A DNA stretch of 42,132 nt from Deltaproteobacteria bacterium (GTDB taxonomy: Bacteria; Myxococcota_A; UBA796; GCA-2862545). Made by a program: the position numbers and the translations under genes. The notes beneath the pieces were generated by a model. The model searched no databases. It was given only the letters and a program-made list of their open reading frames with translations, and was not told the origin of the DNA. Location: positions 125,206 to 167,337 of the forward strand of contig REDI01000060.1 of assembly GCA_007693595.1 (NCBI GenBank), read 5' to 3'. Below, in pieces: positions 1 to 42,132 of the stretch; position 1 is the stretch's first letter, and each line of letters starts with the position of its first letter.

Positions 1-1
1 G

Positions 2-529
2 CTCCTGCCCGCGCCGCCGCCCGAGCGCTCCGACCAGGACCTCTGGCCTGCATGGCCCGCGATCTTTCGAACCAGCTCGAGCCAGCGAGAGGGGGGCGAG
101 CGCCTCTTCGCGCTCCAGACCACTCGTCTGCACGGCGAGGGGGGGCGCATCCGGGCGCTCGAGGCGCAGCGCATCGCGGTCGAACCGAGCCAGGGCGGGC
201 GTCCGCAGCTTGTGGCGGTCGACGAGGAGCCGGTGGTCCTTCCTTGCGATCTCCTCATCCTCGCCATGGGCTTCACCCAGCCTGTCGCCGAGTCCCTCGA
301 GCGTGAGCTGGGGGTCGAGCGGACCCCGCGAGGGGCCATCGCAGTCGGTCCAGACTTTCGAACCTCGGTCCCTGGGGTTTACGCCGCAGGCGACGCGCAG
401 CGGGGCGCGAGTCTGATCGTCTGGGCCATCTCCGATGGACGAGAGGCCGCGCGTCAGGTCGACGCGGACCTGCGCGGTGGCAGGAGCGTGCTCCCAACTC
501 GCGGGCGTGATCAAGGTTGGCGCGGATGA
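2..529 (+). CDS. gltD: Glutamate synthase small subunit (GltD-like), 3' part
   Basis: This is the C-terminal portion of an FAD/NAD(P)H-binding subunit that supplies electrons for glutamate synthesis from glutamine and 2-oxoglutarate, or of a close GltD-type oxidoreductase. The frame is open from the window edge, so the start lies outside. Visible family motifs are the WPAWPAIFRTSSS stretch near the left edge, the LPCDLLILAMGF segment and the closing GDAQRGASLIVWAISDGREA flavin/nucleotide-binding motif, which is very typical of GltD. The stop codon overlaps the ATG of the following lipoprotein gene (ATGA), so the two are probably co-transcribed. The large subunit is not in view. Related small-subunit-like oxidoreductases share these motifs, so the exact partner is uncertain. 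Confidence 0.85.
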   Translation, partial: LLPAPPPERSDQDLWPAWPAIFRTSSSQREGGERLFALQTTRLHGEGGRIRALEAQRIAVEPSQGGRPQLVAVDEEPVVLPCDLLILAMGFTQPVAESLERELGVERTPRGAIAVGPDFRTSVPGVYAAGDAQRGASLIVWAISDGREAARQVDADLRGGRSVLPTRGRDQGWRG

Positions 530-2157
530 TCTCCGTTCACCGTGGCCTACGCTGCGGGGTCGTGGTCGCGTTGGTCTTGGTCGGATGTAAGAAGACGCCG
601 GCCCTCGAGGCTGCCGAGGGTCCGGCCCCGCCGAGCGCGGCGGCGCGGTCTTGGTACCTGCAGGCGGTCGCCGCCGAGTCCTGGGGGGACATCGATCACG
701 CGGAGCGAGCGTGGGGCTGGGTCGCCCTCGAAGATGGAGGCCGCGCCTACGCGCATGTGCATCACGCTCGGTTCCTGCAGCGGCAGCGGCGCTGGACCGA
801 GGCCGAGCGCGCCTGGAAGCGGGCGCTCGATCTGGATCCGGGCTGGTGGGAGCCAATGTTCGGCCTCGCGGCGTTGGCGGGACGCGCAGGGGATGCCTCT
901 CAAGAGCGCGCGTGGCTGATCTCGGCCGTCGAGCACGGGGCTGAGGCCGTGGCGCGAGAGCGGCTCATCGACGTGTACCGCGATGGGGGCGAGAGAGATC
1001 AGGCGATCCTGGTGCTTCGGGGTTGGCTCGAGCAGGAGCCGAGAGATCTCGGTGAGCGTCGCCGCAGAGCGCGGGCTGCGGAGCGGCTTCAGGTGGTCCG
1101 GTTGGCGCTTCCCGATCTGCGGGTGCTCGCCGCGGTCGAGGAGGACCCCCATGCCGCCCATCGATTCGTCGAGCATGCGAGGAGCTCCTGTCAAATCCAC
1201 GACGCCCTCGACTGGGCGCGAGCGCTCTCCGACCCTCAGGATCCCAGGGCCCGGTCGGGTCTGCTCGCCGCGATTCAAGCCGGGGACCTTGCCCTGATCG
1301 AGCGCCTGATGAACGACACCCCCCCGCTCGACGCCCCTCCGAGCGTCGATGCCCCCTCTCAGTGGAGTGAGGGCTGGCTCGCCGATCCTCGGATCCCAGC
1401 CGCCGTTCGACTCTGCGTGGGTTGGGAGCGCGCGGGCTATCGAGAGCGGGCGGAGGCCTGGGAGGCTCACCTCCGCTCGACGCCCGAAGGAGCGGTCTGG
1501 GTGGATCTCCTCCAAGTGGATCGGCGCCCCGATCGGGTGAGCGCTGGCGCGCTCGCGCGGCTGGTGGCGGCCTCCAACGAGCACCCGTCGGAGCCTGTGG
1601 TCTTGGCGGTCGCCTGGCATCGACGAGAACTCTCGCCCGCCTATGTGGCAGGGCGTCTGACGGGCTCGACCTCGGACCAGCGCCTCTTCGCCGAGGCCCT
1701 CGCCGAGATCGAGGCCCGAGAACCTTCTCTGCCCTCCGTCTCGGTGGTTCCGGTCGAGGGGAGGATGGCTCGGGAGGTCGAGGGGAAGATCGGCCTCTCC
1801 ACGTCCGCCTTTGAGCGGTGGGCTGGGCGTCGCGACGAAGGGCTCATCGCGCGGGCCCTGGCTGCCGGCGACCGCGCCGCTGCACGTCGCACGGCCCATC
1901 GCTGGACCTCTCGCAGCCCCGCGGAGGCGCGCGCATGGCTCGCCACGGCGCGGGCTGAGCCCAGCCGCGCCCGGAGCTCCCTCGACCGAGCGCTCGAGCT
2001 CGAGCCCTGCCTGGTCGAGGCGATGGTGCTCCGCGCTCGGCTCGAAGAGGACGCGGAGCGTCGGGTCTGGCTGGAGCGTGCCCTCCGTGCCTCCCCGCTC
2101 GACCCTGCGATCTTGACCGAAGCTCGCCAAGCGGGGGTGAAGCCTGGAGGCCCATGA
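526..2157 (+). CDS. TPR-repeat lipoprotein of unknown function
   Basis: A 543-residue predicted lipoprotein. The ATG at 526 overlaps the gltD stop as ATGA and gives a clean signal peptide ending in the lipobox LVGC with Cys21. An upstream TTG at 517 is in frame but less likely. The mature protein is rich in helical tetratricopeptide-like units: residues around 50-120 contain paired helices ending in ALDLDPGWWEP, and the C terminus repeats the theme with LDRALELEPCLVEA and RALRASPLDP. No catalytic motif was seen. TPR lipoproteins usually scaffold envelope complexes, but no specific partner can be named. Coupling to gltD seems to be a matter of transcription rather than shared pathway. Confidence 0.75.
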   Translation: MISVHRGLRCGVVVALVLVGCKKTPALEAAEGPAPPSAAARSWYLQAVAAESWGDIDHAERAWGWVALEDGGRAYAHVHHARFLQRQRRWTEAERAWKRALDLDPGWWEPMFGLAALAGRAGDASQERAWLISAVEHGAEAVARERLIDVYRDGGERDQAILVLRGWLEQEPRDLGERRRRARAAERLQVVRLALPDLRVLAAVEEDPHAAHRFVEHARSSCQIHDALDWARALSDPQDPRARSGLLAAIQAGDLALIERLMNDTPPLDAPPSVDAPSQWSEGWLADPRIPAAVRLCVGWERAGYRERAEAWEAHLRSTPEGAVWVDLLQVDRRPDRVSAGALARLVAASNEHPSEPVVLAVAWHRRELSPAYVAGRLTGSTSDQRLFAEALAEIEAREPSLPSVSVVPVEGRMAREVEGKIGLSTSAFERWAGRRDEGLIARALAAGDRAAARRTAHRWTSRSPAEARAWLATARAEPSRARSSLDRALELEPCLVEAMVLRARLEEDAERRVWLERALRASPLDPAILTEARQAGVKPGGP

Positions 2158-2171
2158 GGGAGCGTCGGGGC

Positions 2172-2627
2172 TCAGGACCGCTGCTGCTGCTGGGTGAGCA
2201 TCACGAAGGAGCCTATCGCGACGTTGTCGACGATTCCCATGTTGGGGACGAGACGGCTGTGAGGGTAGACGACCCGAACCCGAATGTGCTGGTAGCCCTC
2301 GAACATGAAGAGCTCAGCCTCGACCGCGCAGCCCACCGAACATGGGCGTCCGCGAGACTCCAAGACGTCCATGGCGCGGAGCGTGGCGGCGTCGCGGATC
2401 TGGTCCAGACTCTCGTCGGGTCGCACCAGGGTCGCCGACCCGATCCGGGCACCTTCCCGCGCGGCCCGCTGGACATCGTACTGGGTCGAGATGTACCAGC
2501 TGAACTCCAGCGCGCCGAACACCATGAAGGTCACCATGGGGAACAGCAGGGCGAACTCCACGGCGGAGGCGCCGCGTCGCGCTCGGCGGGTGAAGGGGGA
2601 ACGACTCACTCGGGCCATCGCTGCCAC
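2172..2627 (-). CDS. TadE-like pseudopilin protein (second copy)
   Basis: A protein of about 151 residues. A basic N terminus is followed by RRGASAVEFALLFPMVTFMVFGALEFSWY, here split as RRGASAVEF and ALLFPMVTFM. That is the hallmark TadE N-terminal pattern: a Glu next to a hydrophobic helix, processed like a type IVb pseudopilin. TadE proteins take part in Flp/Tad secretion or pilus assembly in the envelope. An internal ATG at 2618 (MARVSRS) is an alternative start. The start overlaps the end of the upstream TadE-like gene on the same strand, so these genes form a compact operon. The Tad ATPase and membrane platform genes are not in the window. The last residues are a run of Gln followed by Arg-Ser. 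Confidence 0.8.
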   Translation of the reverse strand: MAAMARVSRSPFTRRARRGASAVEFALLFPMVTFMVFGALEFSWYISTQYDVQRAAREGARIGSATLVRPDESLDQIRDAATLRAMDVLESRGRPCSVGCAVEAELFMFEGYQHIRVRVVYPHSRLVPNMGIVDNVAIGSFVMLTQQQQRS

Positions 2628-3043
2628 TCCATCATCGCGACTGTCCCCGCCGTCATCGTCGACTCCGACATGACGATGCCGAGGAGGGGGGTGAACTCAG
2701 ACTGTACGTCACATCTCATGCTTCGGGTCGGAGGGTCACCGAAGAGCTCCAGAACGGCGTCGCAGCCGCCGTCCCCGCAGCCGCCCGCGACCGAGGCCGT
2801 CATCGCCAGCTCCAAGACCCGCTCGGCCTCCGCGACGACGTCTCCGACGAAGGCTTCGCGATCGCCGGGGTCGACGAGGGCCCCCGCCCGACACGCTCGA
2901 TGGACCGCATCATCGAGGGCCGCTTGTTGGCTGAGCGCCCAGCTCACGTCGATGGCGCCCGCGATCAGGGTGAAGAAGACGGGCAGGAGGAGCGAGAACT
3001 CGATGATGTTGGACCCACGGCGATCTCTACGACGCATCATCAC
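2606..3043 (-). CDS. TadE-like pseudopilin protein (first copy)
   Basis: A 145-residue protein with the TadE-type N terminus: RRDRRGSNIIEFSLLLPVFF, then a single hydrophobic helix and a small periplasmic domain containing a GGCGDGGCDA cysteine pair. It starts at ATG 3043, overlapping the TadG-like stop by four bases (ATGA), and its 3' end overlaps the next TadE-like gene by about 20 bases. That arrangement indicates translational coupling of all three. The pair is only moderately similar outside the N-terminal helix, so they are probably distinct minor pseudopilins rather than a recent duplication. The function is inferred from the Tad family, since no other Tad machinery gene is visible here. 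Confidence 0.8.
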   Translation of the reverse strand: MMMRRRDRRGSNIIEFSLLLPVFFTLIAGAIDVSWALSQQAALDDAVHRACRAGALVDPGDREAFVGDVVAEAERVLELAMTASVAGGCGDGGCDAVLELFGDPPTRSMRCDVQSEFTPLLGIVMSESTMTAGTVAMMEWQRWPE

Positions 3044-4359
3044 TCCACCAAGGCCAGAGGCAAGGAGTTGACGATGTCTTCAAAGATGGCCACCAGGGTC
3101 GCGCTATCGTTGGTGTGCTCGTAGTAGCCTTGCCCCTGCACCATGTTCGGCATGAAGGCCTCGTGGGCGTCGAAGGAGACGACCCAGGTGTGTACGCGCA
3201 TGTCGTCCCAGAGATTCTGTGAGATCGCCACGCTCTCGGTCCGGATGCTCTCGACGGCGTGGGGCACAGGCGCGAGATATTCATTCCAACGGTCTTCTTC
3301 GAAGCCTGCGTTTCGTCGGGCTTCGCCGTGGGTCTGCTCGAGGGTGTTGGGGATCCCGTCGGTGAGCACGACCAACGCTCGGAAGGCCGCGTCATCGGCT
3401 TCGGCGCTGAACATACGGCGCGACATCTCGAGGCCGACGGTGTGGTCGGTACCGCACTCGCTCCCGCGGGTGCAGTTCTGGTTGTTGTTGCCCATGTACT
3501 CCCTTGGCATGTTGGGGTAGCAGCCGCCTCGGTCCAAGCCGGGGGGAGGGTTCTCGAAGAACGCGTTGTTGGAGTGGGCTCCGTTGATGTTGCAGCGGGG
3601 TGCGTGCGCGGGCCCATGAGGCAGCCCGGGCTTGCTCGCCGTCCGAAGCTGAGACCACTCGGCCTGGGCCTGGTTCCGGGCGCTCGTGTTGCGCACGTTG
3701 AACATCGGAGTGAACTCCCAGGCGTAGCGGCCGGTCCACACGTTCATGCCTACTCTGTCGTAAGGTCCGGCCCCATCGGCGAGCACCTGCAAAAAGAGCT
3801 CGCTCGCGACCCTCGCGTTGGCGAAGTTGTCGGGGGACCATGAGTTGGTGATATCGACCGAGAGGATGATGTGGAGGTTCCGCGTCGCGCTGGTGGAGCG
3901 TCCGATGGCGTCGAACTCGTAAAAGCCGATCGCTGGGGCGAGGAGGTGGGGCGCGGTCCGCGCCACCTGGACACGGACGGCGTTGGGGGTCAAGGATCCC
4001 GGCTGGAACATGCCCACCGCCCCCGTGGGTTGGTCCCAAGTCCCGAAGGTGATCTCACCGAGGTCGGGGACCTCCCCCGCGACGCGGTTCAGGGTGAGCA
4101 ACCGGCCTGCGACGTCTTCGGCTTCGGCCTCGTCGCCGGTTCGCCGGTAGACGATCAAGGCGGCCTGGGAGGCGGCGTCGGCGCTGTCTTGTGCTTGGAG
4201 CTGAGCCATCCGCATGTAGGCGATGTCTAGCGCCAAGGCGGCGAAACCGATGATGACGAAGATGAGGAGCCCGAAGATGGTCGCGTAGTTTCCTCGCCGT
4301 CCCAGGCGCGTCCGTGGGCGCGTGGGAGAGGTGGCGTGCAGACGCAGGCGAAAGGCCAT
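3040..4359 (-). CDS. TadG-like protein with von Willebrand A domain
   Basis: A 439-residue protein and first gene of a three-gene Tad-like operon. Residues 20-50 carry the TadG N-terminal pattern RRGNYATIFGLLIFVIIGFA, followed by ALDIAYMRMAQLQAQDSADA. A von Willebrand factor A fold starts near residue 162 with HIILSVDITNSW. Its metal site would be D169, T171 and S173, a D-x-T-x-S variant of the classical DxSxS, and VVLTDGIPN near residue 331 supplies the distal Asp334. An Asn/Cys-rich insert lies between about 255 and 300. TadG proteins help anchor or assemble Flp pili at the envelope, and the vWA domain suggests metal-dependent adhesion. The start at ATG 4359 is the first Met before the TadG motif. 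Confidence 0.8.
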   Translation of the reverse strand: MAFRLRLHATSPTRPRTRLGRRGNYATIFGLLIFVIIGFAALALDIAYMRMAQLQAQDSADAASQAALIVYRRTGDEAEAEDVAGRLLTLNRVAGEVPDLGEITFGTWDQPTGAVGMFQPGSLTPNAVRVQVARTAPHLLAPAIGFYEFDAIGRSTSATRNLHIILSVDITNSWSPDNFANARVASELFLQVLADGAGPYDRVGMNVWTGRYAWEFTPMFNVRNTSARNQAQAEWSQLRTASKPGLPHGPAHAPRCNINGAHSNNAFFENPPPGLDRGGCYPNMPREYMGNNNQNCTRGSECGTDHTVGLEMSRRMFSAEADDAAFRALVVLTDGIPNTLEQTHGEARRNAGFEEDRWNEYLAPVPHAVESIRTESVAISQNLWDDMRVHTWVVSFDAHEAFMPNMVQGQGYYEHTNDSATLVAIFEDIVNSLPLALVE

Positions 4360-4549
4360 GGGGAAACTCCGAGTCGTTAACGGTATAGTGGCGTCTCGTG
4401 GGTCGTCCCGCTAGACCTGAACAGGCTCTCGTCACGCCAGCGTCATGAAAGTGTATGCCACCTTTTCACCTCGATGAGCGTAGAGGAATCTGAGGAAGAG
4501 CTATTGCATGTGGATATCAGTACCCTTACGGGACTCTGATTTCGTGGAC

Positions 4550-4573
4550 GGCCGAGCCCCATCGAGCTCGGCC
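4550..4573 (-). terminator. Hairpin downstream of the kinase gene
   Basis: An 8-bp perfect inverted repeat (GGCCGAGC with GCTCGGCC, 8-nt loop) begins about 22 nt after the stop of the minus-strand kinase gene. No run of T follows on the minus strand, so it is not a canonical intrinsic terminator. It could stabilise the 3' end or assist termination. Confidence 0.3.
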
Positions 4574-4595
4574 TTCGGCCTGTTCACACCAGCGC

Positions 4596-7500
4596 TTAGG
4601 GCGGGTCGGGCTCGGTCGATCGTCGGCGTAAGGCCAGCCCTCGGGCGAGGCAGGCGCGTGCCTGATCGTGGTGTTTGAGCTTGTCGAAGAGCTTGGCCGT
4701 CAAGAAGAAGCCGCGACGAGCCTCGACCGGACGTCCGGCCTGCAGCGCGGTCTCGGCGGCAGCGCGCAGCACGGTCGCCATCTCGATCTCGATCACGTCG
4801 GGGAGCTCGAGGGTATCGAGCTGATCGAGCTGCCGGGTCCACCCTGGCCAGTCCCCAAGCGCTGCACAGCAGGGGAGCAGTAGGATCCGTGCGGCGATCT
4901 GAAGCTCGGTCTGTCGCTGCCGCCCTAGCTCTTCGAGGGCGCGAGACAGCGGCTCCAGGGCGTCGCGATGCCGGCCTGTCTGGAGGCAGACCAGTCCCAG
5001 GTTCAGGAGGGGGTAGGGCAGGATCGCGGACCCTGCGCGCTCCAGGATCGCCGCTGCGTCGCGGTACCAGCGCTCCGCCTCTTCGAGCCGCCCATCGAGT
5101 CGAGCACACTCCCCGAGGTTGTTGAGCACCGCGCCCCGCTCTGCCAGCGGGCCATCCTTGAGCAGGTCGAGCGCCGCGAGGTAGGTGGTCTCTGCGCGGT
5201 GGGGGAGGCCATGGTCCCAGTGCAGGGCGCCGAGACTACGCATCGCGGTGCCCTGGGCCGTGCGCTGACCCCGCGCCCTCGACAGCGAGATCGATCGGTC
5301 GAAGGCTCGAAAGGCATCGTCGATACGACCCTCGAGGCGAGCGACGTGCGCCTCAGCCAGAGCCAGGGATGGCGCATGCTCCTCGGCGAGGTGGGGAGGG
5401 AGTGAGGCGCGGGTGTTCATGAGCCGGCTTCGAGCCGCGTCCCGTCGACCCCGGCCGATGGCGTAGTGGGTCAGGGTGAGCAAGAGGGAGGCGCGGAGGG
5501 AGGGGTCGGTACACGGATAGGCGAGGAGCTCCAGCGCGCGGTCGCAGCGATCGCTCTCGGTGAACTCGCCGCAGGCGGCGTGCCCGCGCAGTCGTAGGCT
5601 GAGGGCGCGCAGGGAGCGACGATCGACAGGCCGCTCGATGGCGGCGGCGGCTCGGCTGGCCAAGGCGAGGCTGGTCCGGTGCTCTCCTTCGGCGCTCGCC
5701 CCTTCGGCCGCTCGGAGCAGGACGTCGATGGCCTCGTCGACATCCCCCGCTGCGAGGAGGTGGAGCCCGAGCCGTTGACGGTCTCGCCAAGACCGGACCC
5801 TCCGTGCGCTGAAGAGCTCGGCGCAGACGCGGTGGTGCTCGCGATCCCGCTGGCACTCTCGCGCTCGGCGCAGGAGGCTCTCGCGGAGCATGGGATGGAC
5901 GAAGACCGCTTGCCTTCCCTGGCGCACCAAGAGATGGGCGTCGAGCAAGGTGTCGAGGAGGGCCTCGCGCACCGCCCTGCGCTCGGGGGCGCAGGCCGCG
6001 TGCCAGTCCTTGAGGGTGAAGCGCTCCCCTAGGAAGGCAGCTCGCTCCAGGTCGGTGAGAGCGTCCTCGGTGAAGGACTCCAGGCTGAAGTGCAGTCGCT
6101 GGACCCAGGTCTCGTGCAGATCATCGGGGATCTCGACCGCCGTGCCTGGGTCGAGGTCCAGCCCGTCCTCGGTGGGTTGGAGCAGCCCGCGCTGCGCCCA
6201 TCCGAGCGCGAGTTGAACCGCGAAGAGCGGGTTACCCTGCGCGCGTTCCTCGATCCGTAGTGACAGCGCCGCGCTCAGGCCGAGCTGTCCACGCAGCAGG
6301 GAGCGCATCTCGGCGGTGGAGAGAGGACCGGGCGTCAGCGTGAGGGTCGAAGGGTGAGACTCCAAGCTGAGGAGCTGAGGCGGGACCTCGGCGGCGATCG
6401 GGGCGAGCCGTCGGGTCACCACCATCAGCAAAGGCTCGGGCGCGCTGAGCAGGTCGAGGATCAGTCCGGCGTTGGAGGGGGCCAGATGGAGGTCTTCGAG
6501 GCGTAGGATCAGGGGACGCTGCCGCGCGAGGGTCCTGAGCAGAGCGGCGACCGGGCCATGCCATGGGGTCACCCGGCTCGCCTGGGGTGAGGGCTCGTCC
6601 TCGGCCTCGGGGGTGGGGCGATGGAGGAGCGCGCCGAAGGTGGCCTGATGTTCGGAGAGCCCGAGGCGGTCGAGCTCGCGGTCCAAGCGCTCGTGAAGGG
6701 CCTCGCCCTTGAGGCCCCCCAGGCCGAGCGTCCGGGAGACCATGCGACGCAGGGCTACGAGGGGGGCGTCGCCGCGGCGGTGTTCGACCGCTACGACCTC
6801 GGCGGCTCCGACCTCGTGGGCTCGACGACCGAGCCAGGCAGAGAGCCGGCTGATCCCGCTGCCGTGGCTGCCCCGCAGCACCACGACCGCCGGCCGTTCC
6901 TCCTCGACGACGCGGCGCAGGGCGGACCAGAGCAGATCTCGCTCCTCGCTTCGTCCCACCAGCTCTAAGGTACGCAGCCCCATCAAGCTCTGCCCCGCGT
7001 CGATCAGCCGCAGGTCTGGCTCCGGTGCTTGTGGAGGTCGCCAGGTGGAAGGAACGGGTGGACGCGGGTGGGCGTCTGCGCGGACCCGGCTGGGCAACGC
7101 CAGACTCCCTCCGGCGATGGCTGGAGCGCGCACGGTGGGCTCTCCGGCTGGGTCCTCGTTCGGGGGCCGCCCCGCGGTCAGGGCTCGGGGCAGCCCATGC
7201 GCGGCGGCGAGCTCAGGGAAGACCCAGCTCTTGGGGCCGACGTCGCTCGGCTCAGGGAGGCGAGTGAGCAGGTACGCGGCGTCGGCGGCCCGCTGGGGGC
7301 GGTCGTAGGGAGACTTGGTGAGGAGCTGCTCGACCCAGGCTTGATAGCCCTCGGGAAGCCCGCGTCGAGGCGGGAGCGGTGGGGGGCTCTCTTCGATGTG
7401 GGCGCGGAGGAGCTCCTCGCCCTTAAAGCCACGAAAGGGCGGGCGGCCGGTAGCGAGCTGGTACGCGATGCAGCCCAGGGCGTACAGGTCGGTCCACGGT

Positions 7501-8159
7501 CCTTGATCTCGCCAGAGGCCTCGACACTGCTCGGGCGCCATGAAGTGCAGCGTGCCCCGCGCTGCCTCGACGCTGCCGGCGCGGTCGTGCTCCTCGAGCA
7601 GGCGGGCCAGGCCGAAGTCTGTCAGCTTGAGTCCAGGCCGAGGATCGTCCGTGCCGCAGACGAGCACGTTGCCGGGCTTGAGATCCCGGTGGATCACGCC
7701 ATGGGCATGGGCGTAGCCGAGCGCTCCGAGCAGGGCCAAGAGGATAGTGCGGATCTCGGGCCAGGCCAGCGCGCGTCGCTCGGTCGCCCGCAGGGTGCCT
7801 GCGCTGGCCAGCTCCATCACCAGGTAGGGCGCGCCAGGGGGCAGGGGCCCCGCACCTTCTGGGCCGACATCGCCATGATCGAGGACGTGGATGATCGCGG
7901 GATGATCCAGGGCCGCCATGGCGCGGACCTCGTTTCGAAAAGACGCACGAAAGTAGGTGCTTTCGGCGCGCTCCCCGGTGATCACCTTGATCGAGACCGG
8001 CATGCCGGAGCTTCGATGCACACCGCGCCACACCTCGGCGACCCCGCCGCTCGCGAGGGGATCGAGGAGATCAAAGGCGCCGAGGGAAGGCGGGGTCAGA
8101 TGCACCTCCGAGAGGTGGCCCTCGCGTCGCTGGACGCGGGTGGCCTGCCTCTGTCGCAT
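4596..8159 (-). CDS. Ser/Thr protein kinase fused to NTPase and TPR-like region
   Basis: A large signalling protein of about 1187 residues from ATG 8159; a GTG at 8171 is the alternative start. Residues 28-300 are a Hanks-type kinase: glycine-rich loop LASGGVAEV, lysine K58 in VSIKV, catalytic loop HRDLKPGN at 157-164, DFG at 181-183 and APE at 208-210, all intact, so it is probably active. A linker leads to an ATPase region beginning VGRSEERDLLW. Its P-loop reads GSHGSGIS at 430-437, with Ile436 where Lys is expected; the later LILRLEDLHLA resembles Walker B. The rest is helical and TPR-like. Such kinase-ATPase-TPR fusions are common in Myxococcota and related groups. The gene is transcribed divergently from the SUF operon. 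Confidence 0.88.
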   Translation of the reverse strand: MRQRQATRVQRREGHLSEVHLTPPSLGAFDLLDPLASGGVAEVWRGVHRSSGMPVSIKVITGERAESTYFRASFRNEVRAMAALDHPAIIHVLDHGDVGPEGAGPLPPGAPYLVMELASAGTLRATERRALAWPEIRTILLALLGALGYAHAHGVIHRDLKPGNVLVCGTDDPRPGLKLTDFGLARLLEEHDRAGSVEAARGTLHFMAPEQCRGLWRDQGPWTDLYALGCIAYQLATGRPPFRGFKGEELLRAHIEESPPPLPPRRGLPEGYQAWVEQLLTKSPYDRPQRAADAAYLLTRLPEPSDVGPKSWVFPELAAAHGLPRALTAGRPPNEDPAGEPTVRAPAIAGGSLALPSRVRADAHPRPPVPSTWRPPQAPEPDLRLIDAGQSLMGLRTLELVGRSEERDLLWSALRRVVEEERPAVVVLRGSHGSGISRLSAWLGRRAHEVGAAEVVAVEHRRGDAPLVALRRMVSRTLGLGGLKGEALHERLDRELDRLGLSEHQATFGALLHRPTPEAEDEPSPQASRVTPWHGPVAALLRTLARQRPLILRLEDLHLAPSNAGLILDLLSAPEPLLMVVTRRLAPIAAEVPPQLLSLESHPSTLTLTPGPLSTAEMRSLLRGQLGLSAALSLRIEERAQGNPLFAVQLALGWAQRGLLQPTEDGLDLDPGTAVEIPDDLHETWVQRLHFSLESFTEDALTDLERAAFLGERFTLKDWHAACAPERRAVREALLDTLLDAHLLVRQGRQAVFVHPMLRESLLRRARECQRDREHHRVCAELFSARRVRSWRDRQRLGLHLLAAGDVDEAIDVLLRAAEGASAEGEHRTSLALASRAAAAIERPVDRRSLRALSLRLRGHAACGEFTESDRCDRALELLAYPCTDPSLRASLLLTLTHYAIGRGRRDAARSRLMNTRASLPPHLAEEHAPSLALAEAHVARLEGRIDDAFRAFDRSISLSRARGQRTAQGTAMRSLGALHWDHGLPHRAETTYLAALDLLKDGPLAERGAVLNNLGECARLDGRLEEAERWYRDAAAILERAGSAILPYPLLNLGLVCLQTGRHRDALEPLSRALEELGRQRQTELQIAARILLLPCCAALGDWPGWTRQLDQLDTLELPDVIEIEMATVLRAAAETALQAGRPVEARRGFFLTAKLFDKLKHHDQARACLARGLALRRRSTEPDPP

Positions 8160-8283
8160 CCTACCCGACACGGCGCGAGCGCGCTCGTTCCGGCCTCCCC
8201 CCTACGGACCTGCACATCCCGGTGCGGAGGGTTACGCGGCGCGGCGCTTGCGAGTGGCGAGCCGGGGCGCACAGGGATAAAGG

Positions 8284-8298
8284 GGACCAAAGTAGTCC
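8284..8298 (+). promoter_or_regulatory. Candidate Rrf2-type operator upstream of the SUF operon
   Basis: The 15-bp interrupted palindrome GGAC-caaagta-GTCC ends 22 nt before the ATG of the Rrf2-family regulator. Its GACCAAAGTAGTC core resembles GACY-AT-rich-AGTC operators described for IscR/RirA-like Rrf2 proteins, so autoregulation of the SUF operon is plausible. It also lies in the divergent region shared with the kinase gene. Only one copy was noticed. Confidence 0.45.
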
Positions 8299-8320
8299 TG
8301 TTTTACTGGAGCCCCTGCCC

Positions 8321-8797
8321 ATGTTGCGAATGCGTCGCGTGACCGATCAAGGCTTCGTCACCCTCGTCCAGTTCGTTCGGGCGGGCGATGGCGCGACCTT
8401 GACGACCCGTATGGTGGCCGAGACCCACGGGTGGTCCGACGCATCGACCGCCAAGGTCCTCAAGGGCCTTCAGCGAGCGGGCCTCCTGCAGAGCACCCGA
8501 GGGCTCTGTGGCGGCTACAGCCTCTCCTGCGATCCGCGCCAGACCTCGATCGCGCAGATCGTCGAGGCCTTCGAGGGCCCCATCGGGCTGACGGACTGTG
8601 CGGTGGCCGAGCACGTGAGCTGCGATAGCCACGAGACGTGTGCGCTGTCCGCAGCCTGGCCTCTCATCAACCAGGCCGTTGTGAACGTCTTGTCCACGAT
8701 CACCCTGCACGATCTCGTCTCTAGCGCCACCGATCCGGGCGCGCACGCTACCGGCTCCGGCCTGGCCGTCCTCTCGCTCTCCGCCGGCCCCTCCTGA
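8321..8797 (+). CDS. Rrf2-family iron-sulfur regulator of the SUF operon
   Basis: A 158-residue winged-helix transcription factor of the Rrf2 (IscR/SufR) family. It has the family N terminus [18 protein letters not shown], a recognition helix region with [20 protein letters not shown] and the wing GLCGGYSL. Three clustered cysteines (C93, C101, C107; spacing C-x7-C-x5-C) are positioned to bind an Fe-S cluster, so it probably senses cluster supply and represses the operon when clusters are plentiful. The ATG at 8321 is chosen because the open frame further upstream has no family similarity; ATG 8330 is a close alternative. It is the first gene of rrf2-sufB-sufC-sufD-sufS-sufT. The C-terminal tail after residue 135 is low-complexity. 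Confidence 0.9.
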
Positions 8798-8804
8798 GGT
8801 TCTT

Positions 8805-10247
<1,443 letters not shown>

Positions 10248-10258
10248 GCGAGGAATCC

Positions 10259-11008
10259 ATGCTCAACATTGTCGACCTGCGCGCGCGCGTGGGCGAGACC
10301 GAGATCCTCCATGGGATCGATCTTCAGATCCAGCCCGGTGAGGTCCACGCCATCATGGGGCCCAACGGCTCGGGCAAGTCCACCTTGGGCAAGGTGCTCG
10401 CGGGGCTCGAAGACTTCGAGGTCACCGGCGGGCAGATCTCCTACCAGGGCGAAGATCTGCTGGATCTCTCGATCGAAGAACGGGCCCAGAAAGGGATCTT
10501 CCTCGGCTTTCAGTATCCTATCGAGATCCCGGGTGTCTCGAACGACTACTTTCTCAAGACCGCGCTCAACGCGCAGCGCAAGGCCCGCGGGGAAGAAGAG
10601 GTCGGCACGGCCGACTTCCTGCGGCAGCTCAAGGAAGCCATGGCCCTCCTCGAGATGGACAAGCGCTATCGGAAGCGCTTCGTCAATGTCGGGTTCTCGG
10701 GCGGCGAGAAGAAGCGGAACGAGATCCTCCAGCTTCTCATGCTCAAGCCCGACTTCGCGGTCCTGGACGAGACGGACTCTGGGCTCGACATCGACGCGTT
10801 GCAGGTCGTGGCGAAAGGCGTGAACGCCTTGCGAGGTGCGGGTCGGGCCTTCCTCCTGATCACCCACTACGAGCGCTTGCTTCGCTACATCGAGCCCGAT
10901 CACGTGCACGTCCTGGTCGAGGGTCGAATCGTGCGATCGGGCGGGAAGGACTTGGCAGACGAGCTAGAGTCTTCCGGGTACACCGAGTATGGCGAGGAGG
11001 CCCGGTGA
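10259..11008 (+). CDS. sufC: Fe-S assembly ATPase SufC
   Basis: A 249-residue ABC-type ATPase that powers conformational change in the SufBCD scaffold; it is cytosolic and not a transporter. All nucleotide motifs are intact: Walker A GPNGSGKST near residue 36, the family-specific SGGEKKRNEILQ signature and Walker B FAVLDETDSGLDIDAL, with the switch His in LLITHYERLL. SufC is recognised by the SGGEKKRNE signature and by the VLDETDSGLD motif. Its stop overlaps the GTG start of sufD (GTGA), so the two are translationally coupled. Confidence 0.97.
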   Translation: MLNIVDLRARVGETEILHGIDLQIQPGEVHAIMGPNGSGKSTLGKVLAGLEDFEVTGGQISYQGEDLLDLSIEERAQKGIFLGFQYPIEIPGVSNDYFLKTALNAQRKARGEEEVGTADFLRQLKEAMALLEMDKRYRKRFVNVGFSGGEKKRNEILQLLMLKPDFAVLDETDSGLDIDALQVVAKGVNALRGAGRAFLLITHYERLLRYIEPDHVHVLVEGRIVRSGGKDLADELESSGYTEYGEEAR

Positions 11009-12369
11009 TCGAGTCTCTTCAGCGCAGCCACGAGGCGTGGATCACGCAGTCCCCTGAGTCCGCCTGGGCCCGCGACCTGCGTCGTCGGAGCCTCGAAGCC
11101 TTCCACGAGGTCGGTCTCCCCGACAAAAAGCTCGAAGGGTGGCGGTACTCGAGCACGGCCAAGCTCGCCCGTCAGGCCTACGTGCACGACGCAGGGCCCC
11201 TCTTCGAGGCTCTGGCGGGGGAGTTGGCGGGGCGCCACGCCCTCGGCGGGGCGTGCGCCGAAGTGGTGATCGTCAACGGGCAGCTCGCCACGGGGCTGTC
11301 CCGGCTCTCTTCCCTCCCCGAGGGGGTCGAGGTGACCTCGTTGGGCGATCTGCTCGCAAGCGACGAGGCGGCGCTGGTAGCGCGCCTTGATCCGACCGCT
11401 TGGCCGTCCCGTCCCGACGCCTCTCGCGGGGGGGTGCCCGCGGGAAATCTCGCGCCAGACCGAGGCTTCGATGCGTTGAATACGGCCTTCTTGCAGGGCG
11501 GGGTCCACGTGCAGATCGCGTCGGGGGTCGAACTCGATGCGCCCCTCCAGATCCTGCTCATCAGCGTCGGCGAGGGGGCGCCCAACGCGAGCCACGCCCG
11601 CGTGTTGGTCACCTGCGGTCGCGGGAGCTCGGCGGAGCTCGTCGAGCGTCACGTCGGCCTCGGCAGCGAGCCGTCTTTGGTCAACGTGCTCACCGACCTC
11701 GAGCTGCACGAGGGCTCGTCCCTCGGCCATCACCTCTGGCGGCTCCAGGGCGAACACGCGACCCACATCGGCCATGTGCGCGCTTCGGTGGGCCGCGATG
11801 CTCGCTTCAAGAGCCACACCGCCTGGCTTGGGGCTCAGTGGGTTCGTAACGACCTCGACATCCGCTTCATCGGCGAGGGGGCCGAGGCGCTCGCGACCGG
11901 GATCACGGTGGTTGATGGGAAGCGCCACGTCGACAACCACACCTGGCTTCGTCACGAGGTCCCTCACTGTACCAGCCGCGAGATCTACAAGGCGATCGCC
12001 GCCGATCGGGCCACGTCGGTCTTCGACGGCCAGATCGCGATCGCCCCGCACGCCGCGCGCACTCACGCCGAACTTACCAGCAACAACCTCCAGCTCTCGG
12101 AGCGGGCGACCATCTTCGCCAGACCTCAGCTCGAAATCTTCAATGACGACGTGGTGGCGGCGCACGGGTGTACGGTGGGCCAGCTCCCCGAAGAGCCGTT
12201 GACCTACCTACGCACCCGAGGGGTCCCCTTGGCGCAGGCGCGCGCCCTGCTCACCCGAGGCTTCGTGCTCGATATGCTCGCCGAGATCGAGCACGAAGAC
12301 CTGCGTGAGCAGACCGGGCGCTGGGTCCGCGAGGCGCTGGATCGCCTCTTTGGCGAGGGGGCTGCTTGA
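11005..12369 (+). CDS. sufD: Fe-S cluster assembly protein SufD
   Basis: A 454-residue SufD, the SufB paralogue that completes the SufBC2D complex and helps with iron entry. The N-terminal part has the SufD hallmark KKLEGWRYSSTAKL, and the beta-helix core and C-terminal helices match the family, for example TSVFDGQIAIAPHAARTHAE and ERATIFARPQLEIFNDDVVA, followed by HGCTVGQL. The start is GTG at 11005 inside the sufC stop, and the end overlaps the TTG start of sufS. The tight overlaps suggest equimolar production. Confidence 0.96.
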   Translation: MIESLQRSHEAWITQSPESAWARDLRRRSLEAFHEVGLPDKKLEGWRYSSTAKLARQAYVHDAGPLFEALAGELAGRHALGGACAEVVIVNGQLATGLSRLSSLPEGVEVTSLGDLLASDEAALVARLDPTAWPSRPDASRGGVPAGNLAPDRGFDALNTAFLQGGVHVQIASGVELDAPLQILLISVGEGAPNASHARVLVTCGRGSSAELVERHVGLGSEPSLVNVLTDLELHEGSSLGHHLWRLQGEHATHIGHVRASVGRDARFKSHTAWLGAQWVRNDLDIRFIGEGAEALATGITVVDGKRHVDNHTWLRHEVPHCTSREIYKAIAADRATSVFDGQIAIAPHAARTHAELTSNNLQLSERATIFARPQLEIFNDDVVAAHGCTVGQLPEEPLTYLRTRGVPLAQARALLTRGFVLDMLAEIEHEDLREQTGRWVREALDRLFGEGAA

Positions 12370-13583
12370 GTCTCGATCTGGCCGTGATCCGAGCGCAGTT
12401 TCCGGCGCTGCATCAGCAGGTGAACGGCGAGCCGTTGGTCTACCTTGACAACGCGGCGTCGTCGCAGGTCTGCCGGGCCTCGATCGAGGCGGTCCGGACC
12501 TTCGAGGAGCAAGACAAGAGCAATGTTCACCGCGGGGTCCACACGCTGGCGCAGCGTGCGACCTCAGCCATGGAGGCGGGGCGGGAGCAGGTCGCGCGCT
12601 TCTTGGGGGCTCGCAGCTCCGACGAGATCGTGTTCACCCGTGGCACCACCGAGGCGATCAATCTGGTGGCGGGCACGCTCGGTCAGTCCTTCGTCGAGGG
12701 CGACGAGGTCCTGATCACCCACATGGAGCACCACAGCAACATTGTTCCTTGGCAGCTCCTGGCCCGGCAGCGGGGGATCGTGCTCAAGGTGGCGCCCATC
12801 GACGACCGCGGGGTGCTCGACCTCGCCGCGCTGGTGGGGCTCATCGGGCCGCGCACCCGGCTGGTCTCGGTGGTTCAGACCTCCAACACCCTGGGCACGC
12901 GCAACCCCGTGGCCGAGATCGTTCGCGCAGCGCACGACGCGGGGGTGCCAGTCCTCCTCGATGGGGCCCAGGCAGCGCCGCACGAGGCCGTCGATGTCGC
13001 AGCTCTCGGCTGCGACTTCTACGCCTTCAGCGGTCATAAGGTCTGCGGTCCAACGGGGATCGGGGTGCTCTATGGCCGCCGCGAGCTGCTCGCGGAGCTG
13101 CCGCCCTGGCAAGGGGGGGGGGACATGATCGAGCGGGTCTCTTTTCAGGGCACCACCTTCGCCGAGCCTCCAGCGCGCTTTGAGGCGGGGACCCCGAATA
13201 TCAGCGGGATCATCGGCCTGGGAGCCGCCTGCGACTACCTGCGCGGGGTAGGCTTCGACGCCATCGCGCAGTGGGAGGCCGAGCTCCTCGACGCCGCGAC
13301 CCAGGTCCTCCAGGCCGTGCCTGGTCTCCGCATGATCGGCACCGCCCCCGACAAGGCCTCGGTCTGCTCCTTCGTCCTCGAGGGAGCGCCCGCAGCCGAC
13401 ATCGGGACTCTGCTCGACATGCAAGGGGTCGCGGTCCGGGCCGGGCACCACTGCACCGAGCCCCTGATGGAACGGCTCGGCGTACCCGCGACCGCCCGCG
13501 CAAGCTTCGCCTTCTATAACACCATGGACGATGTCGAGGCCCTCGGTCGAGGGCTCCACAAGGTCCGCAAGATTCTCGGGTAG
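12366..13583 (+). CDS. sufS: Cysteine desulfurase SufS
   Basis: A 405-residue PLP-dependent cysteine desulfurase that takes sulfur from cysteine as an enzyme-bound persulfide for the SufBCD scaffold. The PLP lysine is K225 in FSGHKVCGP, and the active-site cysteine is C363 in the class II motif RAGHHC. Cofactor-site landmarks include THMEHHSNIVPW near residue 118 and LLDGAQAAPH near 197. The start is TTG 12366, overlapping the sufD stop (TTGA). Class II desulfurases normally need SufE or SufU as sulfur acceptor; neither is encoded in this window. Confidence 0.96.
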   Translation: MSLDLAVIRAQFPALHQQVNGEPLVYLDNAASSQVCRASIEAVRTFEEQDKSNVHRGVHTLAQRATSAMEAGREQVARFLGARSSDEIVFTRGTTEAINLVAGTLGQSFVEGDEVLITHMEHHSNIVPWQLLARQRGIVLKVAPIDDRGVLDLAALVGLIGPRTRLVSVVQTSNTLGTRNPVAEIVRAAHDAGVPVLLDGAQAAPHEAVDVAALGCDFYAFSGHKVCGPTGIGVLYGRRELLAELPPWQGGGDMIERVSFQGTTFAEPPARFEAGTPNISGIIGLGAACDYLRGVGFDAIAQWEAELLDAATQVLQAVPGLRMIGTAPDKASVCSFVLEGAPAADIGTLLDMQGVAVRAGHHCTEPLMERLGVPATARASFAFYNTMDDVEALGRGLHKVRKILG

Positions 13584-13587
13584 AGCC

Positions 13588-14343
13588 ATGGGTCTCCGCA
13601 CCACCGTCCGCACGCGCGCCAAGCAAGCCTGGGAGCGCATCCTTCACCGCTTGAGCCTCTCGGGTCCCGTCGAGGAGCGCTGGGGTCGCACCCCAGCCTG
13701 GCCGCCCAAGGTCATGGGCGAGCCCGAGGGGGCGCGCGCGCCGGCCCTGCACCCCCTCGACCGGGTCATGGCGGGTCTGCCCACCCTCCCGCCGGCGGAA
13801 CGCGCCGCTGCGTCGTCGCCGCAGACTCCGACTGTTCCCGCGGCGTCGTCCCCGACCGGGGGCGCCATCGACGACTTTGGGACCAACTTCCCCTGGGGTA
13901 GCGTGGCCCAGCCGATGCATCTTCCCGAGCCCTCGCCTGCCGATCGGGACGCCCCCTCTCCGAGCCAGGCCTCTCCCGAGGCCCCTCCGCCCAAGGAGCT
14001 TCCTCCCGTGGGCGAGCCCGCCTCCGACGAGGAGCGCTCCTCGATCCGAGAAGGCGTCCTCGAGGCTCTTCAGACCATCTACGACCCCGAGATCCCGGTC
14101 GATATCTACGCCTTGGGCCTCATCTACGACGTCGACGTCAAGGAGACCCGCGACGTCGAGATCCGCATGACCCTCACCTCACCGAACTGTCCGGCTGCTC
14201 AGTCCTTACCTGGCGAGGTCGAGGTGAAGTCCGCTGGGATCCAAGGGGTGCGCAGCGCGATGGTGGACATCGTGTGGGACCCGCCTTGGGGGCCGGAGCG
14301 TATGAGCGAAGAAGCCCGACTCGAGCTCAACATTGACTACTGA
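13588..14343 (+). CDS. sufT: SufT-like MIP18 (DUF59) protein with long Pro-rich N terminus
   Basis: A 251-residue protein whose last ~100 residues are a MIP18/DUF59 domain: REGVLEALQTIYDPEIPVDI, then YALGLIYDVDV, TLTSPNCPAAQSLPGEV with the conserved cysteine, and VWDPPWGPERMSEEARLEL. SufT-type proteins assist maturation or delivery of Fe-S clusters. The remaining ~150 N-terminal residues are rich in Pro, Ala and Ser, carry a basic start (MGLRTTVRTRAKQAWERIL) and include an IDDFGTNFPWG segment. They match no domain I recognise and are much longer than in stand-alone SufT (about 100-110 residues). The ATG at 13588 lies 4 nt after the sufS stop; an in-frame start at 13531 inside sufS is less likely. 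Last gene of the SUF operon. Confidence 0.88.
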   Translation: MGLRTTVRTRAKQAWERILHRLSLSGPVEERWGRTPAWPPKVMGEPEGARAPALHPLDRVMAGLPTLPPAERAAASSPQTPTVPAASSPTGGAIDDFGTNFPWGSVAQPMHLPEPSPADRDAPSPSQASPEAPPPKELPPVGEPASDEERSSIREGVLEALQTIYDPEIPVDIYALGLIYDVDVKETRDVEIRMTLTSPNCPAAQSLPGEVEVKSAGIQGVRSAMVDIVWDPPWGPERMSEEARLELNIDY

Positions 14344-14408
14344 GTGCGCCGGCGCGATCCCTTGGCGGCGGTCCGCGATCGCGCGTGTCGTGGGTCGGCT
14401 CGCGGTGC

Positions 14409-14813
14409 TCATCGCACCAGGATGAGGCAGGGGATAGCCAGCGCCAAGAGCAAGGGCCCAAGTCCCACCAGGAGCAGGTAGGTCCCCTCGTAGCGGAGCC
14501 CCCCAGCGACGGCTCGACTCGGCTCGATCTCCCAGGTCGTGGCCCGCATGCGGCTGCGTGCGGACATCGCGAGCACACCCAGGACGAGGAAGTAGAGCGC
14601 GAGCAGGCTCACTGGAACGAGGATCACCAGATAATTCAGCGTGCCTGCACCTGGTGGGGTGGCGCGCTGCGCGAAGACGAAGCCGTTGAGCAGCGCCCAT
14701 GGCGCGGCCAAGACATGCACGATCCCGAGCAGGAGCAGGAAGGTGGCCCGTCGCTTGAAGGCTTGGGTGATACGCTCGTTTGGCGAGGGCGCGGTGGGGG
14801 CTTGATCCGACAT
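14409..14813 (-). CDS. Small membrane protein
   Basis: A 134-residue protein of unknown function with a short polar N terminus and at least three strong hydrophobic segments: near residues 24-48 (FLLLLGIVHVLAAPWALL), 59-85 (YLVILVPVSLLALYFLVLGV) and the C-terminal 110-133 (YLLLVGLGPLLLALAIPCLI). It overlaps the upstream gene by one base (TGATG), so the two membrane proteins probably form a unit. It converges on the SUF operon with a 65-bp gap. No family was recognised. Confidence 0.65.
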   Translation of the reverse strand: MSDQAPTAPSPNERITQAFKRRATFLLLLGIVHVLAAPWALLNGFVFAQRATPPGAGTLNYLVILVPVSLLALYFLVLGVLAMSARSRMRATTWEIEPSRAVAGGLRYEGTYLLLVGLGPLLLALAIPCLILVR

Positions 14814-15169
14814 CAGACCCCCCAGAGCGTGAGGGAGAGCGCGGCCTGAAGCAAGAGCACCACCGGAAGGAAGAGGAGGTAGAGATAAGGGGATCGCTGG
14901 GACCAGCGCAGCACGGGCGCGCTCTTGTGCGCGGTGAAGACCGCGAGCCCGCCGTGGATAAAGAGGAGGATCGCGGCGACGAGGGCGAACAGGATGGTCA
15001 AGCCGCCGAAGAGGCTCGGCCCGGTCGTGAGCATCAGGCCTGCTCCGCCGAGTGACGCGATCAGCATTCCGACCGCACCGACGAGGGTCATGATGCCGTA
15101 GCTGCGGATCGCACGGTGCATGGTTTCGAGGCTATCTTCTTGCAGCATCGCAGGGTCGGAGGAGGTCAT
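14813..15169 (-). CDS. Small membrane protein
   Basis: A 118-residue protein of unknown function. After a polar N terminus (about 20 residues) it has three predicted membrane segments: IMTLVGAVGMLIASLGGAGL, the LFGGLTILFALVAAILLFIH region and LYLLFLPVVLLLQAALSL. It is coupled to the next gene by a one-base stop-start overlap. It sits 85 nt downstream of the helical-repeat protein gene on the same strand, so they could share a transcript. The role is unknown. Confidence 0.65.
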   Translation of the reverse strand: MTSSDPAMLQEDSLETMHRAIRSYGIMTLVGAVGMLIASLGGAGLMLTTGPSLFGGLTILFALVAAILLFIHGGLAVFTAHKSAPVLRWSQRSPYLYLLFLPVVLLLQAALSLTLWGV

Positions 15170-15254
15170 GGGGAGTCCTGTGCTGAGCGGCGAGGGTCTA
15201 AGGGTTGGGTCTCATGACGTCAAGGGAGCCCGCGTGCAGGCGCACCTTGGCGCT

Positions 15255-17105
15255 TCAGGGCTGAAACGCCTCGGGAGGCATGCTGTCGAGGACCTTCTGG
15301 ATGCCCATCAGGTTGTGTTGCACGTTGTCGACCCGGATCTCGTTGTTGTAGACGGTGGTGCGCACGCCCCCGTGCACGCGGTCTCGCTGCGAGATGTAGA
15401 ACATGTCGACGTCGTCCTTGAAGGTGAGCTGCATGATGCTGCGTAGCGCGCGCAGGATCGCTCGTCGGTATCGCTCCGCGCGATCCGTCTCGTCGAGCGC
15501 CCGCGCGAGCCGCCAAGCGTCGATCAGGCCCTCGATGTAGACCCCGGTCGCGGAGGCGTGGGGCGGGCCGAAGGGGCGCTTGGGGTCGTAGAACCGGCCC
15601 ATCGTGTCGGGGAAGCGCTCTTGCTCCTCCCACTGCTGCACTTCGAGCAGCCAGTCGTTCATCTCGAAGGTCCACGCCGCGAGGTCCGGATCTTGAGTCT
15701 GGCCCCACACCTTGACGTAGGCCTGGGTATGCCATGGGATAAAGGCTGGGTTTCGGTTGCTCAGGTGCCACTCACGGTAGTGGGCGACGCTCTTGTGGAA
15801 GCGGTCGAGCAGCTCAGGATCGGGGGCCGCCTCGAGGCGGAAGGCCCAGTAGAGGAGCGCCTCGCCGGGGTAGAAGTTGTGGTTATCGTCTCGGTCGGGG
15901 CGGTAGAAGGTCTTGAAGCGGCCGTCGGGTCGCCAGAGGTGTAGGGTGGTGCGGTACAAGGCCTCTTCCGTCTCGGCCCAGCGGTCGCGGTCGCGGTGCT
16001 CGAGCATGGCGAGGGCTGCGAGGGCGACGGCGCCGAGCTTGACCTTGGTGCCACCTTCGACGATCAGGCCCAGATCTCCGTCCACCTCGTAGAACTGTTC
16101 GAGGTTGTACGCGATGTTCTGATCGACCTTCTGCCAGAGCTCCTCGTCGTCGGCCCGGTGGGCGGCGCGCACGAGGGCGACGGTAGCCATCCACTGTCGG
16201 ATCATGTTGTTGGCGGAAGACTCCTTGCCCGAGCTCGGCCAGTACTTGTAGGTCTGGCGTCCATCGGGGTGGAGGCTTCGCGTCATCCAGTCGGTGTGGA
16301 GCTGCGCGAGCTCGGCGATGGCGGAGGGGGTGACCTGGTCGAGGGGGACCACGCGGTTGCCGCGGTACATGCGGATCGCCGGCGAGGGCTCGTTGAGTTG
16401 TATGAGGAGCTGATCGGCTTCGAACTGACGAATAATGAGATCGGACGGGTCTTCGGGGATGGCGTGGGGGTTGCGGCGGGCCCACACCTGGACCGTCTTC
16501 TTGAAGTCACGGTTGGTCGCGAGCATCTCCGTTGGGCCGATGCGTTCGGGCTCCCCCCTGCCGAGGAGCTCGATCCCCTTCAGTCCTCGGTGGACGTTGG
16601 TATAGGCAGCGCGATGCGCGGAAGGGTCGAGGGTGGTGAAGCCATGGGCGAGGTTGAGCTCGAGGGTGTCGACGGGGCGCTCGCCCACCTCGGCGCGGAG
16701 TGCTTCGATCACCGCGATCAAGGCTTGCCCCTGCTCGGCGTGGGCGCCCCATCGGGCGCCGTGGCTCAACCCGGCCTCGCGGGCGTTGGCGTAGACCGCG
16801 CCGCGCCCCTCCAGGCCTTCGGGGAGGCGATCGAGCGACCAGGGCTCCCCTCGCCAGGCGGCCCGGATCAGATCCGCGAGGGGCTGGAGCGCCGGATCGG
16901 GCAGGGGGTTGCGCGGCGGGATGTCTTCGGCCCAGGCCTCGAGACCCAGCTCTGGCCGCGGCGCGGCATCGACCGCCGGTTCGGGCCTGGGGGGGGACCA
17001 CGGAACGAAGGCGAGGCCGGCGAGGATGCCTCCGAGGAGCACCACGACAACCACGAGGGTCCAGCGGGAAACGAGTGGGCCGGGGCTCGGGGAGGGTTCG
17101 GTCAT
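15255..17105 (-). CDS. Membrane-anchored protein with alpha/alpha-toroid-like domain
   Basis: A 616-residue protein. Residues 14-36 form one N-terminal membrane anchor (WTLVVVVVLLGGILAGLAF), followed by a Pro-rich linker, so the bulk is probably periplasmic. An N-terminal alpha/beta region (about 70-250) includes ARGLKGIE-like sequence and is not assigned. From about residue 285 there are repeated helical pairs (NNMIRQWMATVALVRAAHR, GAVALAALAMLEHRD, GEALLYWAFRLEAA) with aromatic and acidic loops, as in six-hairpin or N-acylglucosamine-epimerase-type toroids. The HNFYPGEALLYW and TGVYIEGLIDAW motifs would line such a pocket. A polysaccharide-related role is possible but not shown. The start overlaps the esterase gene stop as ATGA. 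Confidence 0.6.
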   Translation of the reverse strand: MTEPSPSPGPLVSRWTLVVVVVLLGGILAGLAFVPWSPPRPEPAVDAAPRPELGLEAWAEDIPPRNPLPDPALQPLADLIRAAWRGEPWSLDRLPEGLEGRGAVYANAREAGLSHGARWGAHAEQGQALIAVIEALRAEVGERPVDTLELNLAHGFTTLDPSAHRAAYTNVHRGLKGIELLGRGEPERIGPTEMLATNRDFKKTVQVWARRNPHAIPEDPSDLIIRQFEADQLLIQLNEPSPAIRMYRGNRVVPLDQVTPSAIAELAQLHTDWMTRSLHPDGRQTYKYWPSSGKESSANNMIRQWMATVALVRAAHRADDEELWQKVDQNIAYNLEQFYEVDGDLGLIVEGGTKVKLGAVALAALAMLEHRDRDRWAETEEALYRTTLHLWRPDGRFKTFYRPDRDDNHNFYPGEALLYWAFRLEAAPDPELLDRFHKSVAHYREWHLSNRNPAFIPWHTQAYVKVWGQTQDPDLAAWTFEMNDWLLEVQQWEEQERFPDTMGRFYDPKRPFGPPHASATGVYIEGLIDAWRLARALDETDRAERYRRAILRALRSIMQLTFKDDVDMFYISQRDRVHGGVRTTVYNNEIRVDNVQHNLMGIQKVLDSMPPEAFQP

Positions 17106-18454
17106 CGGTCCCTACAGGTCGAGAGGAAGGCGGTCGCGGCGTCGCGAGGAGACAGATCTGCGCACAGCTCGCGGCAGAGGGTCGCGCCCGGGGCCTTCGA
17201 ACAACATTGGTCGAGCCGCTGAATCACGGGAAGCGCGCCCTGAAGGCCCGGCAAACAGGGGGTGGGGGCGTCGAGCTCCCCGAGGCAGGTACGGAGCGCG
17301 CGATCCTCGTCACGGGCTGCGGCCTCGCAGCGCGAGACGCACTCCGTACAGCCCTTCGCCGTCAGGCCCAGGCGCCCGAGGTGAGGGGCCATCACGGGGC
17401 CGACCGTAGCGTTGCCCAAGAGGCACCGCGCAGCGGTATCGCAGAAGGTGGCGCAAGGCGTGGATCCGGCGTGGGGACAGGTCGGTGCCGGGGCTGGGCC
17501 GGGGAGGGGGGCTGCGGTGGCGCGGCACGTCGCGACCCCCGCTCGGTCGGGCAGGTTGGCGGTGGGGCCTTCGAGGAGGAGGGAGATGAAGTCTTCGTTC
17601 AGCGCGCTCAGCCAGGCGTGCCCGCGATCGTGGCCAACGCAGTGGATCTGCGAGACCTCGGGGGAGGCCGCGTAGCGCTGCGAGGCCATCGCCCCCTGCT
17701 CGGCGAAGGAGAAGCCTTGGATCTCGGTGCCACTGGGGGTCCTTCCGGTGTAGACGTCGTTCTCTCCCCCCCAGGTCACGATGACGTTCATCGGGGCGAG
17801 CTTGTGGTTCCGATCGCCCGTGAGCTCGAAGAGACCGGAGGCGACGATCCCGCCCGCGAAGCGCTCCGAACGCGCCTGGAGGACCCGGTTCGTGAAGATG
17901 CCGCCCGCGGAGTGGCCGGCGACGAAGAGGCGATCCGGGTCGAGCGCGAGGCGCTCAGAGAGGCAGTCGACCAGCCGATCCACCAAGGCGAGGTCGGGGT
18001 TGGGGCGCTCGTCGTCAGGGGGGCGGAGGGCATCCCAGACGGGCCAGATCTGGCCGTGCCCGACCGCGTCGGGGGCGACGACGACGAAGCCGGCGCGGAC
18101 GAAGCGGTCGAGCTTCGCGCGGCGGAGGAAGGCCGATCCGTTCTCGGTGGTGCCGTGCAGCGCGATCAAGAGGGGCCGGGGCCCCTCTTGGGTCGGCAGC
18201 AGCAGGTGGAAGCTCCGCCGTGCATCGTCGACTTCGAAGCCCGTGTGCTGCCCGGTGCCTAGATCGCGGGCGGCGAAGGCGGCGGGGCAGGCGCTCTGGG
18301 CGGCGCCTGGTGTGGATACCGGCGCTGCGCTTTGAGGCCCGACCGGCCCGACCGGCCCGACCGGCCCGACCGGCCCGACCGGCCCGACCGGCTCGGCAGG
18401 GGAGCACGCGAACAGCGTGAAGGCGGCGAGGAGCGAAGGGATCTTGCGGTGCAT
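17102..18454 (-). CDS. Secreted esterase lipoprotein (PHB depolymerase/LpqC-like)
   Basis: A 450-residue lipoprotein. ATG 18454 is preferred over an in-frame GTG at 18463 because AGGTG lies six bases before it. The signal peptide ends in LFAC with C17. A (GPV)n linker follows at about residues 22-40. Residues 65-320 are an alpha/beta hydrolase of the polyhydroxybutyrate-depolymerase/feruloyl-esterase type, with oxyanion region LLIALHGTTENG, nucleophile S182 in GHSAGG and a late His in HDRGHAW. The last ~130 residues hold about fifteen cysteines and probably form a disulfide-rich extracellular domain. The likely substrate is an ester polymer or acylated polysaccharide, but that is unproven. 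Confidence 0.78.
   Translation of the reverse strand: MHRKIPSLLAAFTLFACSPAEPVGPVGPVGPVGPVGPVGPQSAAPVSTPGAAQSACPAAFAARDLGTGQHTGFEVDDARRSFHLLLPTQEGPRPLLIALHGTTENGSAFLRRAKLDRFVRAGFVVVAPDAVGHGQIWPVWDALRPPDDERPNPDLALVDRLVDCLSERLALDPDRLFVAGHSAGGIFTNRVLQARSERFAGGIVASGLFELTGDRNHKLAPMNVIVTWGGENDVYTGRTPSGTEIQGFSFAEQGAMASQRYAASPEVSQIHCVGHDRGHAWLSALNEDFISLLLEGPTANLPDRAGVATCRATAAPLPGPAPAPTCPHAGSTPCATFCDTAARCLLGNATVGPVMAPHLGRLGLTAKGCTECVSRCEAAARDEDRALRTCLGELDAPTPCLPGLQGALPVIQRLDQCCSKAPGATLCRELCADLSPRDAATAFLSTCRDR
18336..18389. repeat. Nine-base tandem repeat, six perfect copies
   Basis: Six identical copies of GGCCCGACC in a row within the esterase gene. They encode the Gly-Pro-Val linker directly after the lipidated cysteine. 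Length changes by whole units would keep the frame and alter linker length only. Confidence 0.95.
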
Positions 18455-18549
18455 CGTTCGCACCTAACCCGTCGGGCCCTTCTGGCTGCCCCGCGGTTGG
18501 AGCGGTACGCCTCGGATCGATTAGATGAGTGGGACACCCCGGAGCTCCG

Positions 18550-19749
18550 ATGTCTACGCTTGTCCAACGGGCGGCTCTGCTCGACGAGGTCGTCGATCTG
18601 CGGATCGAGGGCGCGACCCTCGTGGCGCTGGCCCCGGCGGGGAGCCTCCGCCCTCGTCCGCACGAAGAGGTGCTGGTCGGCGGACGGATCACCCCGCCGC
18701 TCGCCGAGCCTCACGTGCACCTCGACGCGACCTTGCTGGGGGAGCGAGCGCCCAATGTCTCGGGCACCCTGCGCGAGGGCATCGCGAACTGGGCTCGGCT
18801 GCGTCGGAACCTCACCCACGACGATGTGGTGGATCGCGCCACCCGCACCGCTGAGGCGTATGCGAGCTACGGAGCCCTTCGCCTGCGCACCCACGTCGAC
18901 ACCGGCAGTCGGGTGGCGGTCGAGGCCCTGCTCAGCTTGGTGCCTATCCTCGCGGAGCGTGGCATCGAGCTGGAGGTGGTCGCCTTCCCGCAAGAGGGCA
19001 TCTTCCGGGCACCCGGTCGCCGAGAGGACTGGGTCTGGGCCATCGAGGCCGGCTGCCACGCGGTCGGGGCGATCCCTCACTTCGAGCGTACCACCGAAGA
19101 GGGCTGGCGCTCCGTGCGACTCGCCTTCGACCTGGCGGAGGCTCACGATCGGCGGATCGATATGCACTGCGACGAGACCGACGATCCGGGCAGCCGCCAC
19201 CTCGAGGTCGTCTGCGCCGAGGCGCTGGACCGTGGCTTCGCCGGCCGAGTCGTAGCGGGGCACTGTACCTCGCTGCACAGCCAACCCAACGCCTACGCCG
19301 CCAAGGTCATCGAGCTCGTCGCGACCGCGGGCGTGCAGGTCGTGACCAACCCGCTCGACAATGCCGTCTTGCAGGGACGGTACGACAGCTACCCCCGGCG
19401 GCGTGGTCTTACGCGGGTCGACGAACTCTGGGCGGCGGGCGCCCAGGTCGGCATCGGGCACGATTCGGTCCAGGATCCTTGGTATCCGCTCGGAACCGCG
19501 AACCTCCTCGATGCGGCGTATGTCCTGATCCACCTCGGGCACCTCACGAGCCACGCCGCCATGCGCCGGGTCTTTCGAACCCTTCATGGGGCGAACCATC
19601 TGCCCTTCGGGGGGGCTCCCGTGCTCACCGAGGGGGGGCCGGCGCGGCTGCTCTGGTGGCCGCTCGCCGACGAGTTGGCCATCCTGCGGGAGCGCCCACG
19701 ACCGCGGGTCTGGAGGGGCCTGAGAGAGCCTGTCGAGCGCTACGGCTGA
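18550..19749 (+). CDS. Cytosine deaminase-family amidohydrolase (CodA-like)
   Basis: A 399-residue metal-dependent amidohydrolase. The ATG at 18550 has GGAG at good spacing; an earlier in-frame ATG at 18529 lacks one. Active-site residues line up with E. coli CodA at a constant offset of eight: metal ligands H55 and H57 (EPHVHLD), H206 and E209 (HCDE), H238 (GHCTSL) and D305 (GHDSVQDPWYPLG), plus Q148 in FPQEG. It should deaminate cytosine or a related pyrimidine or triazine. CodA has a second Asp after the metal Asp (D314), while this protein has Ser306, so the substrate may differ. It is the first gene of a plus-strand run. Confidence 0.82.
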   Translation: MSTLVQRAALLDEVVDLRIEGATLVALAPAGSLRPRPHEEVLVGGRITPPLAEPHVHLDATLLGERAPNVSGTLREGIANWARLRRNLTHDDVVDRATRTAEAYASYGALRLRTHVDTGSRVAVEALLSLVPILAERGIELEVVAFPQEGIFRAPGRREDWVWAIEAGCHAVGAIPHFERTTEEGWRSVRLAFDLAEAHDRRIDMHCDETDDPGSRHLEVVCAEALDRGFAGRVVAGHCTSLHSQPNAYAAKVIELVATAGVQVVTNPLDNAVLQGRYDSYPRRRGLTRVDELWAAGAQVGIGHDSVQDPWYPLGTANLLDAAYVLIHLGHLTSHAAMRRVFRTLHGANHLPFGGAPVLTEGGPARLLWWPLADELAILRERPRPRVWRGLREPVERYG

Positions 19750-19782
19750 TCACCCTCCTTCACGCCGGGTTAGGCTCTGGGC

Positions 19783-20151
19783 ATGGTCAAGTTTCTCCTG
19801 CACTGGTTCGGTCTCGCGCTCGCGCTCTGGCTCACCGCCTGGCTGCTCCCCGGCGTCGAGCTCGCCGATCGCTGGGCCCTATTGTTCGGTACGTTGGCGC
19901 TCGGCTTTGTCAACGCGCTGGTCCGTCCGGTCCTCCTGCTGATCACCCTGCCGCTCACCGTACTCACCCTCGGGGTCTTCTACCTCGTGGTCAACGGCGT
20001 GAGCTTTGCGCTGGCGGCCTGGCTGGTGCCGGGCTTCACGGTCTCGAGCTGGTGGCAGGCCATCCTCGGGGCGCTGGTCTGCGGCCTGTTGTCGTGGCTG
20101 ATCGGGGTTGTGACGGGCAAGGACCGCGAGCCGACCCAAGAAGCCGCATGA
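19783..20151 (+). CDS. Phage holin family 4 (YvlD-like) membrane protein
   Basis: A 122-residue integral membrane protein with four predicted helices, conserved in family style: FLLHWFGLALALWLTAWLLP, GTLALGFVNALVRPVLLL, ITLPLTVLTLGVFYLVVNGV and WWQAILGALVCGLLSWLIG. The ALVRPVLLLITLPLTVLTLG core is typical of the holin_4/YvlD family. Despite the family name there is no phage context, and the protein probably has a housekeeping membrane role. The stop overlaps the next start (ATGA). Confidence 0.85.
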   Translation: MVKFLLHWFGLALALWLTAWLLPGVELADRWALLFGTLALGFVNALVRPVLLLITLPLTVLTLGVFYLVVNGVSFALAAWLVPGFTVSSWWQAILGALVCGLLSWLIGVVTGKDREPTQEAA

Positions 20152-21200
20152 GGGCCGCGAGCGTCGGGATTGGGCTTGTCGCCTGCGCCGCCCACCAGTC
20201 CTTCGATGAACCCATCGAGGACGACGGTGTCTTCTCGACCCAGACGCCGTCGGAGGCGGACCTCGCCCGCTTCGAAGAAGCTGCTGCCTGGTCCGAGCGC
20301 CACGGGGGCCTGGCCCTCGTCGTGCTGCGCGGCGAGCACATCCTCTTCGAGTCCTTCGCCGAGGGCTACCATCCCAGCACCCCGGTTCACCTCTTTAGCG
20401 GCACCAAGTCCTTCTCGTGCCCGGTGGTGCTCGCCCTCGAAGCCCAGGGCGCGCTCTCCCTCGACGAGCCGGTCGTCGACACCCTGCCCGACCTCGCGGC
20501 GGGCGAAGCGGTCCAGATCCGTCACCTGCTCGACTTCTCGAGCGGGATCCGCGACGACTTCTGGAACCTCGGCCGCGACGCCCTACTCGAGGAACAGCGG
20601 GTCGAAGACAAGGTCGCCCACGCCGTCGCCCGCCCGTCCGAGCACGCGCCGGGGGAGCGCTTCGTCTACGGAGGGGCGCACCAGTGGGTGCTCTCGGGCC
20701 TGCTGCGCGACAAGCTCGACCAGCCTGCGCTCGTCACCTTCGACGAGCTCCTGCTCGATCCCATCGGCCTGCGCTATGCGGGCTGGCTCCACGATCCCGC
20801 GGGCAACACCGCACTCCCGCTCGGCGCCTTCACCACCGCCCACCAGTGGCTCAAGTTTGGGGTCCTCATGCGAGACGATGGATTGTGGCAGGGCGAGCGG
20901 GTGCTGCCCGAGGGGGTCCGCGATCGCTGCTTCGCGCCGTCTGCCGCGACCGAGTCTTACGGCCTGACCTTCTGGCGCAACGGTCCTCTCGGCCCGAACG
21001 CCGACGCCCGAGGCGTGCGCACCCTCACCCCCGAGGGCCCGATCTTCGGCGCTGCACCTTCGGATACGGTGGCAGCGGCGGGCTACCAGGATCAGCGGCT
21101 CTACATCATCCCGAGCCTGGATCTGGTGGTGGTCCGCCTGGGCGAGGGGCACCGACGCTTCACCGATGAGGCCCTGCTGGAGCGCTTGCTGCCGGAGTGA
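20148..21200 (+). CDS. Beta-lactamase-fold serine hydrolase lipoprotein
   Basis: A 350-residue class C beta-lactamase/esterase-type protein. The ATG overlaps the holin-like stop (ATGA). The leader is unusually short, with LVAC at C13; a lipoprotein is likely but not certain. The catalytic SxxK is S84-G-T-K87. The second motif, normally YxN, reads Y174-G-G. The distal region has AAAGYQDQRLYIIPSLDLVVV, in place of the usual HTG loop. It may be a peptidase, esterase or transesterase; resistance to beta-lactams should not be assumed. An open frame continues far upstream but overlaps two other genes and is not used. Confidence 0.78.
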   Translation: MRAASVGIGLVACAAHQSFDEPIEDDGVFSTQTPSEADLARFEEAAAWSERHGGLALVVLRGEHILFESFAEGYHPSTPVHLFSGTKSFSCPVVLALEAQGALSLDEPVVDTLPDLAAGEAVQIRHLLDFSSGIRDDFWNLGRDALLEEQRVEDKVAHAVARPSEHAPGERFVYGGAHQWVLSGLLRDKLDQPALVTFDELLLDPIGLRYAGWLHDPAGNTALPLGAFTTAHQWLKFGVLMRDDGLWQGERVLPEGVRDRCFAPSAATESYGLTFWRNGPLGPNADARGVRTLTPEGPIFGAAPSDTVAAAGYQDQRLYIIPSLDLVVVRLGEGHRRFTDEALLERLLPE

Positions 21201-21280
21201 GCGTCGGTGGAGGTTTCGAGTCCTCGAACGCCGGGGTGGCGAAGGAAGTTCGGAGTCTGCCGAAGAAGGACCCGTGAAGC

Positions 21281-22006
21281 TCATCCGCCGCGGTAGGCGA
21301 GCCATCCTCGTGCCGCGAAGCGCTCGAACCAGGTCGTGATCTCGGCGGCCTCCACCTGAGGGGGGACGGTCGCCAGGGCCTCTGCGAGGACGGTCGGCCG
21401 CGCGAAGGTCTGGAGCAGCGCAGCCTCACGGGGGTCGAGCGCCTGGTCCTTGGGGCCCTCGCCGCGTTGGTAGACCGCGATCCAGACCTCGTTCAGGGGA
21501 GGGGTCGGGGGCGAAGCGGACTGAAGAACCTGCCTTCGCCAGTCATGCCAGGGGCGATGGAGGTGCAGGAGCGTCACCGAAGGGGCGAGCGCTAGCGTGC
21601 TGTCGGGACGCAGCGGCGGGAGGGGGCCGGGAGTCGCCGCGCGCGAGGCCTTTCCGACGGCGCGATCGAGGGCGACGACCTCGAGGGTGTCGCGGGTCGC
21701 ACCGCGGGCTGCGAGCCAGTCGGGGAGGGCGTCGTGCAGGTGGTAGAGCGAGGCGTGGCGGGGGGGGTGGTCGTGGAGGAAGGCCTCACACAGGGGGGCG
21801 AAGGCCTCGCCCTCGAGCGCGGCGAGGCCGGGGAGCTGGCGGCGCAGGCTCCCGAGGAAGCGGGCGCGGATCTGCCCCCGGTAGATCTGGAGCTGCCGGG
21901 CGGGGGGCAGGCAGGCGTGGGGGTCGAGCAGGGTCGGGCTCGGCGTCTCACCTTGGACGAGGGCGCGCACGACCTGCGCCCGCCAGTCTGGGGGAAGCTC
22001 GGTCAT
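21281..22006 (-). CDS. hvfC: DUF2063 protein, HvfC-like partner of a DUF692 enzyme
   Basis: A 241-residue protein. It starts at ATG 22006, overlapping the hvfB-like stop (ATGA); the frame further upstream is overlap with that gene. The N-terminal ~100 residues match DUF2063: ARQLQIYRGQIRARFLGSLRRQLPGLAALEGEAF (split here as ARQLQIYRGQIRARFLG and SLRRQLPGLAALEGEAF), then FLHDHPPRHASLYHL. Such proteins (HvfC, MbnC-related) bind the DUF692 oxidase and its precursor peptide. The C-terminal half is less conserved and contains WRRQVLQSASPP. It is the last gene of a three-gene cassette, converging on the serine hydrolase gene with an 80-bp gap. Confidence 0.85.
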   Translation of the reverse strand: MTELPPDWRAQVVRALVQGETPSPTLLDPHACLPPARQLQIYRGQIRARFLGSLRRQLPGLAALEGEAFAPLCEAFLHDHPPRHASLYHLHDALPDWLAARGATRDTLEVVALDRAVGKASRAATPGPLPPLRPDSTLALAPSVTLLHLHRPWHDWRRQVLQSASPPTPPLNEVWIAVYQRGEGPKDQALDPREAALLQTFARPTVLAEALATVPPQVEAAEITTWFERFAARGWLAYRGG

Positions 22007-22845
22007 GGGCAGGCGGCCTCGCGCACCTGGCGGGCTCGGGCGACCTCGCCGAGCAGCACGGGCAGCTCTGGGAGGGCCTCGTCCCACTCGATTAGGGTCG
22101 AGACCGGCCCGGTGCGGCGAAGGGTCTCGGCGTAGAGGGCCCAGACCTCTTCGCAGACCGGGGCGTCGTGTGTGTCGCGCAGGTGGTCGTCGAGCACTTG
22201 ATGACCCGCGAGGTGGATCTGGACCACGCGGTCGAGGGGGATCCCGTCGAGGTAGGCCCGTGGGTCAAAGCCGTGGTTGGCCGCGCTGACGAAGAGGTTG
22301 TTGACGTCGAGGAGAAGCCCGCAGTCGGCGGCCTCGACCACCCTCTTCAGGAAGGCCCACTCCGTCTGCATGGAGGCTGCGTAGCTCATGTACGACGAGA
22401 CGTTCTCGAGGGCGAAGAGGCGGCCGGTGCGGGACTGAAGCTCCCCGATCCGCCGGGCGATATGTTCGGCGACCGCGGGGGTATAGGGGACGGGGATCAG
22501 CTCGTGGGCATGCACGGTGGCAGCCGTTAGGCAGAGATGGTCGCTCATCCAGGGGGCGTCGATCTTCTCCGCCAGCAGGCAGACTCGGGCGACGTGCTCA
22601 GGATCGGGCTCACCCCCGAGGTTCAAGCCGACCGAGTGAGGCACGAGGGGCACCTTGCCCGACAACTCCTCGACGATGGAGGCCGCAGGGCCGCCCGCAA
22701 CCAGGTGGTTCTCGACGAGCAGCTCGTACCAGTCCGCCAAGGTGGGATCCGTCGCCACCGCCTCGCGGTAGCGGAGCCGAAGCCCGAAGCCTACCCCGAG
22801 GTCGGGGACGCCGAAGCGCGAGATCCGACGAGGACCAGCGCTCAG
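22003..22845 (-). CDS. hvfB: DUF692/MNIO oxidase, HvfB-like
   Basis: A 280-residue multinuclear non-heme iron oxidase-like TIM barrel if translation starts at CTG 22845. That codon overlaps the peptide gene stop (CTGA) and has GAGG seven bases upstream. The first canonical start, GTG 22758, would remove residues 1-29 including the family's first strand LGVGFGLRLRYRE. No ATG, GTG or TTG lies between them in frame. Metal-site motifs are complete: PHSVGLNLGG (H70), SDHL (H103), ENVSSY (E147, N148), DVNN (D180, N182), NHG (H191), IHLAGH (H211, H215) and EWDEALP (E253, D255). Such enzymes oxidise cysteines of precursor peptides to oxazolone/thioamide groups. The adjacent peptide is the expected substrate. 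Confidence 0.9.
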   Translation of the reverse strand: MSAGPRRISRFGVPDLGVGFGLRLRYREAVATDPTLADWYELLVENHLVAGGPAASIVEELSGKVPLVPHSVGLNLGGEPDPEHVARVCLLAEKIDAPWMSDHLCLTAATVHAHELIPVPYTPAVAEHIARRIGELQSRTGRLFALENVSSYMSYAASMQTEWAFLKRVVEAADCGLLLDVNNLFVSAANHGFDPRAYLDGIPLDRVVQIHLAGHQVLDDHLRDTHDAPVCEEVWALYAETLRRTGPVSTLIEWDEALPELPVLLGEVARARQVREAACP

Positions 22846-23168
22846 TTCTTGACCTCTTCGTCGGCCTTCTCGCCGTCAGCCTTCTTCGCCTTTTTGTCTT
22901 TGTCGTCGTCGGCCTCGCCGTCGGCCTTCTTGCCGCCGCAGCCGTGCTCGCCGCCGCAGCCGTGCTCGCCGCCGCAGCCGTGCTCGCCGCCGCAGCCGTG
23001 GCCTTCCTTCGCAGCTTCTTGCTTTCCTTCGGCGTCGGGGGCCTCGGTCTGGGTGGGGGTGGCCTGCTGGGCGTCGGTGTCGGTGGCGCCGCTACAGGCG
23101 GCGAGTCCACCGGCCATGAGCCCCGCGAGGGCGGCGTGGACCAGGGCGTGTCGAGTGTCGGAAGGCAT
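22842..23168 (-). CDS. hvfA: Small Cys-repeat precursor peptide, HvfA-like
   Basis: A 108-residue protein from ATG 23168, with GGAG a few bases upstream. It has an N-terminal signal (HALVHAALAGLMAGGLAAC) with a lipobox LAAC at C25, a polar linker, then four units of H-G-C-G-G with a six-residue period (C59, C65, C71, C77) and a K/D/E-rich tail. Position, size and Cys repeats match HvfA-type RiPP precursors, whose EGKCG cysteines are modified by DUF692 enzymes and bind copper. Here His replaces Glu/Lys ahead of each Gly-Cys, which adds metal ligands. The lipobox would hold the product in the envelope, unlike a freely exported metallophore. It is the first gene of the cassette. No convincing promoter was seen in the 118 bp upstream. 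Confidence 0.8.
   Translation of the reverse strand: MPSDTRHALVHAALAGLMAGGLAACSGATDTDAQQATPTQTEAPDAEGKQEAAKEGHGCGGEHGCGGEHGCGGEHGCGGKKADGEADDDKDKKAKKADGEKADEEVKN
22853..22856 (-). promoter_or_regulatory. Ribosome binding site for the CTG start of hvfB
   Basis: GAGG on the minus strand, seven bases before CTG 22845 and inside the last codons of the peptide gene. It supports a coupled non-canonical start rather than the downstream GTG. Confidence 0.4.
22933..23001. repeat. 18-bp tandem repeat encoding the HGCGGE units
   Basis: Three perfect copies of an 18-base unit plus a nearly complete fourth. Each encodes one six-residue metal-ligand unit of the HvfA-like peptide. Near identity at the DNA level implies recent expansion or homogenisation. 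Confidence 0.95.
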
Positions 23169-23286
23169 GGGAGCTCCAGGGGAAGGGGGCGTGGACGCTG
23201 GGGGACCAGGCCGAGGTGCCTTCAGAGCGTATCGTATGGGAAGTAAACTACGCAACGGGGGATGGGCTACCTCTGGTAGATGCGCC

Positions 23287-24366
23287 CTACCTGAAGTGCG
23301 ACTTGAGCGCGTTGTAGGCGGCTGTAATTTCGGTGTAGCGCGCGTGGATACGATCTTTCTCTTCGTCGGGGGCGTCGAGGTGCTTGAGGGGGTGGTAGCG
23401 CACCGAGAGCATGCGGTAGTGCTTCGAAAGCTCCTTGCCGGTGCGGATCTCGCCGGGCCGAAGCTCAAGCAGGGTGAGCAGGCGCTCGACCTCGCTCACC
23501 GGGGCGCTCGCGGGAGGGGGGGCCTCGTCGGGGTCGTGACTCGCGGTGGGCTGGTGACTCGCCCGGTCGCGGGAGGGGTCCCACTCGTTCCAGGCGTCGA
23601 GGTTGTCGTCGTAGTATTCTTCGTAGTTGGTACCGATGTCGGGGAGCTGGAACCTGACCCCATGCACCTCGTAGATGTGCCCCGGAAAGAGCTCTTCGAA
23701 CTCCTTTTCTTCGCCCTCGACCGGGTGGGGGTAGAACCACTGGGGCTGGCCCCGTTCGTCGAGATACCAGGCGGGGGTGTCGGGGTGGTGCTCAGGCCAG
23801 CGCAGCCAGTAGCGCTTGTCGCCGGTGCGCACGACGACGAAGCAGATCTCATAGGGCTCGTGGCTGTCGAAGCGCTCGCCCGGGTTGAGGGTGAGCGTGC
23901 GCCCGTCGAGGGTGATGAAGAGCTGATACTCCCCGTCCCAGGCTCGGGTCTCGAAGAAGTAGCTCAGGATCGACTTGTCGTACCGGCCTTCCTCGGCAGG
24001 GGCTTCGACGTCGGCGACCTCGCCCTCCCCTTGCCCGCCGAAGGCACGATCGCGCACCAAGGCCTCGAAGCGCTTGCCAGCCGTGGGCAAGCCGCGGGCG
24101 GTCTCGACGAGAGGCAGGCAGAACTGTGGTCGAGAACGACAGAGATCGGTAATGTCTTCGACGACCGTGTTGCGCTTGACCTCGAAGGGATCGCTGACGG
24201 TACCGCCGAGACGAGCCTTCTTGATCAGCCGATGGAGCTGCACCTGGTTGAGGGTCGCGAGGGCGCGGTACAGGTCGCGCACGCGAATGTAGCGGCCATC
24301 GCCGGTCCGCACGGTCTCAGTGCGTCGGTCGTAGGTGGCTTTGTCGTCGCGTCGGCTCGTCATCAT
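23287..24366 (-). CDS. Hypothetical protein with degenerate J domain
   Basis: A 359-residue protein with no recognised function. The N-terminal region (about 20-120) is basic and contains YIRVRDLYRALATLNQVQLH. A middle region (about 150-260) is aromatic-rich (FPGHIYEVHGVRFQLPDIG, WYLDERGQPQWFYP). The last ~55 residues look like a J domain: KELSKHYRMLSVRYHPL followed by RYTEITAAYNALKSHF. The invariant HPD tripeptide is HPL (325-327), which would prevent normal DnaK stimulation. It is on the same strand as the HvfABC-like genes, 118 bp upstream, so read-through is possible. It is divergent from the arginine decarboxylase gene, with 169 bp between the starts. Confidence 0.7.
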   Translation of the reverse strand: MMTSRRDDKATYDRRTETVRTGDGRYIRVRDLYRALATLNQVQLHRLIKKARLGGTVSDPFEVKRNTVVEDITDLCRSRPQFCLPLVETARGLPTAGKRFEALVRDRAFGGQGEGEVADVEAPAEEGRYDKSILSYFFETRAWDGEYQLFITLDGRTLTLNPGERFDSHEPYEICFVVVRTGDKRYWLRWPEHHPDTPAWYLDERGQPQWFYPHPVEGEEKEFEELFPGHIYEVHGVRFQLPDIGTNYEEYYDDNLDAWNEWDPSRDRASHQPTASHDPDEAPPPASAPVSEVERLLTLLELRPGEIRTGKELSKHYRMLSVRYHPLKHLDAPDEEKDRIHARYTEITAAYNALKSHFR

Positions 24367-24535
24367 GTCTCGCGTCGGAGGGTCGGGCGGTCTCGAACGT
24401 ATGTCATCTTCCTCGGCTCCGGTAGGGCGGCTCTTCGTCCGACGCCCAGACGCGCCAGCTACCGACCCGGCGCAGCGTTACGCAGGCCTCCTTCACCCGA
24501 GCGGACGGCGCCGCTTCTCGCCGATCGGAGCTTGC

Positions 24536-26407
24536 ATGTCTTCTCGATGGACGATCACCGATAGCGAAGACCTCTACGCGATCCGCTCCTGGAGCCGCGG
24601 CTTGTTCCGCGTCAACGATGCGGGGCATGTCGTGCTGCGAAGAGGTGATCGGGAGCTCGATCTTCGTGGCCTTGCCGATGACCTGGTGGAGCGTGGCATC
24701 GAGATGCCCGTCCTCTTGCGTCTGGGCGATGTGCTCGAGTCTCGCATCGAGAGCCTCGTCGGCGCCTTCGAAGAAGCGATCAAGAGCCTCGAGTTCCAGG
24801 GGCGCTACCGCGGGGTCTACCCCATCAAGGTCAACCAGGATCGCTACCTGGTCGAAGACGTGGTCCGATTCTCGAAGCCTCATCATCTGGGGCTCGAGTG
24901 CGGCTCCAAACCGGAGCTCCTGGTCGTGCTCGCCCTGCAGAACAACCCCGAGGCCCTGATCATCTGCAACGGCTACAAGGATGACGCCTTCCTAGAGCTG
25001 GCGCTCCTCAGTCGAAAGCTCGGAAGGAATACGCTCATTGTCCTTGAGCAGCCCGATGAGCTCGAGCGGGTGCTGCGCATCGCCGATCGCATTGGGATCG
25101 AGCCGGCGCTCGGCGTTCGGGCCAAGCTGACCAGCCGGGGCAAGGGGCGCTGGGAGGGCAGCTCCGGAGATCGCGCCAAGTTTGGGCTCTCGGTGCGCGA
25201 GATCGTCTCGGTCGTTCATCGCCTCGAAGAGGGTGGGCAGCTCGATTCGCTGCGCCTGCTTCACTTTCACATCGGCAGCCAGGTCAGCCACATCCGCAAC
25301 TTCAAGAACGCCTTCAAGGAGGCGGGCCGGATCTACACGGAGCTCGTTCGAATGGGCGCGAAGATGGGGTATATGGATGTCGGAGGCGGACTCGGGGTCG
25401 ACTACGATGGCTCTCGCACCGACTTCTCCAGCTCCATGAACTACGACCTCACAGAATATACGTGGGTTGTCGTCAGCGCCATCCAAGAGGCCTGCGACGC
25501 TGCTGGCGTCGCGCACCCCGACATCGTGACCGAGTGTGGACGGGCGATGGTGGCCCACAGCTCGGTGCTGATCGTGCCGGTGTTGGGCGTGAACCGGGTC
25601 GAGCCTGAGCACTTCGACGCCGACTACCCCAGCGTCGATTCGCTCCGAAAGATCCTCGAAGACATCACCCTCAAGAACCTCCAGGAGCCCTACCACGACG
25701 CGATCGAGATCAAGGACGACACGCTCTCGCGGTTCAACCTGGGCCTGGCCACCCTCGAAGAGCGCGCTGCGGTCGACGCCTGGTTCTGGCGGATCTGTCG
25801 CCGGCTGCTCGAGGTCGGCAGCGAGCAGCTCCCCGAAGAGCTCGAGAAGCTCCCCTCGCTCATGGCCGACACCTACTACTGCAACTTCTCGGTCTTTCAG
25901 TCCGCACCCGACTCCTGGGCGATCGACCAGCTCTTTCCGATCATGCCCCTCCAGCGTCTCGGCGAAGAGCCCAAGCGCAGGGCGGTCCTGGTCGACCTGA
26001 CCTGCGATAGCGATGGCAAGATCAACAAGTTCATCGATCTGCGCGACGTCAAGAACGTGCTCGAGGTGCACGAGCCGAACGATGAGCCGTACTACCTGGG
26101 AATCTTCTTGCTTGGAGCCTACCAAGAGATCCTCGGCGATCTTCACAACCTCTTCGGAGACACCAACGCGGTTCACGTCGACCTCGCCGAGAACGAGAAG
26201 GGCTACCACCTGCGGGCGGTCCTCGAGGGCGACACGATCGAAGAGGCGCTGAATTACGTCCACTACGAGAAGAAGCGGCTGGTCGATGCCTTCCGCGGGG
26301 CGATCGAGGCTGCTTGCGACGACTCTCGCCTCTCGATCAAGGAAGGCCGGAAGCTGCTCAAGCAGTATCGCGAAACCATGGATAGCTACACCTACCTCGG
26401 AGAGTGA
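24536..26407 (+). CDS. speA: Biosynthetic arginine decarboxylase
   Basis: A 623-residue PLP enzyme converting arginine to agmatine, the first step of polyamine synthesis. The ATG at 24536 has GGAG five bases before it; upstream in-frame codons encode low-quality sequence. Motifs include the PLP lysine K98 in GVYPIKVNQDRYLVEDVV, LLHFHIGSQVSHIRN, MDVGGGLGVDYDG and TECGRAMVAHSSVL. Length is close to E. coli SpeA (658 residues). No agmatinase or agmatine deiminase is in the window. A small membrane protein gene follows after 2 bp. Confidence 0.95.
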   Translation: MSSRWTITDSEDLYAIRSWSRGLFRVNDAGHVVLRRGDRELDLRGLADDLVERGIEMPVLLRLGDVLESRIESLVGAFEEAIKSLEFQGRYRGVYPIKVNQDRYLVEDVVRFSKPHHLGLECGSKPELLVVLALQNNPEALIICNGYKDDAFLELALLSRKLGRNTLIVLEQPDELERVLRIADRIGIEPALGVRAKLTSRGKGRWEGSSGDRAKFGLSVREIVSVVHRLEEGGQLDSLRLLHFHIGSQVSHIRNFKNAFKEAGRIYTELVRMGAKMGYMDVGGGLGVDYDGSRTDFSSSMNYDLTEYTWVVVSAIQEACDAAGVAHPDIVTECGRAMVAHSSVLIVPVLGVNRVEPEHFDADYPSVDSLRKILEDITLKNLQEPYHDAIEIKDDTLSRFNLGLATLEERAAVDAWFWRICRRLLEVGSEQLPEELEKLPSLMADTYYCNFSVFQSAPDSWAIDQLFPIMPLQRLGEEPKRRAVLVDLTCDSDGKINKFIDLRDVKNVLEVHEPNDEPYYLGIFLLGAYQEILGDLHNLFGDTNAVHVDLAENEKGYHLRAVLEGDTIEEALNYVHYEKKRLVDAFRGAIEAACDDSRLSIKEGRKLLKQYRETMDSYTYLGE

Positions 26408-26409
26408 GC

Positions 26410-26775
26410 ATGGACGAGCGAAGCTCTGGCACCCTGATCCGGTGGGCGATCGCGGCGATCGCGGCGCTCGTGGGGGTGGTGTTGCTCGCTCAGGTCATCG
26501 GCTCCTTGGTTCCCCAAGTAGTCGGGGATTCGGGCTCTGAGCGCGAGCAGCTCGCGGTGGCCTGCCGTCTCGCGGGACGGGTCGATGGGGAGCTCTGCCG
26601 TCGAGCGGATCGGGCGATGTTGGCTGCGGATGATGGGCATTGCGACGCGGCCCGAGCCTACGCCTCTCCGGTCCTCGCCGTCGACGAACAGGCGAGCCCG
26701 CTGGCGCAGCGGCTCCGTGCGCTGCTGGTTGAGAGCCTCGAACAGCGCTGTCCAGCGCCCGACGAGGGCCCCTGA
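26410..26775 (+). CDS. Small single-pass membrane protein
   Basis: A 121-residue protein of unknown function starting at ATG 26410, two bases after the speA stop. One membrane helix near residues 9-32 (LIRWAIAAIAALVGVVLLAQ) is followed by a periplasmic domain with four cysteines (VACRLAG, GELCRRAD, GHCDAAR, QRCPAP), probably two disulfides. Its stop is one base from the stop of the convergent methyltransferase gene. Confidence 0.6.
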   Translation: MDERSSGTLIRWAIAAIAALVGVVLLAQVIGSLVPQVVGDSGSEREQLAVACRLAGRVDGELCRRADRAMLAADDGHCDAARAYASPVLAVDEQASPLAQRLRALLVESLEQRCPAPDEGP

Positions 26776-26776
26776 G

Positions 26777-27916
26777 TCAAGGGAAGACCGGCGTTCGGCC
26801 CTTGGAGCTGGTGGGTGCGAGGAGCCAGAGCTGTACCTGCTCGGCGGCGCGGGCGGCCCAGAGGGGATCGTCCGTCCGCTTCGCCCGTCGATGGCTGGCG
26901 GGGCGGGATGTGTGCTGTACGATCGCAAGGTTGGCGGCGTAGAAACGCTCCGCGAGCTCCCCTTCGGCCCGCAAGCCGAGGCGCTCGGGCAGATCCGAGA
27001 TCAGCAGCGCGACCTGACCGCCGGGGTTGAGGTGGAGACCCGCCTCCGAGAGGAAGCGGCCCAAGGTGGCGCCGCGGTCGTCGTAGACGGCACGATCGAG
27101 CCGGGTGTTCGGGGCCATGGGCACCCATGGAGGGTTGAAGACCAGCAGATCGGCGCTGTGATCTTGCCAGAGATCGTCGACGGACGCGCTGAAGCGATCG
27201 TCGAGACCGAGGCTCTTGGCGTTGAAGAGCGCGGTCTGCACGGCCCTTGGTTCAATGTCGGTGCCATGGGCGCGGCTCGCGCCCCGCTGCAGGAGCACGA
27301 AGCTGAGTACGCCGGTCCCACAGCCGACGTCGAGCACGGTCTTGCCGGTAGGAGAAGGCAGGTCGTCGAGGAGGTGCAGGTAGGCCTGCCGGGTGGGCGA
27401 GAAGACCCCGAAGCGTGGGTAAAGCTTGCCTTGAAGGCCGTGCACGTCGAGGCCCTCGCGGGTCCAGCCCGCGGCGCTCAAGGCGCCGATCAGGGTGGGG
27501 AGCGAGACGAGCAGGGCTTCTCCTCGGTGATCGGGCCAAGCCCAACGCACCGCCTCGGCGGTCGGTGGCGCGCGCCGAAGCGCGAGCTGCCCATCGGGCT
27601 CCAGCAAGACCACGACGCGGCTCAGGGTGTCGGCGAGCCGCTGCTTCTTGGCGCGCTCCTGCGCCCACCGCTCCGTCGAGGTGCGGGCGGGTGACTCGCG
27701 GCTGCGCTGCAGGCGTCGCTTGAGCGCGGCGAGGAGCTGTCGGCCGTTGTGGTAGTCGCCCTGCCACAGCCAAGCTCCTCCAGCCCGCAAGTGCCGGAGC
27801 GCGTCGACCGCGCGGAGGGTGTCGTCGGCAGGCTGGAGATCGGTCGGTGGGGGGGCCCCAGACTCCGAGACCCAGAGCCCCGCGCGCCCGCCGGGTAGGG
27901 TGAGCCGTGCGCTCAG
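26777..27916 (-). CDS. Class I SAM-dependent methyltransferase
   Basis: A methyltransferase of the RsmC/PrmC-like group that modifies RNA or protein, 379 residues if CTG 27916 is the start. SAM motif I is TVLDVGCGTG (motif core at 196-202), an acidic strand follows in HGTDIEP, and the catalytic NPPW is at 261-264, typical of N-methylation of adenine, guanine or glutamine. The first canonical start is TTG 27790, but family-like sequence (TLPGGRAGLWV, then ALRHLRAGGAWLWQGDYHN) extends through it with no ATG, GTG or TTG before it. CTG 27916 sits just after the upstream lipoprotein stop, with GGTAGG close by. The target is not predictable from sequence. Confidence 0.75.
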   Translation of the reverse strand: MSARLTLPGGRAGLWVSESGAPPPTDLQPADDTLRAVDALRHLRAGGAWLWQGDYHNGRQLLAALKRRLQRSRESPARTSTERWAQERAKKQRLADTLSRVVVLLEPDGQLALRRAPPTAEAVRWAWPDHRGEALLVSLPTLIGALSAAGWTREGLDVHGLQGKLYPRFGVFSPTRQAYLHLLDDLPSPTGKTVLDVGCGTGVLSFVLLQRGASRAHGTDIEPRAVQTALFNAKSLGLDDRFSASVDDLWQDHSADLLVFNPPWVPMAPNTRLDRAVYDDRGATLGRFLSEAGLHLNPGGQVALLISDLPERLGLRAEGELAERFYAANLAIVQHTSRPASHRRAKRTDDPLWAARAAEQVQLWLLAPTSSKGRTPVFP

Positions 27917-27920
27917 AGGC

Positions 27921-28853
27921 CTACCGGAGCCGGAAGAACTGGGTCATGTTCGGGCGAGCCAAGGCCATGGTGCGCCCGTCGGACGACGTGTAGACCTGCG
28001 CGCGGTTGGGCAGGGGGATCGCGCGATGGATCTCGCCGGTGGGCGCGTCGATCATGAGCAGGTCGTAGGTATAGCCTTCTTCGACCGTCACGAGCAGGTA
28101 GTCGCTGCCTTCGAAGTCGTGCACTTGCACGATGGGGCCGCCTGCGTCGAGGGTCCAAAGGAGCTCGCCGGAGGGGGTCGTGGCGGTGAGCTCTCGCGAC
28201 CCCGGATCGGTGAGCACGAGGGCGTCGGTCGCCGTGCTGTAGGTGATGTCGGTGCCGGCGAGGTCCAGGGCGTCGAGCCGGTCGGGGCCGACGGCGAAGA
28301 CCTGCCCGCCCGTCGCGAGGTAGGCCACCTCACCGCTTGGCACCGCGGTGAAGCTGCCCTCGTCGCAGGCGTCTTCGAGTCCTGCGGCGACGCGGTCGCG
28401 CTCGACGAGGTCGTGATCGAGCCAGAGAAGCTCGCAGCCCGCGCGGACGATCGGACCTTGACTCGTGAGCACCGCCCCGGAGAGATCGGGCCCGATGTCG
28501 GCGGCGGCGCGGACCGATGTGGAGCTGAACATGCCCCCGGAGCCGGCGCTGAGGATGTGGACGGCCCCGCGAGTGCGGGCGAGGACGACCTCGTCGCCGT
28601 CCTCCGCCGTGCCGCCCCCTAGGATCTCGGGTCGGCCGGAGCCTCCGACGGGCACGTCGCCCCCGATGGCGCCGCCTGTGCGCAGCTCGCAGGTCGAGCC
28701 GAGCATTCCGGCGTGACCTCGATCGCCATCGGCGAAGAGGGCCACACCCGTGGACCGAAGGTGCACCGTGCCGATGCGATCGAGGGAGTCGTCGAGGGGG
28801 CTGCAGGCCGCGGTGGCGAGGCCTGCGGCCAAGAGCAAGAGGAAGCGCGTCAT
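27921..28853 (-). CDS. Lipoprotein with beta-propeller-like repeats
   Basis: A 310-residue lipoprotein. The signal MTRFLLLLAAGLATAAC ends in a lipobox with C17. The mature part has repeated strands and turns such as GEVAYLATGGQVFAVGPDRL, ATDALVLTDPGSRELTATTP and GELLWTLDAGGPIVQVHDFE. These resemble the blades of PQQ-type or YncE-like propellers. The C terminus reads SSDGRTMALARPNMTQFFRL. No catalytic site was seen, and binding or sensing is likely. The next gene on the same strand begins within a few bases. Confidence 0.65.
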   Translation of the reverse strand: MTRFLLLLAAGLATAACSPLDDSLDRIGTVHLRSTGVALFADGDRGHAGMLGSTCELRTGGAIGGDVPVGGSGRPEILGGGTAEDGDEVVLARTRGAVHILSAGSGGMFSSTSVRAAADIGPDLSGAVLTSQGPIVRAGCELLWLDHDLVERDRVAAGLEDACDEGSFTAVPSGEVAYLATGGQVFAVGPDRLDALDLAGTDITYSTATDALVLTDPGSRELTATTPSGELLWTLDAGGPIVQVHDFEGSDYLLVTVEEGYTYDLLMIDAPTGEIHRAIPLPNRAQVYTSSDGRTMALARPNMTQFFRLR

Positions 28854-28988
28854 GGATCGTTCTCCGAGGGTGCCTGAAGTATAGCGCAGACGTCTCGCGT
28901 TGGCAGGTATTCATCCTGGATGTCGAAAGCTGTCATGGGGGCTTGAAGGCCAAGGGACGGGGCCTACCCTCCGAGCGTGGAGGTCTTC

Positions 28989-29732
28989 ATGTTCGATCCT
29001 GCCAAGCTGCTCCTCGCCTCCCTCTTCACGGGCGCGCCCCTGGGTTCGCTCGCCCCCGAGCTGTCGACCCCAGACGCCATCGATGGTCTGGCCCAGAGCC
29101 TTCAACAGGCCCCCGACTCTCTGACCGCGGCGCTCGGGATTCGCAAGGTTCACCTCGTCGATCAGGCCTCCCCCGAGCTCGCCCAAGAGACCCTCTCGGT
29201 CCTCGCGCCGCTCACCGATCGGCTCGGCATGCTCAACGTGCGGGCCGAGCTCGAGGACCGGAGCTTCTCGCTGCTGGATCCAAGCGGCTATCGGTCCGTC
29301 GTGCAGGCTTTGGGGCCGGTCCCCGATCTAGAGCCTTTGCTGGCGCAGGCGCGTGGATTGCTCGAGGGCGCGGCCCTCCAGGGCCAGGTGACCGGCCGCG
29401 TCAAGTCGGCGTACAGCCTCCACCAAAAGATGGTGCGCAAGGGCCTTGACGCGACCGAGATCGAGGACCGCATCGGCCTTCGGCTCCTGCTCTCCTCGGT
29501 CGACGATTGCTATGCTGCCGTCGAGGCCATCCACCAGAACTGGGAGCCGGTCCAGGGCGCCTTCGATGACTACATCGCGCGGCCGAAGTCCAGTGGCTAT
29601 CGGTCCCTGCACACCGCCGTCCAGATGCCCCGCGCCGGCGTGGTAGAGTTTCAGGTTAGAACCTACACCATGCACGACGAAGCTGAGAGCGGCGAGGCGG
29701 CGCACTGGCGGTACAAGCTCGCCGCGACCTGA
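28989..29732 (+). CDS. Stand-alone RelA/SpoT-type (p)ppGpp synthetase
   Basis: A 247-residue protein starting at ATG 28989, five bases after GGAGG; an in-frame GTG at 28977 overlaps this site. Residues 60-105 resemble the end of a RelA/SpoT HD domain (APLTDRLGMLNVRAELEDRSF) but lack the HD metal motifs. The synthetase domain is complete: GRVKSAYS at 136-143, E159-D160, PKSSGYRSLHTAV at 199-211, the catalytic E-x-Q at 220-222 (EFQVRT) and AEESG-like AESGEAAHWRYK at the end. TGS and ACT domains are absent. It probably makes alarmone without hydrolysing it, like small alarmone synthetases but derived from a long RelA. Confidence 0.85.
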   Translation: MFDPAKLLLASLFTGAPLGSLAPELSTPDAIDGLAQSLQQAPDSLTAALGIRKVHLVDQASPELAQETLSVLAPLTDRLGMLNVRAELEDRSFSLLDPSGYRSVVQALGPVPDLEPLLAQARGLLEGAALQGQVTGRVKSAYSLHQKMVRKGLDATEIEDRIGLRLLLSSVDDCYAAVEAIHQNWEPVQGAFDDYIARPKSSGYRSLHTAVQMPRAGVVEFQVRTYTMHDEAESGEAAHWRYKLAAT

Positions 29733-29756
29733 GCGGTCTGGGATCGCGGCGCTGCC

Positions 29757-31664
29757 TTACAGCGCGTCGAGGAGCTGGTCCATGCGCTGACGGCTTCGCT
29801 CCCGATCTGGCATGGTGGTGCCGTCGAGGGAGCGCAGGTCATGGCCGCTCAGGCCCAGAGGCATGGCGAAGGCGCCTTGGTGAAGGGCCCCGAGCAGCGC
29901 TGCGGCGCGCTCGTCGTCGGTGGGCGCTGGAGCCTCGGGATCGGGGGGGGGTGGGGTGTAGCACCCGATCCGGGTGCCGTTGGGAGCGAGTAGACAGGCG
30001 CGGACATCGGTGAAGGTCACGAGGAAGGTGTGCGGGCTCAGGCGAAACCGGGGAGAGGCGCGGAGTCGAAAGGCGGCGGTGCGCGCGACGGCGCCGCCGT
30101 CGTGCTGGACCGATACGGGGAGCTGAAGGGCGAGCCGTCGCAGGACCCCAGGATCGAGCTGAAGTGCGGTCTCGTAGGCCGCCAGGGCGCTCGCCCGATC
30201 CCCGGCGCGCCAGGCGCAGTCGGCTGCGATCGCGTGCAGCCGTGCGCTGAGCAGCACCTCTTGACTGGGGATCTCGCGGGCTCGATCGAGGAGGGTCTGG
30301 GCGGACGCCTTGCTCGCCCAGCGGCAGTCGAGCTCCGCGAGGTGAGCGTCGATGATCTGGACGAGCTGTTGTGGGTTGGCCTTCGAGCGGTTCTCTTGAA
30401 GTCCCGCTCGAACGATCCCCGGTCCGATGATGTCGGCGAACTCCCCGACCATCCAGGTGCGCAGCATGACCAGACCATCGTCGTCGTTCTCGTAGAGGCT
30501 GCCCCGGAGCAGGGTGCCATCGAGCAAGGCCGCTCGGACCTTGGCGTGGTCGAGCCAGTCGGTCCACTCGGGCACGAAGCCCTGCAAGAAGGCCCAGGTG
30601 GCGGGTAGCCAACCCTGCTCAGCGGCGTGTTCCAGCCTTCGCTGTCGCTCGGCGCGACGAACCTGGATGCGGATCAGGGCGTGCCCCCCCCGCGTGCTGT
30701 CGTCGGTGGCGGTACTCGAGGAGCTCCGGTCCGGTAGCGCGAGGCTCCGGTCGATGAGGGTTCGTGCCCGCTCGGGTTCCCCTGCGACCAAGAAGAGGGT
30801 AGCGAAGATGGCGTCGTCCTTGGCGCGGGTCTGGGCGCGGGTCGAGCCCGACTCCCTCATGCGCCACCGCTGCCCGGTCAGAGCGGCTTGAGCCGCCTCG
30901 GCGCCACGTCCCTCGTCGAGCCGGAAGACGACCAGATCGATCCACGGATTGGTCCAGCCCTCGGGCCCCTTTCGCGCGGCGGCGAGCAAGAGCTCCTCGC
31001 TCCGCTCGTAGCGGAGGGCCCCTCGTGCGGCCAGAGCCGTGTTTCGCAGGGCGGTGATCTCGCCCTTCTCCAGGCCGCCCGACGCCTCGACGTATTCCTC
31101 GCAGATCCGAAGGGACTCCAGGCGATCGGGCTGCTTGGCGGACAGGGCGCACAGGGTGTTCAGGGCGTACATGCGGTGATCGTAGTTGTCGCGCTGGAGG
31201 CCCTTCGTGGCGAGCTCCTTGGCCTCGTCGAGCCGTCCCATCGACATCATGATCCAGGCGAGCTCGGTGTCGAGCTTGGGATTGTAGCGCTGGTTGTAGC
31301 GCTCGGCATAGTCTAAAGCCTGGTTGTTCCGGCCCATCTCGGCGCTCAGGAACATGAGGAGCCTCAGGATATGCCACTCGGTGCGCCAGGCTTCTGGGCC
31401 AAGACTCTCTTTCTGAGCCTGGTAGAGCCGATGAGCGAGCTGGAGGCGCGCGAGCGCTTGGGCGTGCCGGCCGTCCTCGTTCCAGGAGACCATGGCGACG
31501 ACGAGGTGCGCCTGAATGTTGTCGGGATCCTGCTCGAGCTGCGCGAGGGCGAGTCGGCGGGCGGTCAGGGCTCGCCCAGCTTGGAAGGCCTCCATGGGAT
31601 CTTCCGAGGTCTCGACGGGAGGCTCCTGGGCGAAGGCGAGCAGGAAGAGGAGCAGAGGCATCAT
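29757..31664 (-). CDS. TPR-rich periplasmic protein
   Basis: A 635-residue protein from ATG 31664, overlapping the MoxR stop. A signal peptide (MMPLLLFLLAFA) is followed by helical repeats: GRALTARRLALAQLEQDPDN, then NIQAHLVVAMVSWNEDGRHA, DYAERYNQRYNPKLDTELA, TKGLQRDNYDHRMYALNTL and, near the end, RASALAAYETALQLDP. The C terminus adds a beta-rich section with a HTFLVTFTDVRACLLAPNG motif. It is the last gene of a DUF58-transglutaminase-MoxR operon, where TPR proteins commonly appear. The open frame further upstream is antisense-like overlap with moxR and is not used. Confidence 0.8.
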   Translation of the reverse strand: MMPLLLFLLAFAQEPPVETSEDPMEAFQAGRALTARRLALAQLEQDPDNIQAHLVVAMVSWNEDGRHAQALARLQLAHRLYQAQKESLGPEAWRTEWHILRLLMFLSAEMGRNNQALDYAERYNQRYNPKLDTELAWIMMSMGRLDEAKELATKGLQRDNYDHRMYALNTLCALSAKQPDRLESLRICEEYVEASGGLEKGEITALRNTALAARGALRYERSEELLLAAARKGPEGWTNPWIDLVVFRLDEGRGAEAAQAALTGQRWRMRESGSTRAQTRAKDDAIFATLFLVAGEPERARTLIDRSLALPDRSSSSTATDDSTRGGHALIRIQVRRAERQRRLEHAAEQGWLPATWAFLQGFVPEWTDWLDHAKVRAALLDGTLLRGSLYENDDDGLVMLRTWMVGEFADIIGPGIVRAGLQENRSKANPQQLVQIIDAHLAELDCRWASKASAQTLLDRAREIPSQEVLLSARLHAIAADCAWRAGDRASALAAYETALQLDPGVLRRLALQLPVSVQHDGGAVARTAAFRLRASPRFRLSPHTFLVTFTDVRACLLAPNGTRIGCYTPPPPDPEAPAPTDDERAAALLGALHQGAFAMPLGLSGHDLRSLDGTTMPDRERSRQRMDQLLDAL

Positions 31665-32698
31665 CGGTGTAGGCTCCTTCGGGCGAGCCGCTCCAGGGCC
31701 TTGGTCGAGCAGTCCTTGACGACTTGGTAGGGGTCCCCGCTGCCCGGCACCAGATCCAGGCGGTGGGCGAACACGTGGGGGCTGAGGGCCTCGATGTCTT
31801 CGGCGCTGACGTAGTCCCGGTCGTGGGCGAGGGCGCGAGCCTGAAGCGCGGGGAGCAAGAGCACGAGGGCGCGGGTGCTCACCCCCAGGGCGGCCCGGTC
31901 GCTCCGGCGGGTCTCTTCGGCGATGTCGACGAGAGCCTCGTGGATGTGGGGCGACACGAAGACCTGATCTCGTAGGACCTCGCGGGCATCGACGATCTCG
32001 GTGCGAGTGACCCGAGGGATCTCTTCGCCAGCGCCGCGATGCACGGCGGCGATGTTTCGCAGGAGGTGGAGCTCGGATCTGCGGTCGATGTGGGTCATGC
32101 GGATCTTGAACAAGAAGCGGTCGAGCTGTGCTGCCGGGAGCGGGAAGGTCCCAGCGAGGTCCAGGGGGTTCTGGGTGGCGATGACGAAGAAGAGCTCGTC
32201 GAGCTTGCGGGTGCGGTTGTCGACGGTGGTCTGCTTCTCGGCCATGGCCTCGAGCAGGGCGGACTGGACCTTGGGTGAGGTTCGGTTGATCTCGTCGGCG
32301 AGCAGGACATGGGCGAAGATCGGACCTGGCCGGAAGAAGAAGCGGTTGGTGTTCGGGTCGAAGATCGTGCTGCCGGTCACGTCGCCTGGGAGCAGGTCGG
32401 GGGTGAACTGCACGCGACGCAAGGTGACGATCTGATCGTCGGGCATGTCGTCGATGATGCAATCTCCTAGGGCCTTGGCCAGCGTGGTCTTGCCCGATCC
32501 CGGGAAGTCTTCGAGCAGGACGTGGCCATCGGCGAGGAGGGCCGTGATCACCAGGTCGATGACATCGTCGCGCCCGACCACCGACCGCACCATGCGGTCG
32601 TGGAGTCGCCGGATCACCGAGCGAGCGCCCTGGAGGTCGGTGATCCGGGGGGCCTTGTGGTGGGTGATATGGGGGCTCTGTTCAAATTCGGCGTCCAT
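31661..32698 (-). CDS. MoxR-family AAA+ ATPase
   Basis: A 345-residue MoxR-type ATPase, a chaperone that works with DUF58/vWA-type partners to activate or insert metal in envelope or enzyme complexes. It has Walker A FPGSGKTTLAKAL, Walker B HVLLADEINRTSPKVQSALL, a sensor IATQNP and the arginine-bearing LDRFLFK. The MoxR lid region near the end is APGSG-like (LDLVPGSGDPY). GAGG lies five bases before the ATG. It overlaps the TPR gene by four bases and follows the transglutaminase gene after 24 bp. Confidence 0.92.
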   Translation of the reverse strand: MDAEFEQSPHITHHKAPRITDLQGARSVIRRLHDRMVRSVVGRDDVIDLVITALLADGHVLLEDFPGSGKTTLAKALGDCIIDDMPDDQIVTLRRVQFTPDLLPGDVTGSTIFDPNTNRFFFRPGPIFAHVLLADEINRTSPKVQSALLEAMAEKQTTVDNRTRKLDELFFVIATQNPLDLAGTFPLPAAQLDRFLFKIRMTHIDRRSELHLLRNIAAVHRGAGEEIPRVTRTEIVDAREVLRDQVFVSPHIHEALVDIAEETRRSDRAALGVSTRALVLLLPALQARALAHDRDYVSAEDIEALSPHVFAHRLDLVPGSGDPYQVVKDCSTKALERLARRSLHR

Positions 32699-32722
32699 GG
32701 AGACCTCAGCGACGGGGTGTGC

Positions 32723-35338
32723 TCAGCGAGCGCGATAGATGGAGGAAGGATCGAGGCGGCCGATCAGCCGTCGCCACCAGGGCTGAGTCGATCGGAGCTC
32801 CCGCTGGAAGGCGGTGAGGGTGGTGTTCCAAGTGCCCTTGTCGCGCTCGGTACCGGGTCTGTCTGGGGGACCGAAGGCGCCCCGGCCGTGCAGCTCGGTG
32901 AGGATCAGGAAGCTCGGCGCGACCTCGGAGACTCGGCGGGCGAAGGCTTCGCGGCTCTCGCCTTGACGTCGGCTCAGCCCGATCTCGGCGAGGCGCTCCA
33001 AGGCCGCCCGGTAGCCTACGCGGTAGATCGCGCGGGAGGTGCTGAGGCGCCCCCGCGCGAGCCGATGGAGCTTAATCAGGTAGTGAACGGCCAGGGTGAG
33101 GAGCAGGATGAGGGAGACGCTCACCGCCAGGTAGGTGACCAAGGGTCGCCAGATCCACGAGAGGTCGGTGCGGGTCTCAAGCTCGGGCGGAGGGGGGTCC
33201 CGAGCCATGTCCGCCAAGAGGTCGGCCTCGTCCTCGGCCATGCGGTCCGAGCCTTCGTCGAGGTCTTCGGCGGGTGTGATGTCGAGGGGCACCCAGCCTA
33301 CGCCGCGGAGGTGGATCTCGGGCCAGGCGTGGGCCTCTCCCCCCTTGATGACGATCGCCGAGCCCCGGCGTTCGTCTTCGCTCACCGCGTAGCCCGTGGC
33401 GACTCGGGCGGGAATGCCCTGGCTGCGCCAGAGGTAGACGGCGGCGTGCGCGCTGTGGACGCAGTAGCCGATACGGGACCCGAAGAGGAAGGCGGCGGTC
33501 TGGTCCTCGGCGTTGGGGTAGCGAGCGCGCAGCGAGTACTTCATGGAGGCGCCGAGCCGGTGCGCGATGATCAAGGCTTGGGCCAGTTGGTGGTATTGGG
33601 CCGCCTCGGGGAGCTCTGCGATCCAGCTCCGAGCCAGCTCGCTGTAGCGAGGGTCGTCGGGCAGGGCGAGGTAGTGCTGCCAGACCTCTTGGCTCCAATC
33701 GGGATCTCCTAGCTCGAGGTCGACCAGGTCACCGAAGTCCTCTTGAATGGCGTGGGAGACAAAGCTGTAGGAGCGGACGAAGCGGATCGGGTTGGGGTTG
33801 CCGCGGGGCGCCAGGGTGGCGGGCGACTCGAGCGCGAAGGGGGTCTCGTGCTCGGCGATCAACGTCACCGAGCCGTGGACCTTCATCCGACGTTCCAGCT
33901 CGGGCGCGCCGTCGACCGGGGTGTCGGCGACGGGGAAGCGCCGGGGCGTGTCGGGGTCGAGGGTGTGGTCTCGGGAAGGCAGCAAGCGGGTGCCCGCGAG
34001 CGCGGAGAGGGCCTCTTGGCGGAAGTACCAGTAGCCGGAGGGCGGGATGTAGTCGTCTTCGATGAGCACGACGGCGACGGGGTGGGCTTTCTCCCCTGGC
34101 TCTCGCTCCTCGAGGGGGTCGGGGGGAGGCGGGTTGGAGTCGCTGTCGTCTTCGTCTTCGTCTTCGTCTTCGTCTTCGTCTTCGTCTTCGTCTTCGCCGC
34201 TCGGCTCGCCTTCGCCGGCCGGCTCGCCCTGATCGGAGGGGTCGCCGGACTCTTGCTGCTCCTCTTCGTCGGGCTGCCCGCTTCCGCCTCCCTCGCCTTG
34301 GTCGGGGCTCCCGGGATCGCTCGGGGACTGCTCGCTGCTCGCGTTGGGAGAGCCCTCGCCGTCGCCGGACCCATCGAGGTTCGCGCTGCCGTCGTCGGGC
34401 TCCTGGCCGCGACTCCCCTCGCCGTCGAGGGGTTCGTCGCCGGTAGAGCCGCCGCCATCGCTGGAGTCATCCGGGTTGTCTGGGTCGCTTCCCGGGGGCT
34501 CTTCGGTCCCGGAGCCTCCATGGAGCTCGGGGTCCTGCTCCCCGTCTGCGACGCCGTCTTCGCTGGGATCGGGCACCTGGTAGCGGCTGTCCTCCTCGCT
34601 CGCCGCGACCTCGTCTCCGTCGTCGGAGAGATCGAGGAGACGGCTGGGGAGAGGTTCTTCGGACTGCCCGATCCATAACGCGAGAAGGATCGAGACGATC
34701 ACGACCGCGGGTACCCAGATCGTGCCTAAGCTCGGCAGGCGGTTGCGCGACTCGAACAGCATCAGGCCCGACAGGCTGAGGGCGAGGAAGGCGCCTAGCG
34801 CTACCAGGGCATGGCCGGGATCGAGGCCGAGACTCCAGGTGAGGTCGGACAGCCACAGGGGCCGCGAGATCGCGCCATCGCGGTGGGTGATCACCAGCAG
34901 CACGTAGAGGCTGGCCAAGACGCCGAGCTCGAGGACGGCCACCAGAGGATGGCGGGTGCCCAAGGCCCGGAGGGAGGCGAGCGGCAAAGCAGCCAGCGCG
35001 AAGGATGAGAGCGCGATCGTGCCCTGGAGGACGAGCGTCGGGCCGACCAGGTTGCTCAGGAGCGAAGGGCCGGTGCACAGGCCGGTGCAGAGCAGGGCGA
35101 GCAGCGCGAGGCCCCCGCCGACCAAGCCCAGGCTGCCTGCACGCAGCGGGCTGCGCCCGAGCAGCTCCCCGGCGATCAGGCCCACGAGCGCGCCGAAGGC
35201 GGCCCAAGCAGAGATCAGCGCCGAGCCGAGAGGGAAGGTCGCGGCGATGACCGCGCCGATGCCGAGAACGAGGCGCACGGGGTGACGCAGCCCTTTGATG
35301 ACCCGAGAAATCGTCCACTTTTTGGGATCAGTGTTCAT
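32723..35338 (-). CDS. Membrane transglutaminase-like protein
   Basis: An 871-residue protein starting at ATG 35338, overlapping the DUF58 stop (ATGA). The N-terminal ~210 residues hold several membrane helices (LVLGIGAVIAATFPLGSALI, GLALLALLCTGLCTG, LVAVLELGVLASLYVLLVI, AVVIVSILLALWIG). Then come about 180 residues of very acidic low-complexity sequence ending in (ED)8. A transglutaminase-fold domain follows, with Cys626 in GYCVHSAHAAVYLWRSQG, His670 in HAWPE and Asp686 in PLDITPAE, so the catalytic triad is intact. A last membrane helix (LVTYLAVSVSLILLLTLAV) is near residue 760. This is the standard partner of MoxR/DUF58 genes. Confidence 0.88.
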   Translation of the reverse strand: MNTDPKKWTISRVIKGLRHPVRLVLGIGAVIAATFPLGSALISAWAAFGALVGLIAGELLGRSPLRAGSLGLVGGGLALLALLCTGLCTGPSLLSNLVGPTLVLQGTIALSSFALAALPLASLRALGTRHPLVAVLELGVLASLYVLLVITHRDGAISRPLWLSDLTWSLGLDPGHALVALGAFLALSLSGLMLFESRNRLPSLGTIWVPAVVIVSILLALWIGQSEEPLPSRLLDLSDDGDEVAASEEDSRYQVPDPSEDGVADGEQDPELHGGSGTEEPPGSDPDNPDDSSDGGGSTGDEPLDGEGSRGQEPDDGSANLDGSGDGEGSPNASSEQSPSDPGSPDQGEGGGSGQPDEEEQQESGDPSDQGEPAGEGEPSGEDEDEDEDEDEDEDEDDSDSNPPPPDPLEEREPGEKAHPVAVVLIEDDYIPPSGYWYFRQEALSALAGTRLLPSRDHTLDPDTPRRFPVADTPVDGAPELERRMKVHGSVTLIAEHETPFALESPATLAPRGNPNPIRFVRSYSFVSHAIQEDFGDLVDLELGDPDWSQEVWQHYLALPDDPRYSELARSWIAELPEAAQYHQLAQALIIAHRLGASMKYSLRARYPNAEDQTAAFLFGSRIGYCVHSAHAAVYLWRSQGIPARVATGYAVSEDERRGSAIVIKGGEAHAWPEIHLRGVGWVPLDITPAEDLDEGSDRMAEDEADLLADMARDPPPPELETRTDLSWIWRPLVTYLAVSVSLILLLTLAVHYLIKLHRLARGRLSTSRAIYRVGYRAALERLAEIGLSRRQGESREAFARRVSEVAPSFLILTELHGRGAFGPPDRPGTERDKGTWNTTLTAFQRELRSTQPWWRRLIGRLDPSSIYRAR
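34148..34195. repeat. GTCTTC hexamer, eight perfect copies
   Basis: Forty-eight bases of (GTCTTC)8 on the plus strand, read as (GAAGAC)8 and hence (Glu-Asp)8 in the transglutaminase gene. It is slippage-prone but length changes of one unit keep the frame. Confidence 0.95.
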
Positions 35339-36609
35339 GCGGCCTTCCCGATGAGGGCGGCGACGTGGGCGGGGCTGTAGAGTATGCCAGCGCCCCGGTC
35401 GACCACCCGCACGGTGCCTGCTGGCCCAAGCTTGAGGCACAGCGCGGCGAGCGCGGCGCTGTCGGTGGCGATCCCAGGGCGATCTTGGGTGCTCGATCGA
35501 AAGAAGATCCGCCGAAGCCATCCGAGTCGGTCGAGGCGATCCACGCGGTCGATCCCGATGAAGATGTCGAAGCGGGTGTGCTCGCTCGCCGCGAGGACCC
35601 GATCCACCCAGGGCCCGGTCGTGCCTGGGACGAAGAGCACCGCCCTTCGTGCGCTGAAGTCTTGCTGCCCCTCGAGGAAAGGCAGCAAGCCGGAGCCCCC
35701 TTGGTCGGGCGGGTGGCTGGCGGACCGGATCAGCGCTTGCGTCGCTTCGTGGGCGGTCCGGCAAGGCTCGAGCTGCCCGTCGGTGGCGAAGATCCAGTCT
35801 TTGCCTAGAACGTCGGTGCTTACGGCCAGTTGTGCTGTCGCGGCGGCGGCCTCGTCGTCGGGGCTGGTGACGAGGTAGGCGAGGGTGCGCTCGACCGGAG
35901 AGAGGGCGCGCTCGGGGGTGCGGACGAGAAGCTGGCGAGAGCGTGCATAGACTCGCCATAAGACGAAGCGGATCGGATCTCCGGGCCCGTAGGAGCGCAT
36001 GTCGACCAGATCACCCTGCGGAGAACCTTCGTGGTGCCCGATCTGGTCCCCCCCGGAGAGCCCTTGGATCACCTGAACATTGGCGAGCTTCCCTCGGGTG
36101 GGGCTAAAGTGCTGGGGCCGGGCCTCGCGAAGGTCGAAGCAGACCGAGGCGAGCCCGAAGGCGTCGCGCACGGTGAACCGCCGATGAATCAGGTCGTGGT
36201 GGCCTCTCCGCTCGGCCCGCCACCGCTCCACCATCCGGCGCCCCACGGCTTCGACGCGAGGCTCTATTGCGGGCGAGAGCACGGTCCAGGTCAGGTCGAG
36301 CCAGGGGACCAGCCAGGGTCGAACAACCGAGAACCCGGTGTCGCCCCACTGCCCCACCTCGAGACGGAGCACACCCCGCTGAGGCTGAGCGAGGATGGTG
36401 CGGTAGCACAGCAGCGCACCTACCGTCACGAAGAGGATCGCGCACAGGGTGAGGCCGACGGCGGCTGCCCCCACCGTCAACAGCACCCGGTCCTCGCGCC
36501 ACAGCCCAAAGGGGATCATGGCGACCAGGCCGGCCAAGAGCAGCAGGAGGCCGGGGGGGGTGATGGGCAGGAGCCGCAACAGGCGCGGTAGGCGTTTGAG
36601 CACGGGCAT
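35335..36609 (-). CDS. DUF58 (MoxR-associated) membrane protein
   Basis: A 424-residue protein starting at ATG 36609. Two membrane helices near the N terminus (ITPPGLLLLLAGLVAMIPF, then LLTVGAAAVGLTLCAILFV) are followed by the DUF58 signature, DMRSYGPGDPIRFVLWRVYARSRQLLVRTPE, split here as DMRSYGPGDPIRFVLW and RVYARSRQLLVRTPE. DUF58 proteins are the vWA-like partners of MoxR ATPases. It is the first gene of the four-gene operon. An upstream GTG at 36681 exists but neither start has a clear ribosome site; 36609 is chosen because it gives a sensible short basic N terminus. The upstream 215 bp to the next gene is non-coding. Confidence 0.88.
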   Translation of the reverse strand: MPVLKRLPRLLRLLPITPPGLLLLLAGLVAMIPFGLWREDRVLLTVGAAAVGLTLCAILFVTVGALLCYRTILAQPQRGVLRLEVGQWGDTGFSVVRPWLVPWLDLTWTVLSPAIEPRVEAVGRRMVERWRAERRGHHDLIHRRFTVRDAFGLASVCFDLREARPQHFSPTRGKLANVQVIQGLSGGDQIGHHEGSPQGDLVDMRSYGPGDPIRFVLWRVYARSRQLLVRTPERALSPVERTLAYLVTSPDDEAAAATAQLAVSTDVLGKDWIFATDGQLEPCRTAHEATQALIRSASHPPDQGGSGLLPFLEGQQDFSARRAVLFVPGTTGPWVDRVLAASEHTRFDIFIGIDRVDRLDRLGWLRRIFFRSSTQDRPGIATDSAALAALCLKLGPAGTVRVVDRGAGILYSPAHVAALIGKAA

Positions 36610-36824
36610 GGAACGGGGGCTGGAAAGGGTTTGCCTCAGAGCATACCGCGGCGGTTCTGGTAGGTCGCCCCGAAAGTGCACTGAGGCCGTTTCGCTTCCG
36701 CGTTGAGGCGCTGTACGGCATAAGCCTATTTTCAGCCCTATAAGTCGTGCAACAGCTCCCGACTTGTGACGGGCGCTTCCCTCTTGTCGCGACTCTCGCT
36801 AGTCTGGTGAGGTTGGAGGGCGAG

Positions 36825-37508
36825 ATGGGTTTGAGGTCGATGTCTTTAGGGGCGGTGCTGGTCTTCGGCGCTCTGTTGTTGGCGGGCTGCCCGTCGATCC
36901 AGTCGGTCCAGACCGCGCGGACGGCAGGCGAAGGGAACTTCGAAGGGGCCTTCGAGCCCGGCCTCATCGGCGTGTCGAGTGGCGGAGAGTCGGCTTTCCT
37001 ACCCACGCTCAACGTCTCAGCGCGCTACGGGGTCACCGATAAGGTCGACATCGGGGGCCGCTTCGGAACCTCACTGCTCGAGCTTCACGGCAAGTTCATG
37101 TTTACCGACCCTGAGCAAGAAGATGCGGTTCAAGCCGCCTTCGCTCCGCAGTTGGGCGGGGTGGCGTTCGGCGGGGGCGGGGGCTTTGGAGGCTACGGCT
37201 GGCTGACCCTCCCGGTGCTCGTCGACGTCCCCGTCAAGCGTCATGCCTTCATCTTCGGCCCTCGCGCGCAGGTCATCATGGTGGGCGGGGGCTTCACCGA
37301 AGGTAGCGGTACGGGAGCCGTCCTCAACCTGGGTTCGTCGTTCGGCTTCTCGCTCCGCGCGGGAGACAAGCTTCGGATCCTGCCCGAGTTCTCCGCGGTC
37401 GTACCCGCCTATGCAGGGATTCGGACCACCGACGGTGGCGGGGGGGCCTTTATCGGTCAGGGCATGCTCTTTACGTTCAACTTGGGCATCGTGATCGGGG
37501 GGCGTTGA
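36825..37508 (+). CDS. Outer-membrane-like lipoprotein
   Basis: A 227-residue protein starting at ATG 36825, with GGAGG six bases upstream. The signal ends in LLLAGC, C22. The mature protein has alternating hydrophobic and polar strands (TLNVSARYGVTDKVDIGGRF, GAVLNLGSSFGFSLRAGDKL, AGIRTTDGGGG) and a Gly-rich loop GVAFGGGGGFGGYG, ending with FTFNLGIVIGGR. This looks like an outer-membrane beta-barrel-type fold, but it also carries a lipobox, so it may be a lipidated surface barrel. No specific function was identified. Confidence 0.65.
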   Translation: MGLRSMSLGAVLVFGALLLAGCPSIQSVQTARTAGEGNFEGAFEPGLIGVSSGGESAFLPTLNVSARYGVTDKVDIGGRFGTSLLELHGKFMFTDPEQEDAVQAAFAPQLGGVAFGGGGGFGGYGWLTLPVLVDVPVKRHAFIFGPRAQVIMVGGGFTEGSGTGAVLNLGSSFGFSLRAGDKLRILPEFSAVVPAYAGIRTTDGGGGAFIGQGMLFTFNLGIVIGGR

Positions 37509-37525
37509 GCCGCTCCTGGAGCCCT

Positions 37526-37879
37526 TCAGTCGCGGCTGGGGGAGCGCAGCCCCAGGGCGTCGGCGGCCTCGGCGATGATCTCGCGCTCGGCGGGGTGGCG
37601 TTCTCCGTCGGCCTCCATGACCTCGATCAGCCGGTTCAAGAGGGCCCAGCGCTGGTCTTCGTCCAGGAGTCCGCGGAGGCTGGCGCGGGCTGCGTCGCGG
37701 GCGTCGGTGAAGCTCTCGCGCAGCGTCCCGTCGGCCTGCATCAGTCCGGCGTTGATCAGGGCGGAGTTGAGCTCGGTCAAGGCGCTGACCTCTTCTTTGT
37801 AGAGCTTGCCATCGGCGAGCATGACGCGTTGAGTGTAGTGATAGAGGAAGGCGAGGCGCTGCTTTTCAATGTCATCCAT
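37526..37879 (-). CDS. TerB-like domain protein
   Basis: A 117-residue all-helical protein. The ATG at 37879 has AGGAG five to six bases upstream; the longer frame is unlikely. HYTQRVMLADGKLYKEEVSA and EVMEADGERHPAEREIIAEA are the paired acidic helix motifs (ADG-x-x-H/Y-x-x-E) of the TerB-like fold, which often binds metal or supports membrane-associated signalling. Many TerB-like genes have no link to tellurite. Stand-alone gene, convergent with the outer-membrane-like lipoprotein. Confidence 0.75.
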   Translation of the reverse strand: MDDIEKQRLAFLYHYTQRVMLADGKLYKEEVSALTELNSALINAGLMQADGTLRESFTDARDAARASLRGLLDEDQRWALLNRLIEVMEADGERHPAEREIIAEAADALGLRSPSRD

Positions 37880-38055
37880 GGGTCTGCTCCTAGCAGGCGG
37901 TTGGGATCTTGGACCGATCACGGCGCTGGATGTCGGCTTCTGGAAGAGGAGAGGGGAAGGAGCCTGCGAAGGCGCCCGAGCGACGAAGGGTAGGACGTGC
38001 CAGGTGACGCCAGCGTTCTTCACGCACGGTGAACGGGCCCAGAGCGTAGACCGGG

Positions 38056-39084
38056 TCAGCGCGCCTCGATAACGGGTCCCAAGACCGACTCCCAGCTGTG
38101 TGAGAGCAGCGTGTCCCAGCCCTTGTCGTTGAGATGAATGCCGTCCAAGTAGGCGTGAGCGGGGCCGGGGAGCGACTCGGGAGGAAACTCGGTAGGGAGC
38201 AGGTCGTCGCGGCGTGCGCCCCCGGGGAAGGGCTCGTAGGACGGCGGGCCGACGGGCGCGTCGAAGAAGTGTGGGGGGACGTCGATCAGCGGGTTGGTGA
38301 AGGGAGGGGTGACCGGGTTGCCGAGCTCGTGGGTGAGGATCCCGAGGTTGTGGACGTAGTGGACGCGATCGTTGCCGAGGGCCAGATCTCGCTTGCGCGC
38401 CTCGAGGCGGGCGAGCCCCTGGTTGTAGGCGAGGGTGTCGTCGGCGTCGAAGTTCATTCCATACAGGAGCTCCATCCAGTCGAAGTGAAAGTAGTCGTAC
38501 CCGACGATCACGACCTCGAGGCCTGGGCGGGACCGGATGGCGTGATCGATGAGGGCCTGCAAGTCGTCTTGGATCTGGGCGGTGAGTTCATCGATCGCAC
38601 GATCTCGCGAGATCGCGTGGGAGAGTCCGCGGTGGAGCGCGGCGTTGTAGTCGTTCCCTCCCAAGTAGAGCAAGAGCAGGTCCGCGCCGGTCGCCCCCCC
38701 GTCGAGGCTGGCGCTCAGATGATCGAGCTTCCCTTCGTGGTTGACGGCCCACTCGCTTGCACGCGAGCCGCTGACGGCGGTGTTCTCCCAGGCGAGCTCG
38801 ATGTCTTCGTAGCCGTGAAGGTCGAGCAGGGCCCGGGTGGGCGAGAGGGATCCTGCGGACCAGGAGTCGCCGGCGATGACGATGCGATCGACCGGCGGCA
38901 TGGGGTAGGTCTGGGTGGGCTCGGTGGGGTCTGCGGAGTCCGAGGAGGACGTGCCCGAGGCCGTGTCCCCGTCGGTCGAGGAGCTCACGTGGGATTCGGA
39001 GCCAAGCGTCGAGGGTTCAGGGATCTCAAGCGTTGCGTCGGAGCATCCGAGCGTCGCGAGGACTGCGGTGATGAGGTAGCGCAT
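38056..39084 (-). CDS. SGNH/GDSL hydrolase lipoprotein
   Basis: A 342-residue lipoprotein: signal MRYLITAVLATLGC with C14, a Ser/Thr/Asp-rich linker (SESHVSSSTDGDTASG), then an SGNH hydrolase. Block I is IAGDSWSAG (S74), block III is LGGNDYN, and block V is LDGIHLNDKGW, giving the catalytic Asp-His. The family includes lipases, acyl hydrolases and polysaccharide deacetylases; the substrate is unknown. Residues between about 230 and 310 are longer and Pro-rich compared with a minimal domain. Confidence 0.82.
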   Translation of the reverse strand: MRYLITAVLATLGCSDATLEIPEPSTLGSESHVSSSTDGDTASGTSSSDSADPTEPTQTYPMPPVDRIVIAGDSWSAGSLSPTRALLDLHGYEDIELAWENTAVSGSRASEWAVNHEGKLDHLSASLDGGATGADLLLLYLGGNDYNAALHRGLSHAISRDRAIDELTAQIQDDLQALIDHAIRSRPGLEVVIVGYDYFHFDWMELLYGMNFDADDTLAYNQGLARLEARKRDLALGNDRVHYVHNLGILTHELGNPVTPPFTNPLIDVPPHFFDAPVGPPSYEPFPGGARRDDLLPTEFPPESLPGPAHAYLDGIHLNDKGWDTLLSHSWESVLGPVIEAR

Positions 39085-39165
39085 GGCCAGACTATATCAG
39101 CCCATCTCGCAGCTGGTTGCCCAAGGTGGGTCGCCGGGTGAGGAGAGGCCGTCGCAGAGGTTCCG

Positions 39166-40305
39166 ATGTCCGTGTCTTGGCCTAGCCCCGTGGTGCTCGC
39201 TCCCTTGACCAAGGGAGGAACTCTACCGTTTCGGAGGCTGTGTGTAGGCTTTGGAGCGCAGGTTACCTGCTCTGAGATGGCCTACGCCCACAACCTCGCC
39301 CGCGGGCTGGGACGAGAGCTGGCCCTGCTACGGCACCACGACGACGAGCGCTGCTTTGGCGTGCAGATCGCCGCCCACAAGCCGGAGCTAGGGGCGGAGG
39401 GGGTTCGTATTGCCCTCGAACACGGCGCCAAGTGGGTCGATCTGAACTGTGGTTGCCCTATCCACGACACCGTAAAGCGCGGCATGGGGGCTAGGCTTCT
39501 CCAGCGACCCCAGACCCTCGCCGAGGTGACCCGCGCCATGGTCGAAGCCGCCGGCGAGGTGCCGATCACCGTCAAGATCCGTTTAGGGTACCGCGAGGGC
39601 CGCGAGAACGCCGAAGAGATCGGCAAGAGGGTCCAGGATGCGGGGGCTTCGGCTCTGATCGTTCACGGACGCACGAGGGAGCAGCGATACTCTCGCGCGG
39701 CGGACTGGGAAGCCATCGGTCGACTCCAGCGTCAGCTCGACCTGCCCGTCTATGGAAACGGTGACGTGATCACATGGTATGAGGCAGAGCATCGGCTAAA
39801 GATCAGCGGCGCGGCGGGGGTGATGGTCGCTCGGGGGGCGTTGATCAAGCCATGGATCTTTCAAGAGATCGCCGAGGGTCGTGAGCTCTGTCTGGACGGT
39901 CCGGCGCGGATCGAGGTCTACCACCGCCTCGCCACCTACATGAAGGACTACTTCGGGGCCGATGAGATCGGACGGAAGCGGACCCTGTTCTTCCTGAGCT
40001 GGCACTTTGGCTTCTTCTGTCGTTACCTGCCCTTGCCGCGCGAGACCTGGGAAGCGCGCTCCCTGGAGCACCCCCTCATGCAGACCCGCGACGCCTCGCC
40101 GTCTCCCCACCAGCTCGACGATCCGCTCGAGGCCATGTTGGCCGATGGGGACACCGATCTGCACCGCGCCTTGGCCGAGCTGCTCTGGGCGAGTCCGAGC
40201 GCCCGTGAGGCGATCGAAGCGGCGAGCGCCCTCGCGCAGCAGCGGCGAGACGAGGGTACGGCTCCGCGGTCGGCGGGGCGCGTGAACAGCGGGGGCTGGG
40301 GGTGA
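39166..40305 (+). CDS. tRNA-dihydrouridine synthase, Dus3-like
   Basis: A 379-residue FMN-dependent enzyme that reduces uridine to dihydrouridine in tRNA. The FMN-barrel start is VVLAPLTKGGTLPFRRL. The active-site motif is DLNCGCPIHDTVKRGMGARL with catalytic C97. VKIRLGYREG, IVHGRTREQRYSRAADW, NGDV and ARGALIKPWIF complete the pattern. The NCGCPI form is typical of eukaryotic Dus3 rather than bacterial DusA, DusB or DusC (usually N-x-GCP with M, V or F). The C-terminal ~120 residues extend the helical RNA-binding part and end in a low-complexity tail. Confidence 0.9.
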   Translation: MSVSWPSPVVLAPLTKGGTLPFRRLCVGFGAQVTCSEMAYAHNLARGLGRELALLRHHDDERCFGVQIAAHKPELGAEGVRIALEHGAKWVDLNCGCPIHDTVKRGMGARLLQRPQTLAEVTRAMVEAAGEVPITVKIRLGYREGRENAEEIGKRVQDAGASALIVHGRTREQRYSRAADWEAIGRLQRQLDLPVYGNGDVITWYEAEHRLKISGAAGVMVARGALIKPWIFQEIAEGRELCLDGPARIEVYHRLATYMKDYFGADEIGRKRTLFFLSWHFGFFCRYLPLPRETWEARSLEHPLMQTRDASPSPHQLDDPLEAMLADGDTDLHRALAELLWASPSAREAIEAASALAQQRRDEGTAPRSAGRVNSGGWG

Positions 40306-40400
40306 GTCGCGTCCGGTGTGAGCTGGGGCGCGACGCCTGGCTCGACGGCCTACACGGCTGGATGCCCGCCGGATCCCCTCAGGGGGGTTAGTCTAGGGGC

Positions 40401-41339
40401 ATGTCCGTCGACACGCCCTACGAGCTGCAGGGATTCTGGGTTCGACTCGCCGAGAGCCTCACGTCGGTGGGTCGAGGGGCCCTGCGCGAGGTCGCGCGGG
40501 CGCGGCATCGGGTCCACATCACCCCCGATGGCATCCCAGTGCGCTACCTGCACATCCTGCGACCCGGGCGGCCGCGGGCGGTGTTCATCCACGGGTTCAG
40601 CGATCGCCCAGAGACCTTTCTGCCTACGGCCAGCCGACTTCGGGACTATGACATCGTCGTGCCGGCGCTACCAGGCTTCCACGAAGGTCTCCACCCCGAT
40701 CATCGCTACGAGGTTGGCAAGTATGTGACGTGGGTCGCCTCGCTACTCGATGCGCTCGGGGGCCAGCCTGCCCATGTCTGTGGGAACTCGCTCGGCGGGG
40801 CGACCTCGCTGCTGCTCGCGGTCGAGCGCCCCGATCTGGTCCGCACCCTCATGCCGCTCGACTCCGCGGGGGTCGAGGTCCCTGGCGTGACCTCCGTGCA
40901 TGACGAGGTGCGCCAGGGTCGCAACCTGTTCGAGGTCCGTCGCCCCGAAGACGTGCCCGGCTTCCTTGAGCGGATCTTCTACCGGCCTCCCCGCATGATC
41001 GGCCCCTTCCGGCACCTGGTCGCGGCGGAGCTGGCCCGAAAGGCCGATAACTTCACTCGCATCATGGAGCACCTCAAAGAAGAGGGGGAGCGCTTCGAGG
41101 ATCGCGGGTCCATCGTTGATCTTTCCGAAATACGGCATCCAACCTTGGTTGCGTGGGGCGAGCACGACAGCCTCTTCCCCTTGGCGGTCGGTGAGCACCT
41201 CGCCTCGCAGATCCCCGGCGCCCGCCTGCATGTCTTCCAACACGCGGGTCACTGCCCCCACCTCGAGCGCCCCTTCGCCCTCGCGCGGGTCTGTGGATCG
41301 TTCTGGTCGGAGCACGAGACGGCGGTCGCGCTCCGCTGA
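40401..41339 (+). CDS. Alpha/beta hydrolase
   Basis: A 312-residue cytosolic alpha/beta hydrolase. Oxyanion region HGFSDRP near 64, nucleophile S130 in CGNSLGGATSLLLA, acid D256 in WGEHDSLFPL and His284 in HAGHCPHLE are all present. A cap region (about 165-235) has long helices. The substrate cannot be predicted. AGGGG lies a few bases before the ATG. It follows the Dus gene after 95 bp, and the next gene converges from the right with a 20-bp gap. Confidence 0.82.
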   Translation: MSVDTPYELQGFWVRLAESLTSVGRGALREVARARHRVHITPDGIPVRYLHILRPGRPRAVFIHGFSDRPETFLPTASRLRDYDIVVPALPGFHEGLHPDHRYEVGKYVTWVASLLDALGGQPAHVCGNSLGGATSLLLAVERPDLVRTLMPLDSAGVEVPGVTSVHDEVRQGRNLFEVRRPEDVPGFLERIFYRPPRMIGPFRHLVAAELARKADNFTRIMEHLKEEGERFEDRGSIVDLSEIRHPTLVAWGEHDSLFPLAVGEHLASQIPGARLHVFQHAGHCPHLERPFALARVCGSFWSEHETAVALR

Positions 41340-41359
41340 TCGCGCAGACGGCGCTGGGT

Positions 41360-42132
41360 TCAGCGGTGCTGGATCAGGTACAGGGCGTGGCCGATCAGCA
41401 GCCGATCGTCGTGATCGAGCACGATGGGGCTGCCGTCTTCGGGGGCGGTCTTGAAGGGCTCGTCGCCGTGCTGAACGAAGAAGGGCCGGAAGGAGCCGTC
41501 GGACTTCTGGTAGGTCTGAAGGTAGTCGGTGATGGTGACTTGCTCGCCGTCGGTGGTGGCGGTGAGGCGGATCCCGCTCAGCTCGAGCTCGCGCCCCTGG
41601 TTCAGAGGGAGGCCCTTGGTCACGAGGGCCTGGGTGAGCTTGTCGAGGGTGTCGATCGCCAGGAACCGCGCCCGGGGGTTGGGCAGGGATGGGTCTTCCA
41701 GGATCGCCATGCGCACCGCGAAGTCCTCTTCGCCCTCGTCGTCTCGTCGGATGACGTCGATGGGAATGTCGAGCAGATCGTCAAAGGCCTCGTCGTGCAC
41801 GTCGGCTTCGTCGAAGAGGAACTCCGTGCCGGCGAGCACCGTCATGGACGTGCGCCTGCCCCGGACCTTGAGGGCGAAGTAATCCACAGGCTCGAAGCGC
41901 TGGTCTGGATCGATGCGGTTCTCGGGAAGGACCAGATCGGCGCCCGAGTGGTTGCCGACCGTGAGCTCGCCGACCACCGACCAGCCGGTGTGGATCAGGT
42001 GCACTTCGCGCGCGAGCTCAAACTTGGCGTCGTTCTCGTCGACGAACGCGACCACGCGACCTGCCGGGGGCGCTGCTTGGGGCGGAGGCGGCGGCTCGGC
42101 CTGGGGCGGGGGCGCTGCTTGGGGCGGAGGCG
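41360..42132 (-). CDS. FHA-like domain protein, 3' part
   Basis: A partial protein that runs off the window edge; about 257 residues are visible. The left part is Pro/Ala/Gln-rich (PPPQAAPPPQAEPPPPPQAA). After it comes a forkhead-associated-like segment: VGELTVGNHSGADLVLPENR, a strand region and a final strand DDRLLIGHALYLIQHR. FHA domains read phosphothreonine, so a link to Ser/Thr kinases is possible. The usual GR..S motif is not clearly present, and the fold assignment is tentative. Confidence 0.6.
   Translation of the reverse strand, partial: PPPQAAPPPQAEPPPPPQAAPPAGRVVAFVDENDAKFELAREVHLIHTGWSVVGELTVGNHSGADLVLPENRIDPDQRFEPVDYFALKVRGRRTSMTVLAGTEFLFDEADVHDEAFDDLLDIPIDVIRRDDEGEEDFAVRMAILEDPSLPNPRARFLAIDTLDKLTQALVTKGLPLNQGRELELSGIRLTATTDGEQVTITDYLQTYQKSDGSFRPFFVQHGDEPFKTAPEDGSPIVLDHDDRLLIGHALYLIQHR
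42066..42132. repeat. Two 25-bp direct repeats in the Pro-rich region
   Basis: A 25-base sequence at 42066-42090 is repeated exactly at 42108-42132, giving a 42-bp period that encodes the Pro/Gln/Ala segments of the FHA-like protein. More copies may lie beyond the edge. Confidence 0.85.

Follow-up and report, generated by a model that had tools for sequence, protein, structure and literature searches.

Captophorin-class MNIO enzymes (DUF692) act with their DUF2063 partners to turn Cys into 5-thiooxazole; the former oxazolin structure has been revised accordingly (PMC13097082). The FonBC pair prefers Cys-Gly and has once modified an NVCGG substrate. An Asp is the proposed catalytic base of these enzymes, and the residue after it has been tied to the choice of substrate in FonB/BufB2 (PMC13097082). 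Bufferins function in copper stress (PMC12452194), and NedA, an EGKCG lipoprotein precursor, is both modified and lipidated (PMC12636315). In the window, that is the whole 42,132-nucleotide stretch of DNA analysed here, three consecutive genes on the minus strand, running from 23168 to 21281, encode a precursor peptide, an MNIO and a DUF2063 partner. The preliminary description had reported three overlapping genes in this order between 21281 and 23168, and its coordinates proved correct: the precursor and MNIO genes share CTGA, an overlap that needs a CTG start for the MNIO, and the MNIO and partner genes share ATGA. The matches to PF05114 and PF09836 and the core repeats also bear out its view that the genes form a RiPP cassette in which an MNIO and a DUF2063 protein accompany a variant Cys-repeat precursor. 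An MNIO with conserved metal-site residues adjoins a DUF2063 partner, as in a RiPP operon in the captophorin sense, and immediately before the MNIO lies the gene of a secreted Cys-rich precursor, the signal peptide being assigned by eye and by homology. These are the sole MNIO and DUF2063 genes found in the 4.9 Mb genome, which is estimated to be 98% complete; neither a second copy of either gene nor a CKGxNxxCKG pattern was found elsewhere in it.

The precursor gene (22842..23168, minus strand) encodes 108 residues, starts at an ATG with GGAG upstream and stops at a TGA that overlaps the MNIO start. Its product is ordered as MPSDTRHALVHAALAGLMAGGLAACSG, an acidic linker, the four-unit core and a Lys/Asp/Glu-rich tail. 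The first 25 codons (23094..23168, minus strand) specify a predicted lipoprotein signal peptide with the lipobox LAAC (Cys25), assigned by sequence inspection and from the leaders of relatives; the preliminary description left out this predicted lipoprotein nature. The core array (22932..23003, minus strand) reads as one GHGCGG unit followed by three EHGCGG units, which agrees with the earlier reading of four H-G-C-G-G units rather than E-G-K-C-G. Set in register with E-G-K-C-G, the unit E-H-G-C-G has the same Glu at -3 and Gly at +1 of Cys. The core contains no Cys-Lys motif and is without the Lys that both known motif classes have. At the DNA level the core consists of 3.8 perfect 18-bp copies (Tandem Repeats Finder score 138), the units being identical save part of the first. 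Since tandem repeats tend to be open in several frames, the precursor frame needs separate support, which comes from the predicted signal peptide and lipobox in this frame, both with homologues in the precursors found at the corresponding place in relatives, and from a coding-like GC content by codon position. The precursor gave no match to the NCBIfam BufA2 model NF050166 at E values up to 10 and none to the SbtA model TIGR04081, to which nothing else in the window's genome matched either.

Each of the four core Cys has a His nearby, as had been claimed, though not directly beside it: the His sits at -2 (H-G-C). Such a His occurs at 4/4 core Cys here, compared with 17/110 in the nearest relatives and 4/68 in a separate clade with CGG cores. 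This regularity would suit a His-containing metallophore in which the His at -2 is a ligand, giving mixed imidazole/Cys-derived sites that would differ in affinity or in the metal they prefer. However, the units are near-identical DNA copies (save part of the first), so that the regularity arrived by duplication and is no evidence of selection or function, and relatives already have His at -2 of some Cys. A metallophore of this kind is thus doubtful, although copper might conceivably be bound at a site of mixed His/Cys-derived character.

The MNIO gene (22003..22845, minus strand), which is BufB-like, matches PF05114 with 284 bits. No ATG, GTG or TTG is found in its frame ahead of the conserved N-terminus, and CTG (22843-22845) is therefore the probable start; it overlaps the TGA of the precursor and has AGAGG seven bases upstream. 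Gene callers would place the start about 30 residues late, at GTG 22758. Two other loci, L012 and L016, share this lack of an ATG, GTG or TTG upstream of the conserved N-terminus in their MNIO frames. Functional-type positions were defined by conservation in 95% or more of 147 relatives, and the enzyme retains all 22 of them, which lends indirect support to the claim that the metal ligands are all present. An E-W-D-E segment (22078..22089, minus strand) comprises a conserved Glu, the proposed catalytic-base Asp and then Glu, with roles mapped by alignment position only; in CKG-type enzymes the Asp is for the most part followed by Asp, Glu, Gly or Ala. Against the NCBIfam models the enzyme scores 278.9 bits for BufB and 200.9 bits for HvfB, below the cut-offs of both (310 and 360 bits), whereas five relatives of its clade reach 323-361 bits against BufB and exceed the cut-off. 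The label 'HvfABC-like' is not the most fitting one, because the enzyme is closer to BufB (279 versus 201 bits) and groups with enzymes of BufA2-like precursors. The locus falls outside the HvfA/EGKCG oxazolins, with an EHGCGG core and an HvfB score under 360 bits, and also outside BufABC2 as defined, with an MNIO score under 310 bits and a precursor that has no NF050166 match and lacks the Cys-Lys of the BufA2 type, which has 6 or 12 Cys.

The DUF2063 (PME type 1) partner (21281..22006, minus strand; 241 residues) matches PF09836 with 38.6 bits (cut-off 27.2), and its best matches are partners from the MNIO's own clade. A PDB profile search for a C-terminal RRE in the partner did not recover 3DEE, and its single-sequence AlphaFold model (mean pLDDT 46) was too poor for use. 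A core without the Lys of either known motif class, next to an MNIO without a canonical start codon, might be read as decayed, modification having been lost and the lipoprotein binding metal, if at all, via plain thiols and His. Yet the frames of enzyme and partner are open with conserved residues kept, the AGAGG is well placed before the CTG, the hexad repeats are clean and carry Cys-Gly, and Lys-free CGG cores adjoin other MNIOs, so that decay is improbable.

The relatives of the locus were sought among 149 MNIO loci of the phylum, of which the 19 nearest have enzymes about 46-55% identical to the window MNIO. Sixteen of these 19 carry BufA2-type cores (CKGxNECKGxGGC-like), which in most cases follow a lipoprotein leader, for example ALAGLMAGSLSAC; two of the precursors score 40 and 29 bits against NCBIfam BufA2, both below the cut-off of 60. 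No precursor was recognised at L015 and L016. At L115, the contig of which begins inside the precursor, another unusual core is seen, KSSCSAENGCEAN, with KSSCSAEN[GS]C[EQ]AN repeats before the MNIO (positions 1-280). Aligned to the leaders of its nearest relatives, the window leader reaches a best score of 78, compared with a shuffled maximum of 56, and a group mean of 57.9; the mean against leaders of the CGG clade is 29.1. In the tree, the window MNIO groups with its BufA2-associated family with support of 99/98, on an unusually long branch (1.05 versus a median of 0.34). Tree and leader homology both point to common descent with BufA2-type loci, although in an AU test placement with the CGG clade is not rejected (p 0.276). 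Leader, enzyme and partner thus indicate one lineage and the core does not. The precursor of L012, one of the other loci, holds PEHGCKGMNEC, and a segment of this kind is a plausible source of the EHGC(K/G)G unit.

The long branch and the BufB score below the cut-off mean that the MNIO reaction may have changed, and with the new core they could indicate that a group other than 5-thiooxazole is made on HGCGG. The conserved functional-type residues are, however, all intact and the enzyme still clusters with BufB-type enzymes, which makes a changed reaction unlikely, if somewhat less so than decay of the core.

Fourteen loci make up a separate MNIO clade (L106, L116, L123, L125, L128, L129, L144, L147, L162, L166, L173, L175, L180 and L194; support 100/100), and E-x-x-C-G-G abounds in its secreted precursors, most of which are lipoproteins. 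Their units include EGKCGG (L128), EKSCGG (L125 and L147), EHSCGG-EKGCGG (L116), EHKCGG-EGGCGG-EGKCGG (L166) and EKKCGG-EKGCGG (L144). The precursor of clade member G239 passes the SbtA model TIGR04081 (31.6 bits, cut-off 30.5), and two further precursors of the clade come near this cut-off. CGG cores are also found outside the clade, at L102 and L141. Since hexad precursors of the ExxCGG type exist in the phylum, the HGCGG motif counts as one form of a broader type of core. Resemblance of the core to this clade (EHSCGGEKGCGG in L116, EHKCGG in L166), together with the AU result, could suggest that the operon or its core was transferred from an ExxCGG/SbtA-like clade and not rewritten in place. 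The best tree, the leader and the partner nevertheless all indicate the operon's own family, and in the window MNIO the catalytic Asp is followed by Glu, which some CKG-type enzymes also have at this place, whereas the ExxCGG clade mostly has Asn or His. As the loci of that clade form one lineage, this difference counts as a single association with core type rather than a tested correlation. Transfer is accordingly very unlikely, more so than any of the alternatives above. A selenocysteine extension of CGG-type precursors was considered and rejected, as reading beyond the stops gave no continuing repeats. Elsewhere among the loci, long lipoproteins directly before the MNIO at L132, L133 and L165 carry C[KR]GMNxCGGxSCV and then a CxxCH haem-type motif, and cytochrome-like MNIO substrates are a possible reading of these motifs; L177 and L192 have (TEAGCPG)n or (TSAGCPG)n repeat precursors adjoining MNIO genes.

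The tandem motif HGCGGxHGCGG has one site in the window's genome, the precursor, and none of the other genomes among 379 of the phylum contains it. A further scan, for HGCGGxHGCG, covered contigs of 84,980 species with an exact six-residue period and at most 8 kb per match, and possibly omitted the window's own and very near genomes. It gave 33 stretches; none had a convincing MNIO match by tblastn, and most look like low-complexity or unrelated frames. As tandem HGCGG was found in the window's genome only, an HGCGG family is not demonstrated. A lack of related peptides beside other DUF692 genes, which would have spoken against the preliminary description, is not what is seen: leader homologues lie at the nearest MNIOs and ExxCGG hexad peptides at another MNIO clade. 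No mention of EHGCGG, EGKCGG or EKSCGG was found in a literature search, outside which the supplementary tables of the captophorin/MNIO papers fell; the letters HGCGG in five papers on sheep lentiviruses and small ruminants are presumably primers.

Among the operon's neighbours are genes for a beta-lactamase-fold protein, a DnaJ-like protein and an arginine decarboxylase; copper genes were not seen there. No DoxX adjoins the operon, no consensus promoter or terminator was found at it, and no upstream operator common to the relatives scored above shuffles. At 23267-23291, at the end of the DnaJ-like gene and upstream of the precursor, lie GGTAG-N7-CTACC-AGA-GGTAG half-sites, which were not found upstream of the relatives' precursors. 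The one same-genus genome searched is without an MNIO.

On balance, we favour the explanation that the locus is a BufABC2-lineage operon whose core has been rewritten, and that it probably makes a lipidated, copper-buffering product of the captophorin/bufferin kind. The precursor would be synthesised in the cytoplasm and presented to the MNIO by the DUF2063 partner, and the MNIO would oxidise the core Cys, most likely to 5-thiooxazoles; the oxazolone/thioamide chemistry of the preliminary description is out of date, since HvfA-type products have been revised to 5-thiooxazole (PMC13097082). After export and lipidation at Cys25, the product would sit anchored in the envelope of the cell; there its modified Cys groups may bind excess copper, perhaps aided by the His at -2. 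The array itself may have arisen when an EHGCKG-like segment, of the kind seen in L012, was amplified. The NVCGG precedent suggests that the missing Lys is not prohibitive in principle, though FonBC belongs to the Lys-Cys group; together with the retained E-G-K-C-G register, NedA and the bufferins, it leads one to expect an envelope-anchored, lipidated product that buffers copper. The long branch, the BufB score, the AU result, the lack of a copper neighbour and the MNIO-less same-genus genome are points against this explanation.

The locus resembles a natural swap experiment, with leader, partner and enzyme lineage retained and the core replaced. Comparison with the CKG-core relatives and the ExxCGG clade would reveal which MNIO residues permit a new core, and the same comparison of the HGCGG operon would show whether a nearby His modulates how the modified Cys binds metal. 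A tentative extension, which we regard as rather unlikely, is that in a single lineage a Cys-Lys bufferin became a lipopeptide of tandem Glu-His-Gly-Cys-Gly-Gly units, whose metal sites combine imidazole with thiooxazole and whose metal preference has shifted, the MNIO co-adapting.

Among described systems, the locus shares with the bufferins BufA2/BufB/BufC (Buf2, Cys-Lys captophorins) the A-B-C gene order, a BufB-like MNIO, a DUF2063 partner, a secreted Cys-rich precursor and the leader and enzyme lineage common to the BufA2-type loci of the family, but it differs in having only four core Cys, all in HGCGG hexads and none in Cys-Lys, in the sub-threshold BufB score and in the missing DoxX. 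With the oxazolins and fontiphorin (HvfABC and FonABC; EGKCG, Lys-Cys captophorins) it has in common short tandem repeats, Glu at -3 and Gly at +1 of Cys and the MNIO with DUF2063, whereas H-G instead of G-K precedes the Cys, the period is six residues and the enzyme is nearer BufB. The SbtA thio(seleno)oxazole RiPP precursors (TIGR04081) and the ExxCGG hexad precursors likewise have repeated xxCGG units next to an MNIO, although the window precursor is without a TIGR04081 match and has a different leader and an enzyme of a different clade. Finally, the lipidated MNIO RiPPs NedA and DybA would resemble it in their lipobox precursors, and NedA is modified as well as lipidated (PMC12636315); their core motif and lineage are different, and lipidation of the window precursor is a prediction.
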